The notes beneath the pieces are model-generated. The model was not told the origin of the DNA. It was given only the letters and a program-made list of their open reading frames with translations, and made no database searches. 50,334 nucleotides of DNA from Acidimicrobiaceae bacterium. GTDB taxonomy: Bacteria > Actinomycetota > Acidimicrobiia > Acidimicrobiales > RAAP-2. The stretch lies in assembly GCA_003153575.1 (NCBI GenBank), contig PLZW01000022.1:30573-80906 (forward strand). The letters are read 5' to 3'. The position numbers were made by a program, and so were the translations under genes. This document shows positions 1 through 50,334 of this stretch, in pieces (within the stretch, counting starts at the first letter, position 1; every line of letters starts with the position of its first letter).

Positions 1-1
1 C

Positions 2-277
2 AAGGGCACCGGCAACATGGAACTCCGACTCGACCGTCGCCTGGCCGAGCGTCGGCTGTACCCGTCGATCGACGTCAACGCCAGCTCGACCCGGCACGAG
101 GAGCTCCTCTTCGACCGCTCGCAGCTCCAGCAGGTCTGGAAGCTCCGTCGGGTGCTCAACGCCCTGGCCAACGAAGGCAGTGCCGCCGCCGGTCTCGAGC
201 TCCTGATGGACAAGATCCGCACCACCAAGAGCAACGACGAGTTCCTGGCCGAGATCGCCAAGGGCCCGGCCACCTGA
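2..277 (+). CDS. rho: Transcription termination factor Rho, C-terminal end (partial)
   Basis: The open frame enters from the left edge and encodes the last 91 residues of Rho, the hexameric RNA-dependent ATPase that ends untranslated transcripts. The fragment shows the conserved C-terminal sequence of the RecA-like motor: [23 protein letters not shown], and a helical tail with [10 protein letters not shown]. The start and the RNA-binding domain lie outside the window. It is followed by rpmE and prfA, an order common in actinobacteria. The internal ATG at 17 is not a start. Identification is firm; nothing can be said about the upstream part. Confidence 0.95.
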
Positions 278-301
278 CCCCCGGCATCCCATCGGAACGC
301 A

Positions 302-320
302 CCCGCCGGTCGACGGCGGG
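302..320 (+). terminator. Hairpin after rho, possible terminator
   Basis: A perfect 7-bp stem (CCCGCCG/CGGCGGG) with a 5-nt loop begins 25 nt after the rho stop. There is no T-run. GC stems lacking a U-tract are common 3' ends in actinobacteria, but termination is inferred only from shape and position. Confidence 0.4.
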
Positions 321-331
321 ATCGGAACCGG

Positions 332-337
332 TACACT
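332..337 (+). promoter_or_regulatory. -10 element of rpmE
   Basis: TACACT lies about 60 nt before the rpmE start and predicts a leader of roughly 50 nt. That leader ends in the Shine-Dalgarno AGGAGA at 385-390. No zinc-repressor (Zur) box was recognised in the leader. Confidence 0.45.
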
Positions 338-395
338 CTGTCCTCTGCAATCGGGCGTCTCCCCGCACACGGGTGCGCCACTCCAGGAGATTCCC

Positions 396-632
396 ATGAA
401 GACCGACATCCATCCCGACTACACCGAGACTTCGGTGCGCTGCTCCTGCGGGAACACCTTCACCACGCGCTCGACCAAGCCCGAGATCACCCTCGAGCTC
501 TGCAACGAGTGCCATCCCTTCTTCACCGGCAAGCAGAAGCTGGTGGACTCCGGCGGCCGTGTCGAGCGCTTCCAGCGTCGCTACGCCACCGGCGGCCGCA
601 AGAAGAAGCCGGCCGCCCCCTCTGCGGGCTGA
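396..632 (+). CDS. rpmE: 50S ribosomal protein L31 (zinc-type)
   Basis: This 78-residue protein of the large ribosomal subunit is the C+ (zinc-binding) form: C16, C18, C36 and C39 form the CxC...CxxC site. The start MKTDIHPDY and the central [13 protein letters not shown] are typical of the family. The C-terminal tail is basic ([13 protein letters not shown]). The ATG at 396 follows a good Shine-Dalgarno (AGGAGA, 5 nt gap). It sits between rho and prfA, the usual actinobacterial position. Zinc-type L31 genes are sometimes paired with a zinc-free copy under Zur control; no such copy is visible here. Confidence 0.97.
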
Positions 633-719
633 GGCCGCAGCGGGTCGTCGGCACGTCGCCGTCCGCCCGACCAGTCCATTCCCGCCCACGCCGGTTCCGG
701 TGTGATCGACGGGTGACGC

Positions 720-725
720 TACCCT
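720..725 (+). promoter_or_regulatory. -10 element for leaderless prfA transcript
   Basis: TACCCT ends 7 nt before the GTG start of prfA and no Shine-Dalgarno is present. Standard spacing puts transcription start at about 732, on the start codon. This is an inference from spacing shared by many genes in the window. Confidence 0.5.
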
Positions 726-732
726 TCCCCAC

Positions 733-1809
733 GTGCTCAACGACCGCCTGAGGGAACGCCTCGTCGATCTCGAGCGGGAGTACGAGTCGGTGCTGGCCGA
801 GCTCAACGACCCCGATCTCTCGTCGGACCCCAACCGCCTGCGCCAGGTGTCGCGTCGCCACCGCGAGCTCGAAGAGGTCGTCGCCTGCTTCCGTCGGCTC
901 GAGTCGTCGTTCGCCGACCTCGAGGCGGCCCGGGAGATGGTCGCCGACTCGGCCGGGGCCGAGCGGGACCTCGCCCAGGCCGAGGTGACCGGGGCCGAAG
1001 GGGAGATAGCGCGGCTCGAGGAGGAGCTCCGCCTCCTCCTCGTCCCCCGCGACCCCAACGCCGGCCGCAGCGTGATCCTGGAGATCCGGGGGGCCGAGGG
1101 CGGCGAGGAGGCCAACCTCTTCGCCAAGGACCTCTTCGACATGTACACCCACTACGCGGCGTCCAAGGGCTGGAAGGTCGACGTCCTTTCGTCCAGTCCC
1201 TCCGAGCGCGACGGCCTCAACGAGGTCACGTTCGTGGTCAAGGGGGAGGATGCCTGGCAACGGCTCGAGCATGAGGGCGGACCCCACCGGGTGCAGCGGG
1301 TGCCGGTCACCGAGTCCCAGGGTCGGATCCACACCTCCTCCGCCGCGGTGGCTGTGCTGCCCGAAGCCGAGGAGGTCGACGTCGACATCGACCCGGGCGA
1401 CCTGAAGATCGACGTCTACCGGTCGACCGGCCCCGGTGGGCAGTCGGTCAACACCACCGACTCCGCCGTGCGGATCACCCATCTGCCCACCGGCATCGTG
1501 GTGGCCATGCAGGATGAGAAGAGCCAGATCCAGAACCGGGCCAAAGCCATGATCGTGCTGCGTTCCCGCCTGCTGAAGGCCGAGCAGGATCGCCAAGCCG
1601 CAGAACTGTCCCAGCAGCGTCGCAGCCAGGTGGGTGGTGGCGGCCGCTCCGAAAAGATCCGGACCTATAACTACAAGGAGAACCGGGTCACCGACCACCG
1701 GATCAAGCTGACCCTCCACAAGTTGGACCGGATCCTGATGGGCGACCTCGACGAGCTGACCGGGGCGCTCATGGCCGACAAACGCTATCGCCAGCTGGAC
1801 GAGGGTTGA
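733..1809 (+). CDS. prfA: Peptide chain release factor 1
   Basis: RF1 recognises UAA and UAG stop codons in the ribosomal A site and triggers release of the finished peptide. The 358-residue protein has the coiled N-terminal domain, the stop-codon-reading tripeptide P191-V192-T193 (the PxT motif that separates RF1 from RF2), and the catalytic GGQ at 235-237 within [14 protein letters not shown]. Its length is normal. The GTG start at 733 gives the expected N-terminus (MLNDRL..LEREYE) and appears leaderless. The next gene, prmC, methylates this GGQ glutamine in known systems, and the two reading frames overlap by 4 nt. Confidence 0.97.
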
Positions 1810-2699
1810 GGCCGGTGGTCCTGGTGTCCGAACGCGTCGATCTGGTGGCCGAGGTGTCCGACCGGGTCGGGTCGGCCCGGGAGGCGGGATGGATCGTCGA
1901 CCACGCCATGGCGGCGTCGCCAGTGGACGACGCGGCGGCCCGTGTGCTGGCGCTGTCGTTGGCCGACCGGCGCGCGGCCGGCGAGCCGCTGCAGTACGTG
2001 TTCGGCACCTGGGCCTTCCGCCACCTCGAGCTGGCCGTCGACCGGCGCGTCCTCATTCCGCGGCCCGAGACCGAGCAGGTGGTGGAGGTGGCGCTACGTG
2101 AGCTGGCCGCCATGGCTCCGGCCCGGGACCCCAACGAGGGTCCGATGATCTGCGTCGACCTGGGCACCGGCTCAGGCGCCATCGCCCTGGCCCTCGCCAC
2201 CGAGGGCACCGCGGGCGGTCTCACCCTCGACGTGTGGGCCACCGACGCGTCACCCGACGCCCTCGACGTGGCCCGGTACAACCGTGACGGGTTGGCCACG
2301 ACCGACCCCGTGGCCGCGGAGCGGGTGCACATGGCCGAAGGCTCGTGGTTCGACGCGCTCCCCGGCCACCTGGCCCGGAAGATCGACCTGGTCGTCGCCA
2401 ACCCGCCCTACGTGACCGACGATGAGTATGCCCACCTGGATCCGACGGTCCGGGACTGGGAGCCGCGGTCGGCCCTGGTCGCCGCCCGGGGGCGGGGCGG
2501 CGTGGCCGGCATGGCCGACATCGAGGCGGTGGTGGCCGGGGCGGGTGCCTGGCTGCGACGATCGGGGGCACTGGTCGTCGAGCTGGCCCCGGCCCAGGCC
2601 TACGCGGCGGTCGATGCCGCCCGCCGGGCCGGATTCGCCGAGGTGGGGACGGCCAGCGACCTGGCCGGGCGGCTGCGCATGCTGGTGGCCCGACGATGA
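1806..2699 (+). CDS. prmC: Release factor glutamine methyltransferase
   Basis: PrmC (HemK) transfers a methyl group from S-adenosylmethionine to the GGQ glutamine of release factors. The protein has 297 residues. Visible motifs are the SAM-binding glycine loop D118-LGTGSG, the substrate-binding N199-PPY tetrad, and RPETE, which precedes the methyltransferase core. The N-terminal region matches the helical release-factor-binding domain. I use the TTG at 1806, which overlaps the prfA stop (TTGA); GTG at 1815 is possible. The prfA overlap indicates translational coupling with its substrate gene. The 3' end overlaps tsaC by ATGA. Confidence 0.93.
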   Translation: MRPVVLVSERVDLVAEVSDRVGSAREAGWIVDHAMAASPVDDAAARVLALSLADRRAAGEPLQYVFGTWAFRHLELAVDRRVLIPRPETEQVVEVALRELAAMAPARDPNEGPMICVDLGTGSGAIALALATEGTAGGLTLDVWATDASPDALDVARYNRDGLATTDPVAAERVHMAEGSWFDALPGHLARKIDLVVANPPYVTDDEYAHLDPTVRDWEPRSALVAARGRGGVAGMADIEAVVAGAGAWLRRSGALVVELAPAQAYAAVDAARRAGFAEVGTASDLAGRLRMLVARR

Positions 2700-3412
2700 C
2701 CCGGGTGTTGGTGGCGTCCGAGGCGGGCGCGGTGCGCGAGGCTGCCGCCGCGCTGGCTGACGGCGCCGTGGTGGCGGTGCCGACCGACACCGTGTACGGC
2801 CTTGCCGTCGACCCCACCCAGCCCGAGGCGATCGAGCGGCTGTTCGCACTGAAGGGCCGGCCGGCCGAGGTGCCGCTGCCGATCGTGGTGGCCGGGAACG
2901 AGCAGGTGGCGATGGTGGCCGGGGCGCTCGAGGTGGCCGCCATGGGCCTGGCCGAGCGGTACTGGCCGGGTCCGCTGACCCTGGTCGTCCCCCGTCGGCC
3001 GACGTTCACGGTCGACCTCGGCGGCCCGGTGGCGGTCCGACGGACCGTCGGGGTGCGCCGACCCGACCACGCCGTGCTCGTCGCCCTGTGTGAACTGCTC
3101 GGCCCGTTGGCCGTGACCAGTGCCAATCTGCACAGGGCACCGCCGGCCACCACCCCCGCCGAGGTGTTGCGGGTGTTCGCCGGATCCGACGAGCCGGCGG
3201 TCGTACTCGACGGCGGCGCGTGCGACGGACTGCCCTCCACGGTGGTCGAGTGCCGCGGACCTGCCTCGCGCTGCCTTCGTGAGGGTGCGTTGTCATGGTC
3301 GGAGATCCACGGGGACGAGTCCGTCACCGGGGAGCGTCCGGGGGCCGCCGGGCGCCCCGGGGTTGACGGTGCCGGTCCCGGCGGGGGACACTTGTGGGAT
3401 GCAGCACGTTGA
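2696..3412 (+). CDS. tsaC: L-threonylcarbamoyladenylate synthase (TsaC/Sua5/YrdC family)
   Basis: This enzyme makes threonylcarbamoyl-AMP from threonine, bicarbonate and ATP for the t6A modification at tRNA position 37. The YrdC fold is recognised by VPTDTVYGLAVD near residue 30, K53-GRP in the nucleotide-binding loop, YWPGPLTLV, and SAN before the C-terminus. At 238 residues it is slightly longer than TsaC and lacks the extra domain of Sua5. Its ATG overlaps the prmC stop (ATGA), so it closes the translation block. The last codons overlap the leader of the leuB operon (3399-3449), and that operon's promoter lies inside this coding end. Confidence 0.93.
   Translation: MTRVLVASEAGAVREAAAALADGAVVAVPTDTVYGLAVDPTQPEAIERLFALKGRPAEVPLPIVVAGNEQVAMVAGALEVAAMGLAERYWPGPLTLVVPRRPTFTVDLGGPVAVRRTVGVRRPDHAVLVALCELLGPLAVTSANLHRAPPATTPAEVLRVFAGSDEPAVVLDGGACDGLPSTVVECRGPASRCLREGALSWSEIHGDESVTGERPGAAGRPGVDGAGPGGGHLWDAAR
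3363..3392 (+). promoter_or_regulatory. Promoter of the leuB-ilvE-cimA operon
   Basis: TTGACG (3363-3368) and GACACT (3387-3392) are separated by 18 nt, inside the 3' end of tsaC. Normal spacing puts +1 at 3399, exactly the A of the leader peptide ATG. The leader peptide mRNA would therefore be leaderless. The -35 is one of the best TTGACA matches in the window. Inferred, not proven. Confidence 0.55.
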
Positions 3413-3449
3413 GCCGTCCCCACGCGTCACCGTAAGCATTATCGACTAG
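3399..3449 (+). CDS. Putative branched-chain leader peptide (16 aa) for attenuation
   Basis: A 16-codon frame, MQHVEPSPRVTVSIID, lies between tsaC and leuB, overlaps the tsaC end by 14 nt and starts at the predicted transcription start. It holds three valines and two isoleucines, clustered as V-T-V-S-I-I just before the stop. Several use codons that are rare in this genome (GTT, GTA, ATT). A terminator with a T-tract lies 32 nt downstream, and the operon it precedes makes Ile, Val and Leu precursors. This is the layout of a ribosome-mediated attenuator. The peptide itself would have no other role. No long Val/Ile run is present, so this remains inference. Confidence 0.5.
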   Translation: MQHVEPSPRVTVSIID

Positions 3450-3480
3450 GCACATACCACTCCCGGTGTGTGCCCCCTGA

Positions 3481-3504
3481 CCGTCCACCTGGTGGGCGGT
3501 TTTT
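3481..3504 (+). terminator. Intrinsic terminator in the leuB leader (attenuator)
   Basis: Bases 3481-3488 pair with 3492-3499 in an 8-bp GC-rich stem with one wobble pair and a 3-nt loop, followed directly by five T residues (3500-3504). An upstream hairpin, GGCACA...TGTGCC (3449-3474), begins on the leader peptide stop codon and could act as the pause structure. I could not find a convincing antiterminator by eye. Confidence 0.65.
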
Positions 3505-3585
3505 CAATTGCCGCCCGGGTGCGCCGGGCGGACCCGACCAGGTGGCGCTCGACCAGATGCAACACCGAGGGATCCCTCCTCCGGA

Positions 3586-3649
3586 CAGATCCCGAACAGG
3601 CAGACTCCGAGAAGACAGACTCCGAGCAGATACAGACTCCGAGCAGATG
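3586..3649 (+). repeat. Four imperfect 15-17 nt tandem repeats in the leuB 5' leader
   Basis: Copies start at 3586 (degenerate), 3601, 3616 and 3633, with the core CAGACTCCGAGCAGAT. The last copy ends 14 nt before the leuB start, and the sequence is more AT-rich and less coding-like than its surroundings. It may arise from slippage, form an RNA-binding array, or modulate ribosome access. No function is known to me. Confidence 0.6.
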
Positions 3650-3663
3650 AGGACAGCGGACAA

Positions 3664-4683
3664 GTGAGCAGCTACAAGGTTGGCGTGATCGGCGGCGACG
3701 GCATCGGACCCGAGGTGACGGCCCAGGCCCTCAAGGTGGTGGGCGCCGCGGGCGTGACGCTCGATACCACCGACTACGACCTGGGCGCCGACCGTTACAT
3801 CCGCACCGGCGAGGTGCTGCCCGACAGCGTCCTCGAGGAGCTCCGCGGCTACGACGCCATCCTGATGGGGGCCATCGGCGCCCCGGTGGGCTCTACCGTC
3901 GTGCCCCCGGGCACCCTGGAGCGGGGGATGCTCCTGCGCCTGCGGTTCGCCCTCGATCTCTACATCAATCTGCGGCCCTTCACCGGCGTCCCCGGGGCAC
4001 CGCGACCGGACTGCGACTTCGTCGTGATCCGGGAGAACACCGAGGGCACCTACGCCGGCGAGGGCGGCTTCCTCCGCAAGGGCACGCCGTTCGAGGTGGC
4101 TACCCAGGGATCGGTCAACACCCGCCATGGCGTCGAGCGGTGCGCCCGCTTCGCCTTTGCTCTGGCCGCCACCCGCGAGCGGCGGCACCTCACCCTGGTC
4201 CACAAGACCAACGTGCTGACCTTTGCCGGCGACCTGTGGCAGCGCACGGTCGATGAGGTGGCTCCCGACTACCCGGGCGTCACCCGTGACTACAACCACG
4301 TGGATGCCACCTGCATCTACCTGGTCGAGGACCCCACCCGCTACGACGTGATCGTCACCGACAACCTGTTCGGCGACATCATCACCGACCTGGCCGGCGC
4401 GGTGGCCGGCGGCATCGGGTATGCCGCCTCGGCCAACCTCAACCCCGACCGTACCGGTCCCTCGATGTTCGAGCCCGTACACGGGGCGGCCAATGACATC
4501 GCCGGGACCGGCAAGGCAAACCCGGCCGCCGCCATCCGGTCCGCCGCACTCATGCTGGACTTCCTCGGCGAGGAGAAGGCCGCCGCCGCCGTGACCGCCG
4601 CCGTGACGGACTTCATCCACTCCACCCCCGAACCCACGCTCTCGACCGCCGAGATCGGTGACGCCATCGCAGAAAGGCTCTGA
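3664..4683 (+). CDS. leuB: 3-isopropylmalate dehydrogenase
   Basis: LeuB oxidises and decarboxylates 3-isopropylmalate to 2-oxoisocaproate for leucine. In organisms with CimA the same enzyme usually handles 3-methylmalate for isoleucine. The protein has 339 residues. It shows the NAD-dependent beta-decarboxylating fold: GDGIGPEV at the N-terminus, [42 protein letters not shown] and [15 protein letters not shown]. The sequence closely follows the actinobacterial LeuB type. I choose GTG at 3664 ([11 protein letters not shown]) with GAGGA upstream; a longer frame back to 3508 would translate the repeats and is rejected. It is first in an operon with ilvE (3 nt gap) and cimA. Confidence 0.94.
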
Positions 4684-4686
4684 GAC

Positions 4687-5616
4687 ATGCCCATCACCCC
4701 CACCGAGAAGATTTGGATGGACGGCAAGCTCGTCGACTGGGCCGATGCCACCGTGCACGTCCTCACCCACACCATGCACTACGGCTCCGGCGTCTTCGAG
4801 GGCATCCGGGCCTACCCGACCGACCGCGGCGTGGCCATCTTCCGCCTCCGCGACCATATCGAGCGCCTCTTCGTCTCGGCCGCCGTGTTCATGATCGACG
4901 TCCCCTTCAGCGTGGACGACGTGATCGAGGCCACCCGTGAGGTGGTCCGGGTCAACGGCATGGGCGACGGCTGCTACATCCGGCCGCTCGTCTACCTCGG
5001 CTACGGCGAGATGGGCCTCAATCCCATCCCGTGCCCGGTCAACGTCTCGGTGGCCTGCTGGCCCTGGGGCACCTACCTCGGCGACGAGGGGGTGGCCAAC
5101 GGGGTCTCGATGAAGGTCTCCTCGTGGAGGCGCCACGACCCCAATGCCGTCCCGACCGCGGCCAAGGGCACCGGCATGTACGTGAACTCGTCGCTGGCCA
5201 AGGTCGAGGCCATCAAGGCCGGCTACGACGAGGCCATCCTGCTCGCCCCCGACGGCAACGTCAGCGAGTGCACGGGCGAGAACATCTTCATCGTCCGCGA
5301 TGGCAGGCTCCTGACCCCGCCCAGCTCCGACTCGGGGGCCCTCGAGGGGATCACCCAGAAGTCCGTCGAGCGGATCGCCCGCGACCTGGGCCTCGAGGTC
5401 CACTACCAGCAGCTCATCCGGACGGACCTCTACACGGCCGACGAGGCCTTCCTGACCGGCACCGCCGCCGAGGTGGTGCCGATCCGGGCCGTCGACGACC
5501 GCACCGTCGGGGCGGGCAAGCCGGGCCCGATCACCCAGAAGATCCAGCAGACCTACTTCGCCGCCGTGCGCGGCGAGGTCGATCAGTACAAGGACTGGTT
5601 GGACTATGTCGAGTGA
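4687..5616 (+). CDS. ilvE: Branched-chain amino acid aminotransferase
   Basis: This PLP enzyme (fold type IV, 309 residues) carries out the last transamination to leucine, isoleucine and valine with glutamate. MHYGSGVFEGIRAY is the N-terminal signature. K160 in PTAAKGTGMY aligns with the catalytic lysine that binds PLP. The phosphate-binding region reads SECTGENIF. TGTAAEVVPIR near the C-terminus is also typical. The ATG at 4687 is 3 nt after leuB. The end overlaps cimA by 11 nt, so all three genes should be co-transcribed and partly coupled. Confidence 0.95.
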   Translation: MPITPTEKIWMDGKLVDWADATVHVLTHTMHYGSGVFEGIRAYPTDRGVAIFRLRDHIERLFVSAAVFMIDVPFSVDDVIEATREVVRVNGMGDGCYIRPLVYLGYGEMGLNPIPCPVNVSVACWPWGTYLGDEGVANGVSMKVSSWRRHDPNAVPTAAKGTGMYVNSSLAKVEAIKAGYDEAILLAPDGNVSECTGENIFIVRDGRLLTPPSSDSGALEGITQKSVERIARDLGLEVHYQQLIRTDLYTADEAFLTGTAAEVVPIRAVDDRTVGAGKPGPITQKIQQTYFAAVRGEVDQYKDWLDYVE

Positions 5617-7393
5617 CGGCCCGACCCTCAACGACGACTCGTACGCGGCGGCCAAGGCGGGTGGCGGACACACCCACGGCCACACCCACAGTCACGGCGG
5701 GGGCCCGGCCCACTCCCACCCGCTGACCGCGGGCCAGGAGGCCCACGCCCGGGGGCGTCGGTCCGCGGACCCCGACCACGACCACCAGGCGACCCGGGGC
5801 GGCCACGACTTCGACCTACCCGACCTGCCCGACGCAGTGGACGTCTTCGACACCACCTTGCGCGACGGCTCGCAGCAGGAGGGCCTGTCGCTGACGGTGG
5901 ACGACAAACTCCGGGTGGCCGAACAGCTCGACCACCTCGGCGTGACCTTCATCGAGGGCGGCTGGCCCGGCGCCAATCCCAAGGACGTCGAGTTCTTCGC
6001 CCGCGCCCCGAAGGAGCTGGACCTCACCCGGGCCACGCTGGTGGCTTTCGGATCCACCCGGCGCGCTGGCGTACGGGCCGAGGACGACGAGACCCTCCGC
6101 CATCTCGTGGAGGCGCAGACCCCGGCTGTCTGCATCGTCGCCAAGTCGTCGGAGATGCATGTGGTCGACGCCCTGCGCACGACCCTCGACGAGGCGATCG
6201 CCATGGTGGCCGATTCGGTGGCCTTCCTGCGGGCCAACGACCTGCGGGTCTTCCTCGACGCCGAGCACTTCTTCGACGGCTACCGGGCCAATCCGGAGTT
6301 CACCATGCGGATCCTCCAGGCCGCAGAAGAAGCGGGGGCCGAGACCCTGGTCCTGTGCGACACCAACGGGGGCACCCTGCCCTACGAAGTCGAACGGATC
6401 GTCACCACCGTGCTGGACCGGTTCGAAACCCAGGTCGGGGTGCACTTCCACAACGACAGCGGCTGCGCCGTGGCCAACTCCCTGGCCGGTGTGTCGGTGG
6501 GGGCCACCCACGTGCAGGGCTGCGTGAACGGCTACGGCGAGCGGGCGGGCAATGCCGACCTGGCCGCCGTGGTGCCGGACCTGTCGCTGAAGCTGCGGGT
6601 ATCGACCATCCCGGCCGACCGGCTGCCCCTGCTCACCCCGGTGGCCCACCACATCTCCGAATTGGTCAACATCGCCCCCAACCCCCAGCAGCCCTTCGTG
6701 GGCGCATCGGTCTTCGCCCACAAGGCGGGGCTCCACACCTCGGCCATCGCCCGACGGTCGGACGCCTACGAGCACGTCCCGCCCGCGTCCGTCGGCAACG
6801 GCACCCGCTTCGTGGTGTCGGAGATGGCCGGCCGTTCGACGCTGGTGATGAAGGCCGAGGAACTGGGCCTCGAGCTCGACTCCGACGCCATGACGTCGGT
6901 GCTCGACTCCCTGAAGCGCCTCGAGTACGAGGGCTACCACTTCGAGGTGGCCGACGGCTCCCTCGAGCTGCTGCTCCGCGACTCGACCGGATGGCGCCAG
7001 CCCTTCTTCGAGCTGGAGTCCTACCGGGTCATCGCCGACCAGGGGGAGGATCTCTCCACCGAGGCCACGGTCAAGCTCCGGGTCGACGGCGAGCGGGTGG
7101 TGGCCACGGCAGAGGGCAACGGCCCGGTCAACGCCCTCGACGGCGCGCTGCGGGCCGCCATCGGTGAGAGCTATCCGGCGCTCGTCGGGGTCCACCTGGT
7201 CGACTACCGGGTGCGGGTCCTCGACTCGGCCAAGGGCACCGGCTCGGTGACCAGGGTTCTCATCGACTCGACGGACGGTGACCGGACGTGGACGACCATC
7301 GGGGTATCCGAGAACATCATCGCCGCCTCGTGGCAGGCCCTGTCCGACTCGGTGGTCTACGGTCTGCTCCACGCCGTGGGGAGCGGTGCCTGA
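5606..7393 (+). CDS. cimA: (R)-citramalate synthase with His-rich N-terminal extension
   Basis: CimA condenses pyruvate and acetyl-CoA to citramalate, giving a threonine-independent route to 2-oxobutyrate and isoleucine. The HMGL-like TIM barrel starts at DTTLRDGSQQEG (D82 onwards). It continues with EGGWPGANPKD, HFHNDSGCAVANS, the metal-binding HxH and GCVNGYGERAGN, and ends in a LeuA-type regulatory domain (about residues 440-590). The 595-residue length exceeds the usual 520-540 because of about 75 extra N-terminal residues rich in histidine (HTHGHTHSH, DPDHDHQ), unlike normal CimA. The extension is in frame with no later start of equal quality, but a start near residue 75 cannot be excluded. 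The ATG at 5606 lies inside the ilvE end. Confidence 0.9.
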   Translation: MSSDGPTLNDDSYAAAKAGGGHTHGHTHSHGGGPAHSHPLTAGQEAHARGRRSADPDHDHQATRGGHDFDLPDLPDAVDVFDTTLRDGSQQEGLSLTVDDKLRVAEQLDHLGVTFIEGGWPGANPKDVEFFARAPKELDLTRATLVAFGSTRRAGVRAEDDETLRHLVEAQTPAVCIVAKSSEMHVVDALRTTLDEAIAMVADSVAFLRANDLRVFLDAEHFFDGYRANPEFTMRILQAAEEAGAETLVLCDTNGGTLPYEVERIVTTVLDRFETQVGVHFHNDSGCAVANSLAGVSVGATHVQGCVNGYGERAGNADLAAVVPDLSLKLRVSTIPADRLPLLTPVAHHISELVNIAPNPQQPFVGASVFAHKAGLHTSAIARRSDAYEHVPPASVGNGTRFVVSEMAGRSTLVMKAEELGLELDSDAMTSVLDSLKRLEYEGYHFEVADGSLELLLRDSTGWRQPFFELESYRVIADQGEDLSTEATVKLRVDGERVVATAEGNGPVNALDGALRAAIGESYPALVGVHLVDYRVRVLDSAKGTGSVTRVLIDSTDGDRTWTTIGVSENIIAASWQALSDSVVYGLLHAVGSGA

Positions 7394-7485
7394 ACTGGAC
7401 ATCAATGCCATGGGCGTGCCACGTTTCTCCCCCAGACCGCCTTGAACCCGACCGTACGCCGCCACCCGCGATCCAGGAGCACCCG

Positions 7486-8007
7486 GTGACCCAGCCCAGT
7501 TTCGTCCCCGTCGTCGAGGCGGATCAGGTCCGTCGTGCCTACCAACTGCATGTGCCGTCGATCTGGACGACGTCGCGGCCGTCGGAGCTCCGCGGCACCC
7601 GCCAGCCTTCGGGCACCTTCCTCGGCACTCCCGGACCCGACCAGGGGTTCGCCCTCAAACTGGCCCGGCGGTTCGAGGACCGACTGGTGCTCGGCGCGGG
7701 GGAGCGAGGCGAGGACGCCATCTCGGGCTGTACCGCCGTCGCCATGCGCCGCGCTGCAGTGTTCGGGCGGGCGCCGGTCATCCACGATCTGACACTGGCC
7801 TTCACGCTGTGGGGCTTCTGCGAGGGGGCGCCGGCCGATCTGGTGGCCGCCCGTGAGCCTCTTTTCCGGTCCGCCTCGCACCACTATCAGGTGCAGCGCA
7901 CGATCGCCGACTGCGTGCTGGAGCCGACACTGCGCCTCACGCCGGAGCAGGTGACCGAGCGACTCGCCGAGTGGCGCTCGCTGATCGAGCTGCCCGAGCG
8001 GCACTGA
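7486..8007 (+). CDS. Conserved-looking protein of unknown function (173 aa)
   Basis: I do not recognise this family. Translation from GTG 7486 gives a soluble 173-residue protein without signal peptide or membrane segment. Features are PSIWTTSRPSELRGTR near residue 25, a hydrophobic helix around LTLAFTLWGF, and a C-terminal amphipathic stretch after SASHHYQVQRTIAD. The ORF is open back to 7288, but the upstream part reads like cimA out of frame. GC at third positions supports coding. The gene stands alone between cimA and a convergent gene. Confidence 0.65.
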   Translation: MTQPSFVPVVEADQVRRAYQLHVPSIWTTSRPSELRGTRQPSGTFLGTPGPDQGFALKLARRFEDRLVLGAGERGEDAISGCTAVAMRRAAVFGRAPVIHDLTLAFTLWGFCEGAPADLVAAREPLFRSASHHYQVQRTIADCVLEPTLRLTPEQVTERLAEWRSLIELPERH

Positions 8008-8013
8008 TCGGGG

Positions 8014-8029
8014 GCCCCGACGCCGGGGC
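8014..8029 (+). terminator. Hairpin between convergent genes
   Basis: A perfect 6-bp stem (GCCCCG/CGGGGC) with loop ACGC starts 6 nt after the stop at 8007. There is no T-tract. The rest of 8030-8177 shows no other feature I can support. Confidence 0.35.
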
Positions 8030-8177
8030 GGAGGTCCACCCCGAGGACCCCGACTGATCGGACCTGCGCTGGGCCAGCGGTCGGTCCTCGCTCCGGCGGA
8101 GCGTCAGTCGGAGGCCCCGATGGAGGTGGGTGGTCTGGAGATCGTGGTGTCGGGATCGGGTCGGACGGTGGCCGGAG

Positions 8178-8588
8178 TCAGTGGTGGATCCGCCAGCGCC
8201 TCTTGGCCGATGCGCCGGTGAAGGCACCGACCTCGGCCGGCGTGCGTGCCGACGACATCTGATCCTGGCCGCCATCGGGCGGGTCGCCCCCATGGCCTGT
8301 TGGCGTCAGCGTGTCGAGGCTGGGCCGCGGCTCGCCGTCGGCATAGTTGACCGTGACGACGTTGGCCAGACTGGAGCCGGCCACGGCCTGCTGGAAGAGG
8401 TCGGGATACATCGGACCCGCCTCGGTCCGCTGGTCGGACTCACCGGACCACGCGGGACGACCGGGGAGCTCCGGCACGGGGATCGGTGGCTTCTTCCCCA
8501 CACCCTGCATTGAAGGGTGGAGTTCGGGTGGATACCAGGTCCCGTCGCTGGCCAGCCACCATCCTGGTCCTTGCGGCTTGTCGCTCAT
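8178..8588 (-). CDS. Small protein with GWWLASDGTWYPPE motif (DUF2510-like), otherwise disordered
   Basis: The 136-residue protein starts at ATG 8588 behind GGAGAG. Residues 7-24 carry PGWWLASDGTWYPPELHP, a tryptophan-rich motif that resembles DUF2510 and is frequent in Acidimicrobiia. The rest is rich in Pro, Gly and polar residues and looks unstructured (PPIPVPELPGRPAW, GHGGDPPDGGQDQ), with no membrane segment. In other proteins such motifs sit next to membrane domains, so this may be a free adaptor. Function unknown. A longer frame to 8702 has no support. Confidence 0.6.
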   Translation of the reverse strand: MSDKPQGPGWWLASDGTWYPPELHPSMQGVGKKPPIPVPELPGRPAWSGESDQRTEAGPMYPDLFQQAVAGSSLANVVTVNYADGEPRPSLDTLTPTGHGGDPPDGGQDQMSSARTPAEVGAFTGASAKRRWRIHH

Positions 8589-8743
8589 GGTCTCTCTCCA
8601 CCTGGTCGATCGTGTCGAATCCGGTCGTGACGGACATCCGGGAACTGGCCCGGTCTCCGGATACATCGGCCCGGACCATCGGGTCCTTGAGCGATTCGGC
8701 ACCCCTGAAGGGCTCCCCGGGCGTCCGTCCTGGTACCAGTCGG

Positions 8744-8749
8744 TAGCTT
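8744..8749 (+). promoter_or_regulatory. -10 element, leaderless acyl-CoA dehydrogenase
   Basis: TAGCTT ends 6 nt before the ATG at 8756, which puts +1 on the A of the start codon. No Shine-Dalgarno is present and no clear -35 was seen. Confidence 0.5.
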
Positions 8750-8755
8750 GTCGGC

Positions 8756-9900
8756 ATGGAGAACGCGTTCGCCCTGTCTGAAACCCACCGACAATTCCGC
8801 GACACGCTGCGCAAATTCGCCGCCGGCCGGGTCGCCCCCCTGGCTGCCGCGGCCGACCGGGATTCCAGCTTCCCGCAGGCCTCCTTCGACGCCTGCGTCG
8901 AGCTCGAACTGCCCTCGCTCGGGGTCCCGGTGGAGTACGGCGGCGCCGGAGCGGACATGATCACCCAGGCCATCATGGCCGAGGAGATCGCCCGGGCCTG
9001 TGCCTCGACCGCCGTGACTCTGCTGATCTCCAAGCTGGCCATGCTGCCGGTCATGAACTGGGCCAGCGAGGAGCTCAAGCGGGCGTACCTGCCCAAGATC
9101 GCATCGGGCGAGTACCAGGGCAGTTACTGCCTGTCGGAGGCCGACGCCGGCAGCGACGTGGCCTCGATGCGGACCCGGGCGGTGCGGGACGGTGACGGCT
9201 ACGTCCTGACCGGGGCCAAGCACTGGATCACGAATGCCGGCGTGTCGGACACCTACACGGTGTTCGCCGTCACCGACCCCGGGGCGGGTCGGCGCGGGAT
9301 CAGCTGCTTCCTGGTCGAGGCCGGGTGGGGGGTCGAGGTGGGATCGCACGAGGACAAGATGGGCCTGCGGGGCAGTCCGACCGCCGCCGTCATGTTCGAC
9401 GGGATCCGGGTGCCGGAAAGCCACCGCGTCGGCGAGGAGGGACAGGGGTTCACCATCGCCATGCACACGCTCGACCGCAGCCGTCCAACCATCGGGTCGC
9501 AGGCCGTCGGCATCGCACAGGGTGCCATCGACGCCGCAGCCGACTACATGCGTGAGCGCACTGCGTTCGGGAAGCCCATCGCCGACCTGCAGGCGCTCCG
9601 CTTCATGCTGGCCGACATGGCGATGAAGACCGAGGCGGCCCGGACCCTGGTCTACCGTGCGTGCTCGCTCGTCGACCACGGCGATCCCGACGGCGGACCT
9701 CCGTCGGGGCGATGGCCAAGTGCTTCGCCTCCGACACCGCCATGGCGGTCACCACCGACGCCGTCCAGCTGCTCGGGGGTTACGGCTACACCAAGGACTT
9801 CCCGGTCGAGCGGTACATGCGCGACGCCAAGATCACCCAGATCTACGAGGGCACCAACCAGATCCAGCGGGTGGTCATCGCCAAGGGGTTGCTGGGCTGA
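8756..9900 (+). pseudogene. Acyl-CoA dehydrogenase, interrupted by a -1 frameshift
   Basis: The product would oxidise an acyl-CoA at the alpha-beta bond using FAD. Frame one encodes about residues 1-316 of a normal dehydrogenase ([40 protein letters not shown]). The expected C-terminus ([44 protein letters not shown]) continues in another frame up to TGA at 9900. One missing base near 9690-9705 explains it: adding one nucleotide after GACGGCGG restores D-G-G-T-S-V-G-A-M. The uncorrected first frame runs on into the next gene as a false fusion. Nothing else is decayed, so a sequencing or assembly error is as likely as a real mutation. Confidence 0.85.
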
Positions 9901-9956
9901 CCGGATCCTGCTGGCCCGAACCCGGGGTCGGCGCCCGCCCGAAGGCCGGGAGGCGG

Positions 9957-9962
9957 TAGGTT
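9957..9962 (+). promoter_or_regulatory. -10 element, leaderless arsC-like gene
   Basis: TAGGTT ends 8 nt before the ATG at 9971, with no Shine-Dalgarno in between. Confidence 0.45.
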
Positions 9963-9970
9963 CCCATCCC

Positions 9971-10339
9971 ATGGCCGACATCACCATCTTCCACAACCCG
10001 AACTGCTCTAGCTCCCGGGCCGCAACGGAGATTGCCGGCGACATGGGCGTGGAGGTGGACATCCGTCGCTACCAGCTGAAGGCCGAGCGCCCCTCCGTCG
10101 AGGAGCTGCGTGCGCTCCTCGCCATCCTGGAGGACGACCCCACCGCCCTCGTGCGCCGGGACGCCAACTTCACCGAGCTGGGCCTGACCGACGACGACGT
10201 CCGCAGCGCCGAGCAGGTCGCTCAAGTGCTGGCCACCCATCCCGACCTCATCCAGCGGCCGGTGCTGGTGGCCGCCGGTTCCGCCGTCATCGGACGCCCG
10301 AAGGATCGCATCGCGCCGTTCCTGGCCGCCCACGGCTGA
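9971..10339 (+). CDS. ArsC/Spx-family arsenate reductase-like protein
   Basis: A 122-residue thioredoxin-fold protein of the ArsC family. HNPNCSSSRAA holds the nucleophilic C12 of the glutaredoxin-dependent class. Further matches are the motif VRRDANFTELGL and the C-terminal RPVLVAAGSAVIGRP, which contains the arginines that bind arsenate. Known members reduce arsenate to arsenite with glutathione/glutaredoxin; actinobacteria usually lack glutathione, so the electron donor and true substrate are open. No other ars gene is nearby. It shares a reading frame with the broken dehydrogenase upstream but has its own ATG and -10. Confidence 0.85.
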   Translation: MADITIFHNPNCSSSRAATEIAGDMGVEVDIRRYQLKAERPSVEELRALLAILEDDPTALVRRDANFTELGLTDDDVRSAEQVAQVLATHPDLIQRPVLVAAGSAVIGRPKDRIAPFLAAHG

Positions 10340-10360
10340 GACCCGGCCGGACGCGTCCTC

Positions 10361-11233
10361 GTGCCGGAGTTGCCCGAAGTCGAGACCATCCGGCGACAGC
10401 TCGATGCGCGCCTCATCGGACGCTCGGTGTCGTCCGTCGAGACGAGGTGGCACAAGAGCTTCACCGGCCGGAGGGTTGATCCGGGCGTCGTCGTGGGCCG
10501 GCCCGTCGCCCGGGTCTGGCGGCGCGGCAAAGTGCTCGGGATCGACACCGACGGCGGGATCAGCCTCCTCACCCACCTGCGCATGACCGGCCAGCTGCTC
10601 CTCGAGCCCGTGGGGACGCCGAGGGACACCCCGTCGCCGAAAGACACCGGGGCGACGAGGGTCGTCTTCGGCTTCGACGACGGCTCCCGGCTCTACTTCA
10701 ACGACCAGCGGAAGTTCGGCCGCATGGTGGTGCTCCCCACGGCCGACGTGCCGGCTGACCAGCTTCTCGCCCGCATGGGTCCCGAGCCCCTGGAGCCGGG
10801 TTTCGACGCCGAGGCGCTGGGCGCGGGCCTGGCCCGCCATCCGTCGATGACCCTCAAGGCGGTGCTCCTCGACCAGGGTTTCGTGGCCGGCATCGGCAAC
10901 ATCTACGCCGACGAGGCCCTGTGGCGGGCCGGCCTCCACCCGCAACGGCGGTGTGGCGCGGTGCGACGCCCGGCCGTTGCGGCCCTGCGGGACGGGATCG
11001 TCACCGTGCTGTCCGAGGGCGTGGCCCGCGGCGGCTCGACACTGCGCGACTACGTGGACGCCCAGGGCCAACGGGGTGGCTACCTCGACATCGCCGCCGT
11101 CTACGGCCGGTCCGGGCAACCGTGCCGGCGGTGCTCCACGGTCATCGTGAAGATCACGGTCGCCGGCCGTGGTACCCACCTGTGCCCGTCGTGTCAGGTC
11201 ACCCCACGGAAGCGGCGGGCGCCACGCGGCTGA
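10361..11233 (+). CDS. mutM: Formamidopyrimidine-DNA glycosylase
   Basis: MutM (Fpg) removes 8-oxoguanine and formamidopyrimidines and cuts the abasic site. The mature N-terminus PELPEVET gives the catalytic P2 and E3. RRGKVLG carries the lysine of the phosphate-contacting loop. DQRKFGRM, GNIYADEALW and the C-terminal zinc finger CRRC...CPSC complete the fold. The length (290) is usual. The GTG at 10361 is fixed by the required proline at position 2. No Shine-Dalgarno is obvious; it may be read from the arsC-like transcript 21 nt upstream. mutY, which acts in the same 8-oxoG repair system, lies at 40.6 kb. Confidence 0.95.
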   Translation: MPELPEVETIRRQLDARLIGRSVSSVETRWHKSFTGRRVDPGVVVGRPVARVWRRGKVLGIDTDGGISLLTHLRMTGQLLLEPVGTPRDTPSPKDTGATRVVFGFDDGSRLYFNDQRKFGRMVVLPTADVPADQLLARMGPEPLEPGFDAEALGAGLARHPSMTLKAVLLDQGFVAGIGNIYADEALWRAGLHPQRRCGAVRRPAVAALRDGIVTVLSEGVARGGSTLRDYVDAQGQRGGYLDIAAVYGRSGQPCRRCSTVIVKITVAGRGTHLCPSCQVTPRKRRAPRG

Positions 11234-11267
11234 TCACGCGTCGCGGCGCTGATCACGCGTCGCGGCG
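11230..11267 (+). repeat. Exact 19-bp tandem duplication at the mutM stop
   Basis: CTGATCACGCGTCGCGGCG occurs twice without a gap (11230-11248 and 11249-11267). The first copy contains the mutM stop codon. This looks like a recent slippage event between convergent genes. Confidence 0.85.
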
Positions 11268-11278
11268 ACCGGCCCGTC

Positions 11279-11689
11279 TCAGCCGGGTAGGCCCCGCATC
11301 GAGTTGTTGCGCTTCTCGTGGCTGAGTTCGGCGAGACCGAGTGCCTCGAGGAGCGGGGGCAGGTACATCCCGAACCGGCCGCGGTAGCCGTTGCGCAGCC
11401 CGTACCAACCGCCGACCGGGTTGGCGGGGGAGCGTCCCCAGGCCTCGACGGTGCCCTCGGCGGCATCCTTCTTCTCGTCGGCCGCCCCGAGAGGCACCCA
11501 GTCGCCCAGTTCCACCAGCCAGGCGTGCAGGTCGACGACGGCCGAGAGGTGGTATTTCAGGGTGGTCGAGCCGACCTGGCAGACCAGGGCCGGCGGGTCC
11601 GCCGCCTCGTCGCGGTACATGGTGTAAGCGGAACTGCCCGGTGGCGTGGTCAGCTCCCACGGATCGTCCTTGGTGCCGCTGGCGGTCAT
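11279..11689 (-). CDS. Conserved protein of unknown function (DUF6855-like, from memory)
   Basis: The 136-residue soluble protein begins at ATG 11689 behind GGGGAG. It contains DPWELTTPPGSSAYTMYRDE, ALVCQVGSTTLKY, DLHAWLVELGDWVPLGAADE and a C-terminal GRFGMYLPPLLEALGLAEL. I recall close relatives in many actinobacteria as an uncharacterised single-domain family, possibly DUF6855. No catalytic motif is evident. It lies 65 nt downstream of the hydroxylase gene on the same strand and may share its transcript. The longer frame to 12169 overlaps the hydroxylase and is not real. Confidence 0.75.
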   Translation of the reverse strand: MTASGTKDDPWELTTPPGSSAYTMYRDEAADPPALVCQVGSTTLKYHLSAVVDLHAWLVELGDWVPLGAADEKKDAAEGTVEAWGRSPANPVGGWYGLRNGYRGRFGMYLPPLLEALGLAELSHEKRNNSMRGLPG

Positions 11690-11754
11690 GGCTCCCCTTC
11701 GGTCGGCGTCGGTGACGAGTGTTGCAGACCTGGCGGACGCCGGACGGGAAGGAC

Positions 11755-12872
<1,118 letters not shown>

Positions 12873-12876
<4 letters not shown>

Positions 12877-12986
12877 GAGGCCCGGGTGATCGTCACGGTC
12901 AACCCCGGAAACTGCCCCGGCGCGGGTTCGGGAACGACCGCCAGTGCTGCGGCCGCCACCGGTGCAGCTGCCTTCGTCGAGGTCAC
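12873..12986 (-). CDS. Possible 37-aa small ORF coupled to the hydroxylase gene
   Basis: GTG at 12986 has a strong Shine-Dalgarno (GGGGAGG, 5 nt gap) and encodes 37 residues beginning VTSTKAAAPVAAAALAVV and ending PGLTVTITRAS. Its TGA overlaps the GTG of the hydroxylase gene, the same coupling used by real operons in this window. The hydroxylase GTG has no Shine-Dalgarno of its own, which supports translation of the small frame. It could be a short peptide or simply a ribosome-loading device. No family is recognised. Confidence 0.45.
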
Positions 12987-13077
12987 CGGAGCCTCCCCTG
13001 GTCGGACCGTCAGGCCGGGCAACCCCGCCCGACCGTTGTGGGCGAGAGTACTGCAGGCGCCGGTGACCGGGCGGGGC

Positions 13078-13659
13078 TCAGACCCCGGCGGTGGCCCGCA
13101 GCGGGCGCAGGGCGGCCTCGAGCTTGGCCAGCTCGGCGAGCATGCCGGCCGCGGCCATCTCGGACTGCTCATTCGGCACGAAGCGGCCCTCGTCGTCGAT
13201 GAACTGGCCGACGAAGGGGATGTTGACCGCCTCCACTGCGGGTGTCATGCGCAGTGCGGCAACCACCGGCTTGAGGGCCGTCATGGCCCGTACGCCGGCC
13301 GACACCCCGCCATAGCTCACAAAGCCCACCGGCTTGTAGTTCCACTCGCTGTGCAGGTGGTCGAGGGCGTTCTTGATGGCGGCGTTGAAGCTGTGGTTGT
13401 ACTCCGGGTGCACGATGACGAAGGCGTCGCCCCGGGCGACGGTCTCACTCCACGCGATGGTGCGGGGCTGCGTGTACTGGCGGGCGATCGGATGGTTGGG
13501 CTCGTCGAGCAGGGGGAGCGCCACGTCGGCGAGGTCCACCAGCTCGACCTCGAACTCGTCGCTGGCCTCGGCGAACCGTTGAAACCACTGGGCGACCGGC
13601 AACCCCACACGGCCCGGTCGGGTGCTGGCAACGATGATCTGCAGTACGGGCTTGGACAC
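13078..13659 (-). CDS. NADPH-dependent FMN reductase
   Basis: The 193-residue flavodoxin-like protein uses NAD(P)H to reduce FMN or quinone-type acceptors. The FMN phosphate loop is STRPGRVG (12-19). PEYNHSFNAAIKNALDHL in the middle is the family signature that contacts the flavin, followed by GFVSYGGVSAG. The start is GTG 13659 with GAGGAG upstream. Just upstream is an AT-rich palindrome (13687-13706) that looks like a repressor site, so expression is probably inducible, perhaps by electrophiles or quinones. It is divergent from the thiolase gene. Confidence 0.9.
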   Translation of the reverse strand: MSKPVLQIIVASTRPGRVGLPVAQWFQRFAEASDEFEVELVDLADVALPLLDEPNHPIARQYTQPRTIAWSETVARGDAFVIVHPEYNHSFNAAIKNALDHLHSEWNYKPVGFVSYGGVSAGVRAMTALKPVVAALRMTPAVEAVNIPFVGQFIDDEGRFVPNEQSEMAAAGMLAELAKLEAALRPLRATAGV

Positions 13660-13686
13660 GGTCTGCTCCTCGGGGGCGGTTGGCTC

Positions 13687-13706
13687 TTAGTTGACTAAAC
13701 AACTAA
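13687..13706. promoter_or_regulatory. AT-rich palindromic operator upstream of the FMN reductase
   Basis: TTAGTTGACTAAACAACTAA: perfect 7-bp arms (TTAGTTG/CAACTAA) around a 6-nt spacer, conspicuous in GC-rich DNA, 28 nt before the reductase start. The form resembles MarR-family sites, but no regulator gene lies beside it. Confidence 0.6.
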
Positions 13707-13794
13707 AACCACCACCACATTCCACGACCGGGCGCCCGGCGCCTGCGCGGTACCAAGGGCGGGACGGCGCCAAGGCGGCGCCGGGGCAGCGGAG

Positions 13795-13812
13795 TAGAAC
13801 CGGTTCTATACT
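13795..13812 (+). promoter_or_regulatory. KstR-like operator and -10 box of the fadA5-like gene
   Basis: TAGAACCGGTTCTA (13795-13808) is a perfect palindrome that fits the mycobacterial KstR consensus TnnAACnnGTTnnA. A near-consensus -10, TATACT (13807-13812), overlaps its right end. Bound repressor would block RNA polymerase. Two similar sites lie at 19015 and 22945. Confidence 0.7.
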
Positions 13813-13814
13813 GA

Positions 13815-15056
<1,242 letters not shown>

Positions 15057-15084
15057 CGGCACCCCCGATCGCCCGACGCCGTGC

Positions 15085-15112
15085 TTGCGTCGTGCGGGAT
15101 CGCTGGTTGAGT
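15085..15112 (+). promoter_or_regulatory. Putative promoter of the first propeller gene
   Basis: TTGCGT (15085-15090), a 16-nt spacer and TTGAGT (15107-15112), which ends 6 nt before ATG 15119. The paralogue at 16694 keeps the same TTGAGT at the same distance, which suggests a copied promoter with a non-standard -10. Confidence 0.4.
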
Positions 15113-15118
15113 GGAGGC

Positions 15119-16600
15119 ATGGCCGGCTTGCGTCCCGTCCACGGCTGGTCACGGTGGATGGTGCCCGCCGCCGGACTCGTCCTCGTCGTCACCAGCGGGT
15201 GTTCCTCTTCCCAGGCCAGGACGGGCGTGGGTGGCACCGCGCCACCTCCGACGACCGCGCGCGTTGCTCCGGTGTCGGACTGGACCACGTTCGACCAGAA
15301 CGGGCTCCGCACCGGTGTGGACGCCTCGGGCGCCCCGTTCTCCCCGGCCACCCCGGCGTGGACGTCCCGTGTGCTCGACGGCAACCTGTACGGCCAGCCC
15401 CTGGTGGCGACCGGAAGGGTGTACGTCGCCACCGAGAACGACACCGTCTACGCCCTCTCCGCCCGCTCCGGCACCGTGCTGTGGTCCCACCACCTGGCCA
15501 CACCCTTCGACCCGTCGACAGTGTCCGGCCTGTGCGGGAACATCACGCCGACCGTGGGGATCACCTCCACCCCGGTCATCGATACCGCCCGGGGCGAGAT
15601 ATTCGTGGTGGCGGCCGTCCAGGTGCCCGGGGGGGCCTCCCACCACCTCTTCGGGCTTGACCTCTTCACCGGGGCCACCCTGCTCGACGAAGTCATCGAC
15701 CCCGGCAGCGTGGTGGCACCGGCCTACGAACTGCAGCGGGCGTCGTTGGCGCTGACTGCGGGCCGCGTGGTGATCGGGTTCGGAGGGAACTACGGCGACT
15801 GCGGCAACTACCACGGCCTGATCGTGACGGCCCCCGAGGACGGATCCACCCCGTCGACGTATCTGGTGGCCGGCCTGCCCGGTGACAACCAGGGCGCAGT
15901 GTGGATGGGCGGGGCCGCACCTGTCATCGACGCCCGGGGCGACATCTGGGTGTCCACCGGGAACAGCGCCCATACGTCGCACGTCTCCCAGTACGACGAC
16001 TCCGACAGCGTGCTGCTGCTCAGTCCCACGGGAGCGCTGCTCGACTCCTTCGGACCCTCGGACTGGTACTCGGACAATGCCACGGACGCCGACCTCGGCT
16101 CGACGGCACCGGCGGTGCTGCCCAACGGGCTCGTGTTCGCCGTGGGCAAGTCGCGAACCGCCTATGTGCTCCATCAGGCGCGTCTCGGCGGCGTCGGCGG
16201 ACAGGTGGCCGCGTTTGCGAACTTCTGCGGCAATGACGCCGACGGGGGATCCGCCCGCCTGGGAGGCACCCTGTTCGTCCCGTGCAGCGACGGACTTCGG
16301 GCGGTGACCCCGATGACATCGGCCCCGGCCCCGAAGTGGAAGACGGGCAGCGGTGCCCACAACTCCCCGATCGTGGCCGGCGGCCTGGTGTGGTCGATCG
16401 GGGACGGCACCTTGTACGCCCTCGACCCAGGTAGCGGCGCGGCACGGGTCCAGTTCTCGATCGGGGCGAGCGCCTCGTCGTTCCCGTCGCCATCTGCCGC
16501 CGACGGACTGATCGTCGCCCCGTCGGCCACCCAGCTCCACGCCTTCACCGGTCCCGACGGCCTGCCCCGCCCCCCGTCGCCGGCTCCGGCGACCGGCTGA
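15119..16600 (+). CDS. Exported lipoprotein, PQQ-dehydrogenase-like beta-propeller
   Basis: A 493-residue protein with a lipobox (VTSGC, cysteine near residue 24), so probably anchored outside the membrane. The body is an outer-membrane-assembly (BamB)/quinoprotein-type propeller: [35 protein letters not shown], then blades with [39 protein letters not shown] and LYALDPGSGA. I see no PQQ active-site set, so it is more likely a binding or scaffold propeller than a dehydrogenase. It is about three-quarters identical to the next gene, a tandem duplicate, but ends after the propeller with a Pro-rich tail. ATG 15119 appears leaderless. Confidence 0.82.
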   Translation: MAGLRPVHGWSRWMVPAAGLVLVVTSGCSSSQARTGVGGTAPPPTTARVAPVSDWTTFDQNGLRTGVDASGAPFSPATPAWTSRVLDGNLYGQPLVATGRVYVATENDTVYALSARSGTVLWSHHLATPFDPSTVSGLCGNITPTVGITSTPVIDTARGEIFVVAAVQVPGGASHHLFGLDLFTGATLLDEVIDPGSVVAPAYELQRASLALTAGRVVIGFGGNYGDCGNYHGLIVTAPEDGSTPSTYLVAGLPGDNQGAVWMGGAAPVIDARGDIWVSTGNSAHTSHVSQYDDSDSVLLLSPTGALLDSFGPSDWYSDNATDADLGSTAPAVLPNGLVFAVGKSRTAYVLHQARLGGVGGQVAAFANFCGNDADGGSARLGGTLFVPCSDGLRAVTPMTSAPAPKWKTGSGAHNSPIVAGGLVWSIGDGTLYALDPGSGAARVQFSIGASASSFPSPSAADGLIVAPSATQLHAFTGPDGLPRPPSPAPATG

Positions 16601-16681
16601 CGGACCGCCCGCAGGCTGGGGTGGGCTCCCCGGCCACCACTGATCGCACGCCGGAAGGTCTGGCGCGTGTCGAATCGGTGA

Positions 16682-16687
16682 TTGAGT
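16682..16687 (+). promoter_or_regulatory. -10-like element of the second propeller gene
   Basis: TTGAGT ends 6 nt before ATG 16694, the same sequence and spacing as at 15107. The GGGGG between it and the ATG could also act as a weak Shine-Dalgarno. Confidence 0.35.
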
Positions 16688-16693
16688 GGGGGT

Positions 16694-18934
16694 ATGACCG
16701 ACTCGCATCCCGTCCACCGCTGGGCACGGCGGGGGCTGCCCGTCGTCGGCCTGGCGCTCGTCGTCATTGCCGGCTTCGCCTCCGCAGCGGCCGGAGCCGG
16801 CACGGGAGCACCACGGCACAGTGGCGCGACCGCCCACGTCACACCGTCGTCCGACTGGACCACCTTCGACCAGAACGGTCTCCGCACCGGTGTGGACGCC
16901 TCGGGCGCCCCGTTCTCCCCGGCCACCCCGGCGTGGACGTCGCCCGTGCTCGACGGCAGCCTGTACGGACAGCCCCTGGTGGCGACCGGAAGGGTGTACG
17001 CCGCCACCGAGAACGACACCGTCTACAGCCTGGCGGCCGACACCGGTGGCGTGCTGTGGTCCCACCACCTGGCCACACCCTTCAACCCGTCGACGGTGCC
17101 CGGTCTGTGCGGCGACATCACGCCGACCGTGGGGATCACCTCCACACCGGTCATCGATTCCGCCCGGGGCGAGATCTTCGTGGTGGCGGCCGTCCAGGTG
17201 CCCGGGGGGGCCTCCCACCACCTCTTCGGGCTCGACCTCTTCACCGGGGCCACCCTGCTCGACGAGGTCATCGACCCCGCCAGCGTGGTGGCACCGGCCT
17301 ACGAACTGCAGCGGGCGTCATTGGCGCTGACTGCGGGCCGCGTGGTGATCGGGTTCGGTGGCAACGCCGACGACTGCGGCACGTACCACGGCCTGGTCAT
17401 CTCGGCCCCCGAGGACGGATCCACCCCGTCGGCCTTCGTGGTGGCCGGCCTGCCCGGCGACAACCAGGGCGCGGTGTGGATGGGCGGGGCCGCACCGGTC
17501 ATCGACGCCCGGGGCGACATCTGGGTGTCCACCGGGAATAGCGCCCATACGTCGTCCAACTCGGCCTACGACGATTCGGACGGCGTACTCGAGCTGAGCC
17601 CGACCGCCGCGCTGCTGGGCTACTTCGCACCGTCGACTTGGTACTCGGACAACGCCACGGACGCCGACCTCGGCTCGACGGCACCGACGTTGCTGCCCAA
17701 CGGGCTCGCGTTCGTCGTGGGCAAGTCGCGGACCGCCTACGTGCTCCACCAGGCGTCCCCCGGGGGCATCGGCGGGCAGGTGGCGTCCACCGCCAACTTC
17801 TGCAACAGCGATCCGGACGGCGGCTCCGCCCAGCTGAACGGCACCGTGTTCGTCCCCTGCGGCGACGGCCTCCGTGCCGTGACCCCGACGACGGCGGCGC
17901 CGACCGCGCTCTGGAAGCAAGGTGCGGCCCACAGCTCACCGGTCGTGGCCGGCGGCCAGGTGTGGTCGATGGGCGGAGGAACCCTCTACGCCCTCGACCC
18001 GACGAACGGGCACGTGCAGGCGAGCTTTGCCGTCGGCAACCCGGCCACCCACTTCCCGGCGCCGGCGGCGGCCGACGGCCTGGTGATCGCCCCGTCGTCC
18101 GACCAGCTCCATGCCTTCGCCGGACCGGCCGGGCTGCCCGGGCCACCGACACCCGCCCCGACGGCACCGGGCTACTGGCTGACGGCGTCCGACGGCGGGG
18201 TCTTCACCTTCGGCGACGCCACCTTCTGGGGATCGGCCGGAGCCCTGCCCCTGGCCCGACCGGTCGTCGGCATGGCCGCCACGCCGGACCGACGGGGGTA
18301 CTGGCTGGTGGCGTCGGACGGCGGGGTCTTCACCTACGGTGATGCCGGCTTCTACGGCTCGACCGGCGCCCTGCGCCTCAACCGGCCCATCGTCGGCATC
18401 GCCCCGACGCCGGACGGGCACGGCTACTGGCTGGCGGCATCCGACGGCGGCGTGTTCGCCTTCGGTGACGCCGCCTTCGCCGGCTCGACCGGGGGTCTGG
18501 CACTCAACGCCCCGGTGGTGGGGATCGCCGCCGGGCCCGATGATCGCGGGTACCGCCTGGTCGCCTCCGACGGGGGGATCTTCGCGTTCGGTTCGGCCCC
18601 CTTCTCGGGCTCGACCGGGGGCCTCCGCCTGACCCGGCCCATCGTGGGCGCGGCCAGCGCACCGGGCACCGGCGGGGCCGGCTACTGGCTGGTCGCCTCC
18701 GACGGCGGCATCTTCGCCTTCGGCGGGGCCGGCTTCTACGGCTCGACCGGCGGGCTGGCTCTGAATGCCCCCGTGGTGGGCATGGCCCCGACGGCCACCG
18801 GGACCGGGTACTGGCTGGTCGCCGCCGATGCCGGGGTCTTCACCTTTGGCCATGCCGTGTTCTCCGGATCGGTGGCCGGGACGCCGCTCAACGCTCCGGT
18901 CGTCGGGATGGCAGCCGGTCCGGCGCCGGGGTGA
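16694..18934 (+). CDS. Exported beta-propeller protein with C-terminal [10 protein letters not shown] repeats
   Basis: A 746-residue protein. Residues 1-35 form a signal peptide ([24 protein letters not shown]) without the lipobox of its neighbour. Residues 55-475 are a quinoprotein-like propeller closely related to the preceding gene. Residues 493-746 hold six repeats of about 42 residues with consensus [25 protein letters not shown]...PVVGMAxTPxG. Such repeats are known in exported actinobacterial proteins and probably form a second propeller; they recur in the gene at 26464. The likely location is outside the cell. The ligand is unknown. ATG 16694 is preferred over TTG 16682. Confidence 0.82.
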
Positions 18935-19014
18935 CGATGGGCCCCGGACGGGGCGACATCGGCGCCACGTGGGGGAGTCGGCGGTCGAACTCCCCTCCCG
19001 CCCGCCCCAGAAAG

Positions 19015-19028
19015 TAGAATGGGTTCCA
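19015..19028 (+). promoter_or_regulatory. KstR-like operator before the echA19-like gene
   Basis: TAGAATGGGTTCCA fits TnnAACnnGTTnnA with one mismatch. Its first half, TAGAAT, could be the -10 box, giving a leader of about 100 nt. The remainder of 18935-19130 shows only an AAAGGGAGC ribosome site. Confidence 0.55.
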
Positions 19029-19130
19029 GTTTCTGTGCGCCACCTGCATGATCGGTCGCGCACGTCGGCCGCGCACCACCGAGCGCACGAGGGGGAGCGG
19101 ACGGCGTCCGTCCCCAAAGGGAGCAGCACC

Positions 19131-19925
19131 ATGATCGACACCGAGCACCTCACCTACGAGGTCGTGGGCACCACCGCCATCGTGACCATGAACCGTCCGG
19201 AGGCGAAGAATGCGCTGTCCGGCCCGATGCTGGTCGGCATGGCCGACGCCTGGGTGGAGATCGACGCCAACGACGACATCCGGTGCGCCATCCTGACCGG
19301 GGCCGGGGGGACATTCTGCGCCGGCATGGACCTGAAGTCGATGTCCGGGCCCGGCAACGAGGACGTGAAGGAACGCATGGCCGCTGACCCGGACCTCCAT
19401 TGGAAGGCCCTGCTCCGGCACTACTCCGTGAAGAAGCCGTTGATCGCCGCAGTGGAGGGCTGGGCCGTGGCCGGGGGCACCGAGATCCTGCAGGCCACGG
19501 ACATCCGGGTGGCCGGCGAGGGTGCGAAGTTCGGCGTGTTCGAGGCCCGACGCGGCCTGTTCCCCCTCGGCGGTTCGACCGTCCGCCTGCGCCGCCAGAT
19601 CCCGTTCACGGTGGCCATGGACCTGCTCCTGACCGCACGCGAGGTGTCCGCCCAGGAGGCCAAGGAGATCGGCCTCATCGGTCGGGTGGTCCCCGACGGC
19701 ACCGCGCTCGAGGCAGCACTCGGAATCGCCGAGGTGATCGGTGCGAACGGTCCGCTCGCCGTCGAAGCCATCAAGGCCTCGGTGAAGGCGACCGAGGGGA
19801 TCCCCGAGGAGGAGGCGCTCAAGATGGAGCTCGAGTTCGGATGGCCGATCTTCGCCACCGAGGACGCGGCCGAGGGCCAGAAGGCGTTTGCCGAGAAGCG
19901 CCAGCCCGTCTACCGGCGCAAGTGA
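19131..19925 (+). CDS. echA19: Enoyl-CoA hydratase, EchA19-like
   Basis: A crotonase-fold enzyme of 264 residues that adds water to 2-enoyl-CoA. Visible are TMNRPEAKNALS, ILTGAGGTFCAGMDLKSM, KPLIAAVEGWAVAGGTEILQATDIRVA (oxyanion hole and catalytic glutamate region), and GLIGRVVPDG. The sequence, including the LRRQIP and AFAEKRQPVYRRK ends, matches my memory of mycobacterial EchA19, a steroid-enoyl-CoA hydratase in the KstR regulon. ATG 19131 has AAAGGGAGC upstream. It overlaps the thioesterase gene by GTGA, forming a short operon with the GNAT gene. The substrate class is inferred from similarity and the operator. Confidence 0.87.
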   Translation: MIDTEHLTYEVVGTTAIVTMNRPEAKNALSGPMLVGMADAWVEIDANDDIRCAILTGAGGTFCAGMDLKSMSGPGNEDVKERMAADPDLHWKALLRHYSVKKPLIAAVEGWAVAGGTEILQATDIRVAGEGAKFGVFEARRGLFPLGGSTVRLRRQIPFTVAMDLLLTAREVSAQEAKEIGLIGRVVPDGTALEAALGIAEVIGANGPLAVEAIKASVKATEGIPEEEALKMELEFGWPIFATEDAAEGQKAFAEKRQPVYRRK

Positions 19926-20689
19926 GCGATGCCCTGTTGGGCACCGTGCCGGACGACGACCCGCGTCGGCGGTTGGCTGCCGCGCTGCGGCCCGTGATCT
20001 CCCTCACCGTGTCCGCCTCGTTCGACGACGATGTGCTGTCCGCTGCCGCCGCGGCCATCGAGGAGGTCGGTCGTACCCTGGAGGCTGCCGCCGGGCCCAA
20101 GCGGGTCCGTCAGCAGCCCAACATCAGGCAGCACGCCCAGGAGTTCTTCCCGACCAGCCCGATCATCGGGATGGCCAGTCCCATCGCCCCGCCGGTGGTG
20201 GTCCAGGTGGTCGACGGGGACGGCGGCTATCGGGAGATCCGAGCCGAGGCCTGGTTCGACTGGCCCTACGAGGGACCACCGGCGTGCGTGCACGGCGGGG
20301 TCATCGCCGAAACGTTCGATGAGATCCTGGGCGCCGCCATCATGGTGGCCGGCAGCCCGGGCATGACCGGGACGTTGACCGTCCGTTACCGCAAGCCCAC
20401 CCCGCTGCGGACCCCGCTGCGCATCGAGGCCCGCTTCCTCAGCCGGGAGGGACGCAAGATCAAGGCCTGGGCCGCCATCTACCACGGCGACCTCCTGTGC
20501 GCCGAGGCCGAGGGCCTCTTCATCCAGGTCAACCCGTCCCAGTTCCTGGCCATCGCCGAAGGCAATGTCGACGGGGCCGACCCGGCCGTCCTCGAGGTCA
20601 CGCGGGCCGAGGCCGTACGGGAGGGCGCCGCCTCCGATGTGCAGATCATCGGGCCGGTGCCGCCACCGTCGGAGCCCCCGACGACCTGA
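19922..20689 (+). CDS. PaaI-type hotdog thioesterase
   Basis: A 255-residue protein whose middle and C-terminal parts form a single hotdog domain: PPACVHGGVIAETFDEILG (with the HGG and following acidic residue of PaaI-like acyl-CoA thioesterases) and LTVRYRKPTPLRTPLRIEARFLSREGRKI. The N-terminal 90 residues are less conserved and include a helical stretch rich in Ala and Glu. GTG 19922 overlaps the echA19-like stop. It probably releases CoA from intermediates or dead-end thioesters of the same pathway. The substrate is unknown. Confidence 0.85.
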   Translation: MSDALLGTVPDDDPRRRLAAALRPVISLTVSASFDDDVLSAAAAAIEEVGRTLEAAAGPKRVRQQPNIRQHAQEFFPTSPIIGMASPIAPPVVVQVVDGDGGYREIRAEAWFDWPYEGPPACVHGGVIAETFDEILGAAIMVAGSPGMTGTLTVRYRKPTPLRTPLRIEARFLSREGRKIKAWAAIYHGDLLCAEAEGLFIQVNPSQFLAIAEGNVDGADPAVLEVTRAEAVREGAASDVQIIGPVPPPSEPPTT

Positions 20690-21228
20690 TGCGACCGGTC
20701 GTCGTCCCTCCGGGGGTGACACTGCGCGGCGGGGTCGGTGCCGACGCCGGGGCGGTGGCGGCCGTCCAGGTCGGTTCGTGGCGGGCCACCTACGTCGGAC
20801 TGCTGCCCGAAGCCGTGCTCGACGGCCTGTCGGTCGGGGACAAGACCGAAGGATGGGCACGGGTGCTCGGCGAGGGGGGCCGGCACGTCGTGGTGGCCGA
20901 GTCCGGGGGCCGCATGGTCGGGTTCGCGTCAGTCGGGCCCGGGCGCGACGCCGACCTCGACGGCGCGACCGGTCAGCTCACCACCCTCTACGTCGTGCCC
21001 GGCGCGTGGGGGACCGGGGTGGGACGGGCGCTGCATGACGCCGCCCTCAGCCGGTTGGCCGACGCGGGCTACCGCCGCGGTGTCGTCTGGATGCTGTCGA
21101 CCAACGCCCGCGCCCGCCGCTTCTACGACCGACAGGGCTGGATGGCCGACGGGCGGCTCCGGGTCCAGCAGTTCGGCGGAACGGTGGTCCTCGATCGTCG
21201 CCTGGCCCGGTCGCTGGTCGCGGGATGA
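20689..21228 (+). CDS. GNAT-family N-acetyltransferase
   Basis: A 179-residue acetyltransferase-fold protein. The acetyl-CoA binding segment reads LTTLYVVPGAWGTGVGRALHDAAL (motif A, with GTGVGR as the pyrophosphate loop), followed by VWMLSTNARARRFYDRQGWMAD (motif B). The N-terminus (AVQVGSWRATYVGLLPEAVLD) is that of small-molecule or N-alpha acetyltransferases. ATG 20689 overlaps the thioesterase stop by one base (TGATG), so it is the last gene of that operon. The acceptor is unknown. Confidence 0.85.
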   Translation: MRPVVVPPGVTLRGGVGADAGAVAAVQVGSWRATYVGLLPEAVLDGLSVGDKTEGWARVLGEGGRHVVVAESGGRMVGFASVGPGRDADLDGATGQLTTLYVVPGAWGTGVGRALHDAALSRLADAGYRRGVVWMLSTNARARRFYDRQGWMADGRLRVQQFGGTVVLDRRLARSLVAG

Positions 21229-21249
21229 TCGAGGCGGCCGGCCCGATGT

Positions 21250-22815
21250 TCAGATCTTCTCGCGGCCTTCCCAGTAGGGATCGCGGAGCTTGCGCTTGTA
21301 GAGCTTGCCGTTCGGGTCACGGGGCATGGCGTCGGTGAAGTCGATCGACTTGGGCGTCTTGAATTTGGCCAACCGGGTCGAGCAGTACTCGAGGATCTCG
21401 GCGGCCAGCTCGTCGGAGGGCTCGACGCCCTCGGCCGGCTCGATCACGGCCTTGATCTCCTCGCCCCAGTCGTCGTGCGGGATGCCGAAGACGGCGACGT
21501 CGCCCACCTTCGGGAATCCGAGCAGCACGTTCTCGATCTCTGCCGGGTAGATGTTCGCGCCGCCGGAGATGATCATGTCGATCTTGCGGTCCCGCAGGAA
21601 GAGGTACCCGTCCTCGTCGATCAGGCCGACGTCCCCGACGGTGAAGTACTTTCCGATTCGGTTGCTCTTGGTCTTCTTCGCGTCCTTGTGGTACTCGAAG
21701 TCTCCGGTCTGCATCGACATGTAGACGGTGCCGATGACATTCGGCTCCTCGACCAAGTTGTCGTCGTCGTCGAAGATGGCGATCTCGCTGATCGGCCAGG
21801 CCTTCCCGACGGTGCCCGGCTTCGTCAGCCACTCCTGGGCGGTCACCAGGGTGCCGCCGCCCTCGGACGCAGCGTAGTACTCGTCGATGGCGTCGCCCCA
21901 CCAGCCGATCATCTGGTGCTTCACGTCGACCGGGCACGGGGCCGCGGCGTGGATCATGTGGCGGAGCGACGACACGTCGTAGCGCGACCGGGTCTCCGCG
22001 GGAACGGCGAGGAGGCGGTGGAACTGGGTGGGCACCATGTGGGATGTCGTGACCCGGTAGTCCTGGATGAGCCGGAGCATCTCCTCGGGCTGCCACTTGT
22101 CCATGACCACGATGGTGTGGCCGAGGTGGATGGAGGCTCCCGAGAAGCGCATCACCGCGGTGTGGTAGAGCGGCGATCCGACGATGTGGACGTTGTCGTC
22201 CTGGGGCTGGATGTCGAACAGGAACAGGATGCCGGACTGGCCGAGGGCCGCGTCCTCGGGGGAGAGGCCGCTCAGCTTGCGGAAGACCCCCTTGGGGTTG
22301 CCAGTGGTACCCGAGGTGTAGTTCATGACGTCGCCGATGGTCCGGCCGGCCGGATCGGTGGTGGGCTGCGCGTCGCGCATGCGCCTGTAGGAGCCGAACC
22401 CCGGGATGTCGCCCACCGCCAAGCAGATCGACGAGGGCAGCTCGGCCTCCTCGGCCGCGTCGAGGGCCACGTCGGTGAACCGGTCGTGGGCCACGAAGAC
22501 CTTGGCCCCCGAGTCGGCCAGGATGTAGGCCACCTCGGACCCGATCAAGTGGTGGTTGATCGGCACGAGGTACCAGCCGGCCTGCAGGGCGGCCAGGTAG
22601 AGCTCGAACATCTCGACCCCGTTGGGCAGGAGGGTGGCCACCACGTCGCCGGGATGGAGGTCGAGGCCCCGCAGGCCGTGCACCACCTGGTTGGTCCGGC
22701 CCAGCAGCTCGCCCGAGGTGTACTCGGTGCCGTCGGGTGCCACGAGCGCCAGGTGCTCGGGATGCTCGTGCGCCAGTGCCCAAAAGCCGAGATCGCCCAT
22801 CTGGTCCATCCCCAT
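21250..22815 (-). CDS. Acyl-CoA synthetase (FadD family)
   Basis: An AMP-forming ligase of about 520 residues that activates a carboxylic acid to its CoA thioester. Motifs in order: YTSGTTGNPKGV (P-loop, A3), PLYHTAVM, YYAASEGGGT (A5), TVGDVGLIDEDGYLFLRDRKIDMI (A7/A8 hinge) and DPNGKLYKRKLRDPYW with the catalytic lysine (A10). The FRKLSGLSPEDA insert after the P-loop suggests a FadD4-like subgroup, by memory. ATGs at 22815, 22809 and 22800 are possible; 22800 has a GGGGATGGA just before it. It is divergent from an SDR gene with a KstR-like site between, so it probably serves steroid or branched acyl degradation. Confidence 0.88.
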   Translation of the reverse strand: MGMDQMGDLGFWALAHEHPEHLALVAPDGTEYTSGELLGRTNQVVHGLRGLDLHPGDVVATLLPNGVEMFELYLAALQAGWYLVPINHHLIGSEVAYILADSGAKVFVAHDRFTDVALDAAEEAELPSSICLAVGDIPGFGSYRRMRDAQPTTDPAGRTIGDVMNYTSGTTGNPKGVFRKLSGLSPEDAALGQSGILFLFDIQPQDDNVHIVGSPLYHTAVMRFSGASIHLGHTIVVMDKWQPEEMLRLIQDYRVTTSHMVPTQFHRLLAVPAETRSRYDVSSLRHMIHAAAPCPVDVKHQMIGWWGDAIDEYYAASEGGGTLVTAQEWLTKPGTVGKAWPISEIAIFDDDDNLVEEPNVIGTVYMSMQTGDFEYHKDAKKTKSNRIGKYFTVGDVGLIDEDGYLFLRDRKIDMIISGGANIYPAEIENVLLGFPKVGDVAVFGIPHDDWGEEIKAVIEPAEGVEPSDELAAEILEYCSTRLAKFKTPKSIDFTDAMPRDPNGKLYKRKLRDPYWEGREKI

Positions 22816-22944
22816 ATCGTCGGTGCTGCCCGGTCGTCGGCCGGCGGCGAGGCCCCTGTCGTCCCGGCCGAACGTCCCGGGTCCCGAGCGACGGGGTGGA
22901 CCGTGGAGCGGGGGAGTGGGGTGGCGCCGACCCGGTGGGGACGC

Positions 22945-22958
22945 TAGAACAGGTTCCA
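22945..22958. promoter_or_regulatory. KstR-like operator between the fadD and SDR genes
   Basis: TAGAACAGGTTCCA matches TnnAACnnGTTnnA at every fixed position. It lies in the 246-nt divergent region, 130 nt from the fadD start and 103 nt from the SDR start, so one repressor dimer pair could control both. Confidence 0.65.
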
Positions 22959-23061
22959 GTCGACGGTCAACCGACCGGAGGACCGCCCCGGACCGGCGCC
23001 GGTCCCCGGTACCGGTCGAGCGTCGCGACCCCCGTGAGTCGAGTATGAGGAGCACCCCACA

Positions 23062-23979
23062 ATGACGGCATTCCTGGACGGCAAGGTCGTGGCCATCACC
23101 GGCGCGGGAGGTGGAATCGGGCGGGCCGTCGCCCTGGCCGCCGCGGCGGAGGGGGCCAAGGTGGTCGTGGCCGACATCGGTGTGTCCATGGCCGGGGAGG
23201 ACCCGAAGAGCGAAGTGGCCGAAGCGGTCGTCGCCGAGATCGAGGCCGCGGGCGGCGAGGCGGTAGCGGTGGCCGAGAGCGTGACCACCCTGGCCGGCGG
23301 CGAGCGGATCATCGGCGCGGGAACCGAGCGCTGGGGCCGGATCGACGGAGTGGTTGCCGTGGCCGGCATCCTCCGCGAGCGGATGCTGTTCAACATGGCC
23401 GAGGACGAGTGGGATGCCGTGGTCGAGACCCATCTGAAGGGCCACTTCACCGTGTTCCGGGCGGCCTCCGCCGTCATGCGCAAGCAGGACGGCGGAGGTG
23501 CGCTGGTGGCGTTCACCTCCGGCGCGTTCGCCGGCAGCGTGGCCCAGGCCAACTACGCGGCGGCCAAGGGCGGGATCGTGTCGCTGGTGCGCTCGGCGGC
23601 CGCCGGGCTCAGCCGCTATGGCATCACCGCCAACGCCATCGCCCCGGTGGCCCGAACCCGCATGTCGGCCAACGTTCCGATGGATCTGGCGGAGATGGGC
23701 GATCCCGAGGACGTGGCGCCGATGGTGGTCTACCTGTTGTCCGATCGGGCCAAGCACGTGACCGGGCAGGTCTACACGTCGGTCGGGCCGAAGATCGCCG
23801 TATGGAACCAGCCCCGTGAGGTGCGGGCCATGTACGCCGACGGGCGCTGGACACCCGAACTCATCGCCCAGCGCCTCGACTCCTCGGTGGGTCAGGAGCG
23901 CATGCCCCTGCTCGACCAGCTCGAGGCCTACCGCAAGGCCGCCGAGGAGAAGGCCGCCGCCGAGCAGACGGCCGGCTGA
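23062..23979 (+). CDS. Short-chain dehydrogenase/reductase, probably steroid or acyl-CoA related
   Basis: A 305-residue NAD(P)-dependent oxidoreductase. TGAGGGIGRAV (13-23) is the nucleotide-binding loop, and ADIG follows. The catalytic set is S (FTSGAFAG), Y and K (NYAAAKGG). The C-terminal 45 residues after GQVYTS are longer than usual and charged (AYRKAAEEKAAAEQTAG). ATG 23062 has GAGGAG upstream. The KstR-like site and the divergent ligase suggest a 3-hydroxyacyl-CoA dehydrogenase step of side-chain degradation, an inference. A weak 5-bp hairpin spans its stop codon (23970-23985). Confidence 0.88.
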   Translation: MTAFLDGKVVAITGAGGGIGRAVALAAAAEGAKVVVADIGVSMAGEDPKSEVAEAVVAEIEAAGGEAVAVAESVTTLAGGERIIGAGTERWGRIDGVVAVAGILRERMLFNMAEDEWDAVVETHLKGHFTVFRAASAVMRKQDGGGALVAFTSGAFAGSVAQANYAAAKGGIVSLVRSAAAGLSRYGITANAIAPVARTRMSANVPMDLAEMGDPEDVAPMVVYLLSDRAKHVTGQVYTSVGPKIAVWNQPREVRAMYADGRWTPELIAQRLDSSVGQERMPLLDQLEAYRKAAEEKAAAEQTAG

Positions 23980-24001
23980 ACGGCCAGATAGCTGCCTCGG
24001 G

Positions 24002-24382
24002 TCACTCCTCGGATGGGTCGGGCTCTTCCAGGACGCAGAACTCGTTGCCCTCCGGGTCGGCCAGCACCACCCACGACTCGTTGCCGGTCTGGCCGATGTC
24101 GGGCCGGCTGGCCCCGAGCGACTCGAGCCGCTCCACTTCGCGCTCCTGGTCGTCCGGGACGAGGTCGAGGTGGAGCCGGTTCTTGCCGGCCTTCAATTCG
24201 TTGACCCGCACGATCAGCAGCGGTTTGACGCGGTCGAACTCCGGGTGGTCCTCACCGGGTTCGATCCAGATGTCGCCGTCCTCGTCGATGCGTTGCTCCC
24301 AGTCGAGCGCCGCGCACCAGAACGTCGCCAGTTCCACAGGGTCCACCGCGTCGATGGTCACCGTCTCAATGCGCAATCCCAT
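24002..24382 (-). CDS. Glyoxalase/bleomycin-resistance (VOC) superfamily protein
   Basis: A 126-residue VOC-fold protein: VTIDAVDPVELATFWCAALDWE at the N-terminus and a C-terminal WVVLADPEGNEFCVLEEP, the typical last strand. NRLHLDLVPDD in the middle carries a histidine at a usual metal position and the final glutamate region is present. Members bind antibiotics or catalyse isomerisation or dioxygenation; this subgroup, often annotated glyoxalase-like, has no assigned substrate. ATG 24382 has GGAGG upstream. The longer frame to 24598 has no support. Confidence 0.85.
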   Translation of the reverse strand: MGLRIETVTIDAVDPVELATFWCAALDWEQRIDEDGDIWIEPGEDHPEFDRVKPLLIVRVNELKAGKNRLHLDLVPDDQEREVERLESLGASRPDIGQTGNESWVVLADPEGNEFCVLEEPDPSEE

Positions 24383-24493
24383 CCGTGCCTCCGGTGTCCC
24401 TGGACGGTACGCCGACCGTCCCGGAGAGCCTAGGCCCTGAGCGTCCACCGGTTCGGTTCGCCGTGCACCACGGCTGTGAAGGACCCGGCGATT

Positions 24494-24525
24494 GCCACCA
24501 CTCCCGAGGTGGCCGTCCCTACAGT
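24494..24525 (+). promoter_or_regulatory. Promoter region of the Mau-like cassette
   Basis: TACAGT (24520-24525) is a likely -10, giving a leader of about 57 nt before GTG 24589. Just upstream, GCCACC/GGTGGC (24494-24499 and 24508-24513) form an inverted repeat with an 8-nt gap that could bind a regulator. No convincing -35 is seen. Weak evidence. Confidence 0.35.
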
Positions 24526-24588
24526 GGGGTGACGCGATGGGGCGCGTGGTGATGGTCGTCACCATCCCCGAGTCGGGAGGTCGACACC

Positions 24589-25431
24589 GTGGTCGCACTG
24601 TCCGTGGTCCTGGGCGCAGTCGTGCTCCTGCTGGCCGTCCTGGTGGCCGGCTTGTTGCGCAGCCACGCCGACATCCTGAAGGCGCTGCACGACCTCGGCG
24701 CCGGCGTCGGCGATCCGGCGAACGACCGCGCCCACGATCACGGAGGCGATGGGCCCCCGGTCGGTGCCGTGCCCGTCCCCCTCACCATGGGCCCGCCCCT
24801 GGCGACCGACCGCGACTCGACATCGGCCCCCACGCTCGCCGGGGTCACCCCTCGCGGCGACGCCCTGGCCGTGGCCCCTGCCACGGGTGACGGCCTGACG
24901 CTGCTCGCCTTCCTGTCGACCGGGTGTGCCTCGTGCGCCGGATTCTGGGAGTCGTTCCGCCGACCCGCGTCCCTCGGCCTGGCTGCCGGGACCCGGCTGG
25001 TGGTGGTGACCAAGGGACCGGACCGGGAGATTCCGCGGGAGGTCGCCGACCTGGCGGCGCCCGGGCTGTCGGTGCTGATGTCGAGCGAGGCGTGGACCGA
25101 CTACGAGGTCCCCGGCTCACCGTTCTTCGTGCTCGTCGACGGCGCGGCCGGCCGCCGGGTGGGCGAGGGCGTGGCCAACCACTTCAGCCAGGTCGCCGAG
25201 TTGGTGCGCCGCGCCGACATCGACGCCGCCGCCTTTGCCGTCGACGCCGGGTCGGGACGGGACGTCGGCATCGACGGGCCGGCCCGGGAGTCGGCCAACG
25301 ACCGCGAGCTGCGCGACGCCGGCGTCGTCCCGGGCGATCCCAGCCTGTACCCGACCTCGCTGGAGGACCTCTACGGCCCACCCGACGCCAGGATGCCGAC
25401 GGCGCCCCGGCCAATCCGCCGGGCGGGCTGA
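24589..25431 (+). CDS. Membrane-anchored thioredoxin-like protein (MauD-like)
   Basis: A 280-residue protein with one N-terminal membrane helix (residues 2-24, LSVVLGAVVLLLAVLVAGLL), a His/Asp-rich linker (DRAHDHGGD), and an extracytoplasmic thioredoxin-like domain. The active-site motif is C113-ASC116 within FLSTGCASCAGFW, and the cis-proline loop is VPGSPFFVLVD. This architecture is that of MauD, which is needed to form the disulfides of the methylamine dehydrogenase small subunit. GTG 24589 has GGGAGG upstream. It heads a tightly packed five-gene cassette, 2 nt before the next gene. The C-terminal 65 residues are unusual and Pro/Asp-rich. Confidence 0.8.
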   Translation: MVALSVVLGAVVLLLAVLVAGLLRSHADILKALHDLGAGVGDPANDRAHDHGGDGPPVGAVPVPLTMGPPLATDRDSTSAPTLAGVTPRGDALAVAPATGDGLTLLAFLSTGCASCAGFWESFRRPASLGLAAGTRLVVVTKGPDREIPREVADLAAPGLSVLMSSEAWTDYEVPGSPFFVLVDGAAGRRVGEGVANHFSQVAELVRRADIDAAAFAVDAGSGRDVGIDGPARESANDRELRDAGVVPGDPSLYPTSLEDLYGPPDARMPTAPRPIRRAG

Positions 25432-25433
25432 CC

Positions 25434-25922
25434 GTGGCGACGATGTACGCCCACGGGATCGGGGCCGATCTGCCCCCGGGCTTCGAGGGGCGGATCTTCA
25501 CGCGACAGGGCAGCGGCATCGAGGTTGCGAATCCGGTGGCCCAGTTCGCCACGTTCCCGCTGCCCGACGACGTCGGCGACTTCGGGGGCGGGGCGGTCAA
25601 CCTGATGGGCAACAACGACATCTTCGTGGTGCTCTTCGAGTACGGCCCCGACAGCGTGGGCACCCGCCTCTTTGCCCACCAGGGGTTGCCACGGGAGCTC
25701 GTCACCGCCCATTTCCAGCCGCAGGTGCTGCGGCGGGGGTTGTCGGGCCAGTCCGGGACCCAGTGGTTCTTCACCGAGGCGGGCCGGCCGTTCACGCTCT
25801 ACGCGGTGCTCGGCAGCCATGCCCGCCGGTCGGCCCTGGTCCCCCGGGTCAACCAGCTGCTCGCCGGGTTGTCGGTCGACCGGGCACCCGTGGCGCTGGC
25901 GGCGGGTCGGCCGTGGAACTGA
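25434..25922 (+). CDS. Unknown protein of the Mau-like cassette (162 aa)
   Basis: I do not recognise this family. Translation from GTG 25434 (or ATG 25443) gives a protein without signal peptide or membrane segment. Notable stretches are MYAHGIGADLPPGFEGRIF, NPVAQFATFPLPDDVGDFGGG, LMGNNDIFVVLFEYG and GQSGTQWFFTEAGRPFTLYAVLGS, a beta-rich pattern with no cysteines. It is flanked by MauD-like and MauE-like genes, and its end overlaps the latter by 10 nt, so it is almost surely part of the same process. Nothing similar belongs to the classical mau operon as I know it. Confidence 0.75.
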   Translation: MATMYAHGIGADLPPGFEGRIFTRQGSGIEVANPVAQFATFPLPDDVGDFGGGAVNLMGNNDIFVVLFEYGPDSVGTRLFAHQGLPRELVTAHFQPQVLRRGLSGQSGTQWFFTEAGRPFTLYAVLGSHARRSALVPRVNQLLAGLSVDRAPVALAAGRPWN

Positions 25923-26467
25923 TCGGCCCCTACCTGGCCGCCTGCATCCTGTTGGCCGTGGCCGGGGCGGCGAAGGCCGTCCGCCCGATGGACACGGCGC
26001 GGGCGGTGGCGTTGGTGGCTCCGATCCCCCTGACAGCTGGGCGTGGCCTGGTGCGGGCGGGGGCACTGGCCGAAGGGGTCGTCGGTGTGACCGCCCTGGT
26101 CCACCAGTCTCCGGTCACCGCCGGCATGGTGGCGCTGTCCTACCTGGGCTTCGCCGTGTTCGTCGCGTGGGTCCTGGCCCGGGGCGGTCCGCTGGCCACG
26201 TGCGGGTGCTTCGGGCGTCCGGACACCCCGGCCACCTGGCTCCACGTCGTCGTCGACGTGGTCCTGGCCGTGTCGGCCGGTGCCGTGGCCACCACCGTCA
26301 CCCCGTCATGGCTGCCCGCCCTCTTGGCCCACGAACCCTGGAGGGGCGTCCCATTGGTGCTCCTCAGTGTCCTCTGCGCCTGGCTCGCGTTCCTCGCCCT
26401 GTCCCGTCTGGCCGAGCTCGGCGCGGTGCGGCGCCGACTCGGCCTCATCCGGGGGCCGGCGACGTGA
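25913..26467 (+). CDS. MauE/DoxX-like redox-associated membrane protein
   Basis: A 184-residue integral membrane protein with four hydrophobic segments (about residues 3-20, 45-60, 66-85 and 108-128) and a possible fifth near 148-166. Between the third and fourth lies C97-G-C99-FG, the CGCFG signature of MauE and related membrane redox proteins, which work with MauD to place disulfides in exported proteins. GTG 25913 overlaps the upstream gene by 10 nt; its stop overlaps the next gene by GTGA, indicating strict translational coupling with the Cys-rich protein it may help to mature. Confidence 0.8.
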   Translation: MELIGPYLAACILLAVAGAAKAVRPMDTARAVALVAPIPLTAGRGLVRAGALAEGVVGVTALVHQSPVTAGMVALSYLGFAVFVAWVLARGGPLATCGCFGRPDTPATWLHVVVDVVLAVSAGAVATTVTPSWLPALLAHEPWRGVPLVLLSVLCAWLAFLALSRLAELGAVRRRLGLIRGPAT

Positions 26468-27621
26468 GCGCGACCTTGGTGGAGCGTGCGGCCACGTTCC
26501 TGGAGTCGCGGCTGTCGAGGCGCAGCTTCATCAACCGGTCGGCCATGGTGGGAAGTGCGGTGGCCATCGGGTCGGGCGTCGACCTCCTGTTGAAACCGGG
26601 CACCGCCTATGGCGCCGTGTGCACCTGCGCCAACACCTCGTGCGGGTGCGGCACGACGTGCTGTGCCGGTTTCTCGGAGTTCTGCTGCTCGATCAACGGC
26701 GGCTACAACTACTGCCCGACCGATACCGTGATGGGCGGCTGGTGGAAGGCGGACAACTCGACCTTCTGTGGTGGGCCCCGCTACTACATGGACTGCCACG
26801 CCATGTGCGGCTGCAGCACCGGCTGCGGCGGCGGCTGGGGGTTCTGCGAGCCGTCGTGCGACGGAGCGACCTGCGGCTGCGGACCGGCGGGGTGCGACTC
26901 ATGGGTCACCGGTTGCTTCCAGTTCCGCTACGGCCAGTGCAACCAGCAGATCGACTGCATCGGCCGGATCGTGTGCCGGGTGGTCGCCTGCGTGCCCCCA
27001 TGGACGATCGACCCGACGTGCACCACGACGCTGGCGGTGGACAACAGCACAGCCGAGATGAATGCGTCCTGTTGGACGGCGGCACCGCCTTCGCCGCCTC
27101 CGCCCCCGTCGCCACCGTGCTTCTCGGCCGCCACCCGGTGCATGGTGACGGGGATGACGGCCAGTGCGGACGCACGGGGCTATGCGATGGTCACTTCGTT
27201 CGGCAAGATGCTGGCCTTCGGCGACTTCCCGTCCCTCGGCGACATGTCGACGGTCTCCTTGGACCGCGCCATGGTGGGCATGGCGGCCACTCCCTCTGGC
27301 CACGGCTATTGGCTGGTGGCGGCCGACGGCGGGATCTTCGCCTTCGGCGACGCCGCCTTCGCCGGGTCCATGGGTGGCCGAACGCTCAACGCCCCGATCG
27401 TCGCCATCGGTGCCAGCCCGACGGGTCACGGCTACCACCTCGTGGCCGCCGACGGCGGGGTGTTCGCCTTCGGCGACGCCGCCTTCGACGGCTCCATGGG
27501 AGGGCAACGGTTGCAACGTTCCGTCGTGGGCACGGCCCCCGCCGGGGCCGGCTACTGGATGGTGGCGGCCGACGGCGGGATCTTCGCCTTCGACGCGCCC
27601 TTCTACGGATCGCCGGCCTGA
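26464..27621 (+). CDS. Tat-exported Cys-rich protein, MADH light-chain-like domain fused to GYWLVA repeats
   Basis: A 385-residue protein. R19-R20 in LSRRSFINRS and the hydrophobic stretch to about residue 50 form a twin-arginine signal. Residues 53-226 hold 28 cysteines and resemble the methylamine dehydrogenase small subunit: FCCSINGG.YNYCPTDTVMGGWW, FCGGPRYYMDC, QFRYGQCNQQIDC, CRVVACVPPW. W93/W94 align roughly with the tryptophan that becomes part of the tryptophan tryptophylquinone cofactor; the second cofactor tryptophan cannot be placed surely (W147 is a candidate). A Pro linker leads to about 3.5 [10 protein letters not shown] repeats (230-385). No heavy-chain gene (mauB) or mauG lies nearby, so ordinary methylamine oxidation is unlikely. 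GTG 26464 overlaps the previous stop. Confidence 0.75.
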   Translation: MSATLVERAATFLESRLSRRSFINRSAMVGSAVAIGSGVDLLLKPGTAYGAVCTCANTSCGCGTTCCAGFSEFCCSINGGYNYCPTDTVMGGWWKADNSTFCGGPRYYMDCHAMCGCSTGCGGGWGFCEPSCDGATCGCGPAGCDSWVTGCFQFRYGQCNQQIDCIGRIVCRVVACVPPWTIDPTCTTTLAVDNSTAEMNASCWTAAPPSPPPPPSPPCFSAATRCMVTGMTASADARGYAMVTSFGKMLAFGDFPSLGDMSTVSLDRAMVGMAATPSGHGYWLVAADGGIFAFGDAAFAGSMGGRTLNAPIVAIGASPTGHGYHLVAADGGVFAFGDAAFDGSMGGQRLQRSVVGTAPAGAGYWMVAADGGIFAFDAPFYGSPA

Positions 27622-27653
27622 CCGTGCATCCCCGTCCGACCCCTTCCGACCCC

Positions 27654-27727
27654 GACCGACGGAGGAACCCTGTGACCGTGACCCTGACCCTGACCGACGG
27701 CGGAGCCCTGTGACCGCGACCCTGACC
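27654..27727 (+). repeat. Direct duplication of a ribosome-binding/start region
   Basis: Two 36-nt copies (27654-27689 and 27692-27727) match at 33 positions. Each contains a GGAG-type Shine-Dalgarno and a GTG start (27672 and 27710). The first GTG opens a short frame, the second opens the membrane protein gene. Confidence 0.8.
27672..27713 (+). CDS. Possible 13-codon upstream ORF
   Basis: GTG 27672 behind GGAGGA encodes VTVTLTLTDGGAL and stops on a TGA that overlaps the GTG of the next gene (GTGA). It arose from duplication of the start region. It may enhance or delay translation of the downstream membrane protein, or be a by-product without effect. No peptide function is suggested. Confidence 0.35.
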   Translation: MTVTLTLTDGGAL

Positions 27728-28573
27728 GTCCTCGCCCTGTTGGTGGCCGTCGCCGCGGCAGTGCGGTCCACCTGGTCGCCGTGCGGCCTCTCGATGCTCT
27801 CGACCATCACCCCGTTCGGCGAGCGGTCCAAGGGACATCGATTCGAGGCCACCGCCGCCTGGTTCATCCTCGGGGCCACGGCGGGCGGGCTCACCCTCGG
27901 CGCCGTGGCGGCCGGAGCGGCCGGCCTGGTCGAAGCGGCAGCACCCCCGGACACCACGGTCGGGATGGTTGCCCTGATCGCCACCTTGGTGGTGGGCGTG
28001 TCCGACAGCGGGCGGGCCGGAACCCGCCTCCCCGTCCACTACCGCCAGGTGAACGAGCGCTGGCTCGACGCCTACCGCCCCTGGGTCTACGGGGTGGGCT
28101 TCGGGTTCCAGATCGGGTGCGGTCTCGCCACGTACATCACGACCGCAGCCGTCTACCTGGTTGTGGTGCTCGCCGCCTCGACCGCCGACCCGGTCACCGC
28201 CCTGGCCGTCTGTGCTGCCTTCGGCCTGGTCCGGGGACTTGCCGTCCTGCTCACCCACCGCATCCGCACCCCGACCGAGCTGCCCGCCTTCCATCGGCGG
28301 TTCGCCGTCCTCCGGCCGTGGGCCGACCGCGCCATGTCGGCCACAGTGGCGGGGTCCGCCGGGGTGCTCGCCCTGGCCGTCGGCCCGGTGCCCGCCGGGT
28401 ACGCCGTGTTGGGGGTGGCCGCCGGTGCCGGTGGGGTACGGCTGGTCACCTGGCGGGCACGAAGCCCGGACCGGGTCACGGGAGCGCCCGCCCTCACCGT
28501 CGAGGGCATGGGCCTCGACGGCCGCACGCGTGCATCGGCCGAAGCGACGGACCGTTCAGTCGCGCTCGGCTGA
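27710..28573 (+). CDS. Multi-pass membrane protein, CcdA/DsbD-like, last gene of the Mau-like cassette
   Basis: A 287-residue protein with about six hydrophobic segments (near residues 5-20, 45-70, 80-98, 125-155, 160-180 and 205-245). The first ends in STWSPCGLSML (C25), reminiscent of the SPC motif in the first helix of CcdA and DsbD proteins that carry reducing power across the membrane. A second reactive cysteine is less clear (GFQIGCGLATYIT, C145 region). GTG 27710 with GGAG upstream. It lies 88 nt after the Cys-rich protein on the same strand, so it probably supplies or removes electrons for its disulfides. Its last 18 nt overlap the convergent lgt-like gene. Assignment is tentative. 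Confidence 0.65.
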   Translation: MTATLTVLALLVAVAAAVRSTWSPCGLSMLSTITPFGERSKGHRFEATAAWFILGATAGGLTLGAVAAGAAGLVEAAAPPDTTVGMVALIATLVVGVSDSGRAGTRLPVHYRQVNERWLDAYRPWVYGVGFGFQIGCGLATYITTAAVYLVVVLAASTADPVTALAVCAAFGLVRGLAVLLTHRIRTPTELPAFHRRFAVLRPWADRAMSATVAGSAGVLALAVGPVPAGYAVLGVAAGAGGVRLVTWRARSPDRVTGAPALTVEGMGLDGRTRASAEATDRSVALG

Positions 28574-29488
28574 GCCGGGACCGGTGGCGGCGGCGACCTC
28601 GGCGACCGGTCCGGTCCCTTCGTCGGAATCTTCGGGCGGCGGCACGGGGTCCGGCCGGCTGATCCGCCAGCGGCGGAAGGGGCCGATCCGGGTGGCCAGC
28701 AACACCATTCCAGCCACCGACAGCGACAGCCCGGCGAACTGGACCAGCAGGGAGCCCAGGTGGCCGTCCTCGCCCAGCCACAGGTGTTCGTCGAGGAAGC
28801 GCTCGATGCCCCAGAGGAACATGCCGACGCCGAGGACGATGCCGGCCGGCGCCAGAGGGGCGGCGTCGGGGGCGATGGCCGATCCGTCCGAGGCCACGGA
28901 CGGCGCCTGGGTCCGGAGCCACCGCTCGACGAGCAGGAGGATGCCGAAGATGGCGAAGTCCTCGGCGGCCTGGAAGATCGGCACCGGGAGGACCTTCTGG
29001 TTCGGGTGGAGCCCGGCGTAGTACATGCCGAACCACTGGTGGGTGGGGTGGCCGCCACCGTTGACCATGAGCTGGGGCCCGAGCAGGCGGCCCATGCCCC
29101 AGCAGGCCATCAGGACGGGCGCCATCAGATCGGCGAAGCGGAGTGTGGGGAGCTCGGGGCAGCGGCGACGCGAGCTCACGATGGCCACCGGCACGGCCAG
29201 CAGGAGCCCGCCGAACGACGACAACCCACCCTGCCAGATAGCGAAGACCTGGGAAGGATGGGATGTGTAGAACGAGAGGTGCGAAAGCACGTGCATCGCC
29301 CGCGCCCCGACGATGGCCGACACGATGACCCACACGAACATGCCGGTGACCCACTGGGTGGGGTAGCCGCGGTCCCGCAGACGCCGCTCGGTGTAACGGA
29401 GCCCGAACCAGAAGGTGAGGGCCAGTCCGATCCCGTAGGTGTGGACCTCGAGGAACCAGATGTGGAAGGCGACGGGGATCGGTCTCAT
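28556..29488 (-). CDS. Divergent prolipoprotein diacylglyceryl transferase (Lgt) homologue
   Basis: A 310-residue membrane protein with seven or so hydrophobic segments and Lgt-like layout: FHIWFLEVHTYGIGLALTF at the start, WQGGLSSFGG (85-94) and GRLLGPQLMVNGG (133-145). Canonical Lgt has His in the first loop (GGxxxHGG; H103 in E. coli) and GRxGNFxNxE in the second. Here F92 replaces the His and the GNF/NxE residues are missing. Lgt attaches diacylglycerol to lipoproteins; this copy may be inactive or have another substrate, with a normal lgt elsewhere. ATG 29488 has no clear ribosome site. It overlaps the Mau-like cassette tail to tail. Confidence 0.75.
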   Translation of the reverse strand: MRPIPVAFHIWFLEVHTYGIGLALTFWFGLRYTERRLRDRGYPTQWVTGMFVWVIVSAIVGARAMHVLSHLSFYTSHPSQVFAIWQGGLSSFGGLLLAVPVAIVSSRRRCPELPTLRFADLMAPVLMACWGMGRLLGPQLMVNGGGHPTHQWFGMYYAGLHPNQKVLPVPIFQAAEDFAIFGILLLVERWLRTQAPSVASDGSAIAPDAAPLAPAGIVLGVGMFLWGIERFLDEHLWLGEDGHLGSLLVQFAGLSLSVAGMVLLATRIGPFRRWRISRPDPVPPPEDSDEGTGPVAEVAAATGPGSAERD

Positions 29489-29575
29489 GGTGTGGGGTGG
29501 TGGGCCGCCGGGCCGGTACCCGGGGCGTCCATCCAGGCCCTCAGTATGCACCAGGGGGCCGGTAGGGTGGCCTCG

Positions 29576-29592
29576 CCGGGCGATGCGCCCGG
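29576..29592 (+). other. Strong hairpin in the 5' region of the SDR gene
   Basis: CCGGGCG and CGCCCGG pair perfectly over 7 bp around a 3-nt loop (ATG), 64 nt before the SDR start and just after a possible -10, TAGGGT (about 29562-29567). It could stabilise the mRNA 5' end. No known riboswitch is recognised. Confidence 0.35.
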
Positions 29593-29656
29593 TTGGACGG
29601 GGCATGCGGGTACCACCGAGCGTGGGCCCGCCCGAGTGAAGGCCGGAGGTGACGCC

Positions 29657-30454
29657 ATGGCTTCGTTGGCAGGCAAGGTCGCAGTGGTGACGGGCGGGGG
29701 ATCGGGGATCGGGCTGGCCACCGCCACCCGGTTGGCTGCCGCCGGCGCGTCGGTGGCGGTCGTCGACCTCGACGGTGCATCGGCCGAGCGGGTGGCCGGC
29801 GAGCTGGATGGACTCGCCCTCCAGGCCGACGTGGGCCGCTCCGACGAGTGGCCCAGCATCGTCGAGGCCGTCACCCGGCGGTTCGGCGGCATCGATCTCG
29901 CCCACCTCAATGCCGGGGTGACCACCGGCGAGTCCGACATCACCAAGGTGACGGACGAGATCTACGCCCGGGCCACCGGGGTCAATGTGGACGGCGTGTT
30001 CTTCGGCGTGCGGGCGGTGGTGCCGGCCATGGCCGCCCGGGGCGGTGGCTCCATCGTGGCCACCGCGTCGCTCGCCGGGCTCATCGGATTCTCGCCGGAC
30101 CCCGTCTACTGCCTGACCAAGCACGCCGTGGTGGGGCTGGTGCGCTCGCTCGGTCCACAGCTGGGCGAGCAGGGCATCGTCATCAACGCTGTCTGTCCGA
30201 GCATCGTCGACACCCCGTTGATCGCCGACATGCGCGAAGTCCTCGAGTCGAGCGGGTTCCCGCTGATCGACGTCGAGGCGGTGTCCACCGTCGTCGTCGA
30301 ACTGTTGGGGGGAGACGCAAGTGGCGAGGCCATGGTCATCCAGGCCGGGCGGGAAGCCCTCCCGTTCCGGTTCGCACGACCCCCTGGTCCCCGGGCCGGC
30401 GGGACCGTGGGCCAGATGCCACCGAAAGAGTTCGCCGCCCACGACCAGGCCTGA
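29657..30454 (+). CDS. Short-chain dehydrogenase/reductase
   Basis: A 265-residue classical SDR. TGGGSGIGLATA (12-23) binds the cofactor, and D41 after VAVVDL favours NAD over NADP. The NAG motif reads LNAGV, and the catalytic S-Y-K set is in ASLAGLIGFSPDPVYCLTKHAVVG. The C-terminus after SGEAMVIQ extends by about 35 residues rich in Pro and Arg (PFRFARPPGPRAGG), unusual for the family. ATG 29657 has GGAGG upstream. It stands alone, divergent from lgt and convergent with the next gene. The substrate is unknown. Confidence 0.88.
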   Translation: MASLAGKVAVVTGGGSGIGLATATRLAAAGASVAVVDLDGASAERVAGELDGLALQADVGRSDEWPSIVEAVTRRFGGIDLAHLNAGVTTGESDITKVTDEIYARATGVNVDGVFFGVRAVVPAMAARGGGSIVATASLAGLIGFSPDPVYCLTKHAVVGLVRSLGPQLGEQGIVINAVCPSIVDTPLIADMREVLESSGFPLIDVEAVSTVVVELLGGDASGEAMVIQAGREALPFRFARPPGPRAGGTVGQMPPKEFAAHDQA

Positions 30455-30490
30455 CGTCGCCGGTCCGGGGCGGTCCCGTCACCCGGTGGA

Positions 30491-30886
30491 TCAGGGCGGA
30501 GTCACCGTCCAGCCCCGGCGGCGCAACTCGTCGACCAACAGGTCCTCGGGCACGCGTTCGAGCTGGCGGGCCAAGCTCTGGCGCCGCGAGGCGGCCGGTG
30601 GCCGGTCGGGCCGCGTAGCTACCGGTGCATCCGGCGCCGTGGCTTCGGTGGTGTCGGCGGTCGGACCTCCACCACCGGTCGGCGCGTCGTCCGCCTCGGT
30701 CTCGAGCCGGGCGATGAGTCCCGCGGCCTCGTCCTGGGTGAAGCGGCCGCCGGCCTGGCGCTGGGTCAGACCAAGGGGCCCCCGGGCGTCCCGGAAGTCG
30801 GAGTGGCCCGCCGCCTCGATGAGCGAGGCCAGGTCGCGCAGCTGACGCGCCGTGGCCGGGGGACCGGTGGGTTGTCCGAAGGCCAT
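30491..30886 (-). CDS. Small conserved protein of unknown function (131 aa)
   Basis: The 131-residue soluble protein starts at ATG 30886. The N-terminal half has RQLRDLASLIEAAGHSDF RDARGPLGLTQRQAGGRFTQDEAAGLIARLE, a helical pattern I recall from uncharacterised actinobacterial proteins. The middle is a low-complexity Thr/Ala/Pro linker, and the C-terminus (LARQLERVPEDLLVDELRRRGW) is a short helix. It may be an adaptor. It lies 84 nt downstream of the NlpC/P60 gene on the same strand and could share its transcript. Confidence 0.65.
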   Translation of the reverse strand: MAFGQPTGPPATARQLRDLASLIEAAGHSDFRDARGPLGLTQRQAGGRFTQDEAAGLIARLETEADDAPTGGGGPTADTTEATAPDAPVATRPDRPPAASRRQSLARQLERVPEDLLVDELRRRGWTVTPP

Positions 30887-30970
30887 TGGCGTGTGCGGGA
30901 CGGGCCGGGCCGAGGGAACGGCCGCTCGCAACGGTGTCGAGCAGCGGACCCCGTATCGGGTGCGCCCGGC

Positions 30971-32182
30971 TCAGCCCACCCGGCCGACGCCGGCCAGGCC
31001 AGACGTCCGGACGCCGGTGTTCCACACGCTCGCCCCGGTGTAGGGGGCCTCGACCATCTGGCCGCCGCCGATGTACATGGCCACGTGGTCGCTTCCCCCG
31101 GGACCGTAGAAGAGGAGGTCGCCGGGCTGGATGTCGGCCATCGAGATATGGGTGGTGCTGGCGTACTGGGCACCGGAGAAGTGGGGAAGGCTGATGCCGA
31201 CCTGGGCGTAGGCCCACATGACCAGTCCCGAGCAGTCGAACCCGGCCGGGGTGGTCCCGCCCCAGACGTAGGGGACGCCGATCTCGCGCTCGGCGGCCTG
31301 CACGGCACCTCTGGCCCCCGACGACAGCGGGGGAGGCGGTGCCGTCGGGGTGATCGGGACGGAGCTACCGCCCGGTGAGCCGCCTCCGGACGTACCACCC
31401 GTAGTGGTGGCCTGCTGTTGGACCTGGGCTGCCTTTTGCGCCTGGACCTTCTGGTTGAACGCGGCCGCCGCAGCCTGCGCGGCCGCCTCCTGCTCCTGCT
31501 TCTGCTTCTGCTGCACGAGTGCCTGGATGTTCGCATTCACGCTCGCCAGGGTGGACTGGTCCTGGGCGGCCAGGCCCGACGCCTCGCTCTGGGCGGAGGC
31601 GAGGCTGTTACGTGCGGCCTGGGCCTGTGACTTCTGCTGGCCGAGGGAGGCCTGGGTGGCGGCCAACTGGGTCTGGGCCGTGTGGAGATGGTCGATGGTC
31701 GAGGTGACGTTGCCGGTGGCGATGGACGAGTACTCGGACCGGATGCCGCTGGTGTTCACATTCGACGTGAACAACTGGGTGGCCGTGTTCGACGTGCCGG
31801 CGCTGGTGTAGTCGGAGATGGCCTGGACCCGAAGCTGCGACTGGTCCTTGCCCACCTCCCGCTGGTCCTTGACCATCTGCGCCTGGCTGGCGGCTATCTG
31901 ACTCTGCAGCTGCGACAGCTTGTAGTCGGCTTCGTTGATCTGGCCCGTGAGGGACTGGATCCGGGCCTCGGCGGCGTTCAGCTGGGCCGAGATGGCCGCG
32001 GCCTGGGCCTGGGCGCTGGAGATCTGGTCTGCAGAGGCAGGCAAGTCAGAGGTGAAGACCAGCGAGGTGGCTCCGAGAGCGGAGGCCAATGCGATCGTCG
32101 CGAGTACCCGGTTACGGGTCCGATTGCGGCGTGCGGGGCAGGCACCTGGCTCGACCGTCGAATACTGCTCGGCGTGAGTCAT
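30971..32182 (-). CDS. Secreted NlpC/P60 peptidoglycan endopeptidase (RipA-like)
   Basis: A 403-residue cell-wall hydrolase. Residues about 22-52 are a signal peptide (VLATIALASALGATSLVFTSDLPASADQ). Residues 55-255 form a long coiled coil rich in Gln and Ala (AEARIQSLTGQINEADYKLSQLQ), as in the RipA/CwlO class where it holds the enzyme inactive. A Gly/Pro/Ser linker follows. The C-terminal NlpC/P60 domain has the catalytic Cys in GGTTPAGFDCSGLV, His in SDHVAMYIG, and a third polar residue near EAPYTG. It cuts stem peptides at cell separation. The start at ATG 32182 has no Shine-Dalgarno; a promoter 10 nt upstream implies an almost leaderless mRNA. Confidence 0.92.
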   Translation of the reverse strand: MTHAEQYSTVEPGACPARRNRTRNRVLATIALASALGATSLVFTSDLPASADQISSAQAQAAAISAQLNAAEARIQSLTGQINEADYKLSQLQSQIAASQAQMVKDQREVGKDQSQLRVQAISDYTSAGTSNTATQLFTSNVNTSGIRSEYSSIATGNVTSTIDHLHTAQTQLAATQASLGQQKSQAQAARNSLASAQSEASGLAAQDQSTLASVNANIQALVQQKQKQEQEAAAQAAAAAFNQKVQAQKAAQVQQQATTTGGTSGGGSPGGSSVPITPTAPPPPLSSGARGAVQAAEREIGVPYVWGGTTPAGFDCSGLVMWAYAQVGISLPHFSGAQYASTTHISMADIQPGDLLFYGPGGSDHVAMYIGGGQMVEAPYTGASVWNTGVRTSGLAGVGRVG

Positions 32183-32192
32183 ATGCGGGCTG

Positions 32193-32221
32193 ATGGTAGT
32201 CGACCGGCCACCCCACTACAA
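32193..32221 (-). promoter_or_regulatory. Promoter of the NlpC/P60 gene
   Basis: On the minus strand, TTGTAG (32221-32216), a 17-nt spacer and TACCAT (32198-32193) end 10 nt before the ATG. I looked for the c-di-AMP (ydaO) riboswitch often found before such genes; there is no room for one in the predicted transcript. Confidence 0.5.
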
Positions 32222-32386
32222 GGACACCTCGGCGTTCCAAGGCTCTGAACAGGGCATATGCCCGTTCACCCGAGCCGGACGACTGCCGAACGGTGCATCG
32301 GCAGGACGACGACGTGGTGCATCGACAGGGGGCGAGGCGGCCGTTCCAGCCTGGAGTCCCGGAGGCCCGCGAGTAAGGTCGACCGC

Positions 32387-33079
32387 ATGGGTGAACGCAT
32401 CGAATTCCCGAGCAACGGCAGTCACGGGCACGGCTATCTCGCCGTCCCATCCGGCGGGTCCGAGGGCACCATCGCCGTCCTGGTGATCCAGGAGTGGTGG
32501 GGTCTGATCGACCAGATCGAGCGGACGTGCGACCGGTTCGCCGGGGCCGGCTTCACCGCCCTGGCCCCCGACCTCTACCACGGGAAGGCCGTGCCGGTCA
32601 CCGAGCCCGATGAGGCGGCCAAGCTGATGATGGCACTCCAGTTGGAAGGAGCGGCCAAAGACCTGAGCGGGGCCGTGGACGAGCTCCTTCGTCGCACGGC
32701 CGCCTCCTCGGTCGGTGTCGTCGGCTTCTGCATGGGCGGCGGACTGGCCCTGGTGCTGGCCTGCCAGCGACCCGACGCGGTGGCCGCCGTCGTGCCGGCC
32801 TACGGCGTGATCCCGTGGCCCGACGCCCGACCCGACTACTCGAAGATGCGCGCCGCGGTGGAGGGCCACGTCGCCGGACTCGACGGCTCGTTCACGCCAG
32901 CTGCGGCCGACGCCCTCGTCGCCGAACTGTCCGCCCTCGGTCGCTCGGCGTCGTTCTACGAGTACCCCGGCGTCGACCACGCGTTCTTCAACGACGACCG
33001 CCCCGAGGTCTACAACGCCGAGGCCGCCGGCCTGCTGTGGGACCGCACGGTGGCGTTCCTGCGCTCCCAGCTCGGCTGA
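32387..33079 (+). CDS. Dienelactone hydrolase family protein
   Basis: A 230-residue alpha/beta hydrolase of the dienelactone hydrolase type. The nucleophile elbow is GFCMGGG (cysteine nucleophile rather than serine), with EWWGLIDQIE near the N-terminus, which carries the conserved glutamate. The acid is in the later strand and the catalytic His in VDHAFFND. Known members hydrolyse dienelactone in chloroaromatic breakdown, but most homologues have unknown esters as substrates. ATG 32387 is chosen for the typical N-terminus. It is 17 nt upstream of the DUF885 gene and probably co-transcribed. Confidence 0.9.
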   Translation: MGERIEFPSNGSHGHGYLAVPSGGSEGTIAVLVIQEWWGLIDQIERTCDRFAGAGFTALAPDLYHGKAVPVTEPDEAAKLMMALQLEGAAKDLSGAVDELLRRTAASSVGVVGFCMGGGLALVLACQRPDAVAAVVPAYGVIPWPDARPDYSKMRAAVEGHVAGLDGSFTPAAADALVAELSALGRSASFYEYPGVDHAFFNDDRPEVYNAEAAGLLWDRTVAFLRSQLG

Positions 33080-33096
33080 GCGGCCGGGCGACCGCC

Positions 33097-34344
33097 GTGT
33101 CCGGACAGGGACTCGTCCACGACTACCTGACCCTGGGCCTCCGCCTGGGGCGCCACATCGACGGCATGGTCGACGCCTACTACGGCCCGACGGCACTGGC
33201 CGGAGCGGTGGTGGTTGAGCCGCTCGTCCCACCCGTGCAACTGCTGGCCGAGGCCCGGGCGCTGCTGGCCGCCCTCGAGGCGGGCGAGCCACTCGACGGG
33301 GGCACCGGTCCCGAGGACTCGGCCGCGCCGGCGCGTCGCCACTGGATGTCCGCCCAGGCCGTGGGTCTGGCGACCACGTGCGCCAAGCTGGCGGGGGAAT
33401 CCATCACCTACGCCGACGAGGTGGAGGCGTGCTACGGCGTCCGCCCGAGCCGGGTGGACGAGGAGTCGCTGGTCGAGGCCCACCGGCTGCTCGACGACGT
33501 GCTGCCCGGCAGCGGACCCCTGGCCGACCGGCTGGTGGCCTGGCGGGAGTCCCACGCCGTCCCGGTCGACCTGCTGCGACGCGCCGTCGACGCACTCGCC
33601 GACTCCCTGCGCGACCGGACACGCGAGCTGTTCGGACTACCCGACGGCGAGCACGTCGAGTTCGAACTCGTCTCCGACGAACCCTGGGCGGGATTCAACT
33701 ACTACTTGGGCGACCTGCAGAGCCGGGTCGCCATCAACACCGATCTGCCCGTGCTGTCCACCGGACTGGCCCACCTGGTGGCCCACGAGGCCTACCCCGG
33801 CCACCACACCGAGCACACCCGCAAGGAGGTCGGGCTCGTCCGTCGACGGCAATGGTGGGAGGAGTCGATCTTCCTGGTCGGCACGCCGCAGTGTCTCCTC
33901 GCCGAAGGACTCGCCGATCTGGGCCTGGAAGTGGCGTGGGGCCGCCACCCCGAGGTGACCGTGGCCGAGCACCTGTTGCCGCTGGGCATCCGCTACGACA
34001 CCGAGGTCGTCGCCGCGGTGGCCGACGCGGGCGAGGCCCTGGGCGCAGTGCGCACCAATGCCGCGTTTCGGCTCCACGAGGATGGGGCCGACCCCGGGAC
34101 CGTCATCGACGAGGTGGCCCGCTGGGGGCTCCTGCCCCGCGACCGGGCGGCCAAGGCGGTCGAGTTCCTCACCCATCCGACATGGCGCGCCTACCTGACG
34201 TGCTACGTCGAGGGCTTCCCGCTGTGCCGGGCCTTCACCGCCGGCGACCCGACCCGCTTCGACCGGCTGCTGTCGGAACAGCTCACCCCGGCCGACCTGG
34301 TCGACCAGATCGCCCGCGACGCCCGGTCCGCCACGGCGGGGTGA
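33097..34344 (+). CDS. DUF885 family protein, putative zinc peptidase
   Basis: A 415-residue protein of the DUF885 family. The motif H230-EAYPGHHTEH matches the family's HExxPGHH signature, where the two helix histidines would bind zinc and the glutamate act in catalysis; EGLADLGLEVAW downstream contains the likely third ligand region. There is no signal peptide, so it is probably cytoplasmic. Relatives are poorly characterised but the fold is that of gluzincin peptidases. GTG 33097 begins 17 nt after the dienelactone hydrolase gene. It is shorter than many family members, which reach 550-600 residues, because the N-terminal part is reduced. Confidence 0.82.
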   Translation: MSGQGLVHDYLTLGLRLGRHIDGMVDAYYGPTALAGAVVVEPLVPPVQLLAEARALLAALEAGEPLDGGTGPEDSAAPARRHWMSAQAVGLATTCAKLAGESITYADEVEACYGVRPSRVDEESLVEAHRLLDDVLPGSGPLADRLVAWRESHAVPVDLLRRAVDALADSLRDRTRELFGLPDGEHVEFELVSDEPWAGFNYYLGDLQSRVAINTDLPVLSTGLAHLVAHEAYPGHHTEHTRKEVGLVRRRQWWEESIFLVGTPQCLLAEGLADLGLEVAWGRHPEVTVAEHLLPLGIRYDTEVVAAVADAGEALGAVRTNAAFRLHEDGADPGTVIDEVARWGLLPRDRAAKAVEFLTHPTWRAYLTCYVEGFPLCRAFTAGDPTRFDRLLSEQLTPADLVDQIARDARSATAG

Positions 34345-34403
34345 CCGCCGGCCCGGGCCCCGGTGGCGCCGGTCCGGGATTTCGCCGCCGGCGATCCGCG
34401 CCC

Positions 34404-34409
34404 TACCAT
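34404..34409 (+). promoter_or_regulatory. -10 element for leaderless mcl-like gene
   Basis: TACCAT ends 7 nt before ATG 34417, placing +1 at 34416-34417. This spacing favours ATG 34417 over the ATG at 34408, which would lie upstream of the transcription start. Confidence 0.5.
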
Positions 34410-34416
34410 GGCCGCC

Positions 34417-35355
34417 ATGTCCGAACGCTCCCGTCACCTTCCGCGCCGCTCCTGCATGTCCTCCCCGGGGTCCAACGAGCGTTTCCTGGCCAAGGCCCCC
34501 ACCGTGGCCGCCGACATGAGCTTCCTCGACCTCGAGGACTCGGTGGCGCCGCTGGAGAAGGAGGCCGCCCGGGCCAAGGTGGCCGAGGCCATCTCGACCC
34601 TTCCGTGGGACGAACGGGTGCTGTGCGTGCGCATCAACGCCTGGGACACCGAGTGGACCTACGGCGACGTCATCGAGGTGGTGTCCAACGCCGGTGAGCG
34701 GCTCGACGAGCTCATGCTCCCGAAGGTCCAGTCGGCCGCCGAAGTGGTCGCCCTCGACCTGCTGTTGACCCAGGTGGAGAAGAGGTGTGGTCTGCCGGTG
34801 GGCCATGTCGGCATCGAGGCCCAGATCGAGACCACCCGGGGGCTGATCAACGTCGAGGAGATCTGCGCCGCCTCGCCCCGCCTCGAGACCATCATCTTCG
34901 GGCCGGCCGACTTCGCCGCCTCCATGGAGATGCCGGTGCTGACCGGCGGCGTCGCCATCCCGGAGTATCCGGGCGACCACTTCAATTACGTCTTCTCCAA
35001 GATCCTGATGGCCGGTCGGGCCAACGGCCTCCAGGTCATCGACGGCCCGTTCCTCAAGATCCGCGAACTCGACAGCCTCCGCGAGTTCTCCCAGCGCACC
35101 CGGGTCCTCGGCTATGACGGCAAGTGGGCCCTCACCCCGGACCAGGTCGGGGTGCTCAACGAGGTCTACTCGCCCACCCAGGAGCAGTTCGACAGGGCGT
35201 GGGACATCCTCGATGCCTACCAGAAGGCCACCGAGGACGACCGGACCGGTGCGGTGATGTTCGGCGACGAGATGATCGACGAGGCCTCCCGCAAGATGGC
35301 CATCAAATTCGTCACCCGTGGCGAGCGGGCCGGACTGGGCCGCTCGGCCGGCTGA
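34417..35355 (+). CDS. mcl: HpcH/HpaI (CitE-like) lyase, probable beta-methylmalyl-CoA/malyl-CoA lyase
   Basis: A 312-residue TIM-barrel lyase that splits beta-methylmalyl-CoA to glyoxylate and propionyl-CoA, and L-malyl-CoA to glyoxylate and acetyl-CoA. RRSCMSSPGSNERFL, FLDLEDSVAP (metal-binding acidic pair region), VRINAWDTEWTYGDV, GIEAQIETTRGL, IIFGPADFAAS and GYDGKWALTPDQV match CitE-type enzymes. They closely resemble, from memory, the Streptomyces protein encoded in the ethylmalonyl-CoA pathway cluster, including the GDEMIDEASRKMA end. mcd- and mch-like genes lie 2-6 kb away. The substrate assignment combines similarity and context; citramalyl-CoA lyase is an alternative. Confidence 0.85.
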   Translation: MSERSRHLPRRSCMSSPGSNERFLAKAPTVAADMSFLDLEDSVAPLEKEAARAKVAEAISTLPWDERVLCVRINAWDTEWTYGDVIEVVSNAGERLDELMLPKVQSAAEVVALDLLLTQVEKRCGLPVGHVGIEAQIETTRGLINVEEICAASPRLETIIFGPADFAASMEMPVLTGGVAIPEYPGDHFNYVFSKILMAGRANGLQVIDGPFLKIRELDSLREFSQRTRVLGYDGKWALTPDQVGVLNEVYSPTQEQFDRAWDILDAYQKATEDDRTGAVMFGDEMIDEASRKMAIKFVTRGERAGLGRSAG

Positions 35356-35361
35356 GCGAGC

Positions 35362-36753
35362 TCAGCTGGCGGCCCAGGTCGGGGTGGAGGTCCCGAGGGG
35401 GCCGGCCGGCCGGTCCCACCGCAACGGCGCGCCGTCCACCGCCACCGGAGGCGGGATCCGGCGGGCGTCACCCCAGGCCGTGTGCTCCACCGGGGTGTCC
35501 GGTGCCGGGGGCAACGGGTGGATCCCGTCCCCGTCGATGGAGGTCCCGACCCCGTTGTCGACCAGCAGCCTCGCCATGGCGGCGAGCGACGTGCGCCACC
35601 GGCTTCCCCGTCCGTCGTCGTATCGGAGGGCGAGTCCGGTGAGGGCGCAGGCGGCCAGGAGGTAGCCCGTGGCGTGGTCGAGCGCCTGCACCGGGAGCGG
35701 CACCGGCCGGTCGCTCCCGGCGGCGTCCATGCCGGCCCGGGCGATGCCGGAGCTCATCTGGACGAGGCTGTCGAACCCGCGCCGGCCGGCCCACGGCCCG
35801 GTCCAGCCGTAGGCGTCGAGACACACGTCGACCAGCCCCGAGCGGGTGGCTTCCCGTACGTCGGCGCCCAGTCCCAGCCCGTCGAGGGCGCCCGGCCGGT
35901 ACCCGTGCACCAGCACGTCAGCACCGGCCAGGAGACCGAGGAACCGGTCGTGCGCCGCCGCCGACGTCAGGTCGAGATGGGCGCAGCGCTTGCCCAGGGT
36001 GACCTCGGGGACGACGTTCGGCTCGTCCCATCCGGGCGGGTCGAGGCGCAGCACGTCGGCACCCCAGCCGGCCAGCAGACGCGTGGCCACCGGCCCGGCC
36101 AGGACCCGCGTGAGGTCGAGGACGCGGAGCCCGGCGAGCGGTCGGTCGCCGGGCTCCCCGGTGGCGTCGGCAACGCTGCCGGCGCCGACCGACGTGGTGC
36201 GTTCGAGGTGGACCAGGGGCTCGGCGGCCGTCGACCGCCCCTGGGGATGGTGGTCCCAGGCGTCGACGGACCGCATGGCGGCAGCCGCCCCGCCGGCGCC
36301 GACCACCGCCGTCTCGAGTTCGTCGACCTGCCAGCGCGCCACTTCCGCGGCCACCGCGCCGCGCTCGCCGGGTACACCCAGCACGCTGAGCGCGGCCGCC
36401 CGGTGATGGGGGGCATTGGTGTGGAGCTTGATCCAGCCGTCGGACCCGGCGTAGTCGCCGGCCACCGCGTCCCAGATGGGGGGCAATTCCCAGCCGTCGG
36501 GCCGGATCGACAGGGCGAACCACGCCGATGCAAGGTCCCGGTCGACCCTGACCGACGGTGCCGTGCCCGTGCTCCGGCTGACGAAACGGGAGAGGGCCGC
36601 TCCGGCGGTGCCGACGGAGGCCTGGGCCAGGTCGCTCACGGCGAAGGCCGAGGGGAGGGTCCCGCCTCGGGGTAGCGCCACCTCCGGTCGGTCGCCGTCG
36701 ACGCCGATGGCGGCCAGGAAGTGGTCCAACAGGGAGTCTGCCGCGTGGTCCAT
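35362..36753 (-). CDS. CaiB/BaiF family CoA-transferase with unusual domain order
   Basis: A 463-residue class III CoA-transferase homologue. The typical N-terminal core, PLAGLRVLDLTRVLAGPVATRLLAGWGADVLRLDPP, appears only at about residue 208, followed by LGKRCAHLDL, DVLVHGYRPGALDGLG and RRGFDSLVQM with the catalytic aspartate position. The first 200 residues (DGWIKLHTNAPHHRAA, VARWQVDELETAVV, MRSVDAWDHHPQG) look like the small CaiB domain that normally comes later, so the order appears permuted or partly duplicated. It is convergent with the mcl-like gene (6 nt apart). A role moving CoA between mesaconate- or malate-type acids is possible but unproven. Confidence 0.83.
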   Translation of the reverse strand: MDHAADSLLDHFLAAIGVDGDRPEVALPRGGTLPSAFAVSDLAQASVGTAGAALSRFVSRSTGTAPSVRVDRDLASAWFALSIRPDGWELPPIWDAVAGDYAGSDGWIKLHTNAPHHRAAALSVLGVPGERGAVAAEVARWQVDELETAVVGAGGAAAAMRSVDAWDHHPQGRSTAAEPLVHLERTTSVGAGSVADATGEPGDRPLAGLRVLDLTRVLAGPVATRLLAGWGADVLRLDPPGWDEPNVVPEVTLGKRCAHLDLTSAAAHDRFLGLLAGADVLVHGYRPGALDGLGLGADVREATRSGLVDVCLDAYGWTGPWAGRRGFDSLVQMSSGIARAGMDAAGSDRPVPLPVQALDHATGYLLAACALTGLALRYDDGRGSRWRTSLAAMARLLVDNGVGTSIDGDGIHPLPPAPDTPVEHTAWGDARRIPPPVAVDGAPLRWDRPAGPLGTSTPTWAAS

Positions 36754-36845
36754 CGACCCATCGTCGACGCCCTTCGTCGGTGCGTCAACCGGCTCCCCGG
36801 GCCGCCAGGGTCAAGGAAAGGCCGGGAGGGGCCGATACCGTAACC

Positions 36846-37079
36846 ATGGACGCGACGCTGCACTTCGACACCGACGACCCCGAGTTCCAGCGCGGGTTCG
36901 AGATCGGGATCCTGTGGGAGCGGCTCAGCGCGGACGGTGCCTGCCACATGGCTGTCAGCGCCACCAACGCCGAGATGGTCATCCGGGTGGCCAATGCGTT
37001 CGACTGCGTGTTCTCGGGCCAGGAGCTGGCCGACGATCAGATCTCGATCGAGCTCACCCGGGTCAACAGCGAGTCGTGA
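36846..37079 (+). CDS. Small acidic protein of unknown function (77 aa)
   Basis: A 77-residue acidic protein beginning MDATLHFDTDDPEFQRGFEIGILWERL and continuing with helical and strand segments (EMVIRVANAFDCVFSG). It has no signal or membrane segment. I do not recognise the family. Coding is supported by codon bias and by a -10-like TACCGT (36836-36841) 4 nt before the ATG, a closer spacing than at other leaderless genes here. It lies between divergent CaiB and convergent acyl-CoA dehydrogenase genes. Confidence 0.65.
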   Translation: MDATLHFDTDDPEFQRGFEIGILWERLSADGACHMAVSATNAEMVIRVANAFDCVFSGQELADDQISIELTRVNSES

Positions 37080-37112
37080 CCGGTCTCCGGTTCGGGTGCG
37101 CCTGGCGGCGGC

Positions 37113-38732
37113 TCAGCCTCCGGCGAGCAGACGGCGGGCGATGACCTTGAGGCAGAGCGTCTCGTCGGCCCCCTCGAAGATCGACAGCACCCGGGCGTCG
37201 ACGAAGTAGCGGCTCACCGGGTACTCCTCGGCGTAGCCCATGCCCCCGTGGATCTGGAGCGCTTCACGGGTCACCCACTCGGCCGAGCGGCACACGTAGG
37301 CCTTGACCATGGATGCCTCGAGCGCGCCCTCGCCCTTCGACATCAGGCTGGCCACCTCGTAGGCGAACTGCCGGGAGGCCTGGATCAGGACTGCCATGCG
37401 GGCGAGCTTGACCTTGGTCAGCTCGTAGTCGCCGATCGGCGCGCCGAACACCACCCGGTTGCCGGCGTACTCGAGGGCCGCCTCGTAGGCCGCCTGCATG
37501 AGGCCGACGGCACGCGCCGCGGTCTGCAGGCGCCCGTTCTCGAAGCCCTGCATCTGGAGGTAGAAACCCTGGCCCAGTCCGGCATCGCCGCCGATCAGGT
37601 TGGCGTCGGGGACGAACCACTGCTCGAGCGACACCTCGTAGGAGTGCATGCCCCGGTAGCCGATGGTGTCGATGGCCCGCCCCTCCATCTTGCCCGTGGA
37701 GTCGGCCGGACGACCGCCCTCGCCCGCCCCCTGGGTGAAGGTGAAGCCGTGGCCGTCGGCCGGGGGCTTCTCCACCAGGAAGATCGACAGGCCCTTGTGG
37801 CCCTTCGACCGGTCGGGGTCGGTGCGGGCCAGCAGGAGCAGGACGTCGGCCCGGGCAGCGAACGTGCACCAGGTCTTCGTGCCGTTGAGGATCCAACCGC
37901 CGTCGACTTTGGTGGCGGGCAGCATCACGCCGGCCACGTCGGACCCGAAGTCGGGCTCGGTGACGGCCACGGCGCCCAGGACCTCGGCGGTGGCCAGCTT
38001 CGGCAGCCAGTGCAGCTTCTGCTCCTCGGTGCCGCCCTTCACGATGGCCCGGGTCAGGATCTCGGGGCGGGTGATCAACGAGCCGCCGGCACCGAGCGAG
38101 CCCCAGGTCAGCTCCTCGGTGGCCACCACCATGCTCAGGTAGTCGGCCTCGCCCCCGGAGGCGAACCCGCCGTACTCCTCGGGGACGGACATGCCGAAGC
38201 CGCCCATCTCGGCCATGCCCGAGATGATCTCCTCGGGGATGTCCGTGTTGGCCCGGTGGATGTGCTCGGCGCGGGGTCGGATCTGCTCGTCGGCGAACCG
38301 GTGGAACGTGTCGCGGACCAGCTCGAAGTCGGGGTCGAGGTGACGCTCACCCTGGGTCTCGGCCAGGGAGGCCAGGTAGGCCGGGTGCCGGTAGGTGGCG
38401 ACGAAGCCCTCGGCCGGGGCCATCCAGTCGGAGGCCACGCCCCAGTCGGCGGACCGTCCGACGATGCGGGCGGCCAGCTCGGCCAAGGCGTCGGCCACGA
38501 AGGCGCAGGCGATCCGGGCCTCGGTGTCCCCGTGTGCCCCGTAGGCGAGGACGGACTCTGCGGTGCGCACGGCTGCCGCGGCGTGGGACACGTCGTAGGC
38601 CAGGACCTGGGCCCGGTCGGGACCGCCCGCCACGCGCAGTGCGGCGATCCCGGCGTCGACCACCCCCTTGGCCACACGGGTTGCGTCGGAGGCGGCCAGG
38701 AGGTCGGGCGCGGGCACGGGGTCGGAGGTCAC
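37113..38732 (-). CDS. mcd: Acyl-CoA dehydrogenase, probable (2S)-methylsuccinyl-CoA dehydrogenase
   Basis: A 539-residue FAD enzyme. Residues 1-130 are an extra helical domain, and the dehydrogenase core follows: FGMSVPEEYGGF, AVTEPDFGSDVAG, LNGTKTWCTFAARADVLLLLARTDP, IGYRGMHSYEVSLEQW, GRLQTAARAVGLMQAA, IHGGMGYAEEYPVSRYFVDAR and IFEGADET with the catalytic Glu position. The long N-terminal domain plus these motifs match methylsuccinyl-CoA dehydrogenase of the ethylmalonyl-CoA pathway, which forms mesaconyl-CoA. mcl- and mch-like genes flank it at 34.4 and 40.0 kb. GTG 38732 is leaderless (TATCCT). Other long acyl-CoA dehydrogenases cannot be excluded. Confidence 0.82.
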   Translation of the reverse strand: MTSDPVPAPDLLAASDATRVAKGVVDAGIAALRVAGGPDRAQVLAYDVSHAAAAVRTAESVLAYGAHGDTEARIACAFVADALAELAARIVGRSADWGVASDWMAPAEGFVATYRHPAYLASLAETQGERHLDPDFELVRDTFHRFADEQIRPRAEHIHRANTDIPEEIISGMAEMGGFGMSVPEEYGGFASGGEADYLSMVVATEELTWGSLGAGGSLITRPEILTRAIVKGGTEEQKLHWLPKLATAEVLGAVAVTEPDFGSDVAGVMLPATKVDGGWILNGTKTWCTFAARADVLLLLARTDPDRSKGHKGLSIFLVEKPPADGHGFTFTQGAGEGGRPADSTGKMEGRAIDTIGYRGMHSYEVSLEQWFVPDANLIGGDAGLGQGFYLQMQGFENGRLQTAARAVGLMQAAYEAALEYAGNRVVFGAPIGDYELTKVKLARMAVLIQASRQFAYEVASLMSKGEGALEASMVKAYVCRSAEWVTREALQIHGGMGYAEEYPVSRYFVDARVLSIFEGADETLCLKVIARRLLAGG

Positions 38733-38738
38733 CGCCCA

Positions 38739-38744
38739 AGGATA
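38739..38744 (-). promoter_or_regulatory. -10 element, leaderless mcd-like gene
   Basis: TATCCT on the minus strand ends 6 nt before GTG 38732; no ribosome site is present. Confidence 0.55.
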
Positions 38745-38790
38745 ACGGGCGGCCCGGGAGGCGCGACGCCCGCCGGGGGTACCCGGCCGG

Positions 38791-39438
38791 TCAGTCGGCG
38801 GGCAACTGGGCCACCACGGTGACCAGGGGCGGGAGCACCACCGGATCGTCGCCCGGGTCGACCTCGGTCAGGAGCTCGAGGTAGTCGGCCACGGGACCCG
38901 GGCCGGCTCCGGCCGGGGCCTCGGCCCAGGCGTCGACGATGTCGAGGCCGGCACCGCGGACCAGCGAGGGGAGGAGCGCGCCGATATCCGGGTGGCGGGC
39001 GTCGGGCATGGCGAAGGGTGCGCCGGCGATGCGTCCGGCCGAGGTGATCGGCTCCTGGGCCACCACCCAGCCGCCGGGTCGGACGGCCGCGGCCATCCGC
39101 TTCAACACCTCGGCGGGGTCGACCACGTGCAGGAGGAGGAACCGGCAGAAGGCGAGGTCGACCTGCTCGGGGAGGCGCAGGTCTTCGCCGGCCTGCGTGA
39201 TCGCCAGTACCTGGCTGTGGGCGGCGGCGGCCGAGGCGACTTCGTCGCGGGCCTCGGGATCGGAGTCCACGGCGTAGACCCGACCCTCGTGCCCGACGAT
39301 CTCGGCGAGCGCCACCGACACGTCGCCCCCGCCGGCGCCCACGTCGACGCAGGTCCACCCTGGGCCGATCCCCAGGCGGTCGAGGGCGGTGGCCAGCGGC
39401 CGTCGGTAGACGTCGTCGCGGAGGCCTCGCAGTTCCAT
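38791..39438 (-). CDS. Class I SAM-dependent methyltransferase
   Basis: A 215-residue methyltransferase. The SAM loop is VDVGAGGGDVSVALAE (about 31-46), the acidic end of the second strand is VYAVDSDPEA, and the motif after it is LAFCRFLLLHVVDPAEVL, as in UbiE/COQ5-like enzymes. The acceptor-binding C-terminal part is less typical and includes a Pro/Ala-rich stretch (EAPAGAGPGPV). It is cytoplasmic. The methyl acceptor is unknown. ATG 39438 is leaderless (TATCGT 6 nt upstream). It lies 58 nt upstream of the mcd-like gene on the same strand. Confidence 0.87.
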   Translation of the reverse strand: MELRGLRDDVYRRPLATALDRLGIGPGWTCVDVGAGGGDVSVALAEIVGHEGRVYAVDSDPEARDEVASAAAAHSQVLAITQAGEDLRLPEQVDLAFCRFLLLHVVDPAEVLKRMAAAVRPGGWVVAQEPITSAGRIAGAPFAMPDARHPDIGALLPSLVRGAGLDIVDAWAEAPAGAGPGPVADYLELLTEVDPGDDPVVLPPLVTVVAQLPAD

Positions 39439-39444
39439 CGCCCA

Positions 39445-39450
39445 ACGATA
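39445..39450 (-). promoter_or_regulatory. -10 element, leaderless methyltransferase gene
   Basis: TATCGT on the minus strand ends 6 nt before ATG 39438. It lies within 75 nt of the oppositely directed promoter at 39524. Confidence 0.5.
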
Positions 39451-39523
39451 CCGGCACCCCGCCCCGACCCGGCGAGGTGGGGATGGCGCGGACCCGTCCG
39501 TCGTCGGGGCCCCGTCGGGCCGG

Positions 39524-39529
39524 TAGCCT
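39524..39529 (+). promoter_or_regulatory. -10 element, leaderless 39538 gene
   Basis: TAGCCT ends 8 nt before GTG 39538. The same hexamer and nearly the same spacing occur at 43407. Confidence 0.45.
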
Positions 39530-39537
39530 CCCATCCC

Positions 39538-39966
39538 GTGAAGGTAACCATGATGCTCTGTGACTCAGCCCAGGTGGCCGACGGCAAGCTCTACGTGCTC
39601 GGCGGGGGCTGGAGCATGACCGGCCCCGATCCGGTGCCCTCGGCCATCGCCTTGAAGATCGACGTCGGCTGGCACGAGGCCGAGGCCGCCCACCACTGGG
39701 AGCTCTACTTGGAGGATGCGGACGGCGGGCCCGTACTCGTGCCCACTCCCGACGGCGAGCACCCCGTCGAAGTCCGGGGGGAGTTCACCGTGGGCCGGCC
39801 CACCGACGTGCCCGAGGGCTCGCCGGTCGACGTCGCACTCGCCGTCAACCTGGGCCCCCTGCCCCTGGCTCCGGGCACCCGCTACACGTGGCGGATGGCC
39901 ATCGACGGCGAGAGCCATCCCGACTGGGTCCTGGCTTTCACCACCCGGCCGCTGCCCGAGGCCTGA
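39538..39966 (+). CDS. Conserved protein of unknown function (DUF6941-like, from memory)
   Basis: A 142-residue soluble protein with N-terminus KVTMMLCDSAQVADGKLYVLGGGWSMTG, which I recall from a small uncharacterised actinobacterial family. The body is beta-rich: ALKIDVGWHEAEAAHHWELYLEDADG, PVEVRGEFTVGRP and RYTWRMAIDGES, suggesting an immunoglobulin-like sandwich. There is no catalytic signature, signal or membrane segment. It appears leaderless. It precedes the mch-like gene by 75 nt, with a separate promoter between, so co-function is not implied. Confidence 0.7.
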   Translation: MKVTMMLCDSAQVADGKLYVLGGGWSMTGPDPVPSAIALKIDVGWHEAEAAHHWELYLEDADGGPVLVPTPDGEHPVEVRGEFTVGRPTDVPEGSPVDVALAVNLGPLPLAPGTRYTWRMAIDGESHPDWVLAFTTRPLPEA

Positions 39967-40027
39967 GGGCCCCGGGGACGGCGCCCCGGCCCCGCCGGCG
40001 ACGGGCCGGTCCTGCGCCCACCCGGCC

Positions 40028-40033
40028 TACTAT
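40028..40033 (+). promoter_or_regulatory. -10 element, leaderless mch-like gene
   Basis: TACTAT ends 8 nt before ATG 40042, and no ribosome site lies between. Confidence 0.5.
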
Positions 40034-40041
40034 CGGCAGAT

Positions 40042-40554
40042 ATGACCATGTATGACCGTCCCTTCGGCCGCTACTTCGAGGACTTCGTCCCCGGCGACGT
40101 CTACCGCCACTGGCCGGGCAAGACCATCACCGAGGCCGACGACCACCTGTTCTGCATGATCACCATGAACCACCACCCCCTCCACACCAACGCGTGGTTC
40201 GCCGAGAACGAGTCGGTCCAGAAGAAGAACGTGGTGGTCGGCAACCTGGTCTACTCGCTGGCCCTCGGCATGAGCGTTCCCGACGTCAGCGGCGCGGCCA
40301 TCGCCAACCTCGAGGTCGAGTCGCTGCTGCACCGGGCGCCGACCTTCCACGGCGACACCATCTACGCCGAGACCAAGGTCATCGAAAAGGTCGAGTCGAA
40401 GTCGCGGGACGACCGCGGCGTGGTGACCGTGGAGACCAAGGCCTTCAACCAGCGCGGCGAGGAGGTCTGCTTCTTCCGCCGCAAGGTCATGGTCTGGAAG
40501 GAGGCCTTCGCTCCGCCGCGACGCCGCCCCTACGGGGACGACGTCTGGCCTTGA
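40042..40554 (+). CDS. mch: MaoC-like dehydratase, probable mesaconyl-CoA hydratase
   Basis: A 170-residue single-hotdog MaoC-fold protein. GRYFEDFVPGDVYRHWPGKTITEADDHLFCMITMNHHPLHTN carries the hydratase Asp/His dyad. VVVGNLVYSLALGMSVPDVSG, SLLHRAPTFHGDTIYAETKV and FFRRKVMVW follow. The sequence is very close to my memory of the MaoC protein in the Streptomyces ethylmalonyl-CoA cluster, which interconverts mesaconyl-CoA and beta-methylmalyl-CoA; proteobacterial Mch is a longer double hotdog. With mcd- and mcl-like genes it would complete the conversion of methylsuccinyl-CoA to glyoxylate and propionyl-CoA. It is 16 nt upstream of mutY. Confidence 0.85.
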   Translation: MTMYDRPFGRYFEDFVPGDVYRHWPGKTITEADDHLFCMITMNHHPLHTNAWFAENESVQKKNVVVGNLVYSLALGMSVPDVSGAAIANLEVESLLHRAPTFHGDTIYAETKVIEKVESKSRDDRGVVTVETKAFNQRGEEVCFFRRKVMVWKEAFAPPRRRPYGDDVWP

Positions 40555-40570
40555 GCCCGCCATCCGTCCG

Positions 40571-41488
40571 GTGACGGCCCGGACCGATGCCCGGGTGCGC
40601 GCCCTCGGCACGGCCATCGAGACGTGGGGATCGCCCGACCGAGGGGCCACCCGCCGGGACGACCTGCCGTGGCGGTCGACCCGCGATCCGTGGTCGGTGC
40701 TGGTAGCTGAAGCCCTGGCCCAACAGACCCAGCTGTCCCGGGTGATACCCGCCTACCACCGGTTCCTCGGGGCCTACCCCACGCCGGCGGCCTGCGCGGC
40801 GGCTCCGTTGGGCGATGTCCTCGTCGCCTGGGCGGGCATGGGCTACAACCGCCGGGCCCGCAACCTCCACCGGGCCGCGGCGGCGATCGTCGCCGACCAC
40901 GGCGGCGAGGTGCCCGATGCGCTCGATGCCCTGCTCGCCCTGCCAGGTGTCGGCCCCTACACGGCCCGGGCCGTACTGGCTTTCGCCTTCGAGCGCGACG
41001 TCGGGGTGGTCGACACCAATGCCGGCCGGGTCCTGGCGCGGGCCGCTGCCGGTCGGACGCTCGGCAAGGACGAGGCGCAGTCGCTGGTCGACGCCATGGT
41101 GCCCCCCGGCAAGGGGTGGTCGTTCGGGCAGGCGCTGCTGGACCTCGGGGCAACCGTCTGCACCTCGCGGGCGCCCGACTGCGGGGCCTGCCCGGTGCGC
41201 CGCCGGTGCCGGTGGGCGAGGTCCGGCCGACCCGATCCCGACCCGGCCCGCGGTTCGGCCGGGGTGTCGGCGGGTGTGTCGGCGGCCGGGTCCCCCTTCG
41301 CCGGGTCCGATCGGCAGGGCCGGGGCCGCCTGGTGGCCGCCCTGCGGGAGGGACCGGTGGCCCCCGTCGGACAGGCCGCGGCCGCCGGCTGGCCCGACGA
41401 TCCCTCCCGGGCCCGGCGGGTGGCCGATGGGCTGGTGGCCGATGGCCTCGCCGTCCGGGGATGCAGCGGGACGCTCCGCCTGCCCTGA
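40571..41488 (+). CDS. mutY: A/G-specific adenine glycosylase
   Basis: MutY removes adenine mispaired with 8-oxoguanine. This 305-residue protein has the helix-hairpin-helix glycosylase core: LVAEALAQQTQLSRV with the catalytic Glu, LPGVGPYTARAV as the hairpin, and VVDTNAGRVLAR with the catalytic Asp. The 4Fe-4S site is C197-x6-C204-x2-C207-x5-C213. The C-terminal NUDIX-like domain that reads 8-oxoG in most MutY proteins is replaced by about 90 residues rich in Ala and Gly ending in a small winged-helix-like stretch, a short form known in actinobacteria. GTG 40571 follows the mch-like gene by 16 nt. Confidence 0.92.
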   Translation: MTARTDARVRALGTAIETWGSPDRGATRRDDLPWRSTRDPWSVLVAEALAQQTQLSRVIPAYHRFLGAYPTPAACAAAPLGDVLVAWAGMGYNRRARNLHRAAAAIVADHGGEVPDALDALLALPGVGPYTARAVLAFAFERDVGVVDTNAGRVLARAAAGRTLGKDEAQSLVDAMVPPGKGWSFGQALLDLGATVCTSRAPDCGACPVRRRCRWARSGRPDPDPARGSAGVSAGVSAAGSPFAGSDRQGRGRLVAALREGPVAPVGQAAAAGWPDDPSRARRVADGLVADGLAVRGCSGTLRLP

Positions 41489-41695
41489 CCACGCCGCCTT
41501 CCACTACGAAATGCCTCCCTCGACCAAGCCGCCTCCTCCTCCCTATCGCCGTCCTCCGTGCTGACTACGGTGGGGCCGTCGTCCCGACAGGCGGTGGCCC
41601 GCACGGCTCAAAGGGACTTCCTGAAGACGGTCGTGCCATGGCTTGGGCGGATCGACGACCGAGCAGATCGACGACTAGGGGAGCGGTAGAGGTAC

Positions 41696-42466
41696 GTGGA
41701 CCGGGGGTCGAGGGAGCCACCGGCGGCGCTCGCCGTCGCCAGTCATATCGAGGAGTACCGCCCGGGCCGCCTGGTCGAGGTGCTGGTGCCCGAGGGCGCT
41801 CGTGATGCGCCCGTCGTCCTCCTGTGGCACGGGAGCGGACCCGACGAGCGGGATGCGTTGGTGCCGCTCGCCGCCGCGCTGGCCGCCTGCGGGGTCGTCG
41901 CCCTCGTGCCCGACTGGCGGTCCGACGACGCCTCCGCCGGCCCGGGGGACCTGCTGGCGTCGATCGACTTCGCCACGGACTCCGCTGCCGGGCTGGGCGG
42001 CGACCCGGGACGGGTGGTCCTGGCGGGCTGGTCGCTCGGGGCCAGTGCCGCCGCCGACGTCGCGCTCCACCCGGACGTCGCCCATGGTTGGCACCCGACC
42101 GCCGTGGTGGGTCTGGGCGGGGGCTACGACCGGACACCCTTCGACAACGGTCGTCGGGCGCGGGACCCGATGGCCGACAGCGCCGTCGGGGGGGCCGGCC
42201 GGCCCGCCCTCCTTGCCCACGGCATCTCCGACCACCTGATCCCCATCGAGCGGTCCGTCGTGGCCACCGCCGTGCTCGCCGAGGCCGGGTGGCGGGCGGT
42301 CCTGCGGCAGGTCGACACCGACCACGCCGGCGTGATCGGCACCGTCTACGACCGACAGCTCAAGCGGTGCGTCCCGTCTGACGACCCCGGCCGTCGGTCG
42401 GCCCTGATGTCGGTGGCACGCGAGCTGGCCCGCCTCGCCCTCGGGCCCGACGGCCCGGTCGGGTAG
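41696..42466 (+). CDS. Alpha/beta hydrolase-fold protein
   Basis: A 256-residue hydrolase. The oxyanion region is VVLLWHGSGPDERD, the nucleophile elbow is GWSLGAS, and the later ALLAHGISDHLIP and DTDHAGVIGTVYD supply the acid and the catalytic His. It resembles small carboxylesterases/dienelactone-type hydrolases acting on unknown esters. GTG 41696 is the best start of this frame but has only a weak ribosome site (AGAGG). The 207 nt upstream (41489-41695) show no other feature I can support. Confidence 0.8.
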   Translation: MDRGSREPPAALAVASHIEEYRPGRLVEVLVPEGARDAPVVLLWHGSGPDERDALVPLAAALAACGVVALVPDWRSDDASAGPGDLLASIDFATDSAAGLGGDPGRVVLAGWSLGASAAADVALHPDVAHGWHPTAVVGLGGGYDRTPFDNGRRARDPMADSAVGGAGRPALLAHGISDHLIPIERSVVATAVLAEAGWRAVLRQVDTDHAGVIGTVYDRQLKRCVPSDDPGRRSALMSVARELARLALGPDGPVG

Positions 42467-42473
42467 CGCCTGT

Positions 42474-43367
42474 TCAACCGGCCAGGAACGCCAGGATGTG
42501 CCCATTGACCTCGTCGGGCCTCTCCAGCTGGAGGAAGTGACCGGCACCCTCGACCACGACGAGCTCGGAGCCCGGCGCCAGATGATCGGTGACCGGCCCG
42601 ATGACCTCGACGCCCATGCAGCCGTCGTCGGCCCCGTGCAGGTAGAGGGTCGGCTGGGGCCCGACGGACTCGCCGGCGGCCTGGGCGGCCGCCGCCGCCG
42701 GGTCGTCGGACGGTCCGGCGAACATGGCCCGGTAGTAGCCGACAGCGGCGGAGAGGTTGGCTTCGGCGCCGATCGATACCTTGACCCGGGCGACGTCCCA
42801 GGAGCCGTCGTACCCCGGTGACCAGTCGGCCCACAGCTTGTCGAGGAACGCGTGGTCCTCGAGGCCGACGGCCATCTCGGCGAGCGGGGTCTGGAACAGG
42901 AAGACGTACCAGCTGCGGCGGAGCTGGGCGTAGGCGAAGAACCCGAAGCCGAGCGAGGCGGGCGGCGGGACCGCCAGCGTGACCGCCCGCCGCCATCGCT
43001 CGGGCGCGTGGGCGGCTGCCGGGTAAGTCATCAGGCCGCCCCAGTCGTGCCCGATGATGACGGCGTCGTCCCCGCCGCCCAGCGCCTCGTGCAAGGCGCA
43101 GGCGTCGAGGGCCAGGGTTCCGGTGTCGTAGCGCCCGTCGGCGGGTACCGCGGTGGGTGCATAGCCACGGAGGAAGGGGGCGACCGCGTGGTAGCCGGCG
43201 TCGGCCAGGACGGGGAGCAGATGGCGCCAGGTGTGGGCGGTGTCGGGGAACCCGTGCAGGCACAGAGCGAGCGGCCCGTCGGCGGGGCCCGCCTCCAAGC
43301 AGGCGAAATCGAGGCCGTTGGCTCGCACGGTCCTGGTGGCGGCGTCGGTGTGCGTGGGTCGGTCCAT
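42474..43367 (-). CDS. Alpha/beta hydrolase, epoxide hydrolase-like
   Basis: A 297-residue protein of the epoxide hydrolase/haloalkane dehalogenase subfamily. The oxyanion motif is LHGFPDTAHTWRHLLP and the nucleophile is Asp in GHDWGGLMTY. A cap domain spans about residues 135-210, rich in Trp and Phe (SWYVFLFQTP). The acid is in LHGADDGCMG and the catalytic His in GAGHFLQLERPDEV. It probably opens an epoxide or cleaves a C-X or ester bond; the substrate is unknown. ATG 43367 is leaderless (TACCCT). It is convergent with the previous hydrolase gene (7 nt apart). Confidence 0.9.
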   Translation of the reverse strand: MDRPTHTDAATRTVRANGLDFACLEAGPADGPLALCLHGFPDTAHTWRHLLPVLADAGYHAVAPFLRGYAPTAVPADGRYDTGTLALDACALHEALGGGDDAVIIGHDWGGLMTYPAAAHAPERWRRAVTLAVPPPASLGFGFFAYAQLRRSWYVFLFQTPLAEMAVGLEDHAFLDKLWADWSPGYDGSWDVARVKVSIGAEANLSAAVGYYRAMFAGPSDDPAAAAAQAAGESVGPQPTLYLHGADDGCMGVEVIGPVTDHLAPGSELVVVEGAGHFLQLERPDEVNGHILAFLAG

Positions 43368-43373
43368 CGCCGG

Positions 43374-43379
43374 AGGGTA
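43374..43379 (-). promoter_or_regulatory. -10 element, leaderless epoxide hydrolase-like gene
   Basis: TACCCT on the minus strand ends 6 nt before ATG 43367. It lies back to back with the promoter at 43407; only 54 nt separate the two start codons. Confidence 0.55.
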
Positions 43380-43406
43380 GCGCTACGGATCCACCGCCGT
43401 GGCGGC

Positions 43407-43412
43407 TAGCCT
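43407..43412 (+). promoter_or_regulatory. -10 element, leaderless metallo-beta-lactamase-fold gene
   Basis: TAGCCT ends 9 nt before GTG 43422. Together with the minus-strand TACCCT it forms a compact divergent promoter. Confidence 0.45.
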
Positions 43413-43421
43413 CCTTCTCCT

Positions 43422-44279
43422 GTGCGCATCACCTACTTCGGCGTCCGGGGCTCGTGCCCGTGCTCGTCCGACCAGCAGCGCCGGTACGGGGGGAACACCT
43501 CCTGCGTCCTGGTGGAAGTGGCTGGCGAGCCGCCCCTGATCCTCGACATGGGGACCGGACTGCGCGCCCTCGGCCACCACCTGGTCGCCGACCTGGTCCC
43601 GACGGGCAGGCCGATGCGGGGCAACTGCCTGCTGACGCACCTCCACTACGACCACATCCTCGGCACACCATTCTTCCCCCCTATGCGCGACCCGGGGGCG
43701 CTGCTCGAGATCTACGGCCCGTCGCAGGCCGACGCCTCCCTCCAGGTGACGATGGCCAGCATGGTCAAACCGCCGTTCTTCCCCGTCCACATGTCCGACT
43801 TCCGTGGCGAGCTTCGCTACCACGACCTGAAGGGGAACGACGGGTTCCAGCTCGGCGGCATATCGGTCAAGGTCCGCACGATCCCCCACATCGGCAACAC
43901 CCTCGGCTTCCGCCTCGAAGTGGACGGCGCCATCGTGGCGTACCTGCCCGACCACCAGGCGCCCGTCGACCGGGCGACAGTGTCCCCCGAAGTCCTGGAG
44001 CTGTGCGAAGGGGCCGACCTCATGATCCACGACGCCCAGTACACCGAGGAAGAGTTCGTCGAGCTCTTCGACTGGGGCCATTCGACGCCCGCCTACGCCG
44101 TGCACATCGCCACCGAGGCCGGGGTCCGGCGCCTCGACATGTTCCACCACGATCCCGGACACACCGACCGGCAGATCGACGCGATGCTGCGGGCCGCCCG
44201 CCAGGTTGCCCAGGCCACCGGCAAGGTAGAGGTGAACGCGGCCAAGGAGGGCGCCACCTTCGAGCTGAGGAAGCGGTGA
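43422..44279 (+). CDS. Metallo-beta-lactamase-fold hydrolase (PhnP/RNase Z-like group)
   Basis: A 285-residue metal-dependent hydrolase. H73-x-H75-x-D77-H78 (THLHYDH) binds the metals. Further ligands are expected in IPHIGNT, IHDAQYTEEEF and the final FHHDPGH. The N-terminus ITYFGVRGSCPCS resembles PhnP-like and cyclic-nucleotide phosphodiesterase-like proteins. Relatives cleave phosphodiesters, but the substrate here is not predictable. The GTG start is leaderless. The end overlaps the flavin reductase gene by GTGA, so the two are translated together. Confidence 0.87.
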   Translation: MRITYFGVRGSCPCSSDQQRRYGGNTSCVLVEVAGEPPLILDMGTGLRALGHHLVADLVPTGRPMRGNCLLTHLHYDHILGTPFFPPMRDPGALLEIYGPSQADASLQVTMASMVKPPFFPVHMSDFRGELRYHDLKGNDGFQLGGISVKVRTIPHIGNTLGFRLEVDGAIVAYLPDHQAPVDRATVSPEVLELCEGADLMIHDAQYTEEEFVELFDWGHSTPAYAVHIATEAGVRRLDMFHHDPGHTDRQIDAMLRAARQVAQATGKVEVNAAKEGATFELRKR

Positions 44280-44800
44280 CCGCGGGGACCGACCGCCCGG
44301 TGCCGCCGTTCGACACCGCCCGGTTCAAGGACGCCATGGGCATGTTCACCACCGGGGTGACCATCGTGGCCGGCATCGACGACGGGCAGCCGGTGGGCTT
44401 CACATGTCAGAGCTTCCTCTCGCTCTCGATCGACCCGCCCTACGTGGCCGTGGCGCCGGCCCGGACATCCACCAGCTGGCCGCGCATCGCCCGTTCTGGC
44501 AGCTTCTGCGTCAACGTGCTGACCGAGATGCAGGAGGGACTGGGCCGCGGCTTCGCCGTGTCGGGCGGATCCAAGTTCGACAGTGTGGACTGGCACCCGG
44601 CGCCGGGCACCGGATCTCCGGTCATCGCGGGAAGCCTGGCCTGGGTGGACTGCCGGGTCGAGCTGGTCCACGACGCCGGGGACCACGAGCTCATCCTGGG
44701 CCGGGTGCTCGACCTCGGGGTCGGCGAGGGCACCCCCCTGCTCTTCTTCCACAGCCGCTTCGCTACTGTGGCCCACGACCCAGCGCCGGACGAGAGGTAG
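44276..44800 (+). CDS. Flavin reductase-like, FMN-binding split-barrel protein
   Basis: A 174-residue protein of the flavin reductase domain family that reduces FMN or FAD with NAD(P)H, often for a partner monooxygenase. DAMGMFTTGVTIVAG, GFTCQSFLSLSIDPPYVAVA (flavin-binding core), SGSFCVNVLTE and the later HELILGRVLDL are typical. GTG 44276 overlaps the upstream hydrolase stop. No monooxygenase gene is adjacent, so its flavin user is unknown. It lies 5 nt before the RmlC-like gene, making a probable operon from 43422 to 46183. Confidence 0.9.
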   Translation: MTAGTDRPVPPFDTARFKDAMGMFTTGVTIVAGIDDGQPVGFTCQSFLSLSIDPPYVAVAPARTSTSWPRIARSGSFCVNVLTEMQEGLGRGFAVSGGSKFDSVDWHPAPGTGSPVIAGSLAWVDCRVELVHDAGDHELILGRVLDLGVGEGTPLLFFHSRFATVAHDPAPDER

Positions 44801-44805
44801 CAGAC

Positions 44806-45357
44806 ATGCCGAAGATCATCGAGTCCGAGGTGATTCAGGACGTCATCGTGGTGGAGCCCGAAGCCCACGGCGACGAACGCGGACGATTCGTGGAGACCTA
44901 CCGTCGCAGCTGGTTCCCGCTGGGGCGCGAGATGATCCAGGGGAACCGCTCGACCAAGCAGGCCGGTGCCGTCGTCGGACTCCACTACCACCTGCACCAG
45001 TCGGACTACTGGTACGTGCTGGCCGGCACCGCCCGGGTCGTCCTCCACGACCTCCGCCAGGGGTCGCCCACCGAAGGCGCCACGCTGTCCCTCGACCTCT
45101 CCGGCGACCACGACCGCGGCCTGTTCATCCCGCCCGGTGTGGCCCACGGGTTCGCCTCGCTCACCGACCTGACGCTCTGGTATCTCGTCGACGGGTACTA
45201 CAACCCCGAGGACGAGTTGGGCGTGGCCTGGGACGACCCGGCCATCCACGGCGACTGGGGCGTCGCCGACCCGGTGCTCTCCGGCCGCGACCAGGTCAAC
45301 CCCTTGCGCAGCGAGATCCCGTCGGGACGTCAGCCCTACCTCGGCCTCCGGACCTGA
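44806..45357 (+). CDS. dTDP-4-dehydrorhamnose 3,5-epimerase family cupin (RmlC-like)
   Basis: A 183-residue cupin. RmlC converts dTDP-4-keto-6-deoxyglucose to the L-rhamno form. Motifs: DERGRFVETYRRSWF, GLHYHLHQSDYWYVLAG with the catalytic His, VVLHDLRQGSPT, and FIPPGVAHGFASL followed by YYNPEDELGVAWDDP, in which the tyrosine/aspartate of the family sit. In RmlC the first motif usually reads RGLHYQ; here HYH is different. No other rml gene is near, so another sugar-nucleotide or small-molecule isomerase role is possible. ATG 44806 has GAGAGG upstream. Confidence 0.82.
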   Translation: MPKIIESEVIQDVIVVEPEAHGDERGRFVETYRRSWFPLGREMIQGNRSTKQAGAVVGLHYHLHQSDYWYVLAGTARVVLHDLRQGSPTEGATLSLDLSGDHDRGLFIPPGVAHGFASLTDLTLWYLVDGYYNPEDELGVAWDDPAIHGDWGVADPVLSGRDQVNPLRSEIPSGRQPYLGLRT

Positions 45358-45368
45358 GCCGACTCAGG
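45353..45368 (+). other. Inverted repeat covering the RmlC stop and SDR ribosome site
   Basis: CCTGAG and CTCAGG pair perfectly (6 bp, 4-nt loop), contain the RmlC-like stop codon and end 2 nt before the SDR ATG. The structure would hide the region where ribosomes bind, unless unfolded by ribosomes finishing the upstream gene. Confidence 0.4.
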
Positions 45369-45370
45369 AC

Positions 45371-46183
45371 ATGACCGACAACCCGTCGCCCGCCGCATCC
45401 GCACACCCGTCGACCGGCCGCCTCGGAGACCCGGGGACCGGGGTCCTCGTGACGGGCGGCGGCTCGGGCATCGGCCGCGCCACCGCGCTGGCCCTGGCTG
45501 ACGTGGGGAGGCCGGTGGCCGTGTGGGACATCGACAGCGCCGGCGCCGACGAGACGGTTGCCGCCTGCCGGGCACGCGGGGTCGTCGCCCACGCCGCCAG
45601 CGTTGACGTGGCCGACTCGGCGGCCATCGCGGACGCAGTCGCGGCCGCGGTGGATGCACTCGGCTCGCTCGGAGGGTTCGTCCACGCCGCCGGTGTGTCG
45701 GGGGCGGCCACAGTGGACGACATCGACGACGCCATCTGGGACGCCACGCTCAACGTCAACCTGCGGGCCGCCGCCATCATCAGCCGGCACCTCCTCCCGC
45801 CGTTCCGATCCGCCGGCCCCGGGTCTGCGGTGGTCCTGATCTCCTCGATCGAGGGGCTGTTCGGGAGCACCATGCTGACGGCCTACTGCGCCTCGAAGGG
45901 AGGCGTGCTCGGGGTGATGCGCTCACTCGCCCAACGCTTCGCCGTCGAGGGCTTCCGTGTCAATGCCGTCTGCCCGGGCGCGGTGGTCACCCCCATGCTC
46001 GAGCCCGCCTTCGCACTGCCGGGGTTCCGGGAACAGCTCGAGGAGCGCACCCCGCTGCAGCGGGTGGCCACCGCCGACGAGATCGCCCGACCGATCCGGT
46101 TCCTGCTGTCCTCCGAGGCCTCCTTCATCACCGGGGCCCACCTGACCGTCGACGGCGGGCTCACCGCGGTCACGGCCATCTAG
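45371..46183 (+). CDS. Short-chain dehydrogenase/reductase
   Basis: A 270-residue classical SDR. VTGGGSGIGRATALALAD (about 27-44) binds the cofactor; WDID at the second strand favours NAD. HAAGVSGAA, SSIEGLFGSTMLTAYCASKGG (catalytic S, Y and K) and VCPGAVVTPML follow, and the C-terminus FITGAHLTVDGGL is normal. The first 25 residues are an extra polar tail. ATG 45371 has no good ribosome site, and a hairpin lies just before it, so translation is probably coupled to the upstream RmlC-like gene. The substrate is unknown. Confidence 0.9.
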   Translation: MTDNPSPAASAHPSTGRLGDPGTGVLVTGGGSGIGRATALALADVGRPVAVWDIDSAGADETVAACRARGVVAHAASVDVADSAAIADAVAAAVDALGSLGGFVHAAGVSGAATVDDIDDAIWDATLNVNLRAAAIISRHLLPPFRSAGPGSAVVLISSIEGLFGSTMLTAYCASKGGVLGVMRSLAQRFAVEGFRVNAVCPGAVVTPMLEPAFALPGFREQLEERTPLQRVATADEIARPIRFLLSSEASFITGAHLTVDGGLTAVTAI

Positions 46184-46206
46184 GGGCCCGACCTAGGGGC
46201 CCGACC
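46181..46206 (+). repeat. 13-bp tandem duplication at the SDR stop codon
   Basis: TAGGGGCCCGACC occurs twice in tandem (46181-46193 and 46194-46206). The first copy contains the TAG stop, the second would add a spare in-frame-independent stop. Probably slippage. Confidence 0.8.
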
Positions 46207-46284
46207 AGGGACGACGCCGTGCCCGCCGCCGCCCCGGGGCGTGCCCGGGGTCGCCCCGCTAGGCGGCGGAGGACCGATTCGGGG

Positions 46285-46290
46285 TTGAAT
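46285..46290 (+). promoter_or_regulatory. -10-like element of the membrane protein gene
   Basis: TTGAAT ends 7 nt before ATG 46298. It lacks the A at the second position, like the TTGAGT boxes of the propeller genes, so confidence is low. Confidence 0.3.
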
Positions 46291-46297
46291 AGACCGG

Positions 46298-47290
46298 ATG
46301 TGGACCGTCGCCTTCGTCGTCGTCGTGCTGGTGGTGGTGGTCGTGGCCGTCGCCCTCGTCCGTCGGCCCCGGGGCAGCGACAGCCATTCGGTGCGCAACT
46401 ACAACCAGGCTCTCGGCACTCTCGAGCACCTCTCGGAACGCGTCGGGCCACCCATCGTGCGCCCGATCCGGGTCGTACCGACGAATCGAGCGGGAGGCGC
46501 CCCGGAACGCGTGGTCCCGCCGGTGCCGGTGCGGGGGACGGACGAATTCCCCGACCCTGACGCCCCGATCGTCTTCGACGACGCCCGTCCTGTCGAGCGG
46601 GGGAGGCCCGGCGGCGAGCCGACGACGCCCGCCCGCGCCGATCGGGCCCAGCGGATTGCCCTCGACTCCATGAACCACCGGCGTCGCCCGGGCACCGGCA
46701 TCCTGGTGGCGATCGTGGTGCTGATCCTGTTCGGAGTCCTCGCCGTGGTGGGCAGCCACAAGTCGCGCCCTCCGTCCCACGTCACGACGACGACCCGGCA
46801 GTCCCATTCGGGTGGTGCTACGACCACCACCAAGCCCAAGCCGACCCCCACCACCCGACCGACGCCGACCACGCTGCCCGTTCAGTTCGTGGCGACCACG
46901 ACATCGTCCACCGGGACCTCGGCCACCTACACCATCCCCCACACCAGCTACCAGATCACCGCCACGGGGACGGGCTCGTGCTGGGTCCAGGTCGCCTCGT
47001 CGACGACGGGCGCCACCATCTGGGCCGGTGAGCTCTCGGCCGGGACGGTGCAGAACGTCCAGGCCACCGGTACGACCACCGTGCAGTTCGGGACACCGAC
47101 ACTGACCCTGGAGGTGGACACCATTCCTGTCGTCCTGCCCTCGTCGCTGCGGACGCCGTTCGTCGCCACGTTCACTCCGTCGGCGGCGGCCACGGCGGCG
47201 GCGTCCTCGGCACCGTCCACTTCCACCACGACCACTTCGACCACAGGGACTTCGACCGCGGGGACTTCGGCCACCACCGCTGCCCCTTAG
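46298..47290 (+). CDS. Two-helix membrane protein with Thr-rich linker and DUF4115-like domain
   Basis: A 330-residue protein. Hydrophobic helices lie at residues 2-21 (VAFVVVVLVVVVVAVALV) and about 133-150 (ILVAIVVLILFGVLAVVGS), with a cytoplasmic Arg/Pro-rich segment between. After the second helix comes a Thr/Pro linker. A small beta-domain (about 195-290) with SCWVQVASSTTGATIWAGELSAGTVQNV follows; this resembles DUF4115, the exported C-terminal domain of RodZ-like proteins. The last 40 residues are Ser/Thr-rich low complexity. There is no helix-turn-helix of true RodZ. A role at the cell envelope is likely, the partner unknown. Confidence 0.75.
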   Translation: MWTVAFVVVVLVVVVVAVALVRRPRGSDSHSVRNYNQALGTLEHLSERVGPPIVRPIRVVPTNRAGGAPERVVPPVPVRGTDEFPDPDAPIVFDDARPVERGRPGGEPTTPARADRAQRIALDSMNHRRRPGTGILVAIVVLILFGVLAVVGSHKSRPPSHVTTTTRQSHSGGATTTTKPKPTPTTRPTPTTLPVQFVATTTSSTGTSATYTIPHTSYQITATGTGSCWVQVASSTTGATIWAGELSAGTVQNVQATGTTTVQFGTPTLTLEVDTIPVVLPSSLRTPFVATFTPSAAATAAASSAPSTSTTTTSTTGTSTAGTSATTAAP

Positions 47291-47343
47291 GTCGCTGCCG
47301 GATCGGGTGGTCCAGGACCTGTGGCTCTGTCCGCCCCCGACAT

Positions 47344-49521
47344 TCAGTGGGGACGGACCGGGACGTCGGCCAGTCCGAGCGCGTCGAGGATGAACGCATA
47401 GACGAGGGCCTCGTCCCGCCAAGCGTCGTAGCGCCCGGAAGGGCCACCGTGACCGGCTCCCATTTCGGTCTTCAACAGGACGCGGTTCGCGGGGTTGGCG
47501 GCGCGCAGCTTGGCCACCCACTTGGCCGGCTCCCAGAAGCCCACCCTCGGGTCGGACAGGCCGCCCGTGGCCAGGATGTCCGGGTAGCGGACCGGGCTGC
47601 CGTCGGGGCCCGTGGCCGCCACGTTGTCGTAAGGGGAGTACGACTTCATGACCTCGTAGATGGCCGGGTCCTCGACCGGGTTGCCCCACTCCTCCCATTC
47701 GAGGACGGTGAGGGGCAGGGTCTCGTCGAGGATGGTCGTCAGGCAGTCGACGAACGGCACCTCCGCCACCACGGCCCGGAAGAGGTCCGGGGCCAGGTTG
47801 GCGACCGCCCCCATCAGCAGGCCGCCAGCGCTCCCGCCGCGGGCCACCAACCGGTCGGGGGACGTCCACCCGTCGTCCACCAGGTGACACGCGCAGGCCA
47901 CGAAGTCCGAGAAGGTGTTCGGCTTGGCCGCGAACTTGCCTTCTTCATACCAGTGGCGGCCGAGCTCGCCCCCGCCCCGGACGTGGGCGATGGCGAACAC
48001 GAACCCTCGGTCGAGCAGGCTGAGCCGCAACGAAGAGAACGTGGGGTCCATCGACGCCTCGTAGGAGCCGTATCCGTAGAGGAGGCAGGGAGCGCCAGGG
48101 CCCGGGCCCGGGCCGTCGACCAGGTCGGCGCGGTAGACGAGGGAGAGGGGCACCCGGGTGTCATCCCCGGCCGTGGCCCACCGGCGCTCGGTGCGGTACC
48201 AGGCGGGGTCGAAGTCGCCCAGCACCGGCTGACGCTTCAGGAGGGTGAGACCGCCGGACTCGAGGTCGAGGTCGTAGACCGACCGGGGGGTAGCGAGGGA
48301 GGTGTACCCGTAGCGGAGCACGGAGGCGTCGTACTCCGGGTTGGCCTCGCCCCACACGGTGGACGGCGACTCGGCCTGCTCGACCGGCGTCGACGCCCCG
48401 GTGGCGTGCTCGATCACCCGTATCCGGGTCCCGGCGTCCTCGCGCTCGAAGACGGCCAGGTACCGGTCGAAGGGGTCGACGGCGTCGAGCCGTACCCCGA
48501 TCCGGGCGGGTAGCACCTCGACCCAGTGGTCGCGGCCTGGCGAGTCATCGGGGGCAGCCATCATCCGGAAGTCCTCGGCACCGTCATTGGTGACGATGAG
48601 GAACCGGGCCGGACGCCCGGTGCCAGGATCCCCCCGGTCGTGGTCGACGCTGTATTCGACGCCGTGGCGACGCGGTTCGATCACCGAGAACGCTCCGGTG
48701 GGATCGTCGGCGTCGAGGGCCAGGACCTCCGAGGTGATCTTGGAGTCGAGGCCGCAGAGCACGCACCGGTCGTCCTTGGTCCGGCCGACTCCGAGGTAGA
48801 AGTGGTCGTCCGGCTCCTCGAGCACCAGGACGTCGGTGGACGGGTCGTCTCCCACCCGATGACGCCACAGCTGGTACGGCCGCATGGCCGCGTCGACCCG
48901 CACATAGAACACCGTGGCGTTGTCGTTGGCCCACGCCGCCCCGTAGGAGGTGTCGGCGATCGACTCGTCCGACTCGGTTCCGGACGACAGTTCGCGGAAG
49001 CGCATGGTGTGGCGCTCGCCCCCGGTGGTATCGGTCGAATAGGCGAGCCACCGGTGGTCGGGGCTGACCGAGAAGTTGCCGAGCGAGAAGTAGTCGTGGC
49101 CCTCGGCCAACGCGTTCTCGTCGAGGAGCACCTCCTCGGCGTCCTCGGCGTCCTCGGGGCCCTCGGCCGCCCTCCGGCAGTGGATGCCGTAGCTGCTGCC
49201 CTCGACCGTCCGGCCGTAGTACAGCCACGGGCCCTTCCGGACGGGCACCGACAGGTCCGTCTCCTGGATCCGGGCAACCATCTCGGCGTACAGGGCCTCC
49301 TGGAGCGGCCGGGTCCCGGCCATGACCGCCTCGGTGTAGGCGTTCTCTGCCTCCAGATGGGCGATCACCTCCGGGTCGTCCTTGTCCCGCAGCCAGTACC
49401 AGTCGTCGATGCGCACGTCGCCGTGGGCCTCGAGGGCGACCGGGCGGCGCTCGGCCACCGGGGGCTCTGCGGCCTGGGGCTCGGGACGGTCCGTGGCGGC
49501 GTGGCCGGGGGTGTCGGTCAT
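47344..49521 (-). CDS. ptrB: Oligopeptidase B-like prolyl oligopeptidase (S9A)
   Basis: A 725-residue serine peptidase of family S9. The N-terminus (VALEAHGDVRIDDWYWLRDKDDPEVIAHLEAEN) and a seven-bladed propeller up to about residue 440 precede the hydrolase domain. The nucleophile is S564 in ARGGSAGGLLMG, the acid lies in GGLSDPRVGFWEPAKW, and the His in GAGHGGPSGR. Oligopeptidase B cleaves short peptides after Arg or Lys, and its acidic S1 pocket often shows as in FVDCLTTILDETLPLT. There is no signal peptide. ATG 49521 gives the expected start; the frame continues to 49587 without support. It is divergent from sufB. Confidence 0.92.
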   Translation of the reverse strand: MTDTPGHAATDRPEPQAAEPPVAERRPVALEAHGDVRIDDWYWLRDKDDPEVIAHLEAENAYTEAVMAGTRPLQEALYAEMVARIQETDLSVPVRKGPWLYYGRTVEGSSYGIHCRRAAEGPEDAEDAEEVLLDENALAEGHDYFSLGNFSVSPDHRWLAYSTDTTGGERHTMRFRELSSGTESDESIADTSYGAAWANDNATVFYVRVDAAMRPYQLWRHRVGDDPSTDVLVLEEPDDHFYLGVGRTKDDRCVLCGLDSKITSEVLALDADDPTGAFSVIEPRRHGVEYSVDHDRGDPGTGRPARFLIVTNDGAEDFRMMAAPDDSPGRDHWVEVLPARIGVRLDAVDPFDRYLAVFEREDAGTRIRVIEHATGASTPVEQAESPSTVWGEANPEYDASVLRYGYTSLATPRSVYDLDLESGGLTLLKRQPVLGDFDPAWYRTERRWATAGDDTRVPLSLVYRADLVDGPGPGPGAPCLLYGYGSYEASMDPTFSSLRLSLLDRGFVFAIAHVRGGGELGRHWYEEGKFAAKPNTFSDFVACACHLVDDGWTSPDRLVARGGSAGGLLMGAVANLAPDLFRAVVAEVPFVDCLTTILDETLPLTVLEWEEWGNPVEDPAIYEVMKSYSPYDNVAATGPDGSPVRYPDILATGGLSDPRVGFWEPAKWVAKLRAANPANRVLLKTEMGAGHGGPSGRYDAWRDEALVYAFILDALGLADVPVRPH

Positions 49522-49629
49522 GGGCACACAATGGCACGCGACCCCACCGGGCCCGGGCCGGACACCCGCTGTGGGCTGGGGTTCCACCCGACCCGGGATG
49601 ACCGTGTGATCGGGGTCCCCAGGTTGTTA

Positions 49630-49652
49630 CTATCTAGATAGGGGTAATTACC
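49630..49652. promoter_or_regulatory. Two adjacent AT-rich palindromes in the suf promoter
   Basis: CTATCTAGATAG (49630-49641) and GGTAATTACC (49643-49652) are both perfect palindromes, separated by one base, 25-47 nt before sufB in otherwise GC-rich DNA. This is a likely operator for an iron-sulfur or iron-sensing regulator (SufR or Rrf2 type). Neither matches a consensus I can quote with certainty. Confidence 0.55.
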
Positions 49653-49676
49653 GACCCTTCCCCCTCAGGAGCCACC

Positions 49677-50334
49677 ATGACGTCCACCGATCTCGACCTC
49701 GGAAAGTACAAGCTCGGGTGGTCCGACGCCGAGGACTACGTCTTCAAGCCCAAGAAGGGCCTGTCGGAGGCGATCGTGCGCGAGATGTCGGCCATGAAGA
49801 AGGAGCCCGACTGGATGCGGGACTTCCGGCTCCGGGCGCTGCAGCGCTTCGAGAAGCGCCCGATGGCCGAGTGGTTCGCCGTCAACATGCCGGACCTCGA
49901 CTTCGACGACATCTACTACTACATCAAGCCGACGTCGGGGCAGGTGGAGGACTGGAACGACCTGCCGGACGCCATCAAGAACACCTACGAGAAGCTGGGC
50001 ATCCCCGAGGCCGAGCGCAAGTATCTGGCCGGCGTCACCGCACAGTACGAGTCCGAGGTGGTCTTCCACCGCAACCGCGAGGATCTCGAGGAGCTGGGCA
50101 TCATCTTCTGCGACATGGACACCGCAGTGCGCGAGCACCCGGACCTCGTCCGCAAGTACTTCGGGACCATCATCCCCCCGAACGACAACAAGTTCGCCGC
50201 TCTGAACTCGGCCGTCTGGTCCGGAGGGTCGTTCATCTACGTCCCGCCCGGCGTCGTGGTCGACCAGCCCCTGCAGGCCTACTTCCGGATCAATGCGGAG
50301 AACATGGGCCAGTTCGAGCGCACCCTGATCATCG
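49677..50334 (+). CDS. sufB: Fe-S cluster assembly protein SufB, N-terminal part (partial)
   Basis: SufB is the scaffold subunit of the SufBCD complex that assembles Fe-S clusters. The 219 residues visible begin MTSTDLDLGKYKLGWSDAE and include LSEAIVREMSAMKKEPDWMRDFRLRAL, YYYIKPTSGQVEDWNDLP, YESEVVFHRNREDLEELGIIF, and SGGSFIYVPPGV, all typical. The gene runs past the right edge, so the C-terminal Cys and Asp ligands are not seen. ATG 49677 has CAGGAG upstream. It is the first suf gene here; its regulator is not in the window, but a double palindrome lies just upstream. The neighbour on the left is divergent and unrelated. Confidence 0.95.
   Translation, partial: MTSTDLDLGKYKLGWSDAEDYVFKPKKGLSEAIVREMSAMKKEPDWMRDFRLRALQRFEKRPMAEWFAVNMPDLDFDDIYYYIKPTSGQVEDWNDLPDAIKNTYEKLGIPEAERKYLAGVTAQYESEVVFHRNREDLEELGIIFCDMDTAVREHPDLVRKYFGTIIPPNDNKFAALNSAVWSGGSFIYVPPGVVVDQPLQAYFRINAENMGQFERTLII

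What the first reader, a model, noticed from the sequence alone, without database searches (positions are those of the whole stretch)
24589..28573. Mau-like maturation cassette around an orphan light-chain-like, Tat-exported protein
Five tightly packed genes encode a MauD-like thioredoxin (C113-ASC116), an unknown protein, a MauE-like CGCFG membrane protein, a 28-cysteine Tat-exported protein resembling the methylamine dehydrogenase small subunit, and a CcdA-like membrane protein. MauD and MauE are known to be needed to form the small subunit's disulfides. Here there is no heavy chain, MauG or amicyanin gene, and the Cys-rich domain is fused to GYWLVA repeats. I recall related proteins in other actinobacteria without a known function. 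The cassette may build a new extracellular quinone-cofactor or disulfide-rich protein whose partner is the fused propeller.
Basis: partly seen in the sequence, partly recalled or inferred. Interest (0 to 1): 0.82.

Follow-up and report, generated by a model that had tools for sequence, protein, structure and literature searches.

The report
Mau-type folding cassette, selenium-dependent in relatives
Five neighbouring genes look like a dedicated kit that exports a cysteine-packed surface protein and gives it its internal cross-links, and in many related bacteria one part of the kit appears to use the rare amino acid selenocysteine.

Summary
The five genes are real and tightly packed: MauD-like, MauE, a MauF homologue (not plain CcdA), a Mog1/PsbP-like protein, and a Tat-exported Cys-rich protein of a family absent from Pfam. 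Of 73 distinct loci with ample flanks, 66 keep all five genes; ten gene orders occur. MauB is found in 0 of 100 genomes (positive control rings), MauG in 4. The light-chain likeness is suggestive, not proven: leader match, top Foldseek hit an amine dehydrogenase light chain (E=2.1, not significant), invariant W/D/C residues; the mature-domain profile score lies within the shuffle range. The second TTQ tryptophan is missing in 110 of 112, so TTQ is unlikely. C-terminal parts are swapped (WLVA, LGFP, CWB2, SLH, ricin-lectin) or absent: surface anchors, not a partner. Unexpected: MauF's one conserved Cys is an in-frame TGA in 55 of 92 distinct loci (Cys in 35, 2 unreadable). All 30 verified TGA genomes have SelA and tRNA-Sec, against 2 of 28 Cys genomes; a hairpin signal follows the TGA. 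The window's own copy is Cys. Best reading: a Mau-type disulfide-folding module for surface proteins, with MauF a probable new selenoprotein family.

The parts
24589..25431 (+). Gene 1: MauD-like membrane-anchored thioredoxin-fold protein, C113-ASC116, one N-terminal hydrophobic segment
   Evidence: TIGR02661 20 bits, under the cut-off; CxxC invariant in the alignment; profile of relatives hits the two real MauD proteins among 19 mau-locus proteins; hydropathy
25434..25922 (+). Gene 2: unknown protein without hydrophobic segment, predicted Mog1/PsbP/DUF1795-like fold
   Evidence: no Pfam or NCBIfam family; model pLDDT 90.9; best Foldseek hits Tsi3, MucB, EagT6, LpqN, PsbP, best E 5.5e-3; co-occurs with gene 4
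25913..26467 (+). Gene 3: MauE, CGCFG, four hydrophobic segments
   Evidence: PF07291 47.1 bits, cut-off 27; K21, E54, C97, G98, C99 invariant
26464..26613 (+). Tat leader of gene 4 (residues 1-50)
   Evidence: RR in 112 of 112; leader aligns to MauA leaders, HHalign E 3.7e-9
26614..27072 (+). Mature Cys-rich, light-chain-like domain with invariant W94, R106, Y107, D110, C111, FRYG, CR
   Evidence: model pLDDT 89.4, pTM 0.84
27160..27621 (+). C-terminal WLVA-type repeats, replaced by other modules in other lineages (approximate start)
   Evidence: sequence
27710..28573 (+). Gene 5: MauF homologue, the Cys form
   Evidence: HHalign to Paracoccus MauF: probability 98.1, E 8.6e-14, 185 columns; profile hits Paracoccus MauF only
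27782..27784 (+). TGC codon of C25 in WSPCG; the equivalent codon is TGA in 55 of 92 distinct loci

Best explanation
The cassette is a self-contained export-and-folding unit. Gene 4 is made with a Tat leader (shown by sequence) and displayed outside the cell by a lineage-specific C-terminal module (inferred from LGFP, CWB2, SLH and lectin domains). Its 26-Cys domain is fully or nearly fully disulfide-bonded (inferred from even Cys numbers) and is oxidised and proofread by the membrane trio MauD, MauE and MauF (inferred from their known role for the MauA light chain). MauF carries the single conserved chalcogen residue: Cys in the window, selenocysteine in most other lineages (TGA codon shown, insertion inferred). 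Gene 2 probably acts in the cytosol as a chaperone or escort of gene 4 (weak inference from its fold and lack of a signal).
For: All four partners in 66 of 73 distinct loci with flanks; ten gene orders among the 90 complete loci, at least 16 order changes on the tree. All 36 genomes with the Cys-rich domain among 100 relatives also have gene 2 and MauF; among the other 64, gene 2 occurs in 1 and MauF in 4, and two of those, G037 and G028, are contig-end breaks. No other gene recurs in more than 6 of 46 representative loci. Even Cys number in 87 of 92 or 104 of 112 domains. MauD, MauE and MauF profiles each pick out their namesake in real mau loci. MauB 0 of 100 with a working positive control. 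Surface modules. Sec-MauF: TGA at the one conserved Cys in 55 of 92; SelA 30 of 30 against 2 of 28; tRNA-Sec 30 of 30 against 2 of 28.
Against: No biochemistry. Homology of the mature domain to MauA is not significant. Six of the 73 well-flanked loci lack MauF nearby (two of these genomes, G062 and G082, have it elsewhere) and L102 has no partner gene nearby. Odd Cys numbers in 8 of 112. SelB passes its cut-off in 25, not all, of the 30 Sec-MauF genomes. Rfam found no SECIS. The genome counts are not phylogenetically independent.
Confidence: 0.7

Rival explanations
1. The Cys-rich protein is a new quinone-cofactor enzyme: a cofactor is formed from the invariant W93/W94, as TTQ is in MauA.
For: W94 in 112 of 112, W93 in 111, D110 in 112; the residues line up with MauA W57 and D76 (roles of these residues recalled). 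L120 and L128 carry Trp at the W108 position. The distant client in L257 has Trp at both places and its ten best database matches are amine dehydrogenase light chains.
Against: W at position 170 in 2 of 112 and W180 in 102 of 112; MauG in 3 of 36 cassette genomes; no heavy chain; no sixth conserved gene.
Confidence: 0.1
2. The Cys-rich domain binds metal, and the Mau proteins keep its thiols reduced.
For: Very high Cys content; Tat export often serves proteins folded with a cofactor (general knowledge).
Against: Even Cys numbers in 104 of 112; the Mau trio serves disulfide formation in MauA (recalled; the reported speculation on MauE seen in passages of PMC7794033).
Confidence: 0.1
3. The TGA codons in MauF are frame or assembly errors, or the gene is decaying.
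For: Most loci come from metagenome assemblies; the window copy is Cys.
Against: The TGA falls on the same codon in 55 distinct loci from several families, the frame is open after it for about 200 codons (218-240 aa products), and it tracks SelA and tRNA-Sec; at least one locus is from an isolate record, L104.
Confidence: 0.04
4. The cassette makes a modified peptide (RiPP-like) rather than a folded surface protein.
For: PMC7794033 reports mauE, once with mauD, beside Cys-rich predicted precursors in Streptomyces (passages).
Against: Gene 4 is a large protein with a confident fold, a Tat leader and anchor modules.
Confidence: 0.05

Closest known systems
mau operon of Paracoccus denitrificans (mauF-B-E-D-A; L147)
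   Same: MauD, MauE and MauF homologues beside a Tat-type, Cys-rich small protein with a similar leader
   Different: no mauB in 100 genomes, mauG in 4 of 100; gene 4 has 26 mature-domain Cys and a C-terminal module; an extra conserved gene 2; MauF is Sec in most lineages outside the window's own
MADH/AADH light chain (Pfam PF02975)
   Same: leader similarity, C-P...W...C...D-C order of invariant residues, rank 1 in Foldseek (2agy_H)
   Different: no Pfam match, no significant profile or fold match, no second TTQ Trp in 110 of 112
MauE/MauD-containing candidate RiPP clusters in Streptomyces (PMC7794033, passages seen)
   Same: mau accessory genes redeployed next to a Cys-rich product
   Different: there small precursors of at least 8 Cys in 3 candidate families; here a conserved five-gene unit with MauF and a large surface protein
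Known prokaryotic selenoproteins (Table 1 of PMC13188914, 119 families/subfamilies, read)
   Same: redox Cys replaced by Sec, with Cys homologues
   Different: MauF is not in that table; no NCBIfam family names it
Eag/DUF1795, LpqN, PsbP fold proteins
   Same: predicted fold of gene 2
   Different: sub-significant matches (best E 5.5e-3), function not established

Membership tests
MADH/AADH light chain (MauA, PF02975) | Match to the Pfam model | tested here: not met
   no match at E<=1 for gene 4, while Paracoccus MauA gives 2e-53
MADH/AADH light chain (MauA, PF02975) | Light-chain fold | tested here: inconclusive
   2agy_H is rank 1 of the Foldseek search but E 2.1, probability 0.06, TM 0.26/0.35; HHalign of the mature domain 17.9 against shuffle mean 13.9, max 20.7, and Cys-fixed mean 13.1, max 17.7
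MADH/AADH light chain (MauA, PF02975) | Tat-type leader | tested here: met
   HHalign of precursors aligns the leaders, E 3.7e-9; RR in 112 of 112
MADH/AADH light chain (MauA, PF02975) | Two TTQ tryptophans (W57, W108) | tested here: not met
   first: W94 in 112 of 112; second: Trp at position 170 in 2 of 112; the correspondence rests on sequence alignment
MADH/AADH enzyme | Heavy chain MauB | tested here: not met
   PF06433 in 0 of 100, positive control rings
MADH/AADH enzyme | MauG | tested here: not met
   PF03150 in 4 of 100, 3 of the 36 cassette genomes
MauE | Pfam MauE and CGC motif | tested here: met
MauD (TIGR02661 equivalog) | Curated cut-off | tested here: not met
   20 bits against 188.6; homologous by profile
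MauF | Homology to Paracoccus MauF with its WSPCG Cys | tested here: met
Selenoprotein (MauF of relatives) | In-frame TGA at a residue that is Cys in homologues | tested here: met
   55 TGA, 35 Cys, 2 unreadable of 92 distinct loci
Selenoprotein (MauF of relatives) | Sec machinery in the same genome | tested here: met
   SelA 30 of 30, tRNA-Sec over 56 bits 30 of 30, SelB over cut-off 25 of 30
Selenoprotein (MauF of relatives) | SECIS hairpin after the TGA | tested here: inconclusive
   fold signal in TGA loci, not in Cys loci; no Rfam SECIS match in 13 loci
Selenoprotein (MauF of relatives) | Selenium in the protein | not testable with these tools
   needs 75Se labelling or mass spectrometry

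The most novel reading that the evidence does not exclude
MauD-MauE-MauF is a widespread actinobacterial disulfide-building module whose MauF is typically a selenoprotein, and whose clients are a large superfamily of Tat-exported, light-chain-like Cys-rich domains displayed on the cell surface; the amine dehydrogenase light chain is only one specialised member of that superfamily.
Probability: 0.5. Interest if true: 0.9.

Novelty: new variant of a known kind. Interest (0 to 1): 0.82.

Why it matters
It would add a selenoprotein family to a well-surveyed list and put selenocysteine at the heart of a membrane disulfide relay, in a natural Sec/Cys exchange that can be compared gene by gene. It would turn the poorly understood mau accessory proteins into a general folding system with clients other than amine dehydrogenase, and give MauF a testable active residue. 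It would also name a conserved, unannotated surface protein family of Acidimicrobiia and other Actinomycetota.

Tried and rejected
TTQ or other quinone enzyme: set aside because the W108 position is Trp in 2 of 112, W180 is lost in 10 of 112, and MauB and MauG are absent or rare.

Proof of the light-chain fold: not obtained. Profile against all solved chains gave 0 hits at E<=10, mature-domain HHalign was within the shuffle range, Foldseek top hit not significant.

PF02975 in the own genome gave nothing; that search had no positive control, so it carries little weight. A plasmid search with a relative's domain gave no match. Rfam gave no SECIS.

G028's match to the Cys-rich domain (E 5.1e-4) was dropped as false: the ORF is a 559-aa protein with 3 Cys. 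Loci G339, G358 and G285 were left out of the Sec/Cys genome counts because their motif could not be read. SelB alone was not used as a marker because the model also rings on other elongation factors.

Literature: nine library searches listed nothing on MauF as a selenoprotein or on this cassette; most subscription papers are not in that library.
Full report
What is in the window. Five + strand genes are packed head to tail at 24589-28573. Gene 1 is a MauD-like thioredoxin-fold protein with one N-terminal hydrophobic segment and C113-ASC116. Gene 2 has no family in Pfam or NCBIfam. Gene 3 is MauE (47.1 bits, cut-off 27). Gene 4 carries a Tat leader, a Cys-rich domain and WLVA-type repeats, 28 Cys in all. 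Gene 5 was called CcdA-like; a profile of its relatives matches Paracoccus MauF with HHalign probability 98.1 and E 8.6e-14 over 185 columns. Among 19 proteins of two real mau loci, my profiles of genes 1, 3 and 5 each select MauD, MauE and MauF; the Cys-rich profile's best hit is a MauA, at an insignificant E of 0.047.

Conservation. The Cys-rich domain is in 36 of 100 genomes of the relatives set (the tool reports 37; I dropped G028 as a false match) and in 31 of 396 genomes drawn across the phylum, 23 of them outside the class. A scan of 84,980 genomes found 282 relatives and kept 80, mostly Acidimicrobiia. From 136 loci I kept 112 with distinct domains. Of the 73 with at least 4.2 kb on both sides, 66 have all four partners within 6 kb, 6 lack only MauF and 1, L102, lacks all; over all 112, 90 are complete, in ten gene orders, with at least 16 order changes on the domain tree. 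In the relatives set all 36 domain genomes also have gene 2 and MauF; among the other 64, gene 2 occurs in 1 and MauF in 4. In G037 and G028 the missing piece falls at a contig end. No other gene recurs in more than 6 of 46 representative loci, so the unit has five genes.

Is it a light chain? Evidence for: the leader aligns with MauA leaders (E 3.7e-9); the model of the mature domain (72 sequences, pLDDT 89.4, pTM 0.84) has an aromatic amine dehydrogenase light chain, 2agy_H, as its best match among 350,542 chains, and only 11 distinct light-chain sequences exist among 177,635; the order C-P...W...C...D-C is invariant in both families. Evidence against or neutral: that match has E 2.1 and TM 0.26/0.35; no Pfam match; no PDB chain at E<=10 by profile; the mature-domain HHalign score of 17.9 lies within 60 column shuffles (mean 13.9, max 20.7) and just above 60 Cys-fixed shuffles (mean 13.1, max 17.7). 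I treat it as a probable distant relative, not a member.

No TTQ. In 112 distinct domains W94 and D110 are invariant and W93 is in 111, but the residue before C171, which lines up with W108 of MauA, is Trp in only 2 (L120, L128), and W180 is present in 102. MauB is in 0 of 100 (the Paracoccus plasmid rings) and MauG in 4 of 100, 3 of them cassette genomes. That W57, W108 and D76 are the catalytic residues of MauA is recalled.

Surface display. Of 68 full-length proteins scanned, Pfam finds LGFP repeats in 17, CWB2 in 3, SLH in 3, ricin-type lectin in 2, DUF4214 in 2 and FG-GAP in 2. By a rough text rule on 98 complete proteins, 26 have WLVA repeats and 2 (L202, L203) have nothing after the domain. 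The conserved part is therefore the Cys-rich domain; what follows looks like an exchangeable anchor. Even Cys numbers in 104 of 112 domains fit full disulfide pairing.

Selenocysteine. Some MauF frames ended after about 22 codons. Reading on showed why: the codon of the only conserved Cys, in WSPCG, is TGA in 55 of 92 distinct loci with a MauF hit, Cys in 35 (33 WSPCG and 2 YSPCG), and unreadable in 2. The products are 218-240 residues long. I verified the motif in 30 TGA genomes and 28 Cys genomes. SelA is in 30 of 30 against 2 of 28 (G021, G025). tRNA-Sec at 56 bits or more is in 30 of 30 against the same 2 of 28, the rest scoring at most 48.7 bits. SelB passes its cut-off in 25 of 30 against 1 of 28. 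Fisher p for 30/30 against 2/28 is 1.7e-14, without correction for kinship. In G079 and G441 tRNA-Sec, selA and a selB-like gene lie within about 9 kb of the cassette, and in G182 selA lies beside it; ARAGORN confirms tRNA-SeC in L201. The 45 bases after the TGA fold better than shuffles (mean z -1.56 in 54 loci) while Cys loci do not (+0.19 in 34); against synonymous recodings the means are -1.40 and -0.06, control stretches -0.38 to +0.47, and the seventh codon is AGC in 54 of 54. Rfam finds no SECIS in 13 loci. The window's MauF is Cys, and its genome (76% complete) has no selA.

Wider system. In 19 further phylum genomes with MauF but no Cys-rich domain (20 loci), plus G084 and G076, MauF has U in 16 of 22 loci, C in 4, undetermined in 2; in 19 of 22 a Tat-type Cys-rich ORF lies on the same strand next to it by a crude motif rule that also gives some antisense hits. 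None has gene 2. L207 and L259 are nearly identical, so they count as one. One such client, in L257, has ten light chains among its eleven best PDB matches (best E 0.011), though no Pfam match. These clients suggest that light-chain-like domains form a larger superfamily.

Gene 2. The model (pLDDT 90.9) resembles Tsi3, MucB, EagT6, LpqN and PsbP, none at E<=0.001. It has no hydrophobic segment. A cytosolic escort is a guess.

Literature. PMC7794033 (passages only) reports mauE, once with mauD, in candidate RiPP clusters with Cys-rich precursors. Table 1 of PMC13188914 (section 7, parts 1 and 2 read) lists 119 selenoprotein families/subfamilies without MauF; term searches inside PMC1794560, PMC9312934 and PMC5029168 found no MauF or methylamine. 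NCBIfam names none of six Sec-MauF proteins; Pfam's DsbD_2 matches three of the six over its cut-off.

Verdict. A Mau-type maturation module without an amine dehydrogenase is well supported (0.7). The selenoprotein nature of MauF in relatives is very likely by comparative evidence. The cofactor idea is unlikely (0.1).

Noticed in passing
L120 and L128 (Mycobacterium and Mycobacteriales MAGs): Trp directly before C171 (VWCRVV), the position that lines up with W108 of MauA; the only 2 of 112.
   Followed up: partly
L257 3212-3835: A Tat-type Cys-rich protein beside a Sec-form MauF, with an LPVDRR leader like MauA, both TTQ-position tryptophans and light chains as ten of its eleven best PDB matches.
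   Followed up: partly
L241-L251, L253, L254, L256 next to MauF: A second family of short Tat-exported proteins with a GGW-RCC...DCC...RINGD pattern beside MauD/MauF, without gene 2.
   Followed up: partly
G079:C12, G441:C35, G182:C1: Selenocysteine machinery genes lie close to the cassette in these three genomes.
   Followed up: partly
L126 (MAG labelled Acidobacteriota): A complete cassette in a record labelled outside Actinomycetota; may be mis-binned.
   Followed up: no
L207 and L259 (G084 and G337): Nearly identical MauF and client sequences in genomes placed in different orders; contamination or transfer.
   Followed up: no
window 30971-32182 (- strand): An ORF whose homologue lies near the cassette in most same-genus loci (called NlpC in my script; name not tested).
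   Followed up: no
L102: An orphan Cys-rich protein with no Mau partner within 7 kb.
   Followed up: no
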